Below are positions 1-64,000 of a stretch of 64,000 nt of DNA, one piece after another (within the stretch, counting starts at the first letter, position 1; each line of letters opens with the position of its first letter). Made by a program: the position numbers and the translations under genes. The DNA is taken from the NCBI GenBank assembly GCA_029262115.1, contig JAJCZZ010000059.1:64501-128500 (forward strand), read 5' to 3'. The DNA comes from Gemmatimonadota bacterium. Lineage in GTDB: Bacteria; Gemmatimonadota; Gemmatimonadetes; Longimicrobiales; Gaopeijiaceae. The notes under the pieces were generated by a model that worked only from the letters and a program-made list of their open reading frames with translations, had not been told where the DNA came from and did no database searches.

Positions 1-147
1 GGGCGCCGAGAGGAACCCGCCGAGAAGGACGAAGGTGTCCGCGGGCACGGCCGGGAATACGTTCTCGACGGCCGCACCGGCGCCCAGCACCAGATACACC
101 ACGACCGGCGGCAGACCGGCCAGCCACTCGATCAGTTCCGAAAACAT
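1..147 (-). CDS. DedA-family membrane protein, N-terminal part
   Basis: This is the first 49 codons of a membrane protein whose remainder lies outside the window. It begins MFSELIEWLAGLPP and runs into a hydrophobic stretch followed by ENVFPAVPADTFVLLGGFL. The E-x3-FP-x-VP-x-(D/E) pattern is the hallmark of the DedA/SNARE-associated family, inner-membrane proteins linked to lipid flipping and membrane homeostasis. It starts 6 bp after the ispF stop, so it is probably the last part of the upstream lipid synthesis operon. The family call rests on this short segment only. Confidence 0.75.
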   Translation of the reverse strand, partial: MFSELIEWLAGLPPVVVYLVLGAGAAVENVFPAVPADTFVLLGGFLSAP

Positions 148-153
148 GGCGAA

Positions 154-651
154 TCAGGCGTCGGGCCCAGCGAACCCATCTGCCGAATCGATCAGGGCGA
201 TCGCGTGGACCGCGACCCCTTCCCTTCGGCCGATCCACCCCATGGTCTCGTTGGTCTTACCCTTTACCGAGACGCCGCGCGGGCCGATGCGGAGCGCCTT
301 TCCCAGCGCCGCCCGCATGGCGTCGACGTGGGGCCCGATCTTCGGCGACTCGCACACCACCGTCACATCCACGTTCACGACCTGGTAGTTGTGGGTCTCG
401 AGTACGTGGACGGCTCGCCGCAGGAGCTCGATCGAGTCCGCGCCGCGGTACTGGTCGTCCGACGGCGGAAAGTGGCTTCCGACGTTTCCTGCGCCCGCGG
501 CCCCCAGGATGGCGTCGATTACCGCATGCGCCACCGCGTCGCCGTCGGAATGCCCGGACAGCCCCGCGTGATCCGGAATGTCGACCCCGCCGAGGCGCAG
601 CGGACGATCATCGGCGAATCGGTGTGAATCGTACCCTGTCCCGACCCTCAC
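154..651 (-). CDS. ispF: 2-C-methyl-D-erythritol 2,4-cyclodiphosphate synthase
   Basis: IspF converts CDP-methylerythritol 2-phosphate to the 2,4-cyclodiphosphate in the MEP pathway to isoprenoids, in the cytosol. The 165-residue length is typical. The metal ligands D8, H10 and H42 and the K132-T133-x-E135 motif fall at the same positions as in the E. coli enzyme, and HSDGDAVAH (34-42) is intact. The gene follows fabF by 31 bp and precedes the dedA-like gene by 6 bp. It shows that this organism makes isoprenoids, and so its quinone tails, through the non-mevalonate route. ispD is not next to it. Confidence 0.97.
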   Translation of the reverse strand: MRVGTGYDSHRFADDRPLRLGGVDIPDHAGLSGHSDGDAVAHAVIDAILGAAGAGNVGSHFPPSDDQYRGADSIELLRRAVHVLETHNYQVVNVDVTVVCESPKIGPHVDAMRAALGKALRIGPRGVSVKGKTNETMGWIGRREGVAVHAIALIDSADGFAGPDA

Positions 652-682
652 CGCTCGGCCTCACGGCTCGAACCGAGGGGTA

Positions 683-1954
683 CTAACCCTCCCACCGGCG
701 CAGAGCGAGACACACGTTATGTCCGCCGAATCCGAAGGAATTGCTCAGGGCCAAGGACACCGGCCGCTCCACCGGGCCGTCGTGTGCGTAGTTCAAGTCG
801 CAAGCCGGGTCGGGCGTCTCGAGGTTGATCGTTGGAGGGATTCGACCCTCCCGGAGCGTCTGGATCGTGATGAACGCCTCCATGACCCCCGCCGCCCCCA
901 GAAGATGGCCCGTCATCGACTTGGTCGAGCCCATGATGATCGAGTAGGCGTGCTCCCCGAGCACCTCCTTCACCGCAGCGGTCTCGATCGCGTCCGCCAT
1001 GGTCGACGTCCCGTGCGCGTTCACATAGTCCACGTCCGTGGCCTCGACACCGGCTTCCGCCAACGCCTGACGCATCGCGTGCTGAGCCCCGTACCCGTCG
1101 GGCGGCGGCGCGGTGATGTGGTAGGCATCCCCCGACAGCCCGTAACCGACCACCTCCGCCAGGATCGGTACGCCGCGAGCCTTCGCGCGCTCCAATTCCT
1201 CGAGCACCAGAGCCCCGGCCCCCTCACCCATTACGAAGCCGTCCCGCGTCAGATCGAAGGGCCTGCTGGCCCCTTCCGGATCGTCGTTGCGGGTGGACAT
1301 CGCCTTCATGGCGGCAAAGCCGGCCACCGTCATCGGGGTGATGGTCGCCTCGGTGCCACCCGCCAGCATCATGTCCGCCACACCGAACTGGATGTGACGA
1401 ACCGCCGCTCCGATGGCGTGTGCGCTCGACGCGCACGCCGACACCGTGGCGTAGTTGGGCCCCTGCAGATTCCAGCGCATGGAAATCAGGCCCGCGGAGA
1501 TATCCGGTATGAACATCGGGATGAAGAACGGGCTCACGCGGTTGGGACCCGACTCGATCAGCTTACGATGCTGTTCCTCGAACGTCCCGATCCCGCCGAT
1601 TCCGCTTCCGAACACCACTCCGAAGCGCTCAGGCGCCACGCCGTTCGGAACCCCGTCCTCCAGATTCGCGTGGGCCATGGCTTGGAACGCCGCGGCCAGC
1701 GCGAATTGAGAGACCCGATCGTATCGCCGGGCCTCCTTCCGATCCATGTACCGCTCCGGATCGAAGTCCTTCACCTCGCATGCGATCCGGGTCGCGAAGT
1801 CCTCTGTGGCGTCGAAGGCCCGGATCCGACCCGCACCGCTGACACCGTCCAGAAGGTTCTTCCAGGTCGTGGTCGCGTCGTTCCCCACCGGTGAAACAAC
1901 GCCCATGCCGGTGACCACCACCCTGCGACCTGGGTCGCCCGAACCGCCTCCCAT
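683..1954 (-). CDS. fabF: 3-oxoacyl-ACP synthase II
   Basis: FabF condenses malonyl-ACP with acyl-ACP in fatty acid elongation. The protein has 423 residues and a complete catalytic triad: C174 in SACASS, H314 in VNAHGTST and H350 in SMTGHLLGAAG. The ATG at 1954 is preceded by GGGAG four bases upstream and gives a short glycine-rich N-terminus before the first beta strand (RVVVTGMG). It lies 26 bp behind acpP, the usual acpP-fabF pairing, inside a long fab operon. A third ketosynthase gene is not present in the window. Confidence 0.97.
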   Translation of the reverse strand: MGGGSGDPGRRVVVTGMGVVSPVGNDATTTWKNLLDGVSGAGRIRAFDATEDFATRIACEVKDFDPERYMDRKEARRYDRVSQFALAAAFQAMAHANLEDGVPNGVAPERFGVVFGSGIGGIGTFEEQHRKLIESGPNRVSPFFIPMFIPDISAGLISMRWNLQGPNYATVSACASSAHAIGAAVRHIQFGVADMMLAGGTEATITPMTVAGFAAMKAMSTRNDDPEGASRPFDLTRDGFVMGEGAGALVLEELERAKARGVPILAEVVGYGLSGDAYHITAPPPDGYGAQHAMRQALAEAGVEATDVDYVNAHGTSTMADAIETAAVKEVLGEHAYSIIMGSTKSMTGHLLGAAGVMEAFITIQTLREGRIPPTINLETPDPACDLNYAHDGPVERPVSLALSNSFGFGGHNVCLALRRWEG

Positions 1955-1980
1955 AGCGCTCCCGACTCCCGGAGCCCGGC

Positions 1981-2226
1981 TCAGCTTTCCTGGGAGTGCT
2001 TGCGCAGATACGAGATCGCGTCACCCACGGTGCGCATCTGCTCGGCGTCCTCGTCCGGAATATCGATGCCGAACTCCTCTTCGAACGCCATGACCAGCTC
2101 GACCGTGTCGAGGGAATCAGCGCCGAGGTCCTCAACAAACGAAGCCTCGTCGGTGACCTTCTCGGCCTCGACGCCAAGCTCGTTGATGATGATTTCACGC
2201 ACCCTCGACTCCGTAGCCTCGCTCAT
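1981..2226 (-). CDS. acpP: acyl carrier protein
   Basis: This acidic 81-residue protein carries growing acyl chains on a phosphopantetheine arm. The attachment serine is S38 in the [11 protein letters not shown] motif. The acidic helix II ([18 protein letters not shown]) that docks on FAS enzymes is intact. A strong ribosome binding site, AAGGAGG, lies five bases before the ATG, which fits the high expression expected of ACP. The 65-bp space to fabG is the largest gap within the fab cluster and could hold an extra promoter, but no convincing one is visible. Confidence 0.97.
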
Positions 2227-2291
2227 GGTACCTCCTTGAAATGACTCGATTGATCGCGATCGGAAATGTACTGCAAATCAAAGGCCCGTGG

Positions 2292-3035
2292 TCACATGAC
2301 CATGCCGCCGTCCACGGCGAGAACCTGGCCGGTAATGTAGCGAGCGAACGGTCCCACGAGAAACCGAGCCACGCCGGAGATATCCGCCGGTTCGCCGAGC
2401 GCACCCATCGGGATGATTCCCTTCAAGGCCTCGACCTGCGAATCACTCAGTTCGTCCGTCATGTCCGTGCGGATGAAGCCGGGCGCGATCGCGTTACAGC
2501 GGACGCCCCGGCCCGCCAACTCCTTCGCGACGCTTTTGGTCAGGCCTACCATTCCGGCTTTGGACGCGGCGTAGTTCGCTTGGCCCGCGTTTCCGGTGAG
2601 CCCGACCACCGAGGTGATGTTGAGGATGGCACCGTCCCTGCGCTTCATCATGCCTCGGGCCACGGCCCGGGTGAGGTTGAACGCACCCTTCAGATTCGTG
2701 GCGATGACCTCGTCGAATTCCTCGTCCTTCATGCGAATGAGGATGTTGTCCCGGGTGATGCCCGCGTTGTTCACCAGGATGTCGACAGGCCCGACCGCCG
2801 CTTCGACCTCGGTCGTCATCTGCTGAACGGCGCCGGAGTCGGCCACGTCACACCCGAAGCCGGCGTGCCCCTCGCCCGGCAGTGCTTCCGCAGCTTCAGA
2901 CGCCCTTTGGCCGTTTCGCGCCACGATGGCTACGCGGCACCCTGCCGATGCCAGGCTTTCGCTGATGGCCAGGCCGATGCCCCGAGAGCCCCCGGTGACA
3001 AGCGCGACTTTCCCGTTGAGTTCTCTTCCGTTCAT
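2292..3035 (-). CDS. fabG: 3-oxoacyl-ACP reductase
   Basis: FabG is the NADPH-dependent short-chain reductase that reduces 3-oxoacyl-ACP. The 247-residue form starting MNGRELNGKVAL has the nucleotide motif TGGSRGIG (14-21), NNAG (89-92) and the catalytic set N114, S142, Y155, K159. The reading frame stays open another 53 codons upstream, but those codons overlap fabD and match no reductase N-terminus. The ATG at 3035 sits 4 bp after the fabD stop and is the natural start. Confidence 0.97.
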   Translation of the reverse strand: MNGRELNGKVALVTGGSRGIGLAISESLASAGCRVAIVARNGQRASEAAEALPGEGHAGFGCDVADSGAVQQMTTEVEAAVGPVDILVNNAGITRDNILIRMKDEEFDEVIATNLKGAFNLTRAVARGMMKRRDGAILNITSVVGLTGNAGQANYAASKAGMVGLTKSVAKELAGRGVRCNAIAPGFIRTDMTDELSDSQVEALKGIIPMGALGEPADISGVARFLVGPFARYITGQVLAVDGGMVM

Positions 3036-3039
3036 GGCG

Positions 3040-3957
3040 TCAGTCCGTGTAGGCGTCGATGTCCGAGGGTTCGCCAAGAGAAGCACAGGGCATTCCCTTC
3101 GCGTTTCGCCGATTGAGTCCGCATAGCACCGAACCCGGACCCAACTCGACGAAGCAGTGCGCTCCCGCCTCCACCATCGCCGCGACGGACGCACTCCAGC
3201 GCACGGGTGACGTGAGTTGCCGTACCAGCAGGTCGCGTGCCTCGCAGCCCCGGGTCACAAAGGCGCCCGTCACGTTGGAGACCACGGGGAATGCAGGATC
3301 CGAGAAGGAGACTCCATCGAGGCGCCTTTCGAGGCCCGATGCGGCCGACTCCATCAGCGGGGAATGAAACGCCCCCGAGACATTCAGCTCAACGACACGC
3401 TTCGCTCCCGCCTCCTTCGCGAACGCTATCCCCTGAGCAACGCCCACGACGTCCCCGCTGAACACGACCTGGCCTGCGGAGTTGAAGTTCGCGGGTACGC
3501 AGACTCCCGCGTCGACACGCCCGCACACGTCATCGACCGCCTCGTCTGCCAGGCCCAGAACGGCCGCCATGGCTCCCGGCCGCTCACGACCCGCCGCGAA
3601 CATCAGCTCACCCCTGAGGCGGACCGCCTCGAGCGCATCAGGGAATGAGAACGTGCCCGCCGCGACGTGCGCGCTGAACTCACCGAGCGAATGGCCCGCC
3701 GCCATCGCCACGTCACCCAGCCGATCCTTCATCACACGGTGGGCAGCCACCGAGTGGACCAGAATGGCCGGCTGCGCGTTCCGGGTCGCGGTCAACTCGT
3801 CGTCCGGTCCCTCGGCCATCAGCTCGGACAGCGCAAAGCCGAGAATCTCATCGGCCTCGGCCAGCGTGTCGCGGGCGACCGGGTACGCCTCGGACAGGGC
3901 TTTGGCCATTCCCACGGTCTGCGAGCCCTGCCCGGGAAAGAGAAGTGCGAGTTTCAT
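3040..3957 (-). CDS. fabD: malonyl-CoA:ACP transacylase
   Basis: FabD moves malonyl groups from CoA to ACP to feed the elongation cycle. The 305-residue protein opens with the LLFPGQGSQ motif, carries the nucleophile S90 in GHSLGE, and H198 in GAFHSP as the catalytic partner. Both the oxyanion glutamine loop and the size are normal for the family. It is placed between fabH (19 bp upstream) and fabG (4 bp downstream), the common fabH-fabD-fabG order. Confidence 0.97.
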   Translation of the reverse strand: MKLALLFPGQGSQTVGMAKALSEAYPVARDTLAEADEILGFALSELMAEGPDDELTATRNAQPAILVHSVAAHRVMKDRLGDVAMAAGHSLGEFSAHVAAGTFSFPDALEAVRLRGELMFAAGRERPGAMAAVLGLADEAVDDVCGRVDAGVCVPANFNSAGQVVFSGDVVGVAQGIAFAKEAGAKRVVELNVSGAFHSPLMESAASGLERRLDGVSFSDPAFPVVSNVTGAFVTRGCEARDLLVRQLTSPVRWSASVAAMVEAGAHCFVELGPGSVLCGLNRRNAKGMPCASLGEPSDIDAYTD

Positions 3958-3976
3958 AGTGGTCGGGTGGGGAGGG

Positions 3977-4972
3977 TCAGAAGCGCCAGATCATGGCGCC
4001 CCAGGTCAGCCCAGCGCCGAACGCCGCTGTCAGCACGGTGCTCCCCGGACCGACCAGGCCCTGCTCGCGAGCCTCGTCGAGCGCGACGGGGATCGTGGCG
4101 GAACTCATATTGCCGTAGCGGTCCAGATTCACATACACGCGATCCATGTCGATCCCGGCGTACCGTGCGGTGGCCTCGACAATCCGAACGTTGGCCTGAT
4201 GGGGGATCATCAGATCGATGTCATCCGCGCCCATTTCGGCGATCTCCAGAACCCGTCCCGCCGCCTCGGACATCGAGCGGACCGCGTTCTTGAAGACCTC
4301 TCGGCCCTCCATCTGGACGAGGTGGGTTCGCCGTACGAGTACGTCCGCGGACATCGGTTCGCGCACACCACCGCTGGGACGACAGAGAAGGTCGGCCATG
4401 CTCCCATCGGAGCGGTGGTAGCTGGCAACGATGCCTCGACCAGGGTGCTCCGAGCGACGAACCACCGCCGCTCCCGCACCGTCCCCGAACAGGACGCATG
4501 TCGCACGATCTTCCCAATCCACGATCCCGGTCATCTTCTCGGCCGCGACCACCAGCGCCACATCTCCATGACCCGCGACGAGGAAGCCTTCCGCCATCGT
4601 CAGGGCGTACAAGAACCCGCTGCACGCCGCGTGCAGGTCGAACGCAAAGGCCCCGTCGGCTCCGAGCAGTTCCTGGATGTCGCAAGCGGTCGACGGGAGC
4701 CACCGGTCGGGTGTCGCGGTAGACACGATCAGGACGTCGACATCGCTCGCGTCCAGACCCGCTTCGGCGAGCGCCGCCCGAGCCGCCTCGACGCCCATGG
4801 CGGCTGCGCCGGTCTCGTCGTCCGCGATCCGGCGAGTCACGATGCCCGTGCGTGTCCGGATCCACTCGTCCGATGTATCGAGCCGTAGGGCGAGATCATC
4901 GTTGGTGACGATGTTGTCCGGCAGATGCCGACCCGTGGCCGCGATCTCCACTCGGGGGAGCGGGGCTGCCAT
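3977..4972 (-). CDS. fabH: 3-oxoacyl-ACP synthase III
   Basis: FabH starts fatty acid synthesis by condensing acetyl-CoA or a branched acyl-CoA with malonyl-ACP. C117 in HAACSGF, H258 in PHQANVRI and N288 in RYGNMSSA form the triad. The plsX stop and this start share one base (TGATG), with GGAG five bases before the ATG. A GTG one codon further upstream is also in frame but leaves only two bases after GGAG, so the ATG is preferred. The overlap implies translational coupling to plsX. Confidence 0.96.
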   Translation of the reverse strand: MAAPLPRVEIAATGRHLPDNIVTNDDLALRLDTSDEWIRTRTGIVTRRIADDETGAAAMGVEAARAALAEAGLDASDVDVLIVSTATPDRWLPSTACDIQELLGADGAFAFDLHAACSGFLYALTMAEGFLVAGHGDVALVVAAEKMTGIVDWEDRATCVLFGDGAGAAVVRRSEHPGRGIVASYHRSDGSMADLLCRPSGGVREPMSADVLVRRTHLVQMEGREVFKNAVRSMSEAAGRVLEIAEMGADDIDLMIPHQANVRIVEATARYAGIDMDRVYVNLDRYGNMSSATIPVALDEAREQGLVGPGSTVLTAAFGAGLTWGAMIWRF

Positions 4973-5961
4973 CACATCTCCTGAGAAGGCTCGGAGTGCG
5001 CTTGCGCCTGATGACGAACCAGGCCGGTCCGTACCGCCTGAGCCGCGACCGCGACGGCATTTTGAATCGCACGGGGCGGGGACTCTCCGTGGCAGATGAT
5101 GGACACTCCGCCAACTCCGAGCAATGGAGCGCCGCCATACTCGGTGTAGTCCAGGAAGCGAAATACGTCGTGGAGGTTGATGCCACTCTCGTCACCCTTG
5201 AGCTCCTTTTGCAGGAGACCGATGATGAAGTGCGAGACCGACTCGTAGAACTTCAAGACCACGTTGCCCACGAATCCGTCACACACCACTACGTCGCACA
5301 CTCCGCGGATGATGTCGCGACCTTCGACGTTCCCGACGAAGTTCAACGTCTCGTCCGCGGCGAGAAGCCGATGGGCCTCGACCGCGAGTTCATCGCCCTT
5401 CTCAGGCTCCTCGCCGATGTTCAGGAGCGCGACCCGGGGCTCAGGACGACCCATGACGTCCTGCGCGTAGACCCGCCCCAACCGAGCGAACTGCAAGAGG
5501 TGGTGCGGCTTGCAGTCGACGTTGGCGCCCGCGTCGAGCATCACGCATGGGGACATCGAGGTGGGAAGGATCGTGCCGATGGCCGGACGATCCACGCCCG
5601 GAAGAGGGCGCAACGTGAACATCGACGTCGCCATGACCGCGCCGGTCGACCCCGCGCTCACGAACGCGGCCGCCTCGCCGCTCTTCTGAAGCTTCAACCC
5701 AACGACGATCGACGACTCCGGCTTCCGTCGGATAACGGACGCAGGAGAGTCAGCCGCAGTCACACGATCGGGAGCGTGCACCACGTGGAGGCGGTCCCTC
5801 GGTGCATCCGGATAGCGCGATAGCTCCGCATCGATCAAGGAGCGGTCGCCCACCAGTACGACCTCGATATCGGGGTCCAACTCCTGGAGGGCCCCGATCG
5901 CACCGGCAACCTCGGCCGCAGGTGCGTGATCGGTACCCATCGCGTCCAGGGCGATGCGCAC
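4972..5961 (-). CDS. plsX: phosphate acyltransferase PlsX
   Basis: PlsX makes acyl-phosphate from acyl-ACP, the donor for the first acylation of glycerol 3-phosphate. The protein starts VRIALDAMGTDHAP, the usual N-terminus, from a GTG at 5961, 13 bp after rpmF and behind an AGGGGG ribosome site. An in-frame extension upstream would read through rpmF and is not family-like. Conserved segments GAIGAL, SAGSTGA and NIGEEPEKG are present, and 329 residues is normal. The rpmF-plsX-fabHDG order is widespread in bacteria. Confidence 0.96.
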   Translation of the reverse strand: MRIALDAMGTDHAPAAEVAGAIGALQELDPDIEVVLVGDRSLIDAELSRYPDAPRDRLHVVHAPDRVTAADSPASVIRRKPESSIVVGLKLQKSGEAAAFVSAGSTGAVMATSMFTLRPLPGVDRPAIGTILPTSMSPCVMLDAGANVDCKPHHLLQFARLGRVYAQDVMGRPEPRVALLNIGEEPEKGDELAVEAHRLLAADETLNFVGNVEGRDIIRGVCDVVVCDGFVGNVVLKFYESVSHFIIGLLQKELKGDESGINLHDVFRFLDYTEYGGAPLLGVGGVSIICHGESPPRAIQNAVAVAAQAVRTGLVRHQAQAHSEPSQEM

Positions 5962-5974
5962 CCGACTCGACCCC

Positions 5975-6157
5975 CTACTCGACGTCGACTTCGATGACGG
6001 ATTCGCCGTTGTAGTACCCACAACTCGGACAGACCCGATGCGGCTGCTTGTGGTCACCGCACTTCGGGCACGTCTGGGTGGCTACAGGCTCGGCCTTATA
6101 GTGAGTCCGCCGCTTCCGCTTCCGTTGCTTCGAAGTCCGCTTCTTTGGGACTGCCAT
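5975..6157 (-). CDS. rpmF: 50S ribosomal protein L32
   Basis: This 60-residue basic protein begins [17 protein letters not shown], the standard L32 N-terminus, and carries two zinc-binding pairs, CPKCG (30-34) and CPSCG (43-47). It is therefore the zinc-containing C+ form rather than a zinc-free paralogue. It lies 7 bp after the DUF177 gene and 13 bp before plsX, the conserved yceD-rpmF-plsX arrangement that links ribosome and lipid synthesis. Confidence 0.97.
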
Positions 6158-6164
6158 AACCCGT

Positions 6165-6677
6165 TCACTCTTCTTTGAGCGCCCGGAGTGCCTCCCACCT
6201 TGGGTCGGTCTCGTCCCGGACGCAGGCGCACGACTCTTGGTTCAGATTCGCACCGCACGTCGGGCAGAGCCCCTTACACTCCGGCTCGCAAACGATAAAT
6301 GGGTCGATGGCGAGGACGATCTCCTCACGCACCGCCTCCGTAACATCCAACTCAGCCGCGTCCGCGTCGAACGGACGGACATCTCCATTGTCCTCGGACC
6401 CCAGGTCGTCCTCGTCCGCGAACACCATCGTGACGTCGTGGTTCAACCGATCGGTCACGTCCTTCAGACACCGCCTGCACTCACGCTCCAGCCGTGCGGA
6501 CATCCTGCCACGAACGACGATCTCTCCGGTCCCCGCTTGAGATGCCTGCACCTCGATTCGAAGCGGTCCGTCGAACTCGAATTCCAAGCCCATGAACATC
6601 GGATCGTCCGGTGGCACGGAGGCGTCCAGCGCCACCGTCCCCTCACGGTCGAGCCGACCGAGATCAATCCTGAGCAT
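6165..6677 (-). CDS. DUF177 (YceD-like) protein
   Basis: This is a 170-residue acidic protein of the DUF177/YceD family, which is almost always found just before rpmF. In plants and E. coli its relatives affect 23S rRNA levels. The N-terminal half is a beta-rich domain with the CRRCL motif (68-72). The C-terminus has the CxxxCxxLCxxCG cluster and a further CAC, probably a metal site. No ribosome binding site precedes the ATG at 6677. A consensus promoter ends about nine bases upstream, so the transcript is probably leaderless. Confidence 0.9.
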
Positions 6678-6685
6678 AGTCGTGG

Positions 6686-6714
6686 AAGCTATCTGGCAAG
6701 CAGAAGTGTGTCAA
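6686..6714 (-). promoter_or_regulatory. Predicted promoter of the DUF177-rpmF-plsX-fab operon
   Basis: On the minus strand TTGACA (6714-6709) is followed by a 17-bp spacer and TAGCTT (6691-6686). The -35 is a perfect housekeeping match and the -10 keeps the T, A and final T. Initiation 6-9 bases further on falls at 6680-6677, on or next to the ATG of the DUF177 gene. This is the only clear promoter seen for the ten-gene lipid operon. Confidence 0.6.
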
Positions 6715-6786
6715 CGCGAAGGTGCTGTCCCGCAAGGGCTTTCCTGGCCCGGTCCCCGAGCTGGGTCGCGGGGTGTCAGCACATCG

Positions 6787-7209
6787 TCAGCGGGTGGTGA
6801 TCCGGTCGCTTTCGCTGAAGAAGAAGGCGATCTCGTTGGCCGCGTTCTCATCGGAGTCCGACGCGTGGATCGCGTTGCGCCCCTTCGACTCGGCGTACAG
6901 CTTCCGGACGGTACCCTCGGCAGCTTCGGCGGGGTCGGTCGCTCCGATGGCGTCTCTCAGACTCGGTACGGCGTCCGTCGCCTCCAGGACCATCGGAATG
7001 ACCGGTCCGGACGTCATGAACTCGACGAGCTCGCCGTAGAAGGGTCGCTCCCGGTGGACCGCGTAGAAGGCGCCCGCCTGCTCCGCCGAGAGCCGGGTCA
7101 TCCGGAGCGCTCGGATCGCGAAGCCCCCGTCTTCGAGGTGCGCCAGGATTTTGCCCGCGTTCCCGCTCGCGACAGCGTCCGGCTTGATGATCGCCAGGGT
7201 ACGGCTCAT
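6787..7209 (-). CDS. ndk: nucleoside diphosphate kinase
   Basis: Ndk balances nucleoside triphosphate pools by transferring the gamma phosphate through a phosphohistidine. The active-site histidine is H115 in the RNAIHASDS motif (HGSDS in most homologues). The N-terminal [10 protein letters not shown] and K10 are standard and 140 residues is the usual length. Its ATG overlaps the stop of the CBS-domain gene (ATGA), so the two are translationally coupled. It is the last gene of the sucC-sucD-CBS-ndk unit. Confidence 0.97.
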
Positions 7210-8138
7210 ATGTCGGAACTCTCTGTTCGTTCGTTCGTGTGAAGGTCGTGAGGGCGGTGGAGAACACCCAGGATGGAATCTCTCGTGATGAAACCGACGA
7301 ACTCCCCGTCCCGTACCACGGGAAGCTGCTCCACGCCGCGGTTCACCATCATGTTCGCCGCTTCGGACAGCGGCTGGTCTTCAGACACGCAGAGGATCGA
7401 CCGGCTCATGAGATCGCGTGCCGCGAGCGGTTGGTCGGCGACCTCGTTGCTTCGTCCCTCTCTTGGGCCCTTCCGTACGACATGCCCGAGTGCGTCCCCC
7501 GCCGTGAGGATGCCGAGGACCTCGTACCGGTCACCCACCACCGGCACGGCCCGTATCCTGCGCCGGACCATGAGATCGAGCACCTCGGCCATGGGCGTGT
7601 CCGGATACACGCGGTAGCGGGCGGGCAGAAGGGCGTCCGCGACGATGTGCCGGGGCTGGAACTCCGCGTCCATCAATTCTGCCAAAGCGCGAACGTCGGA
7701 CGCCGAGCGCGCGGCCGCCAACTGCTGGATTCTCTCCGGGGTGCGGAGCACGTGCTCCACGATCGGCAACAACTGTTGGCGGAGACCGGCGATCTTGCCC
7801 GGCGTGAGGAAGGCCAGCACCACCCGAGCCTCCACGGTCTCACCGCCTGCCCGTTCCACCGTGATCGGCACGTCCGATACGGCAACACCCAGCGACGTCC
7901 GTCGAAGAGTGGGTACTCGGGCGAGGACCGCCACAACCCCGTCGCCAACGGTCACGGCATCGCCCCGATCGCCCGAAGCGATGGCACCGGCCAACTCGAG
8001 GATCTCGTCGGAGTCGACCTGATCATCAGCCGCGACTCGGGTGAACACCGCTCGAAGGAGCGAGTCGAACCCGGCGTCACCGTGAAGGTCGGCGGGGCCT
8101 ACGAACCAGGCGTCGCGTAACAGATCGGACAGTTTCAT
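7206..8138 (-). CDS. PTS-IIA-like domain fused to tandem CBS domains
   Basis: The 310-residue soluble protein has two parts. Residues 1-160 resemble a fructose/nitrogen-type PTS EIIA domain: an opening LSDLL helix, the segment [13 protein letters not shown] and a C-terminal helical stretch [16 protein letters not shown]. Residues 167-292 form two CBS motifs ([10 protein letters not shown]...[11 protein letters not shown] and [10 protein letters not shown]...[10 protein letters not shown]), which usually bind adenine nucleotides. In EIIA proteins the segment reads GNGIAIPHAR; here the phosphorylated histidine position is L72. The domain therefore looks like a sensor or scaffold, not a phosphocarrier. 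The gene follows sucD by 34 bp and overlaps ndk by 4 bp, which suggests a role tied to energy charge, though the function is unknown. Confidence 0.8.
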
Positions 8139-8172
8139 GGAGTGCCCCCCAAGGGACCGGGGCGCGCCGGGC

Positions 8173-9057
8173 TCAGCCCAGTGCGTCCTGGATGAGGCCC
8201 ACGATGTCGGCTGGCCGTTCGGCCACCGAGATCCCGTTGTCCTCGAACGACTTCATCTTCTCCTCCGCCGTACCGGCCGAACCGCTGATGATGGCGCCCG
8301 CATGGCCCATCCGACGACCTGGAGGCGCCGTCTGTCCTGCGATGAACCCGACCACGGGCTTCGACATGTTCGCCTTGACCCAGGCGGCGGCCTCTTGCTC
8401 ATCGGTGCCGCCGATCTCTCCGATCATCACGACGGCGGTCGTATCGGGATCGTTCTCGAAAGCCTCGAGGCAGTCGATGAAGTTGGTGCCGATCAGGGGG
8501 TCCCCGCCGATGCCCACACAGGTGGTCTGGCCGAGCCCGACGTTCGACAGTTGGAACACGGCCTCGTAGGTCAGCGTCCCGGATCGCGACACCACGCCGA
8601 TCGGCCCTTCCTTCACGATCTGCGCCGGTAGGATGCCGACCTTCGACTTGCCTGGAGAGATCAGCCCGGGGCAGTTCGGACCCAGAACCCGCACGCCGTG
8701 GTCGCGCGCGAACGCGTGAGCTCGCGCCATGTCGAGGACGGGCACGCCCTCCGTGATGCAGACCACCAGGTCGACACCGGAATCGACGGCCTCCATGATC
8801 GCTCCCGCGGCGAACGGAGGGGGCACGTAGATCACGGACGTGTTGGCCCCTGTCTCGGCGACCGCTTGATCCATCGTATTGAAGATCGGCGCGGTCGTCC
8901 CGTCCGGGCCGTCGAACGTCTGCCCCCCCTTCCCCGGGGTCACGCCCGCCACGACCTGCGTTCCGTACTCCATCATCTGACGGGTGTGGAACGACCCGTC
9001 CCGCCCCGTGATGCCCTGGACCACCAGCTTGGTGTCGCGATCGATGAAAATGGCCAT
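8173..9057 (-). CDS. sucD: succinyl-CoA synthetase alpha subunit
   Basis: SucD with SucC interconverts succinyl-CoA and succinate with substrate-level phosphorylation in the TCA cycle. The 294-residue protein has the CoA-binding Rossmann segment [11 protein letters not shown], the [11 protein letters not shown] motif and the phosphorylated H252 in RRMGHAGAI. It starts 2 bp after sucC, and together they form the head of an operon with a CBS-domain gene and ndk. Confidence 0.97.
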
Positions 9058-9059
9058 GT

Positions 9060-10193
9060 CTATGCCTTTGCGAGCTCGACGGCCTTCTCGACCACCGCGT
9101 CCATGGAGGTGTATGCGGAGAAGCCCGCGTCTTTGAGAATCTCGAGCGCCTTCTCTTCGTTGGTACCCGTCAAGCGAATGACGATCGGAACCTCGATATC
9201 GATCCTCTTGGTCGCTTCGACGATACCGTTGGCGACGTCGTCACACCGCGTGATACCGCCGAAGATGTTGAAGAGGATCACCTTGACCTTGGGGTCGGAG
9301 GTGATGATCTCCAGGGCCGACACCACCTTCTCGGGGTTGGACGACCCTCCGATATCGAGGAAGTTCGCCGGCTCCCCGCCGTAATACTTCACGAGGTCCA
9401 TGGTGGCCATGGCCAGACCGGCTCCGTTCACGCAACAGCCCACGGCGCCGTCGAGCTTCACGTAGCTGAGACTCGCCTCGCGGGCCTTCGTCTCCGCTGG
9501 CGGCTCTGACGACGAATCGCGCATCTCCGCCACTTCAGGGCGCCGGAATAGCTCGTTGTCGTCGATGCTCATCTTCGCGTCGATCGCCTTGACCTTTCCG
9601 TCCGGCGTCGTGATGAGCGGGTTGATCTCGGCCATCGACGCGCCCGAGTCGACGAACGCACGGTAGAGTTGACCCACGATCTTGGACGCCTGCTTCGCCA
9701 GGCCGGGATCCTCGTAGAGGAAGTTGGCCAGCCAGTACGCCTGGTGGGGCAGCAACCCGTAGCGGGGATCGACGGTCAGCTTCCGGATCGCCTCCGGATT
9801 GGAGTGGGCGACCTCCTCGATGTCGATCCCCCCTTCCGGTGATACCATGAACGTCGCGGCCTGCTTCTTCCGATCGACGAGAACGCCGACGTAGGCTTCG
9901 GTGTCGATGTCTTCAGCCGTGGTCACCAGGACCTTCTCGACCGTAAGCCCGTTGATCTCCATACCGAGGATGTCCGCGGCGTACGCTCGCGCGTCGGCGG
10001 GCGTCTTGGCCAACTTCACGCCACCGGCCTTCCCTCGGCCGCCCGAATGCACCTGGGCCTTCACCACCGTCATCCCGCCGAACTTCTCCGCCAGGGCCTG
10101 AGCCTCGTCGGGGGTGCGGGCGATCTCGCCCGGGGGGACCGGGATTCCGGCCGCCCTGAAACGCTCTTTCGCCTGATACTCGTGGATATCCAT
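9060..10193 (-). CDS. sucC: succinyl-CoA synthetase beta subunit
   Basis: The 377-residue ATP-grasp subunit starts [20 protein letters not shown]. The ATP-grasp elements [16 protein letters not shown], the Mg-binding INPLI segment and the subunit-contact sequence [11 protein letters not shown] are intact. It is the first gene of the sucCD-CBS-ndk unit. A candidate promoter and a 17-bp GC palindrome lie in the 116-bp leader. Confidence 0.97.
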
Positions 10194-10221
10194 GGACGCG
10201 CTTGTTGTCGGTGCGAAGGGA

Positions 10222-10238
10222 CCGGCGCCGGGCGCCGG
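10222..10238. promoter_or_regulatory. Perfect GC palindrome in the sucC leader
   Basis: CCGGCGCC and GGCGCCGG flank a single G, an exact 17-bp palindrome. It lies 29 bp upstream of the sucC ATG and downstream of the predicted promoter, so it would be transcribed. It may be an operator or a leader hairpin; nothing in the sequence decides between them. Confidence 0.35.
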
Positions 10239-10273
10239 CGGAGTCGTCCCGTCCGTCGGGAACGAAGCCTTAT

Positions 10274-10302
10274 AACCTACCCGGGCGCACCGGGGGGATC
10301 AA
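10274..10302 (-). promoter_or_regulatory. Candidate promoter for sucC
   Basis: The minus strand reads TTGATC (10302-10297), a 17-bp spacer and TAGGTT (10279-10274). Four of six -35 bases and three of six -10 bases match the housekeeping consensus. It is in the only sizeable gap upstream of sucC, between the end of the UPF0182 gene and the sucC start. Confidence 0.4.
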
Positions 10303-10309
10303 CGGGCCC

Positions 10310-13051
10310 TTAACGCCCTTCAGTTGCGTCTTCGAGAAGCGCGCGGAGTGCTCCCAGCGCCCGTCCGAAGCCCGCCCAATCGCCTTCCCGGAGCAGGGCC
10401 TCCGCCTGCCCCAACATGTCGAGCGCTTCCTGCGGCCACGCGCCCACCGGGGTCAGCGGGGTCGCTGACTGCCCCCCTCCCTCGACGACCTCGCCCAGTG
10501 CCCCACCCGCGAGGGCGGCCACCGCGGACGTGAGATCCTCGGTCATGACTACGCGCACACCGTCGCTCACGACGAATCGACGTAGCTCCGGGATGGCATC
10601 GGCTTCGGCCGCCAGGAAGACGGGCTCCATGTAAAGGAGCCGCCCGCCCGCCGGGACGAGGTGGAGGTGGCCCGTCCAGACGTCGCTGCCGCCGGTACGC
10701 CACAGGCTGAACTGCTGCGAGATGACGGGGTCCTGCTCGACCAGTGCCTCAATCTGCCGGGGACCCGGGACCTGGTCCTCGACCGCCACGTCGTACAGGC
10801 GCAGCTCCGGCACGCCCCCCGGATCGATTCGGGCCGCGAGAATGGCGGTGAGATTTTGGCGCCCACGCGGCACGAACACGGTGGTCAGGTGGAAACGGGC
10901 GTCCTGCTCGCCGGGGAGGGCGTAGAGCCCGTATTCCGGCTGATACGCGACCTGGCTCGTGCCCTTGTCGAGTTCCGTGGCCGCGCTCCATACGTCCTGT
11001 TGGCGGTGGAACTGCGGCGCGGTTTCCTGATGGTACTGATTCAGGGTCGCGGCCTGCACGGCGAGCAGCGACCGGGGATACCGGATGTGCTCAAGCAACT
11101 CCGACGGCATGTCCGTGACCGGTCGCATGAGGCCGGGAAAGGCAGCACCGTAGGCGTCCATCAGTGGGTCGCGTATCGGAACCCGGTAGAACATCACCTC
11201 ACCGGTCACGGCATCCACCGTGACCTTCAGGCTGTTCCGCACATAGTTGACCGAGCGGAGCCTCGCGAGCTGTTGTGGCGTCGACAGCGGGAAGGCGCGC
11301 GTGGCAGAAAAGCCATCGAGGATCCACATGATCCGCCCCCCTATGGCCACCGGATACGGCGCCTCAGGGAACCGCAGGAAGGGAGCGATGGCCTCGACGC
11401 GTTCCACGACCTGGCGCCGGAATACGAATCGGCTCTCGCGATCGAGTTCCGCAGCGAAGAGCAGGTTGGCATCCCGGAAGCGCCACGCGAGCGCCAGCGT
11501 ATGAAACGGGGACGCCAACCGGATGCCCTCCGGGAAGTCCACACCGGGTTGACCCGGCGACCCGTCCGGTGCCGTGTACTCGTCTCCCACGGGGTTGAGT
11601 ACCGCGTAGAGTTGGCGCCGACCTCCCACGTAGATGTGCGGACGGTCGAGCGCGACATCGACGCTCGCGGTCGGGGAAATCGAGGGAGGAATGCCCGACA
11701 CGATCATTGGGGGCCTGCCCTCCGCCGTGCGGCTCGACGCCTCGCTCACCACCGCCCCGACTCCGGCTACGAAGCGCTGCCGGAGGTGGAGGTTCTGCCA
11801 ATTCGGGTCCTGAATGCCCGCGGGATCAACCTCCCGCACGGAGACAGCCAACGGCACCGGGCCGGATGCGCCCCGATACCGGTCAATGGTCGCCGAAGAG
11901 AAGTTGTAGTACGGGAAGCGCGCCTCGAGCTCCCGGAACGTGGTCAGGAGCGCCTCTTCGTTCCACACCGGCAATCCGGCGAACTGAGCCGCGGCGATGC
12001 TCCAGTCCGGGTCCTGGGCCTTCGCGTACGCGAAGGGGATCCGCGTCAACTCGTCCAGGCCGAAGCCGCGCCGGGTGAACTCGAGGTTGTGCTCGATGAA
12101 CGGGGTTTCCCGTGCCAGCTCGTTCGGTTCGACCTGGAAGCGCTGTACCAGCGCGGGATAGAACTGGCCGATTACTCCCGACGCAAGGAGCACGAGGCCC
12201 ACCGACGCGACCACCACCCGCCCCCTGTCCTTCCAAGCGCCCCACAGGACGCCGGCGGCCCCGCCCACGCTCAGCAACGCAAGCGTTTGCAACGCCGGGA
12301 GCCGTGCCTGAGCGTCGGCAAACCCGAAGATCCCCTGCACCGATGACGTGCCGTCCAGCAGGAGGAGGTAGCGACTGAGCCAGAGCCGAAGGCCGACCAG
12401 CACGAGAAACGCCGCGATGATGCTTCCCAGATGGATCCGAGCCAACTCGTCCGCCACCACCCGCGAGCGCCCCCACCGCAGAGAGCCCGTGGCCGCGTAC
12501 CCGGCCGTGACCAGGGTGAACAAGAGGAAGGCGACCACGATGGCGAACGTGACAACGCTTCCGAGGAGCGGGACCCCGAATACATAAAACGACACGTCGG
12601 CCCCAAGGACCGGCTCCACCAACCCCCACGATTCGCCATGTCGGAAAAGGAGCGCCTGGGTTCCCACCGACTTCGGGACGGCCGCCCCGAACCACAGCCC
12701 CATGAGGGTGGCCATCGCGGCCATCGCCCAGACGACGTAGACCCGGGGAAGCTGCTCGGAGATCTCGAGGTTCCCGAAGCGTCTCTTGATCTGAATGCCG
12801 CCGAGCGTGCGGGAGACGAACCGCAGATTGAAGAAGATCAACAGCCCGACCGCAACACCGCCGAGGACGCGAGCCCCCCATTGCCATAGGACCCGGGTCC
12901 AGAAGACACCGTCATATCCGACCGACCGGTGCCACAGCACCTCCACGAATCCACTCGCCGCGAGTCGCCCGAAAATCAGAACAGTGCCGACGGCGAGGAG
13001 CGCCGCGACGAGCAACCGACCGCCCTTGAGGCCCTGAAACTTGCGTGCCAT
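10310..13051 (-). CDS. UPF0182 family membrane protein
   Basis: This is a 913-residue protein of the UPF0182 family, known from actinobacteria, cyanobacteria and others but without a settled function. The first 310 residues contain about seven hydrophobic segments (for example 13-32, 58-75, 105-123, 160-185). The remainder is a large soluble part, presumably extracytoplasmic, with family-typical segments such as FIEHNLEFTRRGFGLD near residue 330. The C-terminal 100 residues are rich in acidic residues and alanine. It starts 3 bp after the phosphohexomutase stop, so the two are cotranscribed, which hints at a cell-envelope role. Confidence 0.9.
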   Translation of the reverse strand: MARKFQGLKGGRLLVAALLAVGTVLIFGRLAASGFVEVLWHRSVGYDGVFWTRVLWQWGARVLGGVAVGLLIFFNLRFVSRTLGGIQIKRRFGNLEISEQLPRVYVVWAMAAMATLMGLWFGAAVPKSVGTQALLFRHGESWGLVEPVLGADVSFYVFGVPLLGSVVTFAIVVAFLLFTLVTAGYAATGSLRWGRSRVVADELARIHLGSIIAAFLVLVGLRLWLSRYLLLLDGTSSVQGIFGFADAQARLPALQTLALLSVGGAAGVLWGAWKDRGRVVVASVGLVLLASGVIGQFYPALVQRFQVEPNELARETPFIEHNLEFTRRGFGLDELTRIPFAYAKAQDPDWSIAAAQFAGLPVWNEEALLTTFRELEARFPYYNFSSATIDRYRGASGPVPLAVSVREVDPAGIQDPNWQNLHLRQRFVAGVGAVVSEASSRTAEGRPPMIVSGIPPSISPTASVDVALDRPHIYVGGRRQLYAVLNPVGDEYTAPDGSPGQPGVDFPEGIRLASPFHTLALAWRFRDANLLFAAELDRESRFVFRRQVVERVEAIAPFLRFPEAPYPVAIGGRIMWILDGFSATRAFPLSTPQQLARLRSVNYVRNSLKVTVDAVTGEVMFYRVPIRDPLMDAYGAAFPGLMRPVTDMPSELLEHIRYPRSLLAVQAATLNQYHQETAPQFHRQQDVWSAATELDKGTSQVAYQPEYGLYALPGEQDARFHLTTVFVPRGRQNLTAILAARIDPGGVPELRLYDVAVEDQVPGPRQIEALVEQDPVISQQFSLWRTGGSDVWTGHLHLVPAGGRLLYMEPVFLAAEADAIPELRRFVVSDGVRVVMTEDLTSAVAALAGGALGEVVEGGGQSATPLTPVGAWPQEALDMLGQAEALLREGDWAGFGRALGALRALLEDATEGR

Positions 13052-13054
13052 CGG

Positions 13055-14425
13055 TTAGACCCGGACCCCCTGCTCGGCCAACCAGGCCTCGACTTCCGAC
13101 CGGATCTCGCCGAGTCGTTCCTCGGTCCGTGCCTCGAAGCGGGCCACGATCACAGGCTGCGTGTTCGACGCCCGCAGAAGGGCCCACCCGTCTCCGAACA
13201 GGACTCGGACCCCGTCGACGTCGATGGCATCGTACCGTGACTTGAAGTAGGTGACGGCCTTCTCCACCACGCTCCACTTCAGCTCTTCCGTGACGTCGAT
13301 CCGGATCTCGGCGGTCGACACGTATTTCGGAAAGCGGGACACGGTTTCGGACAGAGGTTCTCCGGAACGGGCCACGATATCGATCAACCGGCACGCGTCG
13401 TACAACGCGTCGTCGAACCCGAGGTAATCGTCGGCGATCATGATGTGGCCGGACAGCTCACCCGCGACGAGCGCCCCTTCCTCTTTCATCCGCTTCTTGA
13501 TCAGAGAATGCCCCGTCGGCGCCATGATCGGGACGCCCCCGGCGGCCTCGAAGACCTCGGGAAGGGCCTGCGAGCACTTCACGTCGAAGACGAGCTTCTG
13601 CCCCGGGCCGTGCTTCGCGAGAAGATCGAGCCCGTAGATGAGGAGGAGAAGATCGCCGCGCACGATCTGCCCGTGCTCGTCCACGGCGCCGATTCGGTCC
13701 GCATCCCCATCGAAGGCCACGCCGAGATCGAAGTCGCCTTCACGCACCGTGCGGATCAGATCCACGAGGTTGTCGTCCACCGTCGGATCCGGATGGTGAT
13801 TCGGAAACGAGGGGTCGCTGTCGCAGAAAAGCGCCGTCACCTCGACGCCCATCGCCTCGAGAAGGGGAACCGCCGCCAGGGCACCCGTCCCGTTCCCGCA
13901 GTCCACGACCACACGCATGGGACGGGCGAGTTCGAACCGCCCCGCCACGTCCGCGATGTAGCGGTCGAGGATCTCCACGGACTCGAGCCCTCCGTCTCCG
14001 GAAAGGAACTCCTCGTCCTCGATTCGGCGCCGGATGTCCTGGATCGCACCCCCATAGAGGGAGCCCCTCCCGACGGTCATCTTGATCCCGTTCCACTCGG
14101 ACGGGTTGTGGGAGCCCGTGATCTGGATGGCCGCGTCCGTCCGGAACTCGACCTCGGCCCAGTAGAGGGTCGGCGTGGGCACGACTCCGACGTCGAGCGC
14201 GTGAACGCCCGCGGCGCGCACGCCTTCGATCAAGGCACTCTTCAGCGAAGGGGACGAGTCTCGGTTGTCACAGCCGACGGCCACCCTCGCCTGGTCGCTA
14301 CCGCGGTCACACCGAAGTTGCGACGCAAAGGCGCGCCCAACGCTACGGGCAAGCTCTTCGTCGAGGTCCTCGCCGACGATCCCGCGGATGTCGTACTGCC
14401 TGAAGATGTGGCTCGGGACGGTCAC
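13055..14425 (-). CDS. phosphomannomutase/phosphoglucomutase
   Basis: The enzyme interconverts hexose 1- and 6-phosphates for sugar nucleotide supply to polysaccharides. The 456-residue protein has the four-domain alpha-D-phosphohexomutase plan: FRQYDIRG near the N-terminus, phosphoserine S105 in TGSHNPSEWNG, the Mg loop DGDADRIG and the sugar-binding GELSGH. These features match the AlgC/ManB group with dual mannose and glucose specificity, but substrate choice cannot be fixed from sequence. The start is GTG. It is immediately upstream of the UPF0182 gene. Confidence 0.93.
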   Translation of the reverse strand: MTVPSHIFRQYDIRGIVGEDLDEELARSVGRAFASQLRCDRGSDQARVAVGCDNRDSSPSLKSALIEGVRAAGVHALDVGVVPTPTLYWAEVEFRTDAAIQITGSHNPSEWNGIKMTVGRGSLYGGAIQDIRRRIEDEEFLSGDGGLESVEILDRYIADVAGRFELARPMRVVVDCGNGTGALAAVPLLEAMGVEVTALFCDSDPSFPNHHPDPTVDDNLVDLIRTVREGDFDLGVAFDGDADRIGAVDEHGQIVRGDLLLLIYGLDLLAKHGPGQKLVFDVKCSQALPEVFEAAGGVPIMAPTGHSLIKKRMKEEGALVAGELSGHIMIADDYLGFDDALYDACRLIDIVARSGEPLSETVSRFPKYVSTAEIRIDVTEELKWSVVEKAVTYFKSRYDAIDVDGVRVLFGDGWALLRASNTQPVIVARFEARTEERLGEIRSEVEAWLAEQGVRV

Positions 14426-14492
14426 GTGTCGGGCTCTCCAAGGTGATACGCACTTTACTCAGCGGGCGCGCGATGGGGGTGACCGTAATGAA

Positions 14493-14529
14493 GCGCGGCC
14501 GTCCGAACGGGTCAATCGGGCGGCCGCGC
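14493..14529 (-). terminator. Putative terminator after nuoN
   Basis: GCGCGGCCG (14493-14501) and CGGCCGCGC (14521-14529) form a 9-bp GC stem, with an inner CCGA/TCGG extension in the loop. On the minus strand the stem is followed by TTCATT, a poor but T-containing tail. It stands 30 bp past the nuoN stop, where the nuo transcript should end before the phosphohexomutase gene begins. Confidence 0.5.
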
Positions 14530-14558
14530 CGTGTACTCCGAAACCGCGCAAGTTCACC

Positions 14559-16097
14559 TCAGGGGCCGACTCCCAGCAGGCTTCCGCCGACCGAGCCGAG
14601 CCCCGCGACACTGGCCTGCGCGAACGAGAGGACGCCCGACGGGAACACGCCGAGATAGAGGATGATTGCGACCGACGCGAACAGGGCCACACGAAGTGCG
14701 AACGGTGCCTCCACCTGGTCGTGGTGACCCGGAGTCCCTGCATCCTTCATCCACATGAACCATGCGACCCGCAGGTAGTACCAATACGACGCGACCGTGG
14801 TAAGCACGAGGATGATCGAGAGCGCCCAGAGCTGGGAGTCGGCCGCGCCCTGGAGCAAGAAGATCTTACCCATGAAGCCGCCCGTCCCGGGGAAGCCCGC
14901 CAGCGACAGCAGGAAGACGGTCAGGAAGACCCCGAGCAGCGGCTGTGCCCATCCGAAGCCCGCATAGTCCTCGATCTGCAGCCGCTCCTCGCTCTGATGA
15001 GACACGCTGAGCACGACGGCGAACGCACCCATGTTCATGACCGTGTACACCAACAGGTAGAACAGCAGCCCCGCAGCCGCCGTCTGGTTCGCCGCGGTCA
15101 GGGCCACGAGGAGATACCCCGCGTGGGCGATGCTCGAGTAGGCGAGCATGCGTTTGACGTTCGACTGGACCAGCGCGATGAGGTTGGCCGCCACCATCGT
15201 GATGGCCGCGAGCCACCACATGACCGGATACCACGCCTCGTACACCCCGTCGAACCCGACGAGGAATACGCGCATGAACGCGACGAACGCAGCCGCCTTC
15301 ACGGCCGCGGACATGAACGCGGTGACCGGCCCGGGCGCTCCCTCGTAGACGTCAGGCGTCCACATGTGGAACGGGACCGCGCTCACCTTGAAGGCAAAGC
15401 CGATCAGGAGCAGGGCCACGCCCACGGTCAGAAGCCCGTCCGAAGCGCCGCCCCCCGCCACCGCTGCACCGATCAGCGCGATATTCGTGCTACCCGTGGC
15501 GCCGTAGGTCAACGCGATACCGTACAGGAAGAACCCCGTGGAGAACGCGCCCAACAGGAAGTACTTGAGCCCCGCCTCCGCCGACTTGCGATCGCGCCGG
15601 TTGAAGCCCGTGAGCGCGTACACGGCAATGGACATCACCTCGAGTCCGAGGAAGATGACCATGAGGTCCCTGGCCGCCGCCATGAACATCATACCGGACG
15701 TGGCCAGCAGGATCAGGGCGTAGAACTCACCAGCCTGAAGGCGCTGCCGACGAACGTACGAAAACGAGATGAGGATGGTGAGCGCCGCGGCGCCAAGGAA
15801 AATCCAATTCGCGAACAGGCGGAAGCCGTCCACCGCGATCATCCCGGTCTGATCCACCTCGTGCACGGAGTACAGCCAGCCGTTGAACAAGGCGACCAGA
15901 AGCACCCCGGCGAGCGACAGCCATCCCAGGCTGGCTCCGCCGTCGAACGTCGGATCGCCGTTGTCATCGGGGACACGGCCCGGAGCATGTGAGCCGCTCA
16001 CGCCGGCCACCAGAACCACCATGGCCCACGAGCACAGGACGATCTCCGGCAGGAGAGCCCAGAAGTAGTGGAGCTGGCGACTGAAATCGAGGGTCAT
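14559..16097 (-). CDS. nuoN: NADH-quinone oxidoreductase subunit N
   Basis: NuoN is an antiporter-like proton-pumping subunit of complex I in the inner membrane. It has 512 residues and about 14 hydrophobic segments. The conserved glutamate in LGLEVMSIAVYAL and the lysines in GFAFKVSAVPFHMWTPDVYEG and SNVKRMLAYSSIAHAGY are present. It starts 3 bp after nuoM and is the last gene of the nuo operon. Confidence 0.97.
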   Translation of the reverse strand: MTLDFSRQLHYFWALLPEIVLCSWAMVVLVAGVSGSHAPGRVPDDNGDPTFDGGASLGWLSLAGVLLVALFNGWLYSVHEVDQTGMIAVDGFRLFANWIFLGAAALTILISFSYVRRQRLQAGEFYALILLATSGMMFMAAARDLMVIFLGLEVMSIAVYALTGFNRRDRKSAEAGLKYFLLGAFSTGFFLYGIALTYGATGSTNIALIGAAVAGGGASDGLLTVGVALLLIGFAFKVSAVPFHMWTPDVYEGAPGPVTAFMSAAVKAAAFVAFMRVFLVGFDGVYEAWYPVMWWLAAITMVAANLIALVQSNVKRMLAYSSIAHAGYLLVALTAANQTAAAGLLFYLLVYTVMNMGAFAVVLSVSHQSEERLQIEDYAGFGWAQPLLGVFLTVFLLSLAGFPGTGGFMGKIFLLQGAADSQLWALSIILVLTTVASYWYYLRVAWFMWMKDAGTPGHHDQVEAPFALRVALFASVAIILYLGVFPSGVLSFAQASVAGLGSVGGSLLGVGP

Positions 16098-16100
16098 GTT

Positions 16101-17687
16101 CTACTCGTCGCCGCCGACAGCCGGCACGGCCTCGGCTTGGATGGTATCCGTCGGGAGGGCGGAGATCTCGAGATCGGCGCTCGCGGATTCGACCCGGTCG
16201 AGGATGACCTGCACGGATGGCTCCATTCGCTCCAGTAGCGGAGTCGGATGCCATCCAATGAGGATCATCAAAGCCAGGAGGGGCGTCAGAATCACGAGCT
16301 CGCGTCGGGTGAGGTCGTGGACCTCGATGTTCTCCGCTCGGTCGAGCTTGTTGAAGAACACCTTCTGGACCATGGGCAGCATGTAGTACGCCGCGAAGAT
16401 CACCCCGGTGGCGGCGATGCCGGCCAGGACCGGATGCGTCTCGAAGGCACCGAGGAGCGCCAGGAACTCACCCACGAAGCCACTGGTGCCCGGGAGGCCG
16501 ATCGATGCGAGGGCGGTGATGATGAACGCGGTCGTCAACAGCGGCGCCACCCGTCCGATTCCGCCGAAATCCTCGATCTTCCGGGTGTGGCGCCTCTCGT
16601 AGAGCATGCCGAGCAGAAGGAAGAGCGCGCCCGTGCTGATCCCGTGGGAGATCATGACGACCAACCCGCCCTGGAGACCGTTCACCGTCAGTGCGAAGAT
16701 TCCGAGCACCACGAAGCCCATGTGGGCCACGGAGGTATACGCCACGAGCTTCTTGGCGTCCGGCTGGACCGCCGCGACCCAGGCCGTGAAGATGATGCCG
16801 ACCACCGCCAGGGTCATCATAACGAGGACCACCGTCGGGTGCTGAGCCGCCACGGGGAAGAGCGGTAGCAGAAACCGCAGGAACCCGTACGTGCCCATCT
16901 TCAGAAGGACCGCCGCCAGCACCACCGAGCCGGGAGTCGGCGCCTCGACGTGGGCGTCCGGCAACCAGGTGTGCAGCGGAAACAGCGGGATCTTCACACT
17001 GAACGCGAGCGCGAAGGCCGCGAAGAGCCACAGTTGCTCCGTCCCGGTCAATGGCACCTGGAGCAGGTCGGCCAGCGCGAAGGTCGGCACGCCCAGGGCC
17101 GTCTTGGCCTTGAAGAACAAGAACAGGATCCCCACGAGCATCAGAAGGGATCCGAACGCCGTGTAGAGGAAGAACTTGATGGCCGCATAGATCCGTCGTT
17201 CCCCGCCCCAGATCCCGACGATGAAGTACATCGGAACGAGCGTCAGCTCGAAGAAGACGTAGAACAGGAAGACGTCGGTGGCCACGAACACCCCCACCAC
17301 CCCCGCCTCCAGCAACAGCATCAGCGCATAGAAGGCGCGCTCCCGCTTCCGGATGTACTCGAACGACCCGAGGATCGCCAAGGGGGTGATCAGCGTGGTC
17401 AGGAGCACCATGAACAAGCTGATGCCGTCCACCCCCAACGCGTAGCTGATGCCCCACCCCGGAATCCACGGAGCCACGCTCTCCATCTGCATGACACCGG
17501 AGCCCGGATCGAACGCCCACCACATCCCCAGGCTGAGGACGAACACCCCCGCCGACCACCAGAACGCGACATGCTTCGCCCGCTCCTCGTCCGCCCACAG
17601 CACCAGCCCCATACCCAGGATCGGCAGCCAGATGAGCGCGTGAAGGATCCACTCGGCGTACCCGATGGAAGACAAGATCTCAGTCAT
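16101..17687 (-). CDS. nuoM: NADH-quinone oxidoreductase subunit M
   Basis: NuoM is the second antiporter-like subunit of complex I. The 528-residue protein has the functional glutamate in FFELTLVPMYFIVG and the lysine in LLKMGTYGFLR, both needed for proton transfer. The ATG at 17687 (MTEILSSIGYAEW) is preferred over a TTG three codons upstream. Neither has a good ribosome site. The gene is separated from nuoL by 441 bp of repeat-rich DNA instead of the usual few bases, so its translation cannot be coupled to nuoL. Confidence 0.96.
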   Translation of the reverse strand: MTEILSSIGYAEWILHALIWLPILGMGLVLWADEERAKHVAFWWSAGVFVLSLGMWWAFDPGSGVMQMESVAPWIPGWGISYALGVDGISLFMVLLTTLITPLAILGSFEYIRKRERAFYALMLLLEAGVVGVFVATDVFLFYVFFELTLVPMYFIVGIWGGERRIYAAIKFFLYTAFGSLLMLVGILFLFFKAKTALGVPTFALADLLQVPLTGTEQLWLFAAFALAFSVKIPLFPLHTWLPDAHVEAPTPGSVVLAAVLLKMGTYGFLRFLLPLFPVAAQHPTVVLVMMTLAVVGIIFTAWVAAVQPDAKKLVAYTSVAHMGFVVLGIFALTVNGLQGGLVVMISHGISTGALFLLLGMLYERRHTRKIEDFGGIGRVAPLLTTAFIITALASIGLPGTSGFVGEFLALLGAFETHPVLAGIAATGVIFAAYYMLPMVQKVFFNKLDRAENIEVHDLTRRELVILTPLLALMILIGWHPTPLLERMEPSVQVILDRVESASADLEISALPTDTIQAEAVPAVGGDE

Positions 17688-17725
17688 CCGCCACAACCAT
17701 GAGGGTGCAATTCAGAAGCCCGGAA

Positions 17726-17943
17726 AGAGCGCGCAGCGTCGCCGAAGGCGAGCGGCAGCAAACGACCGTTGGCGAAGCCCCGACCCGCAGCGCCGCCGAA
17801 GGCGCGCAACAGCGAACGACCGTTGGCGAAGCCCCGACCCGCAGCGTCGCCGAAGGCGCGCGGAAGCAAACGACCGTTGGCGGAGTACCGACCCGCAGCG
17901 TCGCCGAAGGCGAGCGGCACCGTACCACGACCGTCGGCGTACC
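17726..17943. repeat. Four tandem 54-bp units between nuoL and nuoM
   Basis: Two full 54-bp units (17780-17833 and 17834-17887) are flanked by a partial copy (about 17726-17779) and a diverged 56-bp copy (17888-17943). The core reads CCGACCCGCAGCGTCGCCGA, then AGGCGxGCGG and ACGACCGTTGGCGAAGCC. Each unit holds two small hairpins with GAA loops, CGCC-GAA-GGCG and GGC-GAA-GCC (the second is altered in the last two units). The units begin about 40 bp before the nuoM start. No spacer-like unique sequence separates them. Confidence 0.9.
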
Positions 17944-17988
17944 CGACCGCCCCTGTGTCTTCCGACCGCGAGGCAGAGGACCGTTCAA

Positions 17989-18110
17989 ATCGAGTGCGAG
18001 ACAAGGCGGGCGAGCACCGGATTCCGAGGCGTGGCAGCGCCACGTCGCAGGAAACGGAGCGGAGCCCAACGCAGTGGGGAACCCCCGCGCGAAGCGAGTG
18101 GGTCGCCGAT
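17989..18110. repeat. 122-nt intra-operon repeat, copy A (nuoL/nuoM gap)
   Basis: This segment and 21253-21374 have exactly the same length and orientation and differ at 13 of 122 positions. Nine of those differences lie in one hairpin: here CGTGGC-AGC-GCCACG (18030-18044). Three stem pairs change in a compensatory way between copies. Further on, CGC-GAA-GCG is conserved. The element ends 18 bp from the nuoL stop. The tandem 54-bp array fills most of the space between it and nuoM. Confidence 0.92.
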
Positions 18111-18128
18111 TTCAACGGTCCCCTCCCA

Positions 18129-20294
18129 TCAGAAGAGGAAGGATGCGAGGGTGAAGAGAACCCCCAAAGACAGGACAAACGCGTACGTGTTCACGGACCC
18201 TGTCTGGAAGAGGCTGCCGAACCATCCGAACCCGCGCGCGAGGTACCCGACGGCGTTCACCATCCCATCGATGATGCCCTGGTCGATGACCCGCCAGGAG
18301 AAGCGCGACGCCTTGCCGAGCGGTCGGACGACCACAGCGTCGTACGCCTCATCCACGTACCATTTGTTGTAGAGCACCTTCCCGAAGCCGGTCGGCGCCG
18401 CGTCCTTGTCGGCCGTCTCGACTTCCCGTCCGCCGACGAGTACAACCGTCGCGATCACGACCGCGAGGGCCGCCAGCGTGCTCGCCACCGCCCACGCCAC
18501 CTCGCCGCCACCGACGGGCGCGCTGTGCGCCAGCTCGCCGAGATGCACTTCCTGGATGTGATGCGCCTGCGCGGTGAGGGGCTCGAGCCAATGGTGGAGC
18601 CATTCGCTCATGGGCAACGCGCCCCCGAGGCCGAGGAACGACGTCCGAATCGCTTCGGGAACGTTGATCCACCCGCCGAAGATGGAGAGGACCGCCAACA
18701 CGGCGAGCGGAATCCACATGACCGCGGGAGCCTTGTGCAGGTACTTTCGCTCTTCCTCACCCGTGCGGTTGGAGCCATGGAACGTCATCACCATGAGACG
18801 CGTCATGTAAAACGCTGTCAGCATAGCCGCGGCCAGCGCCAGGATCCAATAGATCGTGTACAGGAAGGGGTAGGGCGCGTTAGCGGCGCCCCCGAACGCG
18901 GCGGTCTGCCAGATGATCTCGTCTTTCGAGAAGAAGCCGGCAAACGGCCAGATCCCCGCGATTGCGAGGGTCGCGATCCACATCGTGATCCAGGTGATGG
19001 GCAGGTACTTCTTCAGCCCACCCATGTTGCGCATGTCCTGCGCGTCGGCGTGGCTGTGCGTGTGGTGCAGCGCCTCGTGCATCGAATGGATGACGGCGCC
19101 CGAGCCGAGGAAGAGCAGCGCCTTGAAGAAGGCGCGGGTCATGAGGTGGAAGACGCCAGCCGCGTAGGCCCCGACCCCGACGCCCAGGAACATGTAGCCG
19201 AGCTGGGACACCGTGGAGTACGCCAGAACCTTCTTGATGTCGTTCTGCGTCAGGGCGATGGTGGCCGCGAACAGCGCCGTAAGCACACCCACCCCCGCGA
19301 CCGCCGCACTGCCGACCGGCGAGAGCGCGAAGATCACCGAGGACCGCGCCACGAGGTAGACGCCCGCCGTGACCATGGTGGCCGCGTGGATGAGCGCCGA
19401 CACGGGCGTAGGGCCTGCCATTGCGTCCGGCAGCCAGATGTAGAGCGGAATCTGCGCGCTCTTGCCCGCTGCGCCCACGAGAAAGAACAGGGCGATGGCC
19501 GTGACGGCGCCCCCACCGTACACGAGCGCGTCTTCTGCACCCGCGAAGATGTCCAGGAAGTCGAGCGTCCCGAACGTCGCGAATAAAAGGAACATCGCAA
19601 TCAGGAAGCCGACGTCGCCGATGCGGTTGACGATGAACGCCTTCTTGCCCGCGTCCGCCTTCTCACGATCGCTGAACCAGTACCCGATCAGGAGGTAGGA
19701 GCACAGACCGACCCCCTCCCACCCGACGAACATCAACGGATAGCTCGCGCCCATGACGAGCACCAGCATGAAGAACACGAACAGGTTGAGGTACGCGAAG
19801 TAGCGCGGGTAGCCGGTGTCGTCCTTCATGTACCCGACACTGAACACGTGGATCAGGAAGCCGACGCCCGTGATGATCATCATCATGATCATCGACAGCT
19901 GATCCAGTTGCAGCGCCGCGTCCACGGTGAACGTGCTCGTGGAGATCCAGTGCCAGTAGGAAATCACCACGGGATGCTCCAGGTGCGCCCCGAGCATCCG
20001 AACAAAGTTCACCACGGTGATGGCGAAGGCCCCGAGCATCACGCCGGGTCCGATCCAGGTCGGGAGCGTGTGCGTCGACGGGCGTCCGCCCGGACCGTCG
20101 AGCTGCAACTCCCCTCCCGCCCGAACGGCCGCTGCCGACCGCTTGGCGTGCGAGAGGGCGAGCAGCCCGTTCAGCACGAAGCCGAGCAGCGGAAGAAGTA
20201 CGACCAGCGCCGGGAAGAACGGCTCGAAGGATCCCGCTACCTGGTCCGCTTCGACCCCGCCCTGCACGGCCAGCATCGAGAGGGTCAAGAACAT
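18129..20294 (-). CDS. nuoL: NADH-quinone oxidoreductase subunit L
   Basis: NuoL is the distal proton-pumping antiporter-like subunit with the long lateral helix. It has 721 residues; hallmarks include FVGWEGVGLCSYLLIGYW with the key glutamate, GKSAQIPLYIWLPDAMAGPTPVSALIHAATMV, and LTQNDIKKVLAYSTVSQLGYM. A His-rich loop (HEALHHTHSHADAQD) follows the antiporter core. It begins 4 bp after nuoK. A 441-bp repeat region follows it before nuoM. Confidence 0.97.
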   Translation of the reverse strand: MFLTLSMLAVQGGVEADQVAGSFEPFFPALVVLLPLLGFVLNGLLALSHAKRSAAAVRAGGELQLDGPGGRPSTHTLPTWIGPGVMLGAFAITVVNFVRMLGAHLEHPVVISYWHWISTSTFTVDAALQLDQLSMIMMMIITGVGFLIHVFSVGYMKDDTGYPRYFAYLNLFVFFMLVLVMGASYPLMFVGWEGVGLCSYLLIGYWFSDREKADAGKKAFIVNRIGDVGFLIAMFLLFATFGTLDFLDIFAGAEDALVYGGGAVTAIALFFLVGAAGKSAQIPLYIWLPDAMAGPTPVSALIHAATMVTAGVYLVARSSVIFALSPVGSAAVAGVGVLTALFAATIALTQNDIKKVLAYSTVSQLGYMFLGVGVGAYAAGVFHLMTRAFFKALLFLGSGAVIHSMHEALHHTHSHADAQDMRNMGGLKKYLPITWITMWIATLAIAGIWPFAGFFSKDEIIWQTAAFGGAANAPYPFLYTIYWILALAAAMLTAFYMTRLMVMTFHGSNRTGEEERKYLHKAPAVMWIPLAVLAVLSIFGGWINVPEAIRTSFLGLGGALPMSEWLHHWLEPLTAQAHHIQEVHLGELAHSAPVGGGEVAWAVASTLAALAVVIATVVLVGGREVETADKDAAPTGFGKVLYNKWYVDEAYDAVVVRPLGKASRFSWRVIDQGIIDGMVNAVGYLARGFGWFGSLFQTGSVNTYAFVLSLGVLFTLASFLF

Positions 20295-20298
20295 GTCC

Positions 20299-20592
20299 CT
20301 ACCACTTCAACAGGTTGAAGTTGTCCACGTTCACCGTCTCGTAGTGGCGGAAGATCGAAATGATGATCGCAAGCCCCACCGCCGCCTCGGCGGCCGCGAC
20401 CGTCATCACGAAGAAGACGAAGATCTGCCCGTCGATGCCCACGGACCGGGATAGGGCGACGAACGCCACGTTCACGGCATTGAGTTGGAGCTCGATGCAC
20501 AGGAACATGATGATGGCGTTCCGTCGGATCAGGACCCCGAAGGTCCCGATCACGAACAGGATGGCCGACAGGATCAGGCCCTCGGTGATCAT
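20299..20592 (-). CDS. nuoK: NADH-quinone oxidoreductase subunit K
   Basis: This 97-residue three-helix subunit carries the two membrane glutamates of the E-channel, in [11 protein letters not shown] and [11 protein letters not shown]. The ATG overlaps the nuoJ stop (ATGA), which couples the two genes. It contributes to the proton path between the quinone site and the antiporter subunits. Confidence 0.97.
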
Positions 20593-21110
20593 GCCACGTT
20601 CCTTTTCGCGAGCGCCAAAGCCCCCACGATCGCGACCAGCAACAGGATACCGGTGATCTCGAACGGGACGACGTAGTCGGTGAAGAGCGTCTGCCCGATG
20701 GCCCCCACGGCGCCGTGCTCCGCCAGCGCCGCATCAATGGCGATGGCCCCGGCCGCCGGCCCATCGCCCTCGAGTCCGCCGAAGCGCGTGGCGAGCATCC
20801 CCGCCATCACGCCGACGACTGCAAAGGAGACCACCGCGAAGGCGCCCATCTTTACGTCCTGTTCGTAGTCGTGCCCAAGGTTGAGTAGCATGATCACGAA
20901 CATGAACAGGACCATGATGGCGCCCGCGTAGACGATCACCTGAACCGCCGCCAGGAAGTGCGCCTCCATGAGGACGAACGTCCCCGCCACCGACCCGAGC
21001 GACACCACCATCATGAGGAGGCTGGCCACGGGGCTCTTGGCGAGCACAACCCCCAGCGCCCCCCCGATGGCCACACCAGCGAAGAGGTAGAACAAGACGG
21101 TCGCAAACAT
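20589..21110 (-). CDS. nuoJ: NADH-quinone oxidoreductase subunit J
   Basis: The 173-residue NuoJ starts [16 protein letters not shown] and has five hydrophobic helices; the helix 3 segment [20 protein letters not shown] contains the tyrosine and glycine that form the pi-bulge. The frame remains open for 57 codons upstream, but those codons run into repeat sequence and are not NuoJ-like, so the ATG at 21110 is used. A 283-bp repeat-bearing gap separates it from nuoI. Confidence 0.96.
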
Positions 21111-21112
21111 GG

Positions 21113-21252
21113 TCAGCGCCCCCTGAAGGGCGAGCGGCCAGCGGCCGGGAGGAAGTCGGCAGCGAGGATGGAGCGCCGGCCAACGGCCGCGCGACCACCC
21201 GAGCCCCCCGCGAAGCCAGCGGACTGCATGCCCGGAGCACGAGAATGGGGAG
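21113..21252. repeat. Degenerate companion of the 54-bp unit upstream of nuoJ
   Basis: The segment next to the nuoJ start reads CAGCGCCCCCTGAAGGGCGA followed by GCGGCCAGC. It resembles CAGCGTCGCCGAAGGCGAGC followed by GGCAGC in the nuoM-side array. A hairpin is kept in both, CCCT-GA-AGGG here and CGCC-GAA-GGCG there, with different bases in the stem. The rest of the stretch up to 21252 is GC-rich and has no gene. The relationship is plausible but weak. Confidence 0.45.
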
Positions 21253-21374
21253 ATCGAGTGCCAGACAAGGCGGGCGAGCACCGGATTCCGAGGAAGGGCC
21301 CGGCCCTTTCGCAGGAAACGGAGCGGAGCCCAACGAAGTGGGGCACCCGCGCGCGAAGCGAGTGGGTCGCCGAT
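21253..21374. repeat. 122-nt intra-operon repeat, copy B (nuoI/nuoJ gap)
   Basis: This is the second copy of the element at 17989-18110, in the same orientation. The variable hairpin here is AAGGGC-CCG-GCCCTT (21294-21308), at the same offset (base 42) as CGTGGC-AGC-GCCACG in copy A. Outside it only four bases differ. The element ends 19 bp from the nuoI stop, nearly the same distance as copy A from nuoL. All reading frames through it are open only because of high GC, and the encoded peptides are not conserved across the hairpin. Confidence 0.92.
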
Positions 21375-21393
21375 ATCGCCATTCGCCCCCGGA

Positions 21394-21894
21394 TCATTCG
21401 GACCTCGGGTCCGAAGGATCCCACAACAAGGTAGTAGGGTGTTCTTGGTGGGTGAGTCGGTCTAAGTCGTATATAAACCGATCCCGCGTATACTCCGCGT
21501 TCTCGAAGTGCCGCCCCACGTGGATGGCCTCCACCGGGCACACCTCCTGGCACATTCCGCAGAAGATGCAGCGGAACTCGTCGATCTCGTAGACGATCGG
21601 ATAGCGGTTGCCCTGATCGTCCTCTCCGCCGACGAGCCGGATACAGTTGGCGGGACAGACGGTCGGACAGAGCCCGCACGCCACACACTTCGGCCGTCCG
21701 TCCGCGTGCACCTCCATGCGGTGCGTCCCCCGCCACCGGGGGTGCAGATCGGTCTGCTCTTCCGGGTACTGCTGGGTGACCTTCTGCGGGTTGATCATGT
21801 GCTTGAACGTGAGCGCCATCCCGCTCAGCGCCGCACGGAGATAGGATGTGGTCTCCGGCTCCGGCCGCTCCATCACCTTCACGGAAATCGCCAT
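21394..21894 (-). CDS. nuoI: NADH-quinone oxidoreductase subunit I
   Basis: NuoI holds clusters N6a and N6b that pass electrons from NuoG to N2. Two intact 4Fe-4S motifs are visible, CVACGLCPTVCP and CIFCGMCQEVCP. The 166-residue length is normal. Its ATG directly abuts the nuoH stop (TAGATG). It is the last gene before the first repeat-filled break in the operon. Confidence 0.97.
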   Translation of the reverse strand: MAISVKVMERPEPETTSYLRAALSGMALTFKHMINPQKVTQQYPEEQTDLHPRWRGTHRMEVHADGRPKCVACGLCPTVCPANCIRLVGGEDDQGNRYPIVYEIDEFRCIFCGMCQEVCPVEAIHVGRHFENAEYTRDRFIYDLDRLTHQEHPTTLLWDPSDPRSE

Positions 21895-23214
21895 CTATCG
21901 GGCCTCCTGACCCGCGGCCACGGGTGCGGGTGGGGGTGTGGGTGCCGATGCACGACGAGGCAGATGCACGGTGCGCTTTTGCCGTTCCAGAGCCGCCGCA
22001 CCCACGATCGTGTGGCCGCGGTCGATGAACAGCAGGAAGAAGAGCGTGCACAGAGCGCTGACGGCCGTGAGCACCATGCCGTAGAAGAAGCCCCACTGGA
22101 GTCCGACCTCGTCCAGCGAGAGGATCGTGCCGGCCATGACCATGACGTAGGCGAGCGCGACGGGGAGCATCACCTTCCAGCCGAGGGCCATGACCTGGTC
22201 GTACCGGAAGCGCGGAAGCGTCCACCGCACCCAGATGTAGATCAGGAGGAAGATCGACGTCTTGAGCGCGAAGGCCCCGAACGTTATCAGCGTCTTCCAG
22301 ACCGCGGGCGCCGCAAGCAGCACCGACCCGTCCGAGGCAAAGCCTTTGATCAGCTGGCCCTGGTACCAGAAGGCGTCGTCCCACATGCCGGGCAGATCCC
22401 AACCGCCGAAGAAGAGCGTTGCCATGAGCGCGGACGCCGTCACCATGTGACCGAATTCGGCAATCATGTACATACTGAACTTCATGGACGAGTACTCGGT
22501 GTGGTACCCGGTCACCAGCTCCGACTCCGACTCCGGCATGTCGAACGGGAGTCGGTTCGTCTCGGCGAACGCCGAAATCAGGAAGAAGATGAAGGCCAGC
22601 GAAAGCGGCAGCGCGAACCACACGTCCAACTGCTGCTGCTGCCAAACCATCTCGGTCAGCGTGACGCTCCCTGTGAGCATCAGCACGGTCACGAGCGACA
22701 GGCCCAGCGCCACCTCGTAGCTCACCATCTGAGCGGAGGCGCGAAGACCGCCGAGAAACGCGTACTTGTTGTTCGAAGCCCATCCACCGAGTACCAGGCC
22801 GTACACACCCAGAGAGCTCACAGCCAACACGTACAGGATCCCGATCGGCACGTCGGCGATAATCATATCCACTACCCCCCAAGGGGTCGGTAGCGGCGCG
22901 GCGATGGGGATGACCGCGAACGTGACCAACGCTGGAACGATCGTGAGCATCGGTGCCAGTACAAAGAACACGCGACTCGCGGTGGCCGGGAGCGTCTCTT
23001 CTTTCAAGAAATTCTTGATGCCGTCGGCGATCGGCTGCAGCAGGCCCCCGGGTCCGACGCGGTTCGGTCCGCTCCGGTCCTGGATCCACGCCGATACGCG
23101 CCGCTCAGCCAACGTCGTGTACGCCACCACGAGCATGACGACCGTGAAGATCACCGTCACCTTCAGCGACATCGCGATCAGCGCCGGGATTCCGGAGATC
23201 GGTTGATAGTCCAT
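21895..23214 (-). CDS. nuoH: NADH-quinone oxidoreductase subunit H
   Basis: NuoH is the membrane subunit that forms much of the quinone chamber. Eight or nine hydrophobic helices are seen, with the signature segments [35 protein letters not shown] and the acidic [17 protein letters not shown]. At 439 residues it is about 100 longer than E. coli NuoH, and its C-terminus ends in a Pro/Ala-rich tail ([12 protein letters not shown]). It starts 4 bp after nuoG. Confidence 0.97.
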
Positions 23215-23218
23215 TCGC

Positions 23219-24820
23219 TCAGCCTCCAGGCACCGAAACGGTCTCGTTCAAGACGGCACCCCGCGCGCCGAGATCGTCGTAGGTCATACCGGCGAGGGCC
23301 GGCTCGGACGCGGCCAGCGCGGCAAACGCATCGGCGGCGCTACGTGGAGCCGGGTCACCGGACCGGGCGGCCTGGAACGCTCCGAGGACGAACCAGGCAG
23401 GCTGCGCGGCACCCGGGCCTCTGAGGCCCGGCCAGAAACGCTGCACCCTGCCCTCGTGATTGGTGAAGGTGCCCTCCTGCTCGGCGAAGTTCGTGATCGG
23501 AAGTGAAAAGTCGGCCGCGCCTGTGGCCGGCGACCCATGCATGCCGAGGTATGCGAACAGCGAGGCGCTTTGGCCGAAGCTCGCGTCCTGATCGACCAAC
23601 GGGTCGCCGAGGACGATGACGACGCCGTCGTGCCCGGCAACATCATCCAAACCCCCGACGCCGTCGTCGTCTCCGACGCGAGAAGCACCCATGATCTCGG
23701 CCCCTCGGCCGTTCGGCGCCAGATCCCGGCGACGCGCCAGGATCGGGAAGCCGTCCATCGGCACTTCGGCGTCCGCCCGCGCCATCCGGTAGACCATCGA
23801 ACCACCGCCGAGCGCGTCGACCAACGAACGAACGGCCGCGAGATCCTCGTTGGACGCGAACGGCGAGACGACCGCCTTCACGGACCCGGATGTCGTCTCG
23901 GCGCGATCCAGCAGCGCCCCGACGGCCTCCTTCCAGCCCATCGCGCGGACCGCGTCTTCGGTCCGCACGAGCGGAGCCTCCAGCCGCTGGCCATGGTTCA
24001 TCCACTCATAGTTGGCCCGCCCGTGATCACACATCCACCAGCCGTTCACCTCCATGTTCTCACGCGGCTTGAGGCGTTGAACGAGATTGTCGCGGGTGTG
24101 GAGGCTGATGTTGCATCCCTGCGAACAGCTCGGGCAGATGCTCGGCGTATGCTCCAGGTCCCAGGCGCGTGCCTTGTGGAGGAAGTCCTTCGACACCAGC
24201 GCGCCGACCGGGCAGATGTCCACGATATTGCCCGACCAGTTCGTGCCCTCGAGGCCCTCCTCGAAGAACGTGTCGATCACGGAGCGATTGCCCCGCTCGA
24301 CCACCGTGAGACGAGAGTCCTGTTCCATCTCGGTCATGAAGCGCACACAGCGCGTGCACATCACGCAGCGATCTCCATAGAACAGGACGTCGCCTCCGAA
24401 GTCGTCCCGACCGAAGACCCGCTTCGGTTCCCGGGACCGACCGTGGTCGCGCCCCTCCTGGTGAACGTAGTCCTGAAGTTTGCACTCACCCGACTGGTCA
24501 CAGATCGGACAGTCGAGCGGGTGGTTCACGAGGTAGAACTCCAGCACCCCCCGCCGCCGGCTGAGCGCCAGATCCGACTGCGTGTGCACGACCTGCCCGT
24601 CCGCGGCGGTCGTCACGCACGACGGCATCGGCTTCGGTGCGCCCTCGACCTCGACGAGGCACAGACGGCACATGGCCGGCGCCGAAAGACCCGGGTGATA
24701 GCAGTAGTGCGGAACGTCCTCACCGATGGTCTTGGCGGCCTCGAGGAGGGTGGTTCCTTTGGGAACCGTTACCTCGTGCCCGTCGATCGTGAGCGAAACC
24801 GTGTTGGGAGTGTCAGCCAT
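23219..24820 (-). CDS. nuoG: NADH-quinone oxidoreductase subunit G
   Basis: NuoG carries several iron-sulfur clusters in the peripheral arm. Order of motifs: 2Fe-2S (CYHPGLSAPAMCRLC with a later cysteine), the His/Cys3 site H-x3-CxxC in the NHPLDCPICDQSGEC segment, 4Fe-4S (CVMCTRC and CPVGAL), and CPSCSQGC with a cysteine 27 residues later, which matches the off-pathway cluster N7. At 533 residues the protein is well short of E. coli NuoG (about 900); the molybdopterin-type domain is reduced to roughly 240 residues of weak conservation. It starts 11 bp after nuoF. Confidence 0.95.
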   Translation of the reverse strand: MADTPNTVSLTIDGHEVTVPKGTTLLEAAKTIGEDVPHYCYHPGLSAPAMCRLCLVEVEGAPKPMPSCVTTAADGQVVHTQSDLALSRRRGVLEFYLVNHPLDCPICDQSGECKLQDYVHQEGRDHGRSREPKRVFGRDDFGGDVLFYGDRCVMCTRCVRFMTEMEQDSRLTVVERGNRSVIDTFFEEGLEGTNWSGNIVDICPVGALVSKDFLHKARAWDLEHTPSICPSCSQGCNISLHTRDNLVQRLKPRENMEVNGWWMCDHGRANYEWMNHGQRLEAPLVRTEDAVRAMGWKEAVGALLDRAETTSGSVKAVVSPFASNEDLAAVRSLVDALGGGSMVYRMARADAEVPMDGFPILARRRDLAPNGRGAEIMGASRVGDDDGVGGLDDVAGHDGVVIVLGDPLVDQDASFGQSASLFAYLGMHGSPATGAADFSLPITNFAEQEGTFTNHEGRVQRFWPGLRGPGAAQPAWFVLGAFQAARSGDPAPRSAADAFAALAASEPALAGMTYDDLGARGAVLNETVSVPGG

Positions 24821-24831
24821 TGCCGTGGTCC

Positions 24832-26124
24832 TCAGGCCGCGCCGACGCGTTCGCCGCGCCGGATGAGCGCGAGGTACTCGTCCTTGAACTTGAGGATGGA
24901 ACTCTCAACGGGTGCCGCGGCCGAGTCCGAAAGCACACAGATGGTCGTGCCGGTCATCTGGACTCCCATGTCGAGCAACGTCTGAAGGTCATCCTCCGTG
25001 CCCCGACCGTCCTCGATGCGCTGCAGGATCTTCGTCATCCACGCCGTGCCCTCACGGCACGGCGTGCACTGACCGCACGACTCATGGGCATAGAACTGCA
25101 CCATCCGACGCACCTGCTTTACGATGTCGGTGTTCTCGTCCATGACGATGACGGACGCGCACCCGAGCATCGAGCCCGCCTCGACCACGCCCTCGTAGTC
25201 GAGCGAGCACGCCGCGCACTCGGCCGCATTGAGGATGGGCACCGACGACCCGCCGGGAATGACGGCCTTGAGCGCCTTTCCGTCCCTCATGCCGCCGCAG
25301 ACGTCCTCGATGAGGTCCATGAGCGGGAAGCCGAGCGGCAGCTCGTAGTTGCCCGGCTTGTTCACATGACCGCTGACGCAGAACAGCTTCGTGCCCGGGC
25401 TCTTCTCGGTGCCCCACTGACGGTACCACTCCCCGCCGTGCGCCACGATGTGGGGGATGGCCGCCAGCGTCTCGACGTTGTTGATCGTCGACGGCATGCC
25501 GAAAGCGCCCACCGCGGCCGGGAACGGAGGCTTGATCCGTGGCTGGCCGCGCTGGCCCTCCAGCGAGTTCATCAGCCCGGTCTCCTCGCCGCAGATGTAG
25601 GCACCGGCTCCCAGGTGGACGGTGATGTCGATATCGACGCCCGAGCCCTGGATATCCTTGCCGACATATCCCTTCTCGTAGGCCTCTTCCAGCGCCCGCG
25701 CGAGGACCTGCGTCGTCTCGAAGAACTCACCCCGGCAGTAGATATAGGCGTGCTCCGCACGTATGGCGTACGCACCGATCAGCACGCCTTCGATCAACTG
25801 GTGGGGATCCCACCGAATCAGCTCCCGGTCCTTGAACGTGCCCGGCTCCGATTCGTCCGCGTTACAAAGGAGATAGTGCGGCTTGTTCGAATCCTTCGGC
25901 ATGAAGGACCACTTCACGCCGGTCGGGAAGCCCGCCCCGCCCCGCCCGCGAAGTCCAGAAGCTTTGACCACGTCGACCACGCCGTCGGGCCCCAGTTCGA
26001 AGGCCTTCTTCAGTGCCGAATAGCCCCCGCGCTCGACGTACGTATCGAGACGGCGGGCGCTCGGATCTCCGAAGTTCTTGCTGAGCACCCGCACTTCCCG
26101 ATCCGACACGTAGGGGTACGCCAT
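24832..26124 (-). CDS. nuoF: NADH-quinone oxidoreductase subunit F
   Basis: NuoF binds NADH and FMN and holds cluster N3. The glycine-rich flavin/NADH site GLRGRGGAGFPTGVKWSFM, the CGEETGLMNSLEG motif and the cluster ligands in ESCGQCTPCREG plus a later cysteine (GTTICVLSD) are intact. Its ATG at 26124 shares one base with the nuoE stop (TGATG); a longer in-frame N-terminus overlaps nuoE and is not family-like. The resulting 430 residues are standard. Confidence 0.97.
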   Translation of the reverse strand: MAYPYVSDREVRVLSKNFGDPSARRLDTYVERGGYSALKKAFELGPDGVVDVVKASGLRGRGGAGFPTGVKWSFMPKDSNKPHYLLCNADESEPGTFKDRELIRWDPHQLIEGVLIGAYAIRAEHAYIYCRGEFFETTQVLARALEEAYEKGYVGKDIQGSGVDIDITVHLGAGAYICGEETGLMNSLEGQRGQPRIKPPFPAAVGAFGMPSTINNVETLAAIPHIVAHGGEWYRQWGTEKSPGTKLFCVSGHVNKPGNYELPLGFPLMDLIEDVCGGMRDGKALKAVIPGGSSVPILNAAECAACSLDYEGVVEAGSMLGCASVIVMDENTDIVKQVRRMVQFYAHESCGQCTPCREGTAWMTKILQRIEDGRGTEDDLQTLLDMGVQMTGTTICVLSDSAAAPVESSILKFKDEYLALIRRGERVGAA

Positions 26125-26789
26125 CAGACGTCTCCCCCGGCGGCGCCCGCCTTCAAGCGCTCGATGATCTTGGGGACCTCGGCCGGGGTCACGTTCTCGT
26201 AGTACCGCGAATTGATCTGCACGCAGGTCGGGAAGCCGCAGGCCGCGAGGCACTCCGCCTCGATCACGGTGAAGTTGCCGTCCTCCGACATCTCACCGAG
26301 TTCGGTGTCGGTGTACCGAAGGAATGCCGCCAGGACATCCTCCGCACCGCACAGGTTGCAGGATATGTTGGTGCAGACCTGCACGAGGTGCCGGCCGACC
26401 GGGGCCTTGTTGTACATCGTGTAGAACGTGGTCACGCCCCGGACATACGCGGACGACAGCTCAAGCAACTCCGCGACCCGGTCCATGGACTGCGGGCTCA
26501 CATACCCACGGATCTCCTGCGCGAGTGCGAGCGCCGGAAGGAGTGCGGCCTGCTTCGTGGGATAGCGCGTCAGGATCTTCTCGAAGCGTTCCTTATACGC
26601 GCCCTCGAAGAGGGGCGTATCCGGGTTCTTCTCCGCAAGCATGTATGGATAGGTGGCCGAGACCGAAGGGTGACCGCCGCCCGAAGGTCGGCTCCCCACG
26701 AAGTCGTCACCACGCACCTCGTCTTCCGTCAGGTCGAACTCCCCGGTGTTGCCCGCCCATCCGGGGTTCTTGAAGGGAGCGTCACTCAC
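26124..26789 (-). CDS. nuoE: NADH-quinone oxidoreductase subunit E
   Basis: NuoE is the thioredoxin-like subunit with 2Fe-2S cluster N1a. The ligands are in CTNISC and CLAACGFPTC. It starts from a GTG at 26789 that overlaps the nuoD stop, giving 221 residues with a 45-residue acidic N-terminal extension before the usual helical domain (PYMLAEKNP). Longer in-frame starts run into nuoD. Confidence 0.95.
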   Translation of the reverse strand: MSDAPFKNPGWAGNTGEFDLTEDEVRGDDFVGSRPSGGGHPSVSATYPYMLAEKNPDTPLFEGAYKERFEKILTRYPTKQAALLPALALAQEIRGYVSPQSMDRVAELLELSSAYVRGVTTFYTMYNKAPVGRHLVQVCTNISCNLCGAEDVLAAFLRYTDTELGEMSEDGNFTVIEAECLAACGFPTCVQINSRYYENVTPAEVPKIIERLKAGAAGGDV

Positions 26790-28063
26790 CGGTCGATCTC
26801 TCCGAGAACGATGTCGAGGCTCGCATTGATCATGATCATGTCGGAGATCATGTGCCCACGGGAGAGCTTGGGGAGGACGGCGATGTTCACGAAGGAAGGG
26901 GGACGGATGCGCCACCGCACCGGCTTGGTGCCACCGTCGCTCACCAGATACATCCCGAGCTCGCCCTTCGAGCCCTCCACGGGGGCGTAGCAGTCGCCGA
27001 CCGGGCCACGAATTCCCTCGGTGATGAGCTTGAAGTGGTGGATCATGGACTCCATGTCGTTCATGGCGTCCGTCTTCGATGGCAAGGAGATGTTCGGATC
27101 CTCGACGTTGATCGGCCCTCCCGGAAGGCGGTCGAGCGCCTGGCGGAGAATCGACAGGCTCTGCGCCATCTCCTCCATCCGGCAGAGGTAGCGATCATAG
27201 CAGTCGCCGTGCTGACCGACCGGCACCTCGAAGTCGTACGTCTCGTAGTCGTAGTACGGCTGGTCCTTGCGCACGTCATAGTCCACACCGGTGGCGCGGA
27301 GGTTCGGTCCGGTGAAGCCCCAGTTGATCGCGTCCTCGGCGGAGATCGCCCCGATGCCCTGCGTGCGCCCGATGTGGATCCCATTGTTCGTCAGGAGCCG
27401 GTGGACCTCGTTCAGCGTGTTCGGGAACGAGTCCATGAACGCGCGAAGTTGATCCGTCCACCCCTCAGGGAGATCGGCCATCATCCCGCCCACACGGGTG
27501 GCCGACGTGGTGATTCGCGCTCCCGTATACGCTTCGTGGAGCTTGTAGATCTTCTCACGCTCCTGGAAGGTGTACAGGAAGGGCGTGAACGCGCCCACAT
27601 CGATGGCCGTCGTGCCCAACCAGAGCAGGTGGCCGAAGATCCGGTCCATCTCCATGAGAATGACTCGGACGACCTTGCAGCGCTCCGTGACCTCGATTCC
27701 CATCAACCGCTCGACGCCCATCGCGTACGCGCAGTTGTAGATCAGCGGCGCCAGATAGTCCATCCGGTCTGTCAGCGGGACGATCTGATTCCACGTCCGG
27801 TATTCGCCCAGCTTCTCGAACGACGAGTGAAGGAAGCCGATGTGGGGTGTGACGTCCACCACGGTCTCGCCGTCCAACTCACATACGAGCCGGAGCACCC
27901 CGTGCGTAGCGGGATGCTGCGGTCCCACGTTCACGAGCATGTGCTCCGACCCGAGCGTGGGCTCCGCGATTTCGAACGGCTCGAGCGGGCTCGCGGCGGG
28001 GCGGCCGTCCATGCCCATCTCCGCATTGCGCCCGACCGTGAACTCGACCGTCTTCTGGGCCAT
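26786..28063 (-). CDS. nuoD: NADH-quinone oxidoreductase subunit D
   Basis: NuoD, related to the large subunit of NiFe hydrogenases, forms the quinone head-group pocket with NuoB. The histidine in GPQHPATHGVLR and the tyrosine in TDRMDYLAPL that contact quinone are conserved. The C-terminal SRGHMISDMIMINASLDIVLGEIDR is canonical. It is encoded separately from nuoC, unlike the NuoCD fusion of enterobacteria. It has 425 residues. Confidence 0.97.
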   Translation of the reverse strand: MAQKTVEFTVGRNAEMGMDGRPAASPLEPFEIAEPTLGSEHMLVNVGPQHPATHGVLRLVCELDGETVVDVTPHIGFLHSSFEKLGEYRTWNQIVPLTDRMDYLAPLIYNCAYAMGVERLMGIEVTERCKVVRVILMEMDRIFGHLLWLGTTAIDVGAFTPFLYTFQEREKIYKLHEAYTGARITTSATRVGGMMADLPEGWTDQLRAFMDSFPNTLNEVHRLLTNNGIHIGRTQGIGAISAEDAINWGFTGPNLRATGVDYDVRKDQPYYDYETYDFEVPVGQHGDCYDRYLCRMEEMAQSLSILRQALDRLPGGPINVEDPNISLPSKTDAMNDMESMIHHFKLITEGIRGPVGDCYAPVEGSKGELGMYLVSDGGTKPVRWRIRPPSFVNIAVLPKLSRGHMISDMIMINASLDIVLGEIDR

Positions 28064-28075
28064 GTGTGCGCTACC

Positions 28076-28777
28076 TCACCCGTCCGCGCGTCCGGCGCGC
28101 GACGGAGCATCGGGATCCGGGAAATGCACTTCCTGCGGCTCCCGACCGACGGCACGTTCGGCGGGGATGTAGAAGCGGTCCACGTCCTGAGCGAGCGCCC
28201 TGCGGGTCTGCTCGGCCCGGGAGAAGCGTCCGCGCAGCGGGAAGTCCTTCCGTAGAGGGTGCCCCTCCGCGTAGTCCTTTGGCATGAGGATGCGACGCAG
28301 GTCGGGGTGTCCCTTGAAGGTGATGCCGAACATGTCGTAGACCTCTCTCTCCAGCCAGTTCGCCCCGTTCCACATCGGCACGACCGAGTCGATCGTGAGG
28401 GCGTCGACGTCCAGCAAGCACTTCACGCGGAGGCGGTGCTTGTGCGTCAGCGAGAAAAGCTGGTAGACGACCTGGAGCGGCGCGCCCCCTCCGAAGTCCA
28501 CCGCGGTCACGTCCGCGAGGTGGTTGTACGCCTGGGCGGGGTCGTCACGGAGCCACCGGATGATCTCTACGTTGCGGGACGGATCCACGTGGACGACGTG
28601 CTGCTCGTCCGCGACCACTTCGTGGTGGAGAACGGCGTCGCCGAAGCGCTCCATGAGTGCGACCACGGTAGGATGACCGGACGGATCGCTGGGCGGCCCA
28701 GCCGCGGGCTCCACAACGTCGGAGGCCCGAGGCCCCGCGTCGAGGGCATCGAGTTCGCTCAGAGAATCGTCACTCAT
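28076..28777 (-). CDS. nuoC: NADH-quinone oxidoreductase subunit C
   Basis: The 30-kDa-type subunit is recognised by [19 protein letters not shown] followed by [20 protein letters not shown]. About 35 low-complexity residues precede the conserved domain. The ATG overlaps the nuoB stop by 4 bp. It is part of the quinone-reducing module with NuoB, NuoD and NuoI. It has 233 residues. Confidence 0.97.
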
Positions 28778-29469
28778 GGCGTCGTGATGTCGGCCGCGTC
28801 TCCGAGGGGGCCTTCAGGCGCGTCAACGCCGACCTCGGACAGCTCTTCCTGGAGCGTCGAGTTACCGAACGGTCCCGTCAGCCCCACGATCTCCTCGGTG
28901 TTCGCACGCGGGCGGGCCACCGACATCGGGTCCTCGGCGCGTAGCTCGAAGTGCTGATCCAACGACTCCTGACGGATCTTCTCCTGGACCATCATCAGGC
29001 CGTAGATGAGCGCCTCGGGACGCGGCGGGCACCCGGGGATGTAGACGTCCACGGGGACGATGGTGTCGATGCCCTGCACCATCGAGTACACGTCGAACAC
29101 ACCGCCGGAGGAGGCACACGCGCCCATCGAAATGCACCACTTGGGTTGAGGCATCTGGTCCCAGATCCGGCGCAGCACGGGCGCCAGTTTGTACGGGACC
29201 CGCCCGGCGCAGATCAAGACGTCCGCCTGCCGAGGGCTGAAGGACATCCTCTCCATCCCGAACCGGGCGATGTCGAAGTTGGATGCCGCCGACGCCATCA
29301 TCTCGATGGCGCAGCACGCCGTGCCGAAGGGCATGGGCCACAGCGAATTACGACGACCCCAGTTGACGACGAAGTCCAGCTTGGTCGTCAGGAACGTCGG
29401 ACCCCCGTCGCCGAAGAGGCCGCCGGAGCGGCCCTTCGAATCCTGGACTATTGCGTCGTTCAGTCCCAC
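28774..29469 (-). CDS. nuoB: NADH-quinone oxidoreductase subunit B
   Basis: NuoB holds cluster N2, the direct donor to quinone. The tandem cysteines in [10 protein letters not shown], then MGACASSGG and PGCPPRPE supply the ligands. A GTG at 29469, six bases after GGGAGG, is the best start and overlaps the end of nuoA by 10 bp; an earlier GTG at 29490 lacks such a site. The C-terminus extends about 50 residues past the N2 domain and is acidic. It has 231 residues. Confidence 0.95.
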
Positions 29470-29816
29470 TCCAGACCTCCCTTTTTCCACTCGTAGAGCA
29501 GACCCACGGCAAGGACCACGACGAACATCGTCATGGCGAGGAACGCGCTCCAGCCGAGCTCACGCATCTGGACCGCCCACGGGATCAAGAAGATCGTCTC
29601 CAGATCGAAGACGATGAAGCTGATGGCCACCATGTAGAACTTGACGGAAAAGCGCGCCCGCGTGTCGCCGAGCGGAATCATGCCGGATTCGTACGGCATT
29701 TCCTTCTGGGCCGTCGGGCGGCGGGGGCTCAAGATGTGTGATGCGACCATCATCCCGACCGCGTTCAGGACGGAAACCGTGAACAGCAGAAGAAGGGGGA
29801 GGTAGGCTCCCGACAT
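29460..29816 (-). CDS. nuoA: NADH-quinone oxidoreductase subunit A
   Basis: NuoA is a three-helix membrane subunit near the quinone site. The conserved [33 protein letters not shown] region holds the loop cysteine position (here serine) and the acidic residues of helix 2. The ATG at 29816 gives 118 residues. An in-frame GTG at 29846 would add 10 residues and lie only a few bases after the expected transcription start, so a leaderless start there is possible. It opens the nuo operon. Confidence 0.93.
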
Positions 29817-29856
29817 GGCGGCGCCAGGGTTTGTGAAATTGTTCACGTGAGTCGAA

Positions 29857-29886
29857 AAGGTACCCGAAGCCCAACGAGGGTGTCAA
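29857..29886 (-). promoter_or_regulatory. Predicted nuo operon promoter
   Basis: A perfect TTGACA (29886-29881 on the minus strand) is followed by an 18-bp spacer and TACCTT (29862-29857). Initiation near 29850 would leave about 34 nt before the nuoA ATG. It lies in the divergent gap between nuoA and dcd and is the only strong promoter seen for the 15-kb operon. Confidence 0.6.
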
Positions 29887-30035
29887 GCAGGCAAAATCCC
29901 CAAAAATCAGGGTTTTTTACCGATTTGCCCCCCCCACCGGCCGCCCCTATCTTGCCCGCCACTTCCACCCGGTCCGAGCCCTGCTGGAAGGGCACCCCGC
30001 CCCGGGACCTTCGTTCCGCCAAGACCGACGCACCC

Positions 30036-30590
30036 ATGCCCATCAAGTGTGACAAATGGATCCGTAGGATGTCTCAGGATCACGGGATGATCGAGCCGTT
30101 CGAGGCCGGTCAGGTTCGCGAGGGCGTAATCTCCTACGGGCTGTCGTCCTACGGCTACGACATCCGGGTCGCTCCCGAGTTCAAGGTGTTCACGAACGTC
30201 CACAACGTGGTCGTCGACCCGAAGCACTTCGACGATCGCTCGTTCGTCGACATCAACGAAAAAGAGTGCATCATTCCACCAAACTCGTTCGCGCTCGCCC
30301 GGACGCTGGAATACTTCCGCATCCCCAGGGATGTGCTGGTCGTGTGCCTGGGAAAGAGCACGTACGCACGGTGCGGGATCATCGTGAACGTGACCCCGCT
30401 GGAACCGACGTGGGAGGGGTATCTCACCCTCGAGATCAGCAACACGACGCCTCTGCCGGCGAAGATCTACGCGGAGGAGGGGATTGCGCAGTTGCTGTTC
30501 TTCGAGGGAGATGAAGAGCCGGAGACGGCGTACGCGGATCGGAAGGGGAAGTACATGAAGCAGGTGGGCGTCACCCTGCCGAAGATGTGA
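30036..30590 (+). CDS. dcd: dCTP deaminase
   Basis: Dcd deaminates dCTP to dUTP, feeding dTMP synthesis. The 184-residue protein has the trimer signature GYDIR and [31 protein letters not shown], which includes the catalytic arginine, serine and glutamate. The ATG at 30036 fits the family N-terminus ([12 protein letters not shown]); longer in-frame starts pass through the nuo promoter region. It is one of only three genes on the plus strand and is transcribed away from nuo. Whether it also hydrolyses dUTP cannot be told from sequence. Confidence 0.96.
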
Positions 30591-30658
30591 TTCCTGCTGC
30601 CGGGAGGTGCGAGGGAGCGCCTGTGTTCCGGGAGCTTCGAGGTCTGTAGGGGGCTGTG

Positions 30659-30692
30659 AGGCAGCAGAACTACTCGGGGATTTCTGCTGCCT
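30659..30692. terminator. Inverted repeat between dcd and the PQQ dehydrogenase gene
   Basis: AGGCAGCAGAA (30659-30669) and TTCTGCTGCCT (30682-30692) are perfect 11-bp complements around a 12-nt loop. The site lies between two convergent genes, where a bidirectional terminator would be expected. No T-run follows on either strand, so the role is uncertain. The remaining bases from 30591 to 30861 contain no recognisable gene. Confidence 0.4.
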
Positions 30693-30861
30693 GCGTTCGG
30701 AGGGGCGCTCGCTTCTCGAGCCGGGTCGATCGGGGGTGCGTGGTGGGCGGCGGAATCCCCTCGGTGGCGGCGGGGTGGTGGCACACGGGCGTGTTATCCC
30801 GACCTGGCAGGCCTATCGGGGCTCAGGACGGCGCTGTCGTGATGCGCGCTCCGGTCGAGGA

Positions 30862-32817
30862 TCAGGTCGGCTCCAGGCTGTACCCGACGATCCAGTCGCC
30901 GGGGGAACCTATCCCCGCCCTGCCTCCTGCTGCGATCACCACGTACTGAACCCCTTCGTGTTGGTAGGTCATGGGGGTGGCCTGACCGCCAGCCGGCAAT
31001 TTCGCTGTCCACAACACCCGCCCCGTCTCTATGTCGAATGCTCGGATGTGGTCGTCCTGCGAAGCGCCGATGAACACGAGACCTCCTTCCGTCACCAGCG
31101 GGCCGCCAAACGCGAGCGAGCCCCATTCGGCCGCGGCCTCGAGGAACGTCAGGGACGGGACAGTTCCGAGCGGGGCCGTCCACAGAGTCGTCTCGGTATC
31201 GAGGTCCAACGCGATCACAAGACTCCATGGCGGCGGAGTGCACGGAACTCCCGACGGCGCCACGAGAGGCTTCCTCGTGGCGTTGAATGGCACGCCGAGC
31301 GCAGGTCGGATTCCCGCGGAAATTGGTTGGAGTTCGACCACTGTCGCCAGTCGTTTCAAGGCCACGATCAGCACACGCCGACTCGGGTCCCAGGCCATCC
31401 CGTCCCAGTTGACGCCACCCCAAAACCCCGGCCACACGACAGTGCCCTCGAGAGATGGTGGAGTGAACGTCCCCTCGTTCCGGAGGCGGGCCATCTCGGT
31501 GCGACACGCCACTCGGTCCACCCCCGTCACCCCGAAGACCGAGTCCGGTGAAAGATATCGTTCTTGGAGGGTGGGCCACCTTGGAAACGGCTGGGTGGGC
31601 CACGCGCGTTCTCCTGGAACGTCACTCGTCGGGACGGGAAGTTCTGCCACCGGGATCAATGGCTCGCCGGTCCGTCGGTCCAGAATGAACAAGCTCCCTG
31701 ATTTGGTTCCGACAACGACGGCAGGAACATCACCACCGTTTCGCCGCATCGAGACCAGGACCGGTTGTGCCGCCACATCGTAGTCCCAGAGGTCGTGGTG
31801 CACCACCTGAAACGACCACACGACGGATCCTGATGCGGCATCTACAGCGACGATCGAGTTCGCGAAATCGTTCCGGCCAGGACGTAGGCCCCCGTAGGAA
31901 TCGGGCCCCGCACTCGAGGTGGGCAGATAGACCAGTCCGAGGTCTTCGTCCGCCGACATCACACCCCATACGTTCCCACCTGCGGTCCGGACCGCAGTCT
32001 CCGGCGTCCAGAAGTCCCAGGCCTTATGGTCAGGACTCCTGGGAATGGGGTCGAAGCTCCAACGAAGTACGCCCGTGTCCGCGTCGTAGGCACGCACAAC
32101 TCCAGAGGCGGTGCCCCCTCCCCCGTTGGTTCGTACCGATGATCCGACCACGACCAAGTCGCCCACGACGATCGGCGGCGACGTCGTGGAGTAGTCCCAG
32201 GTTTCGACGACGGTTCCCGGGATCTCTACCCCGGTATCCAGACGCACCCTCCCCTCGGTTCCAAATCGAGAACAGGGACGGCCAGAATGGGCGTCGAGTG
32301 CGACCAGTTCCGAAGCAACAGTGGCTACGATCACACGGTCGGCGCACACCCCTCCGCTACCATTCCGTCTGCTCCACACGGCGACCCCGCGCGACGTGAA
32401 CCCTTCCACATATAACACTGACAGATCGACGTCCGTATCGAACCGCCATTGGATGGTCCCGTCGCCAGGGTTCAGTGCAAGAACCTGCCCGTGAGGCGTG
32501 CTGACGAAGAGGCGGCTCTTCCAGTAGAGGGGGGTCACTTCAAATCTAAATGGCGTCCCGGCCTCTCCCTCCGACGGCCAGGATCGGCCACCCAATCGAG
32601 TCGCCCATGCTACGCGCAGCCTTTGGACATTCTCTCGACGGACCAGGCGCAAAGGCGAATACTTGTTGCCCCCTGCATCTCCAGCCCAGACCGGCCACTC
32701 TACAGACTCATCGCTTCTCCCGCACGTCGATCCACCCAAAAGTAGGGCGGAGACCGTCCAACCGACCAAGAGGGCACGATACCGCCCTTGGCGGCCTCCA
32801 CCGCGAAGGTGCCTCAC
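30862..32817 (-). CDS. PQQ-binding beta-propeller dehydrogenase
   Basis: The 651-residue protein resembles membrane-associated pyrroloquinoline quinone dehydrogenases that oxidise sugars or alcohols in the periplasm. Propeller repeats are visible, such as ALNPGDGTIQWRFDTD, AYDADTGVLRWSFDP, VAVDAASGSVVWSFQ, HHDLWDYDVAAQPVL and AFDIETGRVLWTAKLPAGGQATP. There is an N-terminal hydrophobic segment (13-32) and no CxxCH heme site. The substrate is unknown. The start is GTG with no close ribosome site. It is the third gene of a run with the two secreted-protein genes at 32831 and 33615. No PQQ synthesis genes are in the window. Confidence 0.85.
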   Translation of the reverse strand: MRHLRGGGRQGRYRALLVGWTVSALLLGGSTCGRSDESVEWPVWAGDAGGNKYSPLRLVRRENVQRLRVAWATRLGGRSWPSEGEAGTPFRFEVTPLYWKSRLFVSTPHGQVLALNPGDGTIQWRFDTDVDLSVLYVEGFTSRGVAVWSRRNGSGGVCADRVIVATVASELVALDAHSGRPCSRFGTEGRVRLDTGVEIPGTVVETWDYSTTSPPIVVGDLVVVGSSVRTNGGGGTASGVVRAYDADTGVLRWSFDPIPRSPDHKAWDFWTPETAVRTAGGNVWGVMSADEDLGLVYLPTSSAGPDSYGGLRPGRNDFANSIVAVDAASGSVVWSFQVVHHDLWDYDVAAQPVLVSMRRNGGDVPAVVVGTKSGSLFILDRRTGEPLIPVAELPVPTSDVPGERAWPTQPFPRWPTLQERYLSPDSVFGVTGVDRVACRTEMARLRNEGTFTPPSLEGTVVWPGFWGGVNWDGMAWDPSRRVLIVALKRLATVVELQPISAGIRPALGVPFNATRKPLVAPSGVPCTPPPWSLVIALDLDTETTLWTAPLGTVPSLTFLEAAAEWGSLAFGGPLVTEGGLVFIGASQDDHIRAFDIETGRVLWTAKLPAGGQATPMTYQHEGVQYVVIAAGGRAGIGSPGDWIVGYSLEPT

Positions 32818-32830
32818 CGGGCCGGATCCA

Positions 32831-33604
32831 CTATCCCCCCCGAAGTCTCTTCGCCGCGCGTTCCCGAGTCATGGAGATGATCTCAGGATCCTGAATCCCA
32901 CGAGCCCGTGACGCGTTGGCATCGTTCGCGAGTTCTCGGACGATGCCGACGAGCCCTGGGTCGTCCAAACGGACAGCGACATCGATCGCAGCCCACACCG
33001 TCGTGAAGTACTCTGGACCGGTGAGACGCAATCGCACAGCGTCCCTGATGCTCTCGGTATCGCTCGCCGACAGCCCTGACTCGGCGGTCAGCATCAGCCC
33101 AAGCGTTTTGAGACCGTAGTCGATCAAGCTGTAGTGGCTAGCGTCCGTTACGACGGCAACCAAGTCTGGGACCGCGACACGGCCGAACTCGACCAGCGCC
33201 TCCGAGGCAAATCGTCCGCCGTAGTACGCACGGGCGAGGGCGCTCACCGACTCCAGATCGCGGATCTCCGCGACCCGCTGGGCTACGGAGGCGATGAACT
33301 CTGGGTTCTCATAAACGTCGACTGTCTCTCCCGACACCAGCACCTCTGATACGACCCCGTTCAAGAGGTGGAGGAGCTGGATTAGGGCTCGTGAGAGCTC
33401 AGGCCCTACCTCGTCCGGTGGGATTGATAGGCTCTCGTAGAAGGCCTGCCTGCGCTCATCGGCTTCTGGACTCCCCAGTCGCGCCGCCAACTGGCCCTGC
33501 TGTTCGCGTTCAGCGGGGTCGGACTGAGCGCTCAGTCCTCCGAAGGAGAAGGCCACGGCGGCGGCACCCGAAAGAATGACGCGGATGGTCCGGTTGGTCG
33601 TCAT
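32831..33604 (-). CDS. Secreted helical-repeat protein of unknown function
   Basis: The 257-residue product starts at an ATG preceded by GGAGGA and carries a signal peptide (MTTNRTIRVILSGAAAVAFSFGGLSAQ). The mature part is helical with loosely repeated units (for example AEIRDLESVSALARAYYGG, ALVEFGRVAVPDLVAVV, AIDVAVRLDDPGLVGIVRELAND), which suggests HEAT-like repeats. No catalytic motif is seen. It lies 10 bp after the peptidase gene and 13 bp before the PQQ dehydrogenase gene. Confidence 0.7.
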   Translation of the reverse strand: MTTNRTIRVILSGAAAVAFSFGGLSAQSDPAEREQQGQLAARLGSPEADERRQAFYESLSIPPDEVGPELSRALIQLLHLLNGVVSEVLVSGETVDVYENPEFIASVAQRVAEIRDLESVSALARAYYGGRFASEALVEFGRVAVPDLVAVVTDASHYSLIDYGLKTLGLMLTAESGLSASDTESIRDAVRLRLTGPEYFTTVWAAIDVAVRLDDPGLVGIVRELANDANASRARGIQDPEIISMTRERAAKRLRGG

Positions 33605-33614
33605 TGCTCCTCCA

Positions 33615-34370
33615 TCACCAAGCGGCGTGATAGTGACGATCTGCATACATCTCCCAGTCAAACGATAGGAACGGGGCTGGACTGGTACTCTCCGCCGCTG
33701 CTTTCATGAGATTGAACTCGATTTCCGTCCACATGATGGTCCCGTTCACCACCCAACTGTGATCCTCCGAGTACATGTCCCCGGCACGGCCGTGCATGTG
33801 GTAGCTTTGAGTCGCCCCGCCCACGCTGTTGTTACCGTGCGGACAGCGGTATCCGGAGGTAAGCAGAATGCCGCCCCGATTGTAGTTCGTGCGTGTCGCC
33901 TCCAAGCCGGTGACTAAGCCTGACGTGACGATCCCCCAGGGGTTGTGGGGATTTCCGTTCGTGAACCCCCCGTTGAGTTCAGACCACGAAAAATTGCCGC
34001 TACCGCCACTCGAAGCGAAGTTGAGGCAGCTCGGTGACAAAGACGACACCCCATAAAAGGTGTACTCTCGAATGATGTCGTCCCGTTCATCTCCGCAGTT
34101 GCCCCAGGAGCAGTTCGGCAAGCTCGGAAAAGCCTGGCAACACTCGGGACTCGGGAGTTCCTGCGTCGCGCACTGGGCCCCATCGGGACCGGTGGCGAAC
34201 TGGATCCCGTCCCATCGTAGCTTCGCCTCAGGAGCCCAAAGTTGTGCCCACGGGTCCGCTGCCTGCTCGCCGAGGGGCTCCGTTATGTCCTGAGCATCGT
34301 CACATGACAGGAGAACACCAGTGAGAAACAATAGGCAGATCATCCCTCCGGGCGTCGATCGTCGTGGCAT
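33615..34370 (-). CDS. Lipoprotein with peptidase M15 domain
   Basis: The 251-residue protein begins at an ATG five bases after GGAGG. Its signal ends in the lipobox LLSC (C23). The C-terminal half matches the M15A-like zinc peptidase fold: TSGYRCPHGNNSVGGA, then S-x-H191-x2-G-x-A-x-D198, and H246-x-H248 near the end, giving the zinc ligands. These enzymes cleave D,D- or L,D-peptide bonds in cell walls. The region between (residues 50-120) is cysteine-rich, which suggests disulfides outside the cytoplasm. It heads the run leading into the secreted protein and PQQ dehydrogenase genes. Confidence 0.82.
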   Translation of the reverse strand: MPRRSTPGGMICLLFLTGVLLSCDDAQDITEPLGEQAADPWAQLWAPEAKLRWDGIQFATGPDGAQCATQELPSPECCQAFPSLPNCSWGNCGDERDDIIREYTFYGVSSLSPSCLNFASSGGSGNFSWSELNGGFTNGNPHNPWGIVTSGLVTGLEATRTNYNRGGILLTSGYRCPHGNNSVGGATQSYHMHGRAGDMYSEDHSWVVNGTIMWTEIEFNLMKAAAESTSPAPFLSFDWEMYADRHYHAAW

Positions 34371-34543
34371 CGGGTCCTCCGGCTTCTGGACAGTCTGTAA
34401 GCTTGTCGGAAGGTGTTCGTCCCAAGGTGCTCGAAATGTGTTCTCAAGTTTCACGGAGATCGACCTGCCACACCATTGATCATTGGACGGATGGGAAGTT
34501 CTAGATCCTTTGATGAATACGCGGTCGGTATGTAGGGGCCCGG

Positions 34544-35238
34544 CTATTTGCTCGACTCCGTGGACCAGGCGCGCGCAACGGCTTGTCCACGGGATTTAGC
34601 ATCGAGCTTGGCGAGAATCGAATGAACATGGGCTTTGACGGTACTGACCGATATTCCCATCTCTCCCGCCATCGCCTTGTTCGAGGCGCCACGTCCATCC
34701 GTGCGAACACTTCGGTCTCGCGCGGAGTCAGGGGAATCGAGGGTTCGCTAAACCCACCGTCCGGCGGCGATTCTGCGCTGGTCCGGTCGATCAACTGTCG
34801 GGGGACGTAGCCGTGACCGGAGGCGGAGAGCATGAGCACCGCCTCGGCCTCCCAGGAGGTCATCCGGGGACTCAGAAAGCCACGGACACGGTGGCGATAC
34901 AGACGATCCACCTCGCGGAGTGACCCGGGTTGCTCCATCAGGACATGGTACGCTTTTCCGCAGACTTGGGAAGCCTCCCCGAGTAGGAACTCAAGGGTGA
35001 CGACGCCGTCGAGGACCACCAGGTCCAAGGGTTTGCCATGAGTCGAAGATGCAAGGCCCGCCGGAGTCGCGAACAGCAAAGGAGCCTCAAAAGCCGCGTG
35101 CTCCCAAAGCAGGTGCTCCACCGTCTTCCGAAAGACGGTAGGGCCCGAAACGATCGCAACTCGGAAGAGCCTGGTTGCGGCTTCCCACGCCACCGGCGGT
35201 GAATCGCTCATCATCCCCATCCATGCTTTCGTCAACAT
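34544..35238 (-). pseudogene. LuxR-type regulator interrupted by a frameshift
   Basis: The first 180 codons encode a receiver-like domain (VAIVSGPTVFRKTVEHLL, LDLVVLDGVV) without the paired acidic residues of a true phospho-acceptor site. They are followed by LTPRETEVFARM, the start of a LuxR HTH. Here the frame is lost. One frame over, the HTH continues as GASNKAMAGEMGISVSTVKA, HVHSILAKLDAKSRG and ends at a TAG at 34544. Adding one G to the GG at 34695-34696 restores a complete protein. It may be a recent mutation, a phase-variable site or an assembly error. In its own frame the broken ORF ends at 34501. Confidence 0.75.
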
Positions 35239-35858
35239 GGGATCTCAACGGATCAACCCCAAGACGAATCCGACGGCGACCGCTTCGCGCGGGCAAGCCG
35301 CGTCTCCTATGATCAAGAGTTGCCTTTCAATTGCGACTTGCGCAAGTAATAAGTGCACACCCGCCTCGGGGCTCCACTTGTGAGGTGAGCCCGACGCCGA
35401 TCCAGTTGTTCCCCGACTCCACGGCGTAGAGCGAGGGAGACATCCTCTCTGCCACCGAGGATGCCGGAAACCAATTCGTTCTGAGTTCGGCCCGAGTGTC
35501 GGCAGTCAGAAGCGGTCCTGCACAGGCATGCTCGGCTGGACTTGCTCGAACTCCACGTCTCGTACGTAAGGCCAAGAGTTGAACGCCCGAGAGGTGGAAT
35601 CGGAGCCGTTATCGGTACTCACGGTGGGAGCAGCGGAAGCTCCGGCCCGAGCTCACCTTTGGCTACTATCCTCCGACGTGCCTGGAGAACGGGGCGCCGC
35701 GTGTCGGCCTACGGCTCTGATCGATCCGCAGGATATCATAGTGCACCAACTCCGACGGCAAACACGGAGTCTTGGTGGTCGACATCCTCACAGATGGCGA
35801 CGACCGGGGTCGGTAGTAGAGCCGGGAAAGTGTCCTAAACTCACCAGGGAGGTCGACC
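35239..35858. other. 620-bp stretch without a recognisable gene
   Basis: This stretch lies between the broken LuxR gene and the tfoX-like gene. Several short frames are open on both strands (for example a minus-strand frame at 35327-35575), but none has a ribosome site, family motif or secretion signal. Base composition looks more even than in the flanking core genes. It may be the remains of a decayed gene. The last 20 bases carry the ribosome site of the next gene. Confidence 0.5.
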
Positions 35859-36185
35859 ATGGCGTACGACGAGGGTCTAGCTCAGCGCATTCGTGAGGTG
35901 ACCGGGGGCGACGAGCTGACCGAAAAGAAGATGTTCGGGGGGCTCTGCTTCCTGAAAAACGGAAACATGGCCTGCGGGATCATCGGCGACGAGCTGATGG
36001 TGCGCGTCGGCAAGGAGGCCTATGCCGAGTGCCTCGCCCTCCCCCACGCGCGGGAGATGAACTTCACCGGCCGCGTGAGCAAGGGCATGGTCTACGTCGG
36101 AGCGGACGGCCTGGTGGGCGACGGCGACCTGGCGGAGTGGGTGGGGCGCGGCGTGGGCTACGCGTCGGGGCTACCGGCCAAGTAG
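35859..36185 (+). CDS. TfoX N-terminal domain protein
   Basis: The 108-residue protein matches the TfoX N-terminal domain alone: MAYDEGLAQRIREV, then the KKMFGGLCFLKNGNMACGI core and a C-terminal helix (GDLAEWVGRGVGYA). In Haemophilus and Vibrio, TfoX/Sxy promotes competence gene expression, but the single-domain form is widespread and its role is not established. A good ribosome site (GGGAGG, six bases before ATG) sets the start. It is convergent with the FKBP lipoprotein gene, 22 bp away. Confidence 0.85.
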   Translation: MAYDEGLAQRIREVTGGDELTEKKMFGGLCFLKNGNMACGIIGDELMVRVGKEAYAECLALPHAREMNFTGRVSKGMVYVGADGLVGDGDLAEWVGRGVGYASGLPAK

Positions 36186-36207
36186 GAGCTACATCAACGA
36201 CACCACG

Positions 36208-36675
36208 TCAGGGACTGATCTCCAGAAGGTGCAGCTGGAAGACGAGCACCGCTCCCGGCGGAACCCGCCCGGAGCCCTGAGCTCCGTAGGCGAGCAACGG
36301 AGGCACGACGATCCTGCGGAGACCGCCAGCTCGCATGCCGCGGACCCCCTGATCGAAGCCTTGGATGGCCCCCCCGGCCCCGAGTCTAAACGGGAAGAGT
36401 CCGGCGTCGAGCTCCTGGCCGGTGCGCAGCCAGAGCACGTACTCGACCCTCGCGCTGTCGCCCACGGCCGCCTCCTGACCCGTTCCAACCACCAGATCCT
36501 GGAGATAGAGGCCGCTCGACGTCCGGGTCATTTGCGCGAGGTCGATGTCGAGGCTCTCGGCGAACTCGACGTCCTCGATGACCTCGAACTCGACGGTGGG
36601 TTCTGTACCGCTGTCGCAGGCGGCGACCGTGAGGGAGGCGACCAGCGGAAGGAGCATGGCGCGTCGGAGTTGCAT
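36208..36675 (-). CDS. FKBP-type peptidyl-prolyl isomerase lipoprotein
   Basis: The 155-residue protein has a lipoprotein signal ending LTVAAC (C20). The FKBP domain is recognised by SGLYLQDLVVGTG, GDSARVEYVLWLRTGQELDAG, FRLGAGGAIQGFDQGVRGMRAGGLRRIVVPPLLAYG and VPPGAVLVFQLHLLEI. Most of the isomerase pocket pattern is present. It should act on proteins folding outside the cytoplasm. It lies 85 bp after the large amidohydrolase gene and has its own possible operator in the gap. Confidence 0.9.
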   Translation of the reverse strand: MQLRRAMLLPLVASLTVAACDSGTEPTVEFEVIEDVEFAESLDIDLAQMTRTSSGLYLQDLVVGTGQEAAVGDSARVEYVLWLRTGQELDAGLFPFRLGAGGAIQGFDQGVRGMRAGGLRRIVVPPLLAYGAQGSGRVPPGAVLVFQLHLLEISP

Positions 36676-36705
36676 CCGGGGAACCTCTCTACCGTGCGAT
36701 GAGCG

Positions 36706-36723
36706 GGGATAGTGTGTTATCCC
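36706..36723. promoter_or_regulatory. 18-bp inverted repeat upstream of the FKBP gene
   Basis: GGGATA and TATCCC flank GTGTGT in the 85-bp gap before the FKBP lipoprotein start. The perfect arms and the position 31 bp before the ATG suit an operator or a short leader hairpin. No clear -35/-10 pair accompanies it. Confidence 0.3.
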
Positions 36724-36760
36724 ATGAATACCGAGGTAGGCGCGTGTGGTTTCCCGGCGC

Positions 36761-39700
36761 TCAGTCGCGGTTACCGTCCCATACGCCGACCGGTCGGTCG
36801 GATTCCTCCCACATGGCCGGGTCTTGCCACCACCGAAGGCCGTACGGCGTCGGGGTGGGCCACACCTCGTCGAGGGTCAAGCCGTCGCGGACGATCCCCC
36901 CCTGCACCACCATGCGGATCGAGGTGGTGTTTCGGATGTCGTCCAGCGGATTTCCATCCAGGATGAGGAGGTCCGCAAGCTTCCCGACTTCCAGCGAGCC
37001 GATGTCCGCGTCGGCTCCGAGGAACTTCGCTCCTTCCAGGGTGGCCACCCGCAGCGCGCCGTGGGCGCCCATGGCCGACGCCACCATCCAGGTTTCCCAG
37101 TGCGATCCGATTCCGTGCGCCTGGCCGTGTGAGCCGATCGCGCCACCGCCTCCGTGGGCGATCACGTCCGCCATCCCCTGGGCAATCATCGGGAAGGAGT
37201 AGTCCGTGGCGGGGCGCCACATCCTCCGGCGTGTGTGAGGGATCACCTGGCGCCACGGCATCCACATCCGCTGGCGCTCATCGCGCCACACGTCGCTCTC
37301 CTGGAAGAAGTACTCCTCGTTCCAGGCACCAGGACCGCCGACGATGAACGTGGGGGAGTACACCGATTCGGTGGCCCCGAAGAAACGGGCGGCGTCCTCG
37401 TGGAGCGGTGTGTAGCTCATGGGGTGCTCAAAAGCCGTCTGACCATCGAGGATCATGCTGATGTTGTAGGGCAGATCGCTCCCCTCGGAGGTGACCATGA
37501 GGCCGCGCTCCCGCGCCGCGTGGCTCACCCACTGCCGCTGATCCCGTCGGCGCTGGAGGTACTGCTTGATTCCGGTGGCACCCCAGTCGGCGAGCCGGTT
37601 CACGTTCTGTCGGGTCGTCTCGAAGCTGGTCAGCTCGTTCTGCCGTCCTCCGTCGCCGTTGTAGAGTGGGTCTCCGGTGCTGAACGTGCGGGGGCCGATG
37701 AGGTCCCCCGCGCGGATCAGTTCACCCGCGGTGAACACGATTTGACTCCACATCGAGTTGTCGAGGTTGGTCGTGACGCCATACGAGAGGTAGACCGCCT
37801 GCTCATAGTCATGCTGGGGCTGGATGCCACGGTTCTCGCGGTAGTGGTGAGCGTGCATGTCGACCAGGCCGGGCATGATGGTCGCGCCCCCCACGTCGAT
37901 CACCTCATCGACACCGCTCGTGTCGCACCGGCCGACGCATTCGATGCGACTCCCGCGGGAGACCAACGTGCCGTTCTGGATCACCTCGTCGCCCACCATC
38001 GTGATTATGCGGGCGTTCGTGAATGCTACGCGTCCGCTAGGGATACGCCGGTCGACCATGAGGGAGACGTCCACCGAGTCGGTCGACTCGTCGTCCGTGC
38101 GGTGGGAGTAGAAGTGCGGGCCCGACCCGAAGTCGAGCGTCGTCCCGTTGCGCCACGTCGGATACAGCCCGCCCTCCGTGGTCAACTGGGTCGTAGGGAT
38201 CCCTCCCCCTCCCTTCTTCAGTGCGACGGGGTCTCCACCGGAGCCCCGGTACGGAAAGGGTGACAGGTAGACGTTGTCGCCTTCCTGGAACGCGACCCAC
38301 CGACCGTCGGGTGAGAGCGCGATCTCGTCCGCGTCCGGCAGGGTCACATGGACGCGTCGGTCGGTGCCGTCGCTGCGCACGGAGACGAGCGCGCGTTCCG
38401 TGCCCCCACCGTCCGCGGTGGACATGACGTCGGGAAAGAAGATGCGCCCGTCCGGACCATAGCTCGCTTTCGACACCTGGCTGCGGCCGCCCCCCCGCCT
38501 CTCTACTGCGGCGACAACGCGGCCGGGTCCACCCGCGGCCGGTAGCTCCACGACCTCCCAGAACGGGTTCCAGGCGATACCGCGTCCGCGCTGGGGCGCG
38601 CCCTGACCTCTCGTGACCAGGAGGCGGCTCCCGTCGTCGCTCCAACTCGGGTGGAGATACTCGAGCGCTTCTCCGTCCTGCGTGAGACGGACCGGGGCAC
38701 CACCGGACGACGGGATCTTCCAGACATGACCACCCACCGCGTCGTCCCATGTCGTGAAGGCGAGCCACCGACCGTCAGGCGACCAGGACGGAGCGTACTC
38801 GAAGGGCCCGAATCCGTCCGGCGTGAGGCGGCGAGGCTCCCCGCCCCGAAGCGCCTGCGTCCACACGCGGCCGAGGGCCTGGAACGCGAGGCGGGCGCCG
38901 TCCGGCGACGCGGTATACCATCGCAGAAAACGCGCTTGAAACGGTTCGTCGTCGATCCGGAAGTCCGCGCGGGTCTGCTCCGATGCGGTCCGCTCGACAC
39001 GGGCGGAGAACGGGATCGTGGTCACCCGACCCGTCTCGACATCGAGACGGCGGATCTTACCTCCCTCGGACAGCACGATCGTGCGTCCGTCGTCCGTCCA
39101 GACGTAGCCCGGCAGGATCCGGAGCGTTTTGATGCCCTCCGCGTTGTCCTGTGTGACCGGGTCCATGACGATCCGCTCCGCTCCCGTGCGCAGGTCGCGC
39201 ACCCACAGGGCCGTGCGCGGGCCGAACCGGTGTCCCTTGAAGGAGATCGTTCCGTTCGGAATCCTGCGCGCGAAGGCGAGCCACCGCCCATCGGGCGAGA
39301 CCTCTGGCGCGTAGGCACCCCCCGAGGATCCGCGGATCTGCTGCGCGGCCTCTCCCGACGAGATCGACACGACCTCCCCGGTGTCCATGTCCTTTCTCCG
39401 GACCTGCCAGTGCCCGGCCAGGGCGTCCCGGCCCGCCAGACCTCCCGGTCCGTTGTAGACGTGGAAATAGAGGTAGCGTCCGTCCCGCGACATGGACGGC
39501 CACGCGGCCCCACCCTCGTCCGAGTTCGACACGATCTCGATGCCGTCGCCCCCGTCCCGGTGGTACATCCACAGCCCGCTGCCGCCCCCTCCCTGCGCCT
39601 GCCGGCGCACGATCAGGTAGTCGCCGTCCGGCGTCCACACGGGCTCCACCGCGCGCACCACTCGGTCGGTGAAGACCGCGCGGGGGTCGGAGCCGTCGGC

Positions 39701-40099
39701 GTCCATGACCCACAGATTCGTCTGGCCGTCCCGGTCGGAGATGAAGGCGATCGTACGCCCGTCCGGGGAGAACCGCGGGTGGTAGTTCACGGAGACGCCG
39801 GCGTCCTTCGTGAGGAGCTCCGCGTCGCCCCCGGCCATCGACACGCGGTAGACGTGGCCGAGAAGGTCGAACACGATCCACCGACCGTCGGGCGAGGCGT
39901 CCACGGACATCCACGTGCCGACATCCGTGGTGAAGTCGACACGGCGCGTGTCGCCACGGGCGGCCGTGACGTCCCAGTCCGACGTGGCCGTTGAATCGGT
40001 CTCCGCCTGGGCCATCAGGACGCGGGGACCGAAGGCGATGCCCACCATCAGTAGGACGATCGCCAGCGGCGCGGTCGAACGAGCGCGGGTCGAGTTCAT
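36761..40099 (-). CDS. Secreted amidohydrolase with TolB-like propeller
   Basis: The 1112-residue protein has a signal peptide (APLAIVLLMVGIAFGPRVLMAQA), then a TolB/Tricorn-type propeller up to about residue 690, with repeats such as SPDGRTIAFISDRDGQTNLWVMDADG and SPDGRWLAFTTWDD. The C-terminal part is a metal-dependent amidohydrolase: MPGLVDMHAHHYREN, the lysine/histidine region FEHPMSYTP, and SLEVGKLADLLILDGNPL at the end. Such fusions are frequent in soil Gemmatimonadota and Acidobacteria. The substrate is unknown; cyclic amides or peptides are likely. The ATG at 40099 follows GAGGAG. It sits between two FKBP lipoprotein genes. Confidence 0.9.
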   Translation of the reverse strand: MNSTRARSTAPLAIVLLMVGIAFGPRVLMAQAETDSTATSDWDVTAARGDTRRVDFTTDVGTWMSVDASPDGRWIVFDLLGHVYRVSMAGGDAELLTKDAGVSVNYHPRFSPDGRTIAFISDRDGQTNLWVMDADGSDPRAVFTDRVVRAVEPVWTPDGDYLIVRRQAQGGGGSGLWMYHRDGGDGIEIVSNSDEGGAAWPSMSRDGRYLYFHVYNGPGGLAGRDALAGHWQVRRKDMDTGEVVSISSGEAAQQIRGSSGGAYAPEVSPDGRWLAFARRIPNGTISFKGHRFGPRTALWVRDLRTGAERIVMDPVTQDNAEGIKTLRILPGYVWTDDGRTIVLSEGGKIRRLDVETGRVTTIPFSARVERTASEQTRADFRIDDEPFQARFLRWYTASPDGARLAFQALGRVWTQALRGGEPRRLTPDGFGPFEYAPSWSPDGRWLAFTTWDDAVGGHVWKIPSSGGAPVRLTQDGEALEYLHPSWSDDGSRLLVTRGQGAPQRGRGIAWNPFWEVVELPAAGGPGRVVAAVERRGGGRSQVSKASYGPDGRIFFPDVMSTADGGGTERALVSVRSDGTDRRVHVTLPDADEIALSPDGRWVAFQEGDNVYLSPFPYRGSGGDPVALKKGGGGIPTTQLTTEGGLYPTWRNGTTLDFGSGPHFYSHRTDDESTDSVDVSLMVDRRIPSGRVAFTNARIITMVGDEVIQNGTLVSRGSRIECVGRCDTSGVDEVIDVGGATIMPGLVDMHAHHYRENRGIQPQHDYEQAVYLSYGVTTNLDNSMWSQIVFTAGELIRAGDLIGPRTFSTGDPLYNGDGGRQNELTSFETTRQNVNRLADWGATGIKQYLQRRRDQRQWVSHAARERGLMVTSEGSDLPYNISMILDGQTAFEHPMSYTPLHEDAARFFGATESVYSPTFIVGGPGAWNEEYFFQESDVWRDERQRMWMPWRQVIPHTRRRMWRPATDYSFPMIAQGMADVIAHGGGGAIGSHGQAHGIGSHWETWMVASAMGAHGALRVATLEGAKFLGADADIGSLEVGKLADLLILDGNPLDDIRNTTSIRMVVQGGIVRDGLTLDEVWPTPTPYGLRWWQDPAMWEESDRPVGVWDGNRD

Positions 40100-40142
40100 C
40101 GGTACTTCTCCTCGTTGGGCATCGGGCCGGACGCCGCCGGCG

Positions 40143-40622
40143 TCAGCGCACCTCAACCAGTTCGACGTCGAACACCAGGGTGGCATCGGGCGGCACGCGC
40201 GCGGAACCTCGCGAGCCGTACCCGAGTCCAGGCCGGATCACGAGCCGCCTCTGGCCTCCCACCTTCATTCCGGGGATGCCACGGCTCCATCCACGGATCA
40301 CCTCGCCTTCGCCCAGGCGGAACTGGAACGGCGTCCCTCCGACGCTGGTGTCCACCAGGGTGCCATCCGGGAGCCACCCCGCATAGTTGATGTAGACCAG
40401 ATCGCCACGGCGCGCGACCGCGCCGTCTCCCGCCTCCAGGTCGATAACGTAAAGGCCCGGCTCCACCTCGGTGTAGGTGCCTAGGTCGACGGCCAGTTCG
40501 GGATCGAAGGAGACACGGGCCGGATCGAGCGACGTCCCGCGCCAGGCGGTTGGACCGCCGCAGGCCGTGACCGCCGCCAGGCAGGCACCGGCGACCAGGA
40601 CGAGCATCGACGTCCGCCCCAT
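40143..40622 (-). CDS. FKBP-type peptidyl-prolyl isomerase lipoprotein
   Basis: The 159-residue protein has a lipobox-like end to its signal (AVTAC, C21). The FKBP domain shows GLYVIDLEAGDGAVARRGDLVYINYAGWLPDGTLVDTS, FRLGEGEVIRGWSRGIPGMKVGGQRRLVIRP and a full LGYGSRGSARVPPDATLVFDVELVEV end. Its ATG shares one base with the stop of the upstream amidohydrolase, and the TolB-amidohydrolase gene follows 43 bp on. It is more complete than the other FKBP gene in this cluster. It probably helps secreted proteins fold. Confidence 0.92.
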   Translation of the reverse strand: MGRTSMLVLVAGACLAAVTACGGPTAWRGTSLDPARVSFDPELAVDLGTYTEVEPGLYVIDLEAGDGAVARRGDLVYINYAGWLPDGTLVDTSVGGTPFQFRLGEGEVIRGWSRGIPGMKVGGQRRLVIRPGLGYGSRGSARVPPDATLVFDVELVEVR

Positions 40623-42388
40623 CAGGTACGCGGCCGGATATAGACGATGCGCCCACCGACCACGGTCATCTTGACCGACACGTCCTTGAGACGCCGCGGA
40701 TCGATCTCGAGCGGATTCTCATCCAGGACCGCGAGGTCGGCGAGGAATCCCGGTCGGATTTTTCCCAGGCGGTCCTCCGCCATCCCCACCCAGGCGTTGT
40801 TTACCGTGTAGGCGCGAAGCGCGCTTTCGGCATCGATCTTCTCTTCGGGGAACCACCCGCCTGCCGGGGTACCTTCGAGGGTCTCGCGTGTCACGGCTGC
40901 GTACATCCCCTGGAGCGGGTTCACCGTGTACCAGGCCGCGTTGGTCCCGGGCCAGTCGCTCCCGAAGGAGAGCAGCACGCCCGCGTCCTGAAGCGTGCGG
41001 AAGGCATAGGCCCACCGAGCCCGGCCCCCGATGCGCTCTTCCATCCACCGCATGTCGTCGATGGTGTGGTACGGCTGCATCTCCGCGACGATGCCCAGCT
41101 CCGCGGTCCGGCGCGCGGTTTCCGGGCCCGAGATGACCTGGTTGTGGATGATCGCGAAGCGGCGGTCGTCCCGCGGCCCGTTCGTCTCTTGAACCTCTTC
41201 AAAAATATCCAGGATCCGGTCGATGGCCTCGTCGCCGATGGCGTGGACACGCGGGTTGAAGCCCGCGGAGTCCGCACCGAACACGAGGCTCCGCATGTTC
41301 CCCTCTGGCATGAAGCCCGATCCGTCGTCGGTTACGTAGCCCGTATTTCGTGCATCCCGCCACGAGCCGCGCACACCCGTCGTGAGGTAGGGTTCGTAGA
41401 AGCGCGCCGACGACCCTCCCATGATCCCGTCCACGAAGCCCTTGAGCCCCTGGTATCGAATCCAGTCGTCTCCGAAGCCTTCGGTGATGCCCGCGTCTCG
41501 CATCTCGTCCCAAGTGTCGAGGACCATCCGCATGTTGACGCGAGCCGTCAGCTCACCCGACTCGCGCAGCGCCTGGTATACCGCCACCTGATCGGGAGGC
41601 GTGATGTCGAAGAACGTCGTGACGCCATGTCGCGAGAGGTCGGCAAGCGCCGCCCGGGCCTCGGCGAGCTTCTGCGTCATGGTCTTCTCGGGAATCGCGC
41701 TCCGGATCCGACCAGCGGCCTCCTCGTCGACCCGACCCGTAGGCCGCCCATTTTCGCACTCGACGCCCACCCAGGCGCACGTCGCGCCGGCCGCGGTCAG
41801 CGCGGCAGCGTTGGCCAGGTACTGGGACCGGTCCCAGTTCCACAACAGCGCGGGGCTGTCCGGGGAGACGTCGTCGATCAGCGATCGGTCGGGTCGGAAG
41901 GCGGCCGCGCCGTTCGACCCACCGTCGCGGCCGGTGGAGCCCTGCGCCCACTGAGCATAGGCGCCCCACATCCCACCCGTCATCCAAGCGCCCACAGGAA
42001 GCCGCTCCGCCGTCTCCCGGACCGCACGCCGAAGCCCAGCGGCATCCGAAACCTCCAGCAGGTTCACGCCCAGGAGCAGCTCTCCGGCACGATTGAAGTG
42101 CGTGTGGTTGTCGATGAAGCCCGGCGAGACGAACGCGCCGTCGAGATCGACCGAGCGGGTTCGCTCGTCTGCCAGCGGCAGGACGTCCGCGTCGCTCCCG
42201 ACGGCCACGATCCGATCGCCCGATACGGCCACCGCCTCGGCCCACGGGCGGGCCGGGTCGCCCGTCCACACGCGGCCGCCGTGGAGGATCAGGTCGGTCC
42301 TGGGCGTCTGGGCGGCGATCGGCGTCGCCAGCGCCGCCGTGACGAGCGTGAGCAGAGAGAGTGGGGCAATCCAGCGGGAGCGGGCCAT
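40622..42388 (-). CDS. Secreted YtcJ-type amidohydrolase
   Basis: The 588-residue protein of the Amidohydro_3/YtcJ group begins with a signal peptide (LLTLVTAALATPIAAQ). Metal and catalytic residues are in FIDNHTHF, KGFVDGIMGGS (lysine), HAIGDEAID, FAIIHNQVI and FGSDWPG. The C-terminus has RLGKIRPGFLADLAVLDENPL. The substrate is unknown; relatives hydrolyse N-formyl or amide bonds. The ATG at 42388 places the signal correctly. It heads a four-gene set with two FKBP lipoproteins and the TolB-amidohydrolase. Confidence 0.92.
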   Translation of the reverse strand: MARSRWIAPLSLLTLVTAALATPIAAQTPRTDLILHGGRVWTGDPARPWAEAVAVSGDRIVAVGSDADVLPLADERTRSVDLDGAFVSPGFIDNHTHFNRAGELLLGVNLLEVSDAAGLRRAVRETAERLPVGAWMTGGMWGAYAQWAQGSTGRDGGSNGAAAFRPDRSLIDDVSPDSPALLWNWDRSQYLANAAALTAAGATCAWVGVECENGRPTGRVDEEAAGRIRSAIPEKTMTQKLAEARAALADLSRHGVTTFFDITPPDQVAVYQALRESGELTARVNMRMVLDTWDEMRDAGITEGFGDDWIRYQGLKGFVDGIMGGSSARFYEPYLTTGVRGSWRDARNTGYVTDDGSGFMPEGNMRSLVFGADSAGFNPRVHAIGDEAIDRILDIFEEVQETNGPRDDRRFAIIHNQVISGPETARRTAELGIVAEMQPYHTIDDMRWMEERIGGRARWAYAFRTLQDAGVLLSFGSDWPGTNAAWYTVNPLQGMYAAVTRETLEGTPAGGWFPEEKIDAESALRAYTVNNAWVGMAEDRLGKIRPGFLADLAVLDENPLEIDPRRLKDVSVKMTVVGGRIVYIRPRT

Positions 42389-42463
42389 GGGCTCGGGGCG
42401 GGCAGAAGAGTGGGGTCGACCGCAGACTACCTCCGCCCCGCCGCCCACTGCAACCACCAGGCG

Positions 42464-42484
42464 GCCCCGCCGCGCCCGCGGGGC
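42464..42484 (-). terminator. Putative hairpin after sdhB
   Basis: GCCCCGC and GCGGGGC form a 7-bp stem around a 7-nt loop. It is in the 170-bp gap between the sdhB stop and the start of the amidohydrolase gene. There is no T-run, so termination would need another factor. Nothing else is recognised in the gap. Confidence 0.3.
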
Positions 42485-42558
42485 ATCCCGACCATCACCT
42501 CATCGAAGCGCTCGCGCGGCGGCCGCCCCGCCGCCTACCGCCGCAGCTTGGCCAGATG

Positions 42559-43311
42559 TCACTCCCCAGCGGCGGCCCAGCTCGCGACCATGAGGTCGCG
42601 GTTGAGTCGGGCGATCGTGTCGATGCTGATGCCTTTGGGACACGCCTCCTGACACGCACCGTGGTTCGTGCAGTTCCCGAAACCCTCTGCGTCATGTTGG
42701 TGCACCATGTCGACCACCCGAGCGTACCGCTCGGTCTGCCCCTGCGGCAGGAGGCCGAGATGCGTGACCTTCGCCGCAGTGAAGAGCATGGCCGACGCGT
42801 TGGGACACGCGGCCACGCACGCGCCGCACCCGATACACGTGGCTGCATCCATGGCCCGGTCGGCGTCGTGCTTATGAACGGGCGTCGCATTGGCATCCGG
42901 TGCGCTCCCCGTCCGGACGGAAATGTACCCGCCCGCGTCGATGATCCGGTCGAACGCGCCGCGGTCCACCACGAGATCGCGGATGACGGGAAAGGCGGTC
43001 GCACGCCACGGCTCGATCCAGATCTCATCGCCGTCGTTGAAGATACGCATGTGGAGTTGGCACGTCGCGATCATGCCACGCGGGCCGTGGGGTACGCCGT
43101 TGATCATCATCCCGCAGGAGCCGCAGATGCCCTCACGGCAGTCGTGTTCGAACGCGATAGGCTCCTGGCCGGCCTTGATCAGCTCCTCGTTGACGACATC
43201 GAGCATCTCCAGGAAGGAAGCATGCTCACTGATGTCCTTGGCCTGGTACGTCTGGAACGCGCCGCCGTCACGCGGGCCGTCCTGACGCCAGATATGGAGC
43301 GTGAGGTTCAT
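42559..43311 (-). CDS. sdhB: succinate dehydrogenase iron-sulfur subunit
   Basis: SdhB passes electrons from flavin to quinone. The 2Fe-2S ligands are in [10 protein letters not shown] with a later cysteine (IATC). The second domain has [14 protein letters not shown] and [14 protein letters not shown] for the 4Fe-4S and 3Fe-4S clusters. In the 4Fe-4S-binding C-terminal domain the third and last ligand set is intact. It is 250 residues long. Its ATG abuts the sdhA stop (TAGATG). Confidence 0.96.
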
Positions 43312-45225
43312 CTACTTGTAGCTCCTCGTAGAGAGGGGCACGTGATCGAAGGTGAGGTCCTCGACATGACGCGTCGGTCGGTCGCCGGGACCATTGAACT
43401 CCCAAACCGCCGAATGGGCGAAGTTCTCGTCGTCGCGTCTGGCCTCGCCGTCGGCCGTCGTGTGCTCGGCGCGGTAGTGCGCGCCGCTCGATTCATCGCG
43501 GGTGAGCGCGTCCCAGCACATGACCTCGGCGAATTCCAGGAAGTCCGCCACGCGCCCCGCCTTCTCGAGCGACTGGTTCAGCGTCGCGGCCGAGCCGGGC
43601 ACTCGGACATCCTTCCAGAACCGTTCCCGGATCTGGGGAATCGTATCCAGAGCCTCCCTCAGCCCCGTCTCCGTCCGCTCCATTCCGCACTTGTCCCACA
43701 TGAGCCGGCCCAGCTCGATGTGGAAGTCGTCGACCGTGCGGCTCCCGTTGACGTCGAGGAGCTTCCGCGTCCGGTCCGCCACGCTCGACTCGGCCTCGTC
43801 GAACGCCGGGTCGTCGTCACCCACCGGCTCCCTCGGCAGAGTAGCCAGGTAGTTACCGATCGTGCTGGGTAGAATGAAGTACCCGTCCGCCAACCCCTGC
43901 ATGAGCGCGCTGGCGCCGAGCCGGTTGGCGCCGTGGTCGGAGAAGTTCGCCTCGCCGATGACGAACAGGCCGGGGACGTTGCTCATCAAGTTGTAGTCGA
44001 CCCACAGCCCACCCATCGTATAGTGGGGCGCAGGATAGATGCGCATAGGGCGCTCGTACGGATTCTCGCCCGTGATCTTCTCGTACATCTCGAAGAGGTT
44101 GCCGTACCGCTCTTCGATGGCGTCGCGTCCGAGTCGTTTGATCGCATGCTCGAAGTCGAGGAATACGCCGTTGTTCAGCGGACCGACCCCGTGCCCGGAA
44201 TCGACCATCTCCTTGGCGCGTCGGGAGGCGATGTCACGAGGCGACAGGTTGCCGAAGCTCGGGTAGATACGCTCCAGATAGTAGTCGCGCTCGTCCTCCG
44301 GAATCTCGTTGGCGGGGCGGTCGTCCCCCTTCTTTTTCGGGACCCAGATCCGCCCGTCGTTTCGGAGGGACTCGCTCATCAGCGTGAGCTTCGACTGGTA
44401 GTCCCCCGAAGGAGGAATGCAGGTCGGATGGATCTGCGTGAACGACGGATTCGCGAAGCCCGCGCCGCGGCGAGCCGCTCGCCACGTGGCGGTGACGTTG
44501 CACCCCTTCGCGTTGGTCGAGAGGTAGAAGACGTTGGAATAGCCACCGGTGCCCAGGACAACCGCATGCGCGGAATGACGCTCCACCTCGCCTGTGACCA
44601 GGTCCCGCGTAATGATCCCTCGCGCCACGCCGTCGACAACGACCAAGTCGAGCATCTCGTGGCGCGTATGGAGTTCAACCGTGCCGGCCGCGACTTGCCG
44701 CTGGAGGGCTTGGTAACAGCCCAGCAGGAGTTGCTGCCCGGTCTGACCCTTCGCGTAGAACGTGCGGGACACCTGGGCGCCCCCGAAGGAGCGGTTGGCC
44801 AGTAGGCCACCGTACTCGCGCGCGAACGGGACGCCCTGCGCCACGGCCTGGTCGATGATGTTGAGGCTGATCTGCGCAAGCCGGTAGACGTTGGCTTCCC
44901 TGGAGCGGAAGTCACCGCCTTTCACGGTGTCGTAGAAGAGCCGGTAGATCGAGTCTCCGTCACCCTGATAGTTCTTGGCGGCGTTGATCCCGCCCTGCGC
45001 GGCGATCGAGTGCGCACGGCGTGCCGAATCGTGGAAGGTGAAGCACTTTACCCGGTACCCCAGCTCGCCCATCGTGGCCGCCGCCGCGCCTCCCGCCAGG
45101 CCGGTCCCAACCACGATGACATCGTACTTCCGCTTGTTGGCCGGGTTGACCAGCCGCATGTCGAAACGGTGCCGATCCCACTTCTCAGCGAGCGGCCCCT
45201 CCGGCACCTGTGCGTCGAGATTCAC
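43312..45225 (-). CDS. sdhA: succinate dehydrogenase flavoprotein subunit
   Basis: SdhA oxidises succinate at a covalently bound FAD. The 637-residue protein has [18 protein letters not shown] for FAD, the flavinylation histidine H72 in [16 protein letters not shown], and catalytic segments [12 protein letters not shown] and [20 protein letters not shown]. These features and the long C-terminus match the Bacteroides/epsilonproteobacterial type-B enzymes rather than the E. coli type. The start is GTG behind GGAAGG. sdhC is 9 bp upstream. Confidence 0.96.
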
Positions 45226-45234
45226 GTGGCCTTC

Positions 45235-45927
45235 CTACCGTAAGATCCCGGCCAGAACCGACACCGGGACCGAGACGAATCCAAGGAATACGAGGGCCGC
45301 CACGATCGTCGCGACCGGTCGTCGGAGGTGCTTGTACTTCGGGTGAGCCGCGCCCAGGGTCTGCATCAAGCTCCAGACCCCGTGGAAGAGGTGCGCGGCA
45401 ACGGCCGTGAGGGCCAGAACGTAGAAGGCCGCCACCAGGGGGTTCGACAGCCCGGTCACGAGGTTGTGGTAGGCGTTGTGGCCGCTTGCGTCCGCCGCAA
45501 TGAAGTCAGGGTGCAGCGTGCCGGTCGTCATGTGGAGGATGTGGTAGACCAGAAAGACCAGAATCAGCACCCCTCCCCACCGCATGAAGCGGGACGCCGG
45601 TGAGAACGACAGGTTCTCCTGCTTCCGGTATCCGACCGCCCTGGCCTGGTGGCTCTGGCGCGACGTCTGCCATGCCAGTACGACGTGGGCGATAAAGGTT
45701 GCGATCAGAACCGCACGGAACGCCCAGAGTGCCGAGTACTCCGGGAGCATCGGCTCACCCACCACGCGTAGGTGCTCCGCGTAGGCGTCGAAGTGCTCTT
45801 GCCCGAGGAACGCCCCCAGATTCCCCGCCATATGAGCGAGGAGGAAGCCGAACCACACGAAGCCGGTTACCGCCATGAGGACCTTCTTGCCGACCGACGA
45901 TCGGTACAGCGCTACGACACGTCGCAT
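45235..45927 (-). CDS. sdhC: succinate dehydrogenase cytochrome b558 subunit
   Basis: This single 230-residue membrane anchor has five hydrophobic helices (about 17-39, 70-88, 113-133, 157-190, 207-228). Candidate heme histidines lie in LLAHMAG, FIAHVVL, LVYHILH and AHLFHGVW. It is the cytochrome b558 family that replaces the SdhC/SdhD pair in type-B succinate:quinone oxidoreductases and binds two hemes. It leads sdhCAB. An AGGAG site precedes the ATG. Confidence 0.94.
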   Translation of the reverse strand: MRRVVALYRSSVGKKVLMAVTGFVWFGFLLAHMAGNLGAFLGQEHFDAYAEHLRVVGEPMLPEYSALWAFRAVLIATFIAHVVLAWQTSRQSHQARAVGYRKQENLSFSPASRFMRWGGVLILVFLVYHILHMTTGTLHPDFIAADASGHNAYHNLVTGLSNPLVAAFYVLALTAVAAHLFHGVWSLMQTLGAAHPKYKHLRRPVATIVAALVFLGFVSVPVSVLAGILR

Positions 45928-45987
45928 GCGCGACTCCTGTCGCTGATGAACAGGGGTTGGGAAGGATCCACAGGGAGGGCGGCCGCC

Positions 45988-46926
45988 TCAGGACAGTGCG
46001 TTGAGGGCCTCGACCGTCGACCGCACATGCTCAGCGCTCGTTTCGAGCGCCGCGCGCTCGTCGTCGCTGAGGTCCACTTCCAGTATCCGCTCGAGACCGT
46101 TCTCTCCGAGAAGACACGGCACGCCGAGGTATAGGTCGTTCATCCCATACTCGCCCTGGAGCCACGCCGCACACGGTAGGATCCGGCGCTTGTTCTTCAC
46201 GATGGCCTCAGCCATCTGAACCGCCGCAGCCGCCGGCGCATAGTACGCGCTACCCGTCTTCAGATGAGCTACAATCTCACCGCCGCCCTTCCGGGTCCGC
46301 TCGACGAGCGCGCCGATGCGATCCTGGGAGAGGAGCTGGCTGAGCGGAATGCCGCTCACGGACGTGTAGCTGGCGAGCGGCACCATGGTGTCGCCGTGTC
46401 CGCCCAGAACGAGCGCCTGGATGTCCTCGACGCTCACGTCCAACTCGAGCGCGATGAAGGAGCGGTAGCGCGCGGTGTCGAGGACGCCCGCCATGCCGAT
46501 GACGCGCTCCCTCGGAAATCCGGTGGACTCCAACGCAACCTGAGCCATCACGTCGAGCGGGTTCGTGACCATGATCACGATGGCGTCCGGCGCCACCCGC
46601 TTGATCTCCTTCGATACGGAGCGGATCACATTCGCGTTGGTCTTCAGCAGATCGTCGCGGCTCATGCCCGGCTTTCGCGCGATGCCGGCCGTCACGATGA
46701 AGATCGTCGACCCCTCCGCGGCGTCGTATCCGTTGCTACCGATCACGCGGCTGTCGAAGCCCTCGATCGGCGCGCTCTCCCACTGGTCGAGCCCCTTCCC
46801 CTGAGGAATTCCCTCGGCGATGTCGACGAGGACGACTTCCTGCGCCAGTTCCTTCATGGCCAGCAGCTGCGAGCATGTGGCGCCGACGTGGCCGGCACCG
46901 ACGACGGTGATCTTTTTGGCACTCAT
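45988..46926 (-). CDS. mdh: malate dehydrogenase
   Basis: The enzyme oxidises malate to oxaloacetate with NAD. The 312-residue LDH-like (type III) form has GAGHVG (10-15), D35 selecting NAD, substrate residues R84, R90 and R153, and the catalytic pair D150/H177 in GGHGDTMVP. The arginine at the specificity loop supports malate over lactate. It lies between moaA (103 bp) and sdhC (60 bp), next to the TCA step that produces its substrate's precursor. Confidence 0.96.
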   Translation of the reverse strand: MSAKKITVVGAGHVGATCSQLLAMKELAQEVVLVDIAEGIPQGKGLDQWESAPIEGFDSRVIGSNGYDAAEGSTIFIVTAGIARKPGMSRDDLLKTNANVIRSVSKEIKRVAPDAIVIMVTNPLDVMAQVALESTGFPRERVIGMAGVLDTARYRSFIALELDVSVEDIQALVLGGHGDTMVPLASYTSVSGIPLSQLLSQDRIGALVERTRKGGGEIVAHLKTGSAYYAPAAAAVQMAEAIVKNKRRILPCAAWLQGEYGMNDLYLGVPCLLGENGLERILEVDLSDDERAALETSAEHVRSTVEALNALS

Positions 46927-46968
46927 ATCGGGGGACGATTCCAGATGTGTGGAGAAGTGGTTCGGGCT

Positions 46969-47014
46969 GCGCGCTCGGGACTCCCGAGTCTAAAGAAGGC
47001 GCGCGCTCGGGACT
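46969..47014. promoter_or_regulatory. Direct repeats with palindrome upstream of mdh
   Basis: GCGCGCTCGGGACT occurs at 46969-46982 and again at 47001-47014, 32 bp apart, about three helical turns. The first copy continues into the perfect palindrome CTCGGGA-C-TCCCGAG (46974-46988). They fill most of the 103-bp gap between moaA and mdh. They could be operator sites for the mdh-sdh genes or a terminator for moaA. Confidence 0.4.
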
Positions 47015-47029
47015 AGCCCCCGCACACCG

Positions 47030-48010
47030 CTACCCACCGGTCTGGGATAGCGCGACGAGACCGCCCGATCCCACCGCGCTCCCCTGCACGAGATGATGGC
47101 GCTCCGGCTTGACGCGCAGCGTCTCCTCGATGAGCGGAACGATGCTGCGCCCCTCCCGCAACGGATCGCGCAGGTTCGTCTGCAGGTGCCCGAAGAGGCA
47201 CGGTCGCAGATGGCCGTCGGCCGTCAACCGCATCCGGTTGCACCGATCGCAGTAGTTGTGACTCATCGGCGTGATGACACCGACCGTCCCGGGAGCACCG
47301 GGGAAGCGGTAGTAGTCGGCAGGCCCATTCCCCTTGGGGCCCTCGACCGGAGAGAGATCGGCCAGCCGCCCGAGGCGGCGCAGCGCCGCCTGGCACGAGA
47401 AGAACTGGTCGGCGCTGATGCCCAGGTTCCCGCCAGTCGGCATGACTTCGATGAAGCGCACGTGCCAGGGGCGTCGTCGTGTGATCTCGGCGAACGCCTC
47501 GATCTCGTCGTCGTTCACCCCCCGCATCAGGACCACGTTCAGCTTGATGGGCTCGAAGCCGACGCGCTCCGCCGCGTCGAGGCCGGCCATGATGCGCGGG
47601 AACGAGCCAGGCCGCCGAGCGATGTCGTCGACGCGGTCCTCGCGTAGGGAATCGAGCGAGACGTTGATGCGCCGCACGCCCGCCGTCCGAAGGGCATCGG
47701 CGTGCTCCTCCAGGAGGACCGCGTTGGTCGACAGCGACAGATCATCGATCCCGGGGACCTTCGCGAGCATCGCCACGAGATCCGGGAGGTCACGGCGGAC
47801 GAGCGGCTCCCCGCCGGTGATCCGCACGCGCCGAAGCCCCATTCCGGCCATCGTACGGACGATCTGCTCGATCTCCTCGTAGTCGAGGATCTCCGAGCGC
47901 TTCATCCACGGCAGCCCTTCCAGCGGCATGCAGTACACGCACCGGAGGTTGCACTTGTCGGTCACCGACACCCTGAGGTACTCGACCGTGCGTCCGAAGC
48001 CGTCCTTCAT
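47030..48010 (-). CDS. moaA: GTP 3',8-cyclase
   Basis: MoaA is the radical SAM enzyme that starts molybdenum cofactor synthesis from GTP. The N-terminal cluster motif is CNLRCVYC. The second cluster uses CDRCNRMRLTADGHLRPC. The protein ends in the required GG tail. With 326 residues from the ATG at 48010, which overlaps the moaE stop, it is standard. moaC is not adjacent. Confidence 0.96.
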   Translation of the reverse strand: MKDGFGRTVEYLRVSVTDKCNLRCVYCMPLEGLPWMKRSEILDYEEIEQIVRTMAGMGLRRVRITGGEPLVRRDLPDLVAMLAKVPGIDDLSLSTNAVLLEEHADALRTAGVRRINVSLDSLREDRVDDIARRPGSFPRIMAGLDAAERVGFEPIKLNVVLMRGVNDDEIEAFAEITRRRPWHVRFIEVMPTGGNLGISADQFFSCQAALRRLGRLADLSPVEGPKGNGPADYYRFPGAPGTVGVITPMSHNYCDRCNRMRLTADGHLRPCLFGHLQTNLRDPLREGRSIVPLIEETLRVKPERHHLVQGSAVGSGGLVALSQTGG

Positions 48011-48453
48011 GAGCCCTCGGCCTCCACCGGGCGGGCGGGAACGACCCCGTCCTTCCACTGGGCCTCTCCTCCGACGTACCGTTCCTTCTTCCACACGGGG
48101 AGGCGCTTCTTGATCTCTTCGATCACATAGCGCGACGCGTCGAAGGACTCGGCTCGATGCGGCGACGCCACCGCGATCGCGACACTCACGTCGCCGACCG
48201 ACAACTCGCCGTACCTGTGGACCACGGCCACGTCCGCCCCCGTCCCCCGCTCCGCGGCTTCGCGGGCGATGGCTTCGAGGACGTCGGCGGCCATTTCCTC
48301 ATAGGTGTCGTAGCGCATTCCCGCGACCGCCCGGCCCTCGTCGTGGTTGCGCACCACGCCGACGAAGAGGAGGGCGGCTCCATCTCGCTCCGAGCCAACG
48401 CGACCCAGAACCGCGGCGGGGTCGATGGGGTCGGCGGTGATGCGTGCATGCAC
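48007..48453 (-). CDS. moaE: molybdopterin synthase catalytic subunit
   Basis: MoaE inserts dithiolene sulfur into precursor Z using MoaD thiocarboxylate. Key segments are GALLFVGVVRN-type (AALLFVGVVRNHDEGR), YEEMA, VVHRYGELSVGDVSVAIAVASPHR and the catalytic lysines in KKRLPVWKKERY. A GTG at 48453 is the likely start; the adjacent TTG at 48456 is possible. It follows moaD by 6 bp and overlaps moaA by 4 bp. Confidence 0.94.
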   Translation of the reverse strand: MHARITADPIDPAAVLGRVGSERDGAALLFVGVVRNHDEGRAVAGMRYDTYEEMAADVLEAIAREAAERGTGADVAVVHRYGELSVGDVSVAIAVASPHRAESFDASRYVIEEIKKRLPVWKKERYVGGEAQWKDGVVPARPVEAEGS

Positions 48454-48459
48454 CAAGGG

Positions 48460-48711
48460 TCAGCCCCCCGCCACGGGGGGAATGAAGGCCACTTCGTCAC
48501 CGTCGCCGAGCGTGGCCGACTCTCCGACATAGGTCCGGTTCAAGGCGATGGCGGGTGAGGCTGGAAGAGCGGAGTACGGGTCGCCCAGCCCCCGAAGATG
48601 CGACACGAGCCCGGACACGGTGGTCCCGGCTGGCAGGTCGACCCGCATCTCCTTCGAGCCGACGACATCTCGGTACGCGGCAAAGAAGAGGGCCCGGACG
48701 GAAATCGTCAT
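48460..48711 (-). CDS. moaD: molybdopterin synthase sulfur carrier subunit
   Basis: This 83-residue ubiquitin-fold protein ends in GG, the site of thiocarboxylation. DEVAFIPPVAGG is the normal C-terminus. Its ATG overlaps the stop of the Spy-like gene, so its translation is coupled to the sigma-factor operon upstream. Together with moaE and moaA it gives three cofactor genes in a row. Confidence 0.93.
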   Translation of the reverse strand: MTISVRALFFAAYRDVVGSKEMRVDLPAGTTVSGLVSHLRGLGDPYSALPASPAIALNRTYVGESATLGDGDEVAFIPPVAGG

Positions 48712-49259
48712 CGAAGATGGGTGGAATCGAAGCGCGGGCTTCCGCCGGGCCGGCGTCGGCCCTCGCCTGGACGCGACGGACCACCCCTGAGACGGCGCAC
48801 CCGCTGGTTGAGTTCTTCTCGTACACCATGGAAGCGGAGGACCTGGGACGGTGTCAACAGCTGGAGCAGCGCCTCCTGCTCCCGTTTGAACAGTTCGGCT
48901 TCTCGCTCGCGGAGCGCACTCATCGCCTCGATGAGCGACCGGGCCCTGGCTTCGTCCCGACCGCCGGCCTCCAGAAAAGCGCCCACCGCCCGCCGCAGAC
49001 CCGCCTCGTCGCGGTGGAGCGCCCGCCGATCCTCCGCGAACGTTCGGAGCGTGCGTGACAGCTCCTCGGCCGCCTCCTCGGAGAGATCGAGCCGCTCGCG
49101 AATGATCTCCGCGAAACGGGCGCGGACCCGCCGCTCCAAGGCGGCGCGATCCTCATCGGACGGGCGTTGTCCGGATGGGCGCTGGGCGACTCCCGGCTGC
49201 GCGGAGCCCGCCAGCAGGAGCGATGCCAACAGGACGCCCCTCGCCGCCCGGGCCATCAT
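48708..49259 (-). CDS. Spy/CpxP-like periplasmic protein
   Basis: The 183-residue product has a signal peptide (ending SAQPGVAQ) and a charged helical body. The segment REREAELFKREQEALLQLLTPSQVLRF resembles the LTxxQ helix of Spy/CpxP envelope-stress chaperones. Arg and Gly are abundant at the C-terminus. It follows the anti-sigma gene with a 4-bp overlap, which fits a stress-induced envelope protein. Function is inferred from this context and a weak family likeness. Confidence 0.65.
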   Translation of the reverse strand: MMARAARGVLLASLLLAGSAQPGVAQRPSGQRPSDEDRAALERRVRARFAEIIRERLDLSEEAAEELSRTLRTFAEDRRALHRDEAGLRRAVGAFLEAGGRDEARARSLIEAMSALREREAELFKREQEALLQLLTPSQVLRFHGVREELNQRVRRLRGGPSRPGEGRRRPGGSPRFDSTHLR

Positions 49260-49729
49260 GCCGACCCCCCGGAGACTGCCGGGGTCAGCTCGTCCAGCAG
49301 GGCCGCCAGTTCGTCCTCGGACAGGTCGTCGAGGGCGGGGGCCCCAGCGATCTCTCCATCATCGGACATCCACGCGTCGGCCGAACCCGACTCGGTGGCG
49401 TAGATCGGCACCACAGCGGTCGGGTCGGCTTGCGCGACGACCCCGATCCCCAGAGCCACGGCCGCGACCGCTGCGGCAGCCAATCCCCACCACGGCCGCT
49501 GCTGCCTCCCCCGCCGAGTGCGCGACGCGATATGCTCACGGACGGAGTGGGCCAGTCCGCTCGGTGGAACCGCCCGACCCGCGAACAGAACCTGGACCAG
49601 TTGCGATTCCGCGGAGCAGTCGTCGCAGGTGGCGAGATGGGCATCGATCAATCCGGCCTCCGACGCCTCGAGTTCCCGACGTACCCACTCCGGTAGGAGC
49701 GAGCGGGTCGTCTCGCACGTAGCAGTCAT
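49256..49729 (-). CDS. Zinc-binding anti-sigma factor
   Basis: The 157-residue protein has the ZAS signature H31-x3-C35-x2-C38 and a single membrane segment near 80-100. The C-terminal part is acidic and extracytoplasmic. It should hold the adjacent ECF sigma factor inactive at the membrane. Overlaps of 4 bp with both neighbours couple the set. It may be cleaved by envelope-stress proteolysis, as in other ZAS systems. Confidence 0.88.
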   Translation of the reverse strand: MTATCETTRSLLPEWVRRELEASEAGLIDAHLATCDDCSAESQLVQVLFAGRAVPPSGLAHSVREHIASRTRRGRQQRPWWGLAAAAVAAVALGIGVVAQADPTAVVPIYATESGSADAWMSDDGEIAGAPALDDLSEDELAALLDELTPAVSGGSA

Positions 49730-50280
49730 GACATCAACTCCCTGAGCCGTCGAATCCCGTGAAAATAGTTCACCCGCGCCGCTCCCTCACTCGAGCCGAT
49801 CACCTCACCGATCTCCCTGAAACTGAGACCTTCGTCGATTCGCAGAGACACGGACAGACGCTGCTTCTCCGGAAGCAACTGTAGGGCCGTGCGTGCCCGC
49901 GCCGACTCCTGGGACCGGATGGCTTCCTCCTCCGGACTCGCCGCCTCGGAGGCCACGGGCTGCACCGAGTCGATCGAGCTCTCTTTCCTACGCCCTTGCC
50001 GCCGGAGCTGGCCTCGCGCTTCGTTCGCGGCAATGGTGAAGAGCCATGAACGAAACGCCGCGTCTCCACGGAAGGTGGCGATGGCCGAGTACGCCTTGAG
50101 AAACGCATCCTGGGTCACATCCTGTGCCGTGCCGACATCCGACACCATGGACAGTGCAAGCCGGTACACGCCGGCGTGATGGCGATCCACGAGTACGCCG
50201 AAGGCCCGGTCGTCCCCGGCTCGCACGCGGGCCACAAGCTCCGCATCGGGACTCTCGTCGTCCGCCCCGCGGCTCGTCAT
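49726..50280 (-). CDS. ECF RNA polymerase sigma factor
   Basis: The 184-residue sigma has region 2 (ELVARVRAGDDRAFGVLVDRHHAGVYRLAL, QDVTQDAFLKAY) and region 4 (LPEKQRLSVSLRIDEGLSFREIGEVIGSSEGAARV). An ATG at 50280 is chosen over the preceding GTG. No ribosome site precedes it. A sigma-E-like promoter ends about 7 bases upstream, which suggests a leaderless, self-regulated transcript. It heads the sigma/anti-sigma/Spy-like/moaDEA series. Confidence 0.92.
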   Translation of the reverse strand: MTSRGADDESPDAELVARVRAGDDRAFGVLVDRHHAGVYRLALSMVSDVGTAQDVTQDAFLKAYSAIATFRGDAAFRSWLFTIAANEARGQLRRQGRRKESSIDSVQPVASEAASPEEEAIRSQESARARTALQLLPEKQRLSVSLRIDEGLSFREIGEVIGSSEGAARVNYFHGIRRLRELMS

Positions 50281-50286
50281 CACACG

Positions 50287-50313
50287 TCAGACGACGTGGG
50301 GCTCGAAAACGTT
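50287..50313 (-). promoter_or_regulatory. Candidate ECF-type autoregulatory promoter
   Basis: The minus strand reads AACGTT (50313-50308), a 16-bp spacer and TCTGA (50291-50287). It resembles the sigma-E form GAACTT-N16-TCTGA. It ends seven bases from the sigma factor start codon at 50280. Self-control of ECF sigma operons is common; the match here is partial. Confidence 0.35.
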
Positions 50314-50338
50314 AAAGTCGCGAGAACGGCGGCGATCT

Positions 50339-50638
50339 TCAGTCGGGGACGTGGTCCAGCTTCGCCACGCGGCTACGCAGGTGCTTCGACGGCTTGAAGA
50401 CGGGAACCGCCCGGGACGGGACCTGGACCGCCTCGCCCGTGCGCGGATTGCGGGCCGTACGAGTCTTACGGCTCCGAACCTTGTACGTGCCGAAGCCACG
50501 GATCTCGATGTTCTCGCCTTGCGCCAGCGCCCGCTTGATGGCGTTCAAGAACCCGTCGACGACGAGCGCACAATCCTTCTTCGTGATCCCGGGCCCGATG
50601 GCCTCGGCCACCTGCTCGACGAGGTCCGCCTTGGTCAT
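50339..50638 (-). CDS. HU/IHF family DNA-binding protein
   Basis: The 99-residue protein starts MTKADLVEQVAEAIG and has the family arm segment ENIEIRGFGTYKVRSRKTRTARNPRTGE, including the conserved proline that intercalates DNA. HU and IHF subunits cannot be told apart with confidence. The ATG at 50638 follows AGGAAGG. It lies 58 bp before the ECF sigma gene. The 158 bp upstream to carA hold no other gene. Confidence 0.94.
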   Translation of the reverse strand: MTKADLVEQVAEAIGPGITKKDCALVVDGFLNAIKRALAQGENIEIRGFGTYKVRSRKTRTARNPRTGEAVQVPSRAVPVFKPSKHLRSRVAKLDHVPD

Positions 50639-50796
50639 TCCTTCCTCCGCACGGTTGCTCCCGCACCGGCCCATCCGGCGCGGTTCGATTCCGATCAGGG
50701 CGCACGGTAACCGGCACCGGACATAGCCGCAAGAACCCGTTGTCGTTGTCGGAGCGACACTTAGCGAACAGACGACGAAGTATTCGAGGCGGGGCG

Positions 50797-51909
50797 TCAG
50801 TCGTCCTTCCCCGTCTCCATCAGGGCTACGAAGTCGTCGAAGAGATACCGACTGTCGTGCGGGCCAGGAGCCGCCTCCGGATGGTACTGAACCGAGAAGA
50901 CGGGCAGCTCCTTGTGCGCCACGCCTTCTACCGTGCCGTCGTAGAGGTTCACGTGAGTCAGCCGGAGGTCGGGGGCCCCGGGGATGTGGACCCCTTCCCC
51001 TCCGCGAACCGCGAACCCGTGGTTCTGCGACGTGATCTCGACCGTCTCGTCCAGAAGCCGTTTCACCGGGTGGTTCCCACCGTGATGGCCGAACGGGAGT
51101 TTGTAGGTCGAGGCCCCGTATGCCTGCGCGATCAGCTGATGGCCGAGACAGATCCCGAAGACGGGAACGCCGGCGGTCCCGAGGGCTCGGATGGCGTCCT
51201 GCGCTTGACCGACCGCGGCGGGATCGCCGGGGCCGTTCGACACGAACAGCCCGTCCGGCTTCATGGCGATGACCTCCTGGACGGTGGTCTCAGCCGGAAC
51301 CACCGTGACCGAGCAGCCGCGCTCGGCGAGCAATTTGGGCGAGTGGGCCTTCACACCGAAGTCGAAGGCGACCACATGGAATCGTTCATCGCCCTCTGCC
51401 TCCACCCGGTACTGCTCATCCGTGGATACGCCGCACGCCAGGTCGAGGCCCTCCATCCTGGGGTGCGCTCGGATTCGGGCCCGCAGCTGCGACTCGGGCT
51501 CCGTGGTCGGCGCGATGGCCCCGCGCATGGCGCCCTTCGAGCGGATGTGCCGCGTGAGCGCCCGGGTGTCGATGTCGGCGATTCCCGTGATGCCGTTTGA
51601 ACGCAGGTAGTCCCCGAGCGTTCCCTCGGAGCGCCAGTTGGAGGCGACACGCGAGGCCTCCCGGACGATGAAGCCGGAGACCATCGGATCCGGAGACTCA
51701 CGATCCTCGGAGTTCACCCCGTAGTTGCCGATCAACGGGTACGTCATGGTCACCAACTGACCCGAGTACGAGGGGTCGGTCAGCACCTCCTGGTAGCCGG
51801 TCATGCACGTGTTGAACACGACCTCGCCGAGCGCGATCGACTCGGCGCCGAGGAGTTCTCCGTCGAAGCGACGGCCGTCTTCCAGCAACAGGTATGCGGG
51901 GATGCTCAC
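50797..51909 (-). CDS. carA: carbamoyl-phosphate synthase small subunit
   Basis: CarA supplies ammonia from glutamine for carbamoyl phosphate. From the GTG at 51909 (VSIPAYLLLEDGRRFDG) the protein has 370 residues. The class I amidotransferase triad is C254 in GICLGHQL with H343 and E345 in YHPEA. Longer in-frame starts, up to 52077, add a basic stretch foreign to the family. carB is not adjacent in this window. It is divergent from rnhA. Confidence 0.95.
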   Translation of the reverse strand: MSIPAYLLLEDGRRFDGELLGAESIALGEVVFNTCMTGYQEVLTDPSYSGQLVTMTYPLIGNYGVNSEDRESPDPMVSGFIVREASRVASNWRSEGTLGDYLRSNGITGIADIDTRALTRHIRSKGAMRGAIAPTTEPESQLRARIRAHPRMEGLDLACGVSTDEQYRVEAEGDERFHVVAFDFGVKAHSPKLLAERGCSVTVVPAETTVQEVIAMKPDGLFVSNGPGDPAAVGQAQDAIRALGTAGVPVFGICLGHQLIAQAYGASTYKLPFGHHGGNHPVKRLLDETVEITSQNHGFAVRGGEGVHIPGAPDLRLTHVNLYDGTVEGVAHKELPVFSVQYHPEAAPGPHDSRYLFDDFVALMETGKDD

Positions 51910-52100
51910 AGTGCGGGGGCTCTCCTTCGTCAAGGGGGTCCTGGGCGTCGCGCCAAACATACCGAGGACGGCCACCTTGGACAGGGGGGTATGGGGCAGC
52001 CCCACCCCACGCAGAGTCTCCCGAGCCGACCGGACGCCCTTTGTTACCTTTCGGCGCCCGGCCTCCGCGGCCCTCACGATCCACCGGCCCCACCCACCCG

Positions 52101-52661
52101 ATGCCCGACCGAATCGTCCACGTCCACGCCGATGAGTCCTGCCTCGGCAACCAGTTCAAAGATCGCGCGACACCGGGAGGGGCGGCGGGGCTCGTCGAGC
52201 TTTGGCATGCCGGCGCCTGGGAGCGGCGCGACTACTGGATTTCCGAGGCCGACACGACGAACAATCGGATGGCCATTCGCAGCGCCATCGAAGTCCTCCA
52301 CCTCCTGACCCGGAGTTGCTCTGTACGCTTCGTCTCCGACAGCCAGTATCTCGTCAAGGGCGTGGCGGAGTGGATGCCCGGGTGGAAGCGACGCGGGTGG
52401 AAGCGTAAGGCCGGCCCCATTGAAAACCTCGAACTCTGGCAGACGCTGGACCGGGAGCTCGCCCGCCACGAGGTAAGGACGGAGTGGGTGCGCGGTCATG
52501 CCGGGCACCCGCGCAACGAATACGCGAACGATCTCGCGGTCGCGGCGGCCAAGGGGCGGACCCAGTCCGGTGGCTTCGTCCCCTCGGGGTTCGACCGCTG
52601 GCTGGAGGAGCAACGCGAGAAGGGGAAGTACCTGGACTTCTTCGAGTTCGAGGGACCGTAG
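52101..52661 (+). CDS. RNase HI-like protein with altered active site
   Basis: The 186-residue protein aligns without gaps over the core to E. coli RNase HI. D11 (D10), D80 (D70) and H133 (H124) are kept. The second carboxylate, E48 in TNNRMEL, is A58 in TNNRMAI, and the fourth, D134, is N143 in the segment NEYANDLA, with D144 beside it. The loop after D11 reads ESCLGNQFKDRATPGG in place of GSCLGNPGPGG. A C-terminal tail of 35 residues follows. It may bind RNA/DNA hybrids with weak or no cleavage, or use shifted metal ligands. It is on the plus strand, divergent from carA. Confidence 0.85.
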   Translation: MPDRIVHVHADESCLGNQFKDRATPGGAAGLVELWHAGAWERRDYWISEADTTNNRMAIRSAIEVLHLLTRSCSVRFVSDSQYLVKGVAEWMPGWKRRGWKRKAGPIENLELWQTLDRELARHEVRTEWVRGHAGHPRNEYANDLAVAAAKGRTQSGGFVPSGFDRWLEEQREKGKYLDFFEFEGP

Positions 52662-52718
52662 CGCCACCCGCCCGCGCATGGTCGGCTCCGGTTCCACCGG
52701 CCGTTCTGCCGAACCCGC

Positions 52719-53369
52719 TCAGACCAGGTCGGCGTCGAAGCCCGAAGCGAACGCGGCGACAACCGCCCCCTCCGCCTCGGGACGCGAAACCTCTCGACCG
52801 AGAAGGACCTCGAGTGAGGTCACGGATCGGTCCTGGATACCGCAGGGAACGATCGTGTCGAAGTAGCTCAGGTCGGGCGCCACGTTCAAAGCGAAGCCGT
52901 GCGACGTGATCCATCCAGACGACACGCGCACACCGATGGCTGCCACCTTCCCCGCCGACGTCCAGACACCCGTGAGCCCGTCCACGCGTCGACCCTCGAC
53001 CCCCAACCGCGCGAGGGCGTCGATGAGGACGCTCTCCAGGTCCCGCAGATAGCGGTGGAGGTCCTTCCGGTCGGGCTTGAGATCGAGGATCGGGTACCCC
53101 ACCAACTGTCCGGGTCCGTGGTACGTCACGTCCCCCCCACGTCCCGCGTCATGCACGGCAATCGCCATCTCGGCGCGCCGCTCGGCGTCCGCGAGGACGT
53201 GCTCGTCCTTCGCGCCCGTGCCCAGGGTGATGACGTGCGGATGCTCCAGCAGCACGAGCGTATCCGGGATCTCCCCGGCCCGCCGCGCCACCACGAGATC
53301 GGCCTGAAGCGCCAGCCCGTCTTCGTACGCCACCGAGCCGAGGCTCTGGACCTTCAGTCGGCGGTGCAT
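52719..53369 (-). CDS. lipB: lipoyl(octanoyl) transferase
   Basis: LipB moves octanoyl groups from ACP to the lipoyl domains of 2-oxoacid dehydrogenases. The 216-residue protein has GRGGDVTYHGPGQLVGYPI, the catalytic K141 in SAGKVAAIG and C176 in IVPCGI, and HGFALNV. It follows the E2 gene by 13 bp, so it is positioned to modify the product of its own operon. lipA is not in the window. Confidence 0.96.
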   Translation of the reverse strand: MHRRLKVQSLGSVAYEDGLALQADLVVARRAGEIPDTLVLLEHPHVITLGTGAKDEHVLADAERRAEMAIAVHDAGRGGDVTYHGPGQLVGYPILDLKPDRKDLHRYLRDLESVLIDALARLGVEGRRVDGLTGVWTSAGKVAAIGVRVSSGWITSHGFALNVAPDLSYFDTIVPCGIQDRSVTSLEVLLGREVSRPEAEGAVVAAFASGFDADLV

Positions 53370-53382
53370 GGGAGGCCGCCTT

Positions 53383-54780
53383 CTAGAAGTCCTCCGGGAA
53401 CGTCTCGATGAAGTCCTTCAGCGCGGCCAAGAAGCGCGCCGCGTCGGCCCCGTCCACGATCCGGTGGTCGTATCCGAGAGAGAACAGGCAGCGCTTTCGA
53501 ATGGCCATGGAATCGCCGCCGACTTCGTCGGTGACGACGACCACGCGCTTCTCGATCGCACCGGTCCCGAGAATGGCCGCGGTCCCCTTGGGGATGATGG
53601 GCAGTCCCACCAGAGTGCCGAGCACGCCCGGGTTTGTGATCGAGAACGTCCCGCCCTGGATCTCGTCCAGAGTCAGCTTCCGGGTGCGGGCCCGACCTGC
53701 CAGGTCGATGATCCGCTTCCCGATCCCGACCAGGCTCAGGTCGTCGGCGTCCTTCACCACCGGCACGATCAGCCCGGGGTTCAGGTCGACCGCCATGCCG
53801 AGGTTCACGTTACCACGGTAGATGACGTTGTTGCCCGAGACCGTCGAGTTCACCATCGGGAAGTCGCGAATCACCCGAGACACGGCGAACGCGACGAATG
53901 CCGTGTAGCTGACCTTCGCGCCCTGCTCGGCCCACTTCTTCTTGTTGGCACCGCGGATCCGGTCGACGCGGGTGAAGTCCACTTCGATGAAGGAGTGCAC
54001 GTGGGGCGCGACCCGCTTGGCCACCACCATGTGCTCCGCCGTGATGCGGCGGATCTTGTCCATGCCCTCGACTCGGTCGGCCTCGCGGACCGGGAACTCC
54101 GGATGCTCGACCTCACGGTAGAACCGCTTCCAGAGGTCGGACGGCGCCGCCGCGGGCGCTGCTGGGGTCGCCGCCGGAGCGGCCGGCGCGGGTGCCGCCG
54201 GAGCGGCCGCGGCAGGTGCTGCGTCGGCCTTTGCGCCACCCGACTCGATGAAGTCGAGGATGTCCTGCTTGGTGACCCGACCGGCGTGGCCGGTGCCGGG
54301 TACGGACGCGATCTCGATCCCGTGCTCCTCGGCAATCTTACGAACGACCGGAGTCGAGCGGGTTCGTATCCGCTCCTCCGCCGAGTCGGGCTCGGACGAT
54401 TGGTTATCGGGGGCAGACGCTGCCGGAGCCGCTTCCGAAGGTGCCGGGGCTGCTTCCTCGGGCTCCGGCGCCTCTGCTTCCGCAGACTCAGACGTGGACG
54501 CTTCCGCTTCGGCCGGAGCGGCGGCCGCCGGAGCGCCTCCCTCCGGATCGATGAACGCGACGACCGTGCCCACCTCGACGGTCTCGCCTTCTTGAACGGA
54601 AATCTCCACCAACGTTCCGGCCGACGGCGAAGGGATCTCCGCGTCGACTTTATCCGTCGAGATCTCGAGAATCGGCTCGTCGCGCTCCACCGCGTCGCCC
54701 ACCTGCTTGAGCCACTTGGAGACGGTACCCTCAGCGATGGATTCACCCATCTGCGGCATGGGAACTTCGATGCGAGCCAC
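53383..54780 (-). CDS. 2-oxoacid dehydrogenase E2 (dihydrolipoamide acyltransferase)
   Basis: The 465-residue protein has one N-terminal lipoyl domain (lipoylated K44 in STDKVDAE), an Ala/Pro/Glu linker, an E1/E3-binding domain at about 155-195 (VRKIAEEHGIEIASVPGTGHAGRVTKQDI) and the catalytic core with H439 and D443 in DHRIVDGADA. A second Ala/Pro linker precedes the core. The architecture fits a branched-chain or 2-oxoglutarate-type E2 and the substrate is not resolved. The start is GTG after GGGAG. The E1 genes are just upstream. Confidence 0.93.
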   Translation of the reverse strand: MARIEVPMPQMGESIAEGTVSKWLKQVGDAVERDEPILEISTDKVDAEIPSPSAGTLVEISVQEGETVEVGTVVAFIDPEGGAPAAAAPAEAEASTSESAEAEAPEPEEAAPAPSEAAPAASAPDNQSSEPDSAEERIRTRSTPVVRKIAEEHGIEIASVPGTGHAGRVTKQDILDFIESGGAKADAAPAAAAPAAPAPAAPAATPAAPAAAPSDLWKRFYREVEHPEFPVREADRVEGMDKIRRITAEHMVVAKRVAPHVHSFIEVDFTRVDRIRGANKKKWAEQGAKVSYTAFVAFAVSRVIRDFPMVNSTVSGNNVIYRGNVNLGMAVDLNPGLIVPVVKDADDLSLVGIGKRIIDLAGRARTRKLTLDEIQGGTFSITNPGVLGTLVGLPIIPKGTAAILGTGAIEKRVVVVTDEVGGDSMAIRKRCLFSLGYDHRIVDGADAARFLAALKDFIETFPEDF

Positions 54781-54889
54781 GCTCGTTTCTCCCGAGATTG
54801 TCTAGGTTCTGGTTCGGTCGCGAGCCGGTACCCAAGGTCCGGTCGATCGGTCCCGCGACTCCTGATTCGACGTCGGATTCGTCCGTACG

Positions 54890-55915
54890 TCAGTAGGCTG
54901 CAAGGTAACGAAGCGCGGTGACGACATCGGCGCTCTGCGGGAGGAAATAATCCTCCAGCGAGCCGGAGTACGGCACCGGCGCGTCAATGGCCGTCACGCG
55001 CAGAATCGGGGCGTCGAGCCACTCGAACGCGCGCTCGTTCACCCGTATGGAGATCTCGCCGGCAATGCCCCCGGTCCGCGTGTCCTCGTGCACGACCAGG
55101 ATGCGACCGGTCTTCTTGACGCTGTCGACGATGGCCGCCTCGTCCAGGGGCAAGAGGGTCCGAAGGTCGATGACCTCGACCGACACGCCGTCCGCTTCGG
55201 CGAGCGTTTTCGCCGCCTCCGTCGACTTGTGCACCATCGACCCGTAGGTCACGACGGTCACGTCCGTGCCTTCCCTCGCGATGCGGGCCTTGCCCAGCGG
55301 CACCACATAGTCCTCGTCGGGGAGGACTTCGCGCAGCGCCGGCGCACGGTAGAGCCCCTTGTGTTCTTCGAAGATGACGGGGTTGTCGTCGCGGATGGAC
55401 GCCTTGAGGAGCCCCTTGGCGTCGTAAGCCGTGGACGGGTAGACGATCTTCAGCCCCGGCGTGTGGAAGAACGCCATCTCCACGTTCTGGGAGTGGAACG
55501 GCCCGCCGCGATTGCCCCCACCCACGGGGCCACGGACGACCAGCGGCATGGGCCCGGCTCCGCGGTACAACGACGTGGCGATGTAGTTCGTCAGGACGTC
55601 GTACGCCGGTGAGATGAAATCCATGAACTGCATCTCGACCACCGGACGCAGCCCCATGTGCGCCGCGCCGGCGGCCGCTCCGGTGAAGCCCCCCTCCGCG
55701 ATGGGGGTGTCGATGACACGCTGACTCCCGAAGTGGTCCAGAAAGTCACGGGTGACCTTGAAGGCGCCGCCGTACACGCCGATGTCCTCGCCCATCAAGA
55801 ACACGGCAGGGTCCCGCTCCATCTCCTCGAACAGCGCCTCGCTGATGGCTTCCAGGAAGGTGACCGGCTCCTGCCTCCGTGTCCGGGTGACGTGTTCGGG
55901 CGCGGCAGAGCTCAT
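54890..55915 (-). CDS. 2-oxoacid dehydrogenase E1 beta subunit
   Basis: The 341-residue beta subunit begins MSSAAPEHVTRTRRQ and has transketolase-like features: TFLEAISEALFEEMERDPAVFLMGEDIG, EMQFMDFI, GGNRGGPFHSQ and TYGSMVHKSTEAA. The ATG overlaps the alpha-subunit stop by 4 bp. A 109-bp gap without a recognised gene separates it from the E2 gene. Substrate could be pyruvate, branched-chain oxoacids or acetoin. Confidence 0.93.
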   Translation of the reverse strand: MSSAAPEHVTRTRRQEPVTFLEAISEALFEEMERDPAVFLMGEDIGVYGGAFKVTRDFLDHFGSQRVIDTPIAEGGFTGAAAGAAHMGLRPVVEMQFMDFISPAYDVLTNYIATSLYRGAGPMPLVVRGPVGGGNRGGPFHSQNVEMAFFHTPGLKIVYPSTAYDAKGLLKASIRDDNPVIFEEHKGLYRAPALREVLPDEDYVVPLGKARIAREGTDVTVVTYGSMVHKSTEAAKTLAEADGVSVEVIDLRTLLPLDEAAIVDSVKKTGRILVVHEDTRTGGIAGEISIRVNERAFEWLDAPILRVTAIDAPVPYSGSLEDYFLPQSADVVTALRYLAAY

Positions 55916-56976
55916 GGCAGGTCGGGCAGCGGGTTCCGGGGATCGGGCGTGAACGCTCGGGTCCACGGGCGGGGAAGGATGACGTCGGTGTACACATCGT
56001 GGACGGCGTCGGGGCCGTGGGGCGCCGGTTCGGACACCGCCACCTCCGCCGCCCGCCGGCACGCCTCCACGGCCTCGTCCCACGACCGATCCAGCTCCCC
56101 CGGAGCGGCCCAACCCTCACGGATCAAGCGGGCGCGGTACTGGTCCAGCGGGTCCTTTTTCTCCCACTCGGCAATCACCGCGGGATCCACGTAGTCCTGA
56201 GGGTCGTGCTGGGCGTGACCACGGCGCCGGAAGTAGCGGAGTTCGACCATCTGGGCGCCTCCTCCGGCGCGCGCGCGTTCGGCTGCGCGCGAAACCGCCT
56301 CGTACACGGCCAGCACATCCGTTCCGTCCACCGACTCGGCGCCGATGCCGTAGCCGGGAGCCTTCTCCGTGAAGCTCGACACACGTGTGTTCTTGTGCGT
56401 GGGTGTCGAGAACGCCCACTGGTTGTGCTCGACCATGAGGATCAGCGGGCAGCGCTGGACCGCGGCGAAGTTCAGACCCTCGTGCCACGCTCCCGTGGAC
56501 GACGCGCCATCGCCGTAGAAGACCATGCCGACACGATCCTCTCCGCGCAGCCGGAAGCTCAACGTGATTCCAGCCATGACCTCCAGCATCGTGCCGAGCG
56601 GTGACACCGGGCCGACGAAGCCCTTCTCGTAGTCCTCCCAGTGGACGTTGGCCTCGCGACCCTTCGTCGGACTCGTGCCACGGGCCGTGTACTGCCGGAA
56701 GAAGTCTTCGAGGCTGCCGCCGAACAGGAACAGCGCCCCGCACGCCCGCACGGTCTGCGCCAGGAAGTCGCCGGTCCCGTCGGCACGACGGCGAAGCGCG
56801 TAGGCGGCACCGACCGCGCCCGCTTCCTGCCCGAGCGACCGGTAGATGCTCCCGCTGACGTGGCCCTGCTTCTGAAGAAGTTCCAGGCGTTCCTCAGCGG
56901 CCCGCGCAAGGCACAGCCAGCCGTACAGATCGACGACCTGCGCGCGGTCCAGGCCCGACGCGACGGCGTCAGACAT
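55912..56976 (-). CDS. 2-oxoacid dehydrogenase E1 alpha subunit
   Basis: The 354-residue alpha subunit binds thiamine diphosphate through GDGASSTGAWHEGLNFAAV and the EHNQWAFSTPT motif. The phosphorylation-loop-like region YFRRRGHAQHDPQDY is present. Separate alpha and beta subunits mark the heterotetrameric E1 type. With E2 and LipB downstream it makes a nearly complete oxidative decarboxylation operon; E3 must be encoded elsewhere. Confidence 0.93.
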   Translation of the reverse strand: MSDAVASGLDRAQVVDLYGWLCLARAAEERLELLQKQGHVSGSIYRSLGQEAGAVGAAYALRRRADGTGDFLAQTVRACGALFLFGGSLEDFFRQYTARGTSPTKGREANVHWEDYEKGFVGPVSPLGTMLEVMAGITLSFRLRGEDRVGMVFYGDGASSTGAWHEGLNFAAVQRCPLILMVEHNQWAFSTPTHKNTRVSSFTEKAPGYGIGAESVDGTDVLAVYEAVSRAAERARAGGGAQMVELRYFRRRGHAQHDPQDYVDPAVIAEWEKKDPLDQYRARLIREGWAAPGELDRSWDEAVEACRRAAEVAVSEPAPHGPDAVHDVYTDVILPRPWTRAFTPDPRNPLPDLP

Positions 56977-57033
56977 CGGGCGACTCTACCGACGTCTCCA
57001 AGGAAGCCATCGGTCGGGGTACGGCTGTGTGGA

Positions 57034-57402
57034 TCAGTTGCCCGACCCGTCCGAATTGCCCCCGTCCGGCGGCGGCGTCTCTCCACCCGTGAGACCCGGC
57101 AGGACCGGCGCCGGCGCGGGGGCCGTCACCGGCGCATCGACCTGAATGACCGACTGCGGCGCGGCGGCACGCGACGACATGATCGAGAGCACCAGGGCGA
57201 GCACCATGAAGGCCGATCCAGCGAACCAGGTGGCCCGCGTGAGGACGGTCGTAGCCTGACGGCCGCCCAGAATCCCTTCCGTCATGGTGGAGCCACTGCC
57301 GCCCATCGCAGCCAGACCGCCCCCCTTCCCGGATTGCAGAAGGATGACGACGGACAGGAAGAGTCCATCGAGAACGAGCAGAGCAAGAAGCAGTGCGTAC
57401 AT
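57034..57402 (-). CDS. secG: Preprotein translocase subunit SecG
   Basis: SecG assists the SecYE channel. The ATG at 57402 gives MYALLLALLVLDGLFLSVVILLQSGKGGGLA, the usual first helix and QSGKGGGL signature. The second helix (TWFAGSAFMVLALVLSIM) follows, and the 45-residue C-terminal tail is rich in Pro, Ala and Gly. An upstream GTG would add 14 residues without support. It follows tpiA in a common secG-tpiA-pgk arrangement, with a 96-bp gap. Confidence 0.92.
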   Translation of the reverse strand: MYALLLALLVLDGLFLSVVILLQSGKGGGLAAMGGSGSTMTEGILGGRQATTVLTRATWFAGSAFMVLALVLSIMSSRAAAPQSVIQVDAPVTAPAPAPVLPGLTGGETPPPDGGNSDGSGN

Positions 57403-57498
57403 CAGTCGGTCGGTTGTTGGCGCCAGAAAGCGGAGAAGCTCCACACTCGGTGCGGAGCCTCCCTCAGTGGTTAAACGTCGAACCCGGCCGGGGGGGTG

Positions 57499-58254
57499 TC
57501 AACGGGTGGTTTCCGCTGCACGCGCCGCGATCGCGGAGAACGAGTCGGGATCGAGGCTGGCTCCCCCGACCAACACCCCGTCCACATGGGCCGCACCCAT
57601 CAGTTCCGCCGCGTTGCCGGGCTTGACGCTACCTCCGTACAGGATCGGAACGGAGCCTCCGGAACGCGGGCCCAGACGTTCAGCGAGGCGTTCCGAGAGC
57701 GTCGCGTGCGCCGCCGACGCGTCGTCCGGCGTGGCCGTCTCACCCGTGCCGATGGCCCACACCGGCTCATACGCAATCAGGAGGCGTCCGTCCGCTGCTC
57801 CGTCGGCGGCAAGGGCGCAGTCGAGCTGACGGAGGATGACTTCGTCCACGCGCCCGGCCCGCCGCTCCTCCAGCTTCTCCCCGACGCAGACGACCGGAGT
57901 CAGGCCGGCGGATCGGGCCGCGGTGACCTTCTTCGCCACCTCATCGTCGGTCTCGCCGAAGACGTGGCGCCGCTCCGAGTGGCCGATCAGGACGAAGCGG
58001 GCACCCGCCTCGACGGCCATCGACCCGGAGATCTCCCCCGTAAACGCCCCTGATGTCTCCCAGTGGATGTTCTGCACCCCCAGGCCGACCCGGCCCGCGC
58101 CCGCGGTCGCGTCGAGCGCGGCCGCGAGCGAGAGGGCGGGAGGGAACACCATGACCTCGATGGACGGGTCGTCCGGAAGGTTCAGCCCATCGAAGAAGGC
58201 CCGTGTGGCCTCCGGCCCGTGGTGCATCTTCCAGTTGCCCGCTACGACCTTCAT
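57499..58254 (-). CDS. tpiA: triosephosphate isomerase
   Basis: TpiA interconverts dihydroxyacetone phosphate and glyceraldehyde 3-phosphate. The 251-residue protein has K9 in GNWKM, the catalytic H92 in GHSERR, E163 in YEPVWAIGTG and the phosphate loop YGGSVKPGN. It starts 1 bp after the pgk stop. All catalytic positions are normal. Confidence 0.97.
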   Translation of the reverse strand: MKVVAGNWKMHHGPEATRAFFDGLNLPDDPSIEVMVFPPALSLAAALDATAGAGRVGLGVQNIHWETSGAFTGEISGSMAVEAGARFVLIGHSERRHVFGETDDEVAKKVTAARSAGLTPVVCVGEKLEERRAGRVDEVILRQLDCALAADGAADGRLLIAYEPVWAIGTGETATPDDASAAHATLSERLAERLGPRSGGSVPILYGGSVKPGNAAELMGAAHVDGVLVGGASLDPDSFSAIAARAAETTR

Positions 58255-58255
58255 G

Positions 58256-59464
58256 TCAGTCCGCCTCCGAGAGAGAGGACACGCCGGGAAGATCGGCCCC
58301 GCTCAGGAGGTCGAGCGACGCGCCGCCCCCGGTCGAAACGTGTGTGAGCCGGTCGACGACACCAGCCTGCTCGGCCGCGGCGGCCGAATCTCCACCGCCC
58401 AGGACAACCGTGGCTCCACCGTCCGCGGCCGAGGCGGCCGCCTCGGCCACGGCGCGCGTACCGCCGGCCAACTGATCCAGTTCGAAGACCCCCATCGGAC
58501 CGTTCCACACCACAGTACGCGCGGCACCGATCTCGTGAGCGTACATCTGGCGGGTGGCCGGCCCAATGTCGCCGATCCGATCGCCCGGGGCGACCTCCGC
58601 GCGGTCGACCGTCCGGGCGGCGGCGCCCGCCTCGATCTCATCCACGACGACGCAGTCCACGGGAAGCATCAGGACGTCACCCGCCTCCTCCAGCAGGGCT
58701 CGCGCCATGTCGACCCGGTCGTCTTCGACAAGCGAGGCGCCCGTCTCGAGGCCCATGGCTCGAAAGAACGTGTTGGCCATCGCCCCGCCGATCAATAGAC
58801 GGTCAACCTTGAGCAGAAGCGCGGAGATCACCTCGATCTTCCCCGAAATCTTGGCTCCGCCCAGGATCGCCACGAAGGGACGCTCCGGCGACTCCAGGGC
58901 ATCGCCCAGGAACTTCAGTTCCCTTGCCATGAGGTGTCCGGCCACGGCAAGGCCGCCTCGCGCGCGGACGGCGTCCGCAAGACCCGCCGTGGAGGCGTGC
59001 GCGCGGTGGGCGGCTCCGAAGGCATCGTTGACGAACACGTCGCCGAGTTCCGCCCACGCGTTCGACAGCTTCGGATCGTTGTCCGTCTCGCCGGCCAGGA
59101 AGCGCGTGTTCTGCAGCACGACGACCTGACCGTCCTCCATGGCCGCGACCGCCTCGGTCACCGCGTCACCGCACGGCTCGTCGACGAAGCGGATATCGGT
59201 CCCCAGCGCCTCCTCCAGACGCGCGGCCACCGGCGCGAGCGAGAACTCGTCCGCTCGCTTTCCCTTCGGGCGGCCGAGGTGCGAAAGGACGACCGAGCGG
59301 GCTCCGGCTCGCGCTAGATACTCGAGCGTGGGCAGCGAGGCCCGGATCCTCGTATCGTCGCTGACGGCCGCGCCGTTGAGCGGCACGTTGAGATCCGCAC
59401 GCACGAGGACGACCCGACCGCGCAGGTCGGCTCCGTGGAGGTCCACCAGGGTCTTCTTGGGCAT
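58256..59464 (-). CDS. pgk: phosphoglycerate kinase
   Basis: Pgk makes ATP from 1,3-bisphosphoglycerate. The 402-residue protein has RVVLVRADLNVPL, SHLGRPKG, the nucleotide loop GAKISGK and the C-terminal GGGDSAAA with STGGGASL. The start ATG lies 5 bp after the stop of the TonB/GWxTD gene, so pgk can be expressed from the sigma-factor unit upstream. Confidence 0.97.
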   Translation of the reverse strand: MPKKTLVDLHGADLRGRVVLVRADLNVPLNGAAVSDDTRIRASLPTLEYLARAGARSVVLSHLGRPKGKRADEFSLAPVAARLEEALGTDIRFVDEPCGDAVTEAVAAMEDGQVVVLQNTRFLAGETDNDPKLSNAWAELGDVFVNDAFGAAHRAHASTAGLADAVRARGGLAVAGHLMARELKFLGDALESPERPFVAILGGAKISGKIEVISALLLKVDRLLIGGAMANTFFRAMGLETGASLVEDDRVDMARALLEEAGDVLMLPVDCVVVDEIEAGAAARTVDRAEVAPGDRIGDIGPATRQMYAHEIGAARTVVWNGPMGVFELDQLAGGTRAVAEAAASAADGGATVVLGGGDSAAAAEQAGVVDRLTHVSTGGGASLDLLSGADLPGVSSLSEAD

Positions 59465-59469
59465 TGCAG

Positions 59470-62298
59470 TCAGCGCCGCTCCAGCGGGGCCTCGCTCATT
59501 CCCTCGACGCGCCCGTTCTCGGCCACGAGGGAGATCCGGAGCGAATACGCTCCCGGCGCCACGTCAGCCAGCGAGACGGACAGGTAGGTCACGTCCCGCC
59601 CCGAAACGCCCGCTCGGCCGTTCCAGGTCGGCGAAAACCCGGCGTCGCCCGGACCGCGGACAGGAACATCCGAGATCGTCCCATCCGGCCCCAACAGGTC
59701 GGCGCGCAGTCGCACGGACTGACCCTCATCGACGCCGTAGACTTCGAACAGAACCCCCACGAACGGCTCATCCACCTGGCCGTCCAGCGCGAGCGGCTCA
59801 AACCACCAGGGGCTCCGCGTCTCCGGCGGATCCGTGGGCATGATCGAGCGACCGAGGAGAAGCCCGGACAATCCGCCCTGTCCCGACACGGTCGGCAGGC
59901 TGAGATCGGCGCGCACGACGGCCGCCTGTCCCGTCGTCTCGTTGACCAACTCGACCCGCACGCTCGCCGCCCCGGCGGGCGCCAGGTGATCCAGGATGAG
60001 GGGCACTTCCCGAGCGGCTATCCGCCCCTGGGTCTCCGCCAGAACCTCATCGGTCGCATCCAGCAGGAATACGCCCACGAGGATCGAGTCACCGGCGCCC
60101 GTGGCCAGCGCGGAGGGTACCTGCGCCTGGACACGGACATCGACCGAGCCGGGATCGGTTCCCCGGAACGCGGTGATCCGCGCATCGAGAGGCAGTACCG
60201 AACGAACCGACCCCTCCGGTCGGTGCGGGAGAACGGACATCAGATCGCCCGCGTACACACGGGCCTCCGACGTCAGCCCCAACCGGAGCGAGGAGGACGG
60301 GCGCTGCAGCGTCAGGTTCGGCCCGCGACCATAGTCCCAGAACTCGGTGCGGAGATTTCCGCCCTCGCCGAAGACCCGCCGATTGTCGGGCCGTCCGTAT
60401 CGGACCCAGATCCGACCCGCGTCCGTGTCGGCTCCCGCGTAGCGAAGGAGCGCATAGGCCGAACGGGCCAGGTGTTCGACCTCCCGCTCGTTGACCGTGG
60501 TCGACCGCAGCGGATCCATCCGTGCGAAGTAGGCGGCGGACCACCTGGGGCGGGACGTACCGGCGCTCAGATACTCCTCGCTCTCGTCGGCCGTCAGAAG
60601 CGGACGGATGTCGGTGAACGCCTCACGCTCCCGCGGGGACAGCCCGCCCATGGCCATGCGGAACTGCCCCTCCGCCTCCGAACTGCGCCCCAGGCGGTGA
60701 AGCGCCAGGCCCGAGATGAGGAGGCCGTACGGATGTCCCCGCGACGCCCACATGAAGCGCCGGGCGCCTTCGAAGACGTCCTGCCAACGCCCTTCGTCCG
60801 CCAACGCGAGCAGCACCTGCACGTTGGCGCCGACGTGTCCAGGGTACGCCTCGATGGCCGCACGGAATGAGCCCGACATCACGGTCAGGTCCCGACGGTT
60901 GTCCGTTCCGGCGGGCTCGAAGGCCGCAGCCAGGACGCTGCGGAGCTCCTCGGGGCACAGGTAGTTCCACGCGATCAGCCGCTCCACGGACGCGTATCCG
61001 GACGCGGCGCCGCCCGACGAATGCGCCTGGGCACAGACGCCGCGCGGTAGAGCCGCCGAGGGCACGCGACCCAAGCGGTCCGCGCCGAGCCAGCTCTCGC
61101 GCACCAACGATCCCCTCTCGAAGTGCAGCTCCGCAAGGATGGACGGCGCCACACCATCCCCTCCGCGAAGGGCCCGCTGAAGACCGCGCTCGAAGAGCAC
61201 TCTGGCTTCGGTGCGAAGACCCTGACTCTGACGGATGCGCCCGAGGGCCAGCAGCGGAGCCGGGTTGTCCGGGTCGCGCACCATCGCGGACTCGAGGGCG
61301 GCCGACACGTTGGCGCGCCACGCCGTCGGAGACACCCCCGACGGCGGGTCGCCGGCCAGAACGCCCTCGATGGGTCCGAAGCCATCGACCGCCGCTTCGC
61401 CGCCCATCGCCGCCAGCAGCATCTCCCCGGCTTCCCGACGGCCGGGAGCCGGTAACGTGACGCTGCTGCTCCAGTCCGGCGTAACGGCCACGTCCAACCG
61501 GGCGGGCCGAGCCGGGGCCGTGACGGGCTCAAAGCGAGCAGAGGAAGCGGCCTCCGCCTCCGGCTGTTCCGGGGGCGCCTGGAAGACGACGTCGAATTCC
61601 ACAGACGTCCCGACCGGAACACCTCGACGCCGCGCGGGCGTGAAGCGGAACGTCTGCGCCACCCGCACGGCGATCCGGTCCAACTCCTCAACGCCCGACG
61701 CCCGGCCGACGTTAGCGAAGTCCACCGACCCGGACGCGTCGACCCACAGACGGAGGCCAACCATGCCCCCGATGCCCGCCCGCTGGAGCGGCACCGGGTA
61801 GTTCTCGAGGATGATGGCTTCGGCCGCCTCCCGATCCTCGATCTCCGGGAAGGTCAGTTCGGGTCCGTCGTAGCGTGGCGGAACAGAAACGCTCTCCGTC
61901 CACACGGGCTCGGTGAGCGACGCGAAGAACGGGTCGGCGGGAACCGTCGTCCTCGCGGGCTCGGAGGCGAACGGGACGAAGGCGCGTGGCGGTGGCGGCA
62001 CGTCGTCCACCTCCGCAGGCTCCGCCAACAGGGAGCCGGCCCACCCGATGAGCGACGCGCGCGCCGTGGGGACACCCACGGCCACCATGAGAAGGCCGGC
62101 CATCCCGGCCGCCATCAATTGGCGGCCGGTCGAGCCACCCTCGCGGACGGGCGCCTTCGCCCACGCCCTCGCGAGTTCGGCCCTCAGCTCGGGACTGAAC
62201 GACGGGCGCTCCTCATATCCGATCGAGGAAAGCTCAGCGTCGAGCGCCGACAGCTCGGGCGGAAGTCCTCCATCCTGCGGGTCCAATCTATCCTTCAT
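59470..62298 (-). CDS. Membrane protein with TonB-C and GWxTD domains
   Basis: The 942-residue protein has a short cytoplasmic N-terminus (1-58), one membrane helix (about 59-78), a Pro-rich linker, a TonB C-terminal-like domain (about 155-240: RAGIGGMVGLRLWVDASGSVD and FRFTPARRRGVPVGTSVEFDV), a helical-repeat middle, a GWxTD-type region (about 585-690: IWVRYGRPDNRR, EFWDYG) and a C-terminal beta region with Sec-type secreted-protein features. Its start overlaps the ECF sigma gene by 11 bp. The N-terminus may therefore serve as an anti-sigma domain, although no ZAS motif is present. Function is unknown. Confidence 0.8.
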   Translation of the reverse strand: MKDRLDPQDGGLPPELSALDAELSSIGYEERPSFSPELRAELARAWAKAPVREGGSTGRQLMAAGMAGLLMVAVGVPTARASLIGWAGSLLAEPAEVDDVPPPPRAFVPFASEPARTTVPADPFFASLTEPVWTESVSVPPRYDGPELTFPEIEDREAAEAIILENYPVPLQRAGIGGMVGLRLWVDASGSVDFANVGRASGVEELDRIAVRVAQTFRFTPARRRGVPVGTSVEFDVVFQAPPEQPEAEAASSARFEPVTAPARPARLDVAVTPDWSSSVTLPAPGRREAGEMLLAAMGGEAAVDGFGPIEGVLAGDPPSGVSPTAWRANVSAALESAMVRDPDNPAPLLALGRIRQSQGLRTEARVLFERGLQRALRGGDGVAPSILAELHFERGSLVRESWLGADRLGRVPSAALPRGVCAQAHSSGGAASGYASVERLIAWNYLCPEELRSVLAAAFEPAGTDNRRDLTVMSGSFRAAIEAYPGHVGANVQVLLALADEGRWQDVFEGARRFMWASRGHPYGLLISGLALHRLGRSSEAEGQFRMAMGGLSPREREAFTDIRPLLTADESEEYLSAGTSRPRWSAAYFARMDPLRSTTVNEREVEHLARSAYALLRYAGADTDAGRIWVRYGRPDNRRVFGEGGNLRTEFWDYGRGPNLTLQRPSSSLRLGLTSEARVYAGDLMSVLPHRPEGSVRSVLPLDARITAFRGTDPGSVDVRVQAQVPSALATGAGDSILVGVFLLDATDEVLAETQGRIAAREVPLILDHLAPAGAASVRVELVNETTGQAAVVRADLSLPTVSGQGGLSGLLLGRSIMPTDPPETRSPWWFEPLALDGQVDEPFVGVLFEVYGVDEGQSVRLRADLLGPDGTISDVPVRGPGDAGFSPTWNGRAGVSGRDVTYLSVSLADVAPGAYSLRISLVAENGRVEGMSEAPLERR

Positions 62299-62887
62299 CG
62301 TCCGGATTCTGATCCTTGTCCCGACCGTCCACAACGTCCTTCAGGCGCTTGAGCGCCCGATGGAGTCGGACGGCCACGGCATTATTGCTGACGCTCAGGT
62401 GGTCGGCGATCTCGCTGTTCGAGAGCCCGGCACCGTAGCGGAGCGAAAGAATTTCCTGGTCTGCTTTTCGGAGGACCCTGCTGCCATTCAGCAGCGACTG
62501 GATCCTCTCCTGCTTGAGTACCCGGGCCTCTTGCGACGGTACGTCGGCGACGAGGTCCGGAATGCGGTCGAGCGATACATGGAGCGACCCGCGCCGCTTC
62601 AGGGCCCTCAGATGATCCGTGACGGCGTTACGGGCGATGCGGAGAAGCCACGTACGCGGGGCGGCCCGGCTCGGGTCGTACCGATGGAGCGACCGCAGCG
62701 CCTTCATGAACACCTCGGACGTGACGTCCTCGGCGGTCTCACGCGTGGCGACCCGGAAGCGGACGTACCGGAACACGGTGGTCCTATGGTCGTGATACCA
62801 CGCCTCGAAGTCCTCCGGCAAGGCTCCTCCCTGCACGGGCACCTCGGTGCGGGCCTTCTCGTCCGTAGCCTTCGCTAAAATCCGCAT
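62288..62887 (-). CDS. ECF RNA polymerase sigma factor
   Basis: The 199-residue sigma has region 2 (YHDHRTTVFRYVRFRVATRETAEDVTSEVFMKAL) and region 4 (LRKADQEILSLRYGAGLSNSEIADHLSVSNNAVAVRLHRALKRLK). The ATG at 62887 is favoured over a TTG two codons upstream. It sits between gap and pgk. It is followed by the TonB/GWxTD membrane protein gene, which overlaps its 3' end. The 141 bp before it hold no clear promoter. Confidence 0.92.
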   Translation of the reverse strand: MRILAKATDEKARTEVPVQGGALPEDFEAWYHDHRTTVFRYVRFRVATRETAEDVTSEVFMKALRSLHRYDPSRAAPRTWLLRIARNAVTDHLRALKRRGSLHVSLDRIPDLVADVPSQEARVLKQERIQSLLNGSRVLRKADQEILSLRYGAGLSNSEIADHLSVSNNAVAVRLHRALKRLKDVVDGRDKDQNPDDEG

Positions 62888-63028
62888 CGTCAAGCTCTAC
62901 GCCTCCCTGCGACCCCGCTTACAAGACAATCGGGGCCGCCGCGTCGTGCGCCGACCCCCTGGTGCGGTGCTGCGAAAGCGTCTTGGGCCATACGACAGCC
63001 AAGCCTTCGAAACACCGCCCCTGTGTCT

Positions 63029-64000
<972 letters not shown>

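Follow-up and report, generated by a model that had tools for sequence, protein, structure and literature searches.

Within the window analysed here, a stretch of 64,000 nucleotides from a Gemmatimonadota bacterium of the family Gaopeijiaceae, a repeat occurs twice inside the nuo operon, each time with a hairpin whose pairing is kept while its sequence is not. The locus raises the question of what kind of element this is, what keeps its fold, and how it comes to lie so close to the ends of genes. A sequence-only reading had seen in the two copies the selection or copying of a DNA or RNA structure, as in REP/BIME-like or small mobile elements, and had proposed a covariance-model search of the genome and its relatives together with a check for a REP-associated tyrosine transposase.

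Results

The two repeats, at 17989-18110 and 21253-21374, are each 122 nt long, lie on one strand and differ at 13 positions, just as had been claimed. Nine of the 13 differences fall inside the apical hairpin, which reads CGTGGC-AGC-GCCACG in copy 1 (18030-18044, + strand) and AAGGGC-CCG-GCCCTT in copy 2 (21294-21308, + strand), with three base pairs altered on both sides. The repeat was thus correctly recognised, but its boundaries had been drawn too narrowly and missed the outer terminal stem of each copy. At full length, copy 1 spans 17978-18121 on the + strand, which is antisense to nuo and corresponds to the orientation of our models, and has the terminal stem GGACCGTTCAAATCG...CGATTTCAACGGTCC, with GGACCGTT...AACGGTCC closing 17978-18121; copy 2 spans 21243-21384 on the + strand and has the terminal stem GAATGGGGAGATCG...CGATATCGCCATTC, with GAATGG...CCATTC closing 21243-21384. 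The outer stems are unlike in sequence between the copies and complementary within each. Both copies also carry the same extra nested hairpin, located in the 3' arm of copy 1 at 18074-18107 (+ strand; GTGGGGAACCC...GTGGGTCGCC) and at 21338-21371 (+ strand) in copy 2, and both nuo hairpins are stable whichever strand folds. The copies are intergenic, copy 1 in the nuoL/nuoM gap and copy 2 in the nuoI/nuoJ gap. The spacing of 18 to 19 bp given earlier proved exact for the narrower boundaries (18 bp to the nuoL stop at 18129, 19 bp to the nuoI stop at 21394); from the full-length ends, the stop codon of nuoL (18129-20294, - strand; stop at 18129-18131) is 7 nt from copy 1 and that of nuoI (21394-21894, - strand; stop at 21394-21396) is 9 nt from copy 2. 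Between nuoM and copy 1, at 17732-17948 of the window, lie four 54-bp tandem repeats (CGCAGCGTCGCCGAAGGCGAGCGGCAGCAAACGACCGTTGGCGAAGCCCCGACC), which bring the nuoL-nuoM gap to 432 bp.

The source genome (5.45 Mb) contains 13 matches to the element by BLAST and covariance model. Copies 1 and 2 were recovered at an E value of about 1e-13 by a covariance model derived from five further copies of this genome (121 nt, gapless alignment A2). Among these five copies, 23 of 43 pairs are double-changed, compared with 7.9 +/- 2.1 in shuffles, and 95% of cells pair, compared with 81% in shuffles and 35-41% in slid controls. Since the model E value is so low and the double-changed pairs lie far above shuffles, the nuo repeat pair is not a chance resemblance. 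The nested hairpin in one arm defines a long form, comprising copies 1 and 2 and two further copies (L007 and L009), and is missing from the five short copies of the source genome. The apical stem of copy 2, AAGGGC/GCCCTT, is shared with a copy elsewhere in the genome (L048); copies 1 and 2 are therefore different members of the family and not one site that changed three times.

The search of the source genome and its relatives did yield further copies with many more compensatory changes, and it did so in other phyla too. Copies were found by covariance model in 14 of 59 genomes comprising the source genome and relatives, and their presence across Gemmatimonadota is patchy (27 of 298 genomes). 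One genome, G011, holds about 25 copies, many of them arranged as tandem arrays of 134-bp units. A core pattern matched more than 118 stretches in species-representative genomes, and the groups among the matches listed include Nitrospira, Methylomirabilota, Rokubacteria, Syntrophaceae and other deltaproteobacteria, Geobacteraceae, Bdellovibrionaceae, Binatia, Planctomycetota and Actinomycetota. A broader covariance model, R2, gave 1-111 matches per genome in 16 genomes, mostly of other phyla, with 40 in one Geobacteraceae genome. Element length in the family is about 95-135 nt. None of the 4227 covariance models of Rfam matches the element, a BLAST search of PLSDB gave no match that would indicate plasmid carriage, and no viral contig of IMG/VR matches the core pattern. 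A viral origin was rejected on that last count, and weak BLAST matches to mycobacteriophages sit in an HNH coding gene and were judged to be chance. A 101-nt subfamily lacking the middle section was seen in one genome with 13 matches (L096 and L097 of G029). The genome to which contigs labelled Klebsiella pneumoniae belong (MAG CAMASI01; L188 and L204) has 39 element matches at an element GC of about 0.75, and this MAG seems to bear an incorrect species label.

In its general form the element folds into a single long hairpin whose internal loops are purine-rich and conserved (AAGG/AACG, CGAGG/CGCAGG, and a bulged A next to a T.G wobble). Its stems are free to change provided that pairing stays. 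In an alignment of 103 elements, which leans partly to the model but whose outer arms played no part in pattern retrieval, 39 of 41 pairs show double changes, and double-changed cells number 932 against 304 in shuffles, while sliding controls collapse. Covariation is likewise seen at one orthologous Nitrospira site. Compensation accumulates in steps: between elements at least 95% identical, 48 stem changes are one-sided and 3 are compensated, and the ratio of both-sided to one-sided changes climbs with divergence from 0.06 at this identity to 0.99 at 70-80%. The mismatched loops, in turn, persist across phyla. Given the stepwise compensation with divergence and the persistence of mismatched loops, selection on structure fits better than automatic correction of palindromes, although the latter may contribute.

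Read in the direction of the host gene, the element is the model's reverse complement and begins right after the stop codon. Most copies begin 0-12 nt past a stop codon or just past a tRNA-Leu gene, in one orientation. The end of a gene or tRNA in the same orientation lies within 20 nt of 83 of the 152 copies that have a feature on that side, compared with 5 for the other orientation; this count was drawn from 168 matches with some loci represented twice, and genes were called by a codon-usage script, such that single cases may be wrong. An independent set assessed by a simple open-frame test agrees, in that 44 of 71 copies adjoin a gene end, whereas 5.6% of random positions do (p = 4e-37), and 10 of 71 have one at the opposite side. 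The gap from stop to element is mostly 0-3 nt in Nitrospira and Methylomirabilota, and copies in G013 and G037 lie 1-3 nt past tRNA-Leu. At one locus of G037 (L068, contig C109), about 17 tRNA genes lie on one strand within 3 kb, with elements following tRNA-Leu and adjacent to tRNA-Gln. TAG is over-represented among the stop codons of host genes (31/66 vs 136/522). Judged by names read from the sequences, the host genes are functionally unrelated, with NADH dehydrogenase, ABC transporters, thioredoxin, TonB receptors and others among them, and we rejected the idea that they form a regulon on this ground. Roughly two fifths of the copies adjoin no recognised gene end. Some of these are later members of tandem arrays, which trail the first copy at regular steps, and others may reflect crude gene calling. 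The siting at stop codons could stem from translation-linked targeting or from selection against other positions.

An intrinsic terminator was considered and rejected on two grounds: copies lie inside operons, and on the transcript strand there is no T-tract past the far end in the Gemmatimonadota set (T fraction of 0.20 in 10 nt, against a background of 0.21). The terminator-like sites in 17600-21600 all lie outside the elements. In nine Bdellovibrionaceae copies the far end is followed by T-rich sequence (0.41 vs 0.30).

The choice of folding strand leaves a trace in the mismatches, since a folded single strand tolerates G.T pairs for which the opposite strand sees A.C mismatches. A first count of G.T and A.C over the whole family, taken from covariance-model alignments, was biased by the model, and we replaced it with strand-symmetric scoring of the outer arms of 194 elements. 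Read in the antisense orientation, these arms contain 151 G.T against 67 A.C mismatches, or 112 against 64 without the conserved wobble (p = 4e-4), and 206 G.A against 24 T.C; among nearest-neighbour changes the difference narrows to only 76 vs 48 (p = 0.015). The purine-rich loops also sit on the antisense strand. Pairing is thus better preserved on the strand antisense to the host gene, and together these observations point to this strand as the one that probably folds, much as integron attC sites do. The mismatch asymmetry argues against selection acting on the mRNA. A mutation bias confined to one strand could partly account for the asymmetry.

Comparison of orthologous positions bears on mobility. 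The nuoI-nuoJ junction measures 0-30 nt and is empty in G001, which belongs to the same genus, and in most relatives, where the genes abut; in G000 (the source genome), G014 and G033, an element immediately follows the nuoI stop, and its outer stems differ among them. At one Nitrospira gene end compared across 29 genomes, the site is empty (L294 and L318) or holds an element of type A, of type B, or of both in either order (A-B and B-A), and, to judge from these alignments, insertion, loss or exchange must have been repeated there. The element is gained, lost and mobile, as is shown by unoccupied sites, tandem arrays and rearranged order at orthologous positions. Orthologous genes from separate genera or species carry it in several cases, a pattern also compatible with a retained function. 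In type B elements of Nitrospira (L295, L297, L315 and L317), a second insert, GC-rich and unrelated (GGCGCGTCTCGGCGCGCCGGGGTTGGGCGG), is found repeatedly at one position of the 3' arm, and some copies look like A/B hybrids. No clear target-site duplication could be defined at the elements, and we found neither a mobilising enzyme nor an autonomous larger version. Reverse transcriptases were considered as a candidate and dismissed, as they show no association with the element (5/14 carriers vs 13/45) and are absent from G011, G013, G014, G033 and G058. Integron integrases scoring over the curated cut-off occur in 15 of the 59 Gemmatimonadota genomes and are enriched among carriers.

Discussion

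The nuo repeats are best read as members of a large, almost undescribed and widespread family of non-coding mobile hairpins. We favor, with a probability of roughly 0.55, a mobile hairpin that is moved as folded antisense-strand DNA by a putative trans-acting enzyme and whose effect in the 3' UTR is incidental or secondary. The element would be moved or copied as folded single-stranded DNA of the antisense strand; a putative trans-acting recombinase or transposase would recognise its shape and join it to the 3' ends of genes. As a side effect, the upstream gene would gain a strong hairpin in its 3' UTR, including inside operons such as nuo. We raise, tentatively, the idea that these hairpins represent a new class of single-stranded DNA mobile site, in which an antisense hairpin recognised by shape is put precisely after stop codons by a recombinase that is possibly integron-integrase-like. 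Such a site would be a dispersed, cassette-free relative or precursor of attC.

Several other explanations account for part of these data. The hairpin could act as RNA in the 3' UTR of the host mRNA, as an exonuclease barrier or in operon processing, translation termination or ribosome stalling, roles of a kind proposed for REPs lying within 15 nt of stop codons, with its site kept by selection on expression. The fixed orientation and distance to the stop codon, the stability of the hairpin in both strands, its retention at orthologous genes, and the finding that REPs near stop codons lower translation at distances under 16 nt (PMC12306157) would all agree with a function of this kind. We nevertheless consider it rather unlikely, given that the mismatch asymmetry indicates the antisense strand rather than the mRNA, that the model's conserved T.G and G.T wobbles would appear as A.C mismatches on the mRNA side, that host genes are unrelated and their orthologues often lack the element, and that some copies come after tRNA genes. 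A reading without any selection is improbable: imperfect palindromes could correct themselves by template switching in replication, which would leave stems complementary in the absence of function. This process is able to produce double changes, and a stepwise accumulation of compensation is also compatible with it, but internal mismatches (AAGG/AACG, GAG/CGCAG, the bulged A and the conserved wobble) have stayed uncorrected across phyla, and both the strand asymmetry and the gene-end placement would be left unexplained.

The remaining rivals name the enzyme. That the element is itself an attC-like site, which an integron-type tyrosine recombinase would act on as a folded bottom strand and which has been dispersed after genes, seems doubtful. 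Position after the stop codon, a length of about 120 nt, conservation of structure over sequence and the apparent folding of the antisense (bottom) strand all recall attC (PMC6393395, PMC2727003), and 9 of 14 carriers have an integron integrase over the curated cut-off compared with 6 of 45 non-carriers (p = 4e-4, in a test that ignores kinship). Against this, RYYYAAC/GTTRRRY ends are missing and the outermost stem varies freely; no element array lies in the 2-9 kb around ten integrase loci, with a single copy 3.4 kb off in G007; and some carriers have no integrase over the cut-off, namely G038 (18 matches, 97% complete), G014, G029 and G005. Movement as a REP/BIME element by a RAYT, a Y1 HUH transposase, is very improbable. 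As with REPs, the copies are extragenic palindromes near stop codons, and compensatory changes are known in RAYT-linked REPs (PMC2817692). The proposed check for the transposase came out negative in the source genome, which has no Y1_Tnp/RAYT (PF01797) gene, although at 95.7% completeness a missing contig might hold one. The domain gives 0 matches in this genome (G000), is also missing from 12 of the 14 carriers, and is no commoner in carriers (Fisher p = 0.71), with 2 of 14 having it. What stands of the sequence-only reading is therefore a structured repeat family resembling small mobile elements; membership in REP/BIME does not stand, with no RAYT, no GTAG/GTGG head, a length of about 120 nt and one fixed orientation.

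Collectively, these results describe a hairpin family that numbers in the tens per genome across many environmental phyla and is missing from Rfam. Its placement at stop codons and the probable folding of its antisense strand are apparently undescribed, within a literature search that reached few subscription journals. If a recombinase moves these hairpins, they would provide a natural system for studying how attC-like sites come to adjoin genes and how small hairpin DNA spreads without a RAYT. The hairpins change 3' ends in core operons as well, nuo among them.

Among known systems, ERIC/IRU, RUP, Correia and other MITE-like repeats are, like this element, about 100-150 bp long, non-coding, dispersed, palindromic and found inside operons. 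The element differs from these repeats in having no fixed terminal inverted repeat, as its terminal stems vary and stay complementary, and in combining precise gene-end placement with no clear target duplication. It resembles REP/BIME elements as extragenic, multicopy imperfect palindromes that often lie 15 nt or less past stop codons and keep their stems by compensatory change. It is 3-6 times longer than these, however, with units of about 120 nt rather than 20-40, and has several conserved internal loops and one orientation to the host gene; REP heads read GTAG or GTGG (PMC2817692), a feature that it lacks, and its related copies span many phyla.

The attC sites of integrons lie at gene ends, and the present element is similar to them in its position directly after stop codons, its fixed orientation, the keeping of shape over sequence and a length near that of long attC sites. 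In attC the bottom strand folds (PMC6393395, PMC2727003), and the antisense (bottom) strand of the element likewise appears to fold, judging from the mismatch asymmetry. The element differs in lacking paired RYYYAAC...GTTRRRY core boxes, in terminal stems that vary freely, and in occurring mostly as single copies after housekeeping genes rather than in cassette arrays beside intI.

A further counterpart comes from Geobacter metallireducens, for which Aklujkar et al. (2009; PMC2700814, Additional file 4) list 24 intergenic "predicted short RNA elements" as putative regulatory RNA. These elements have the central palindrome GRCGTAGCGCTGCTACGCC, one of them parts dapAB from dapL, and relatives are reported in other Geobacteraceae and in Desulfotalea; as far as we saw, their placement at stop codons, mobility, folding strand and presence in other phyla go unmentioned there. 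In its central motif, the Geobacter palindrome GRCGTAGCGCTGCTACGCC agrees with the apical stem of the hairpin family (GRCGTAGC...GCTACGCC), and the "predicted short RNA elements" are probably members of this family that were noted in 2009 without the properties described here.
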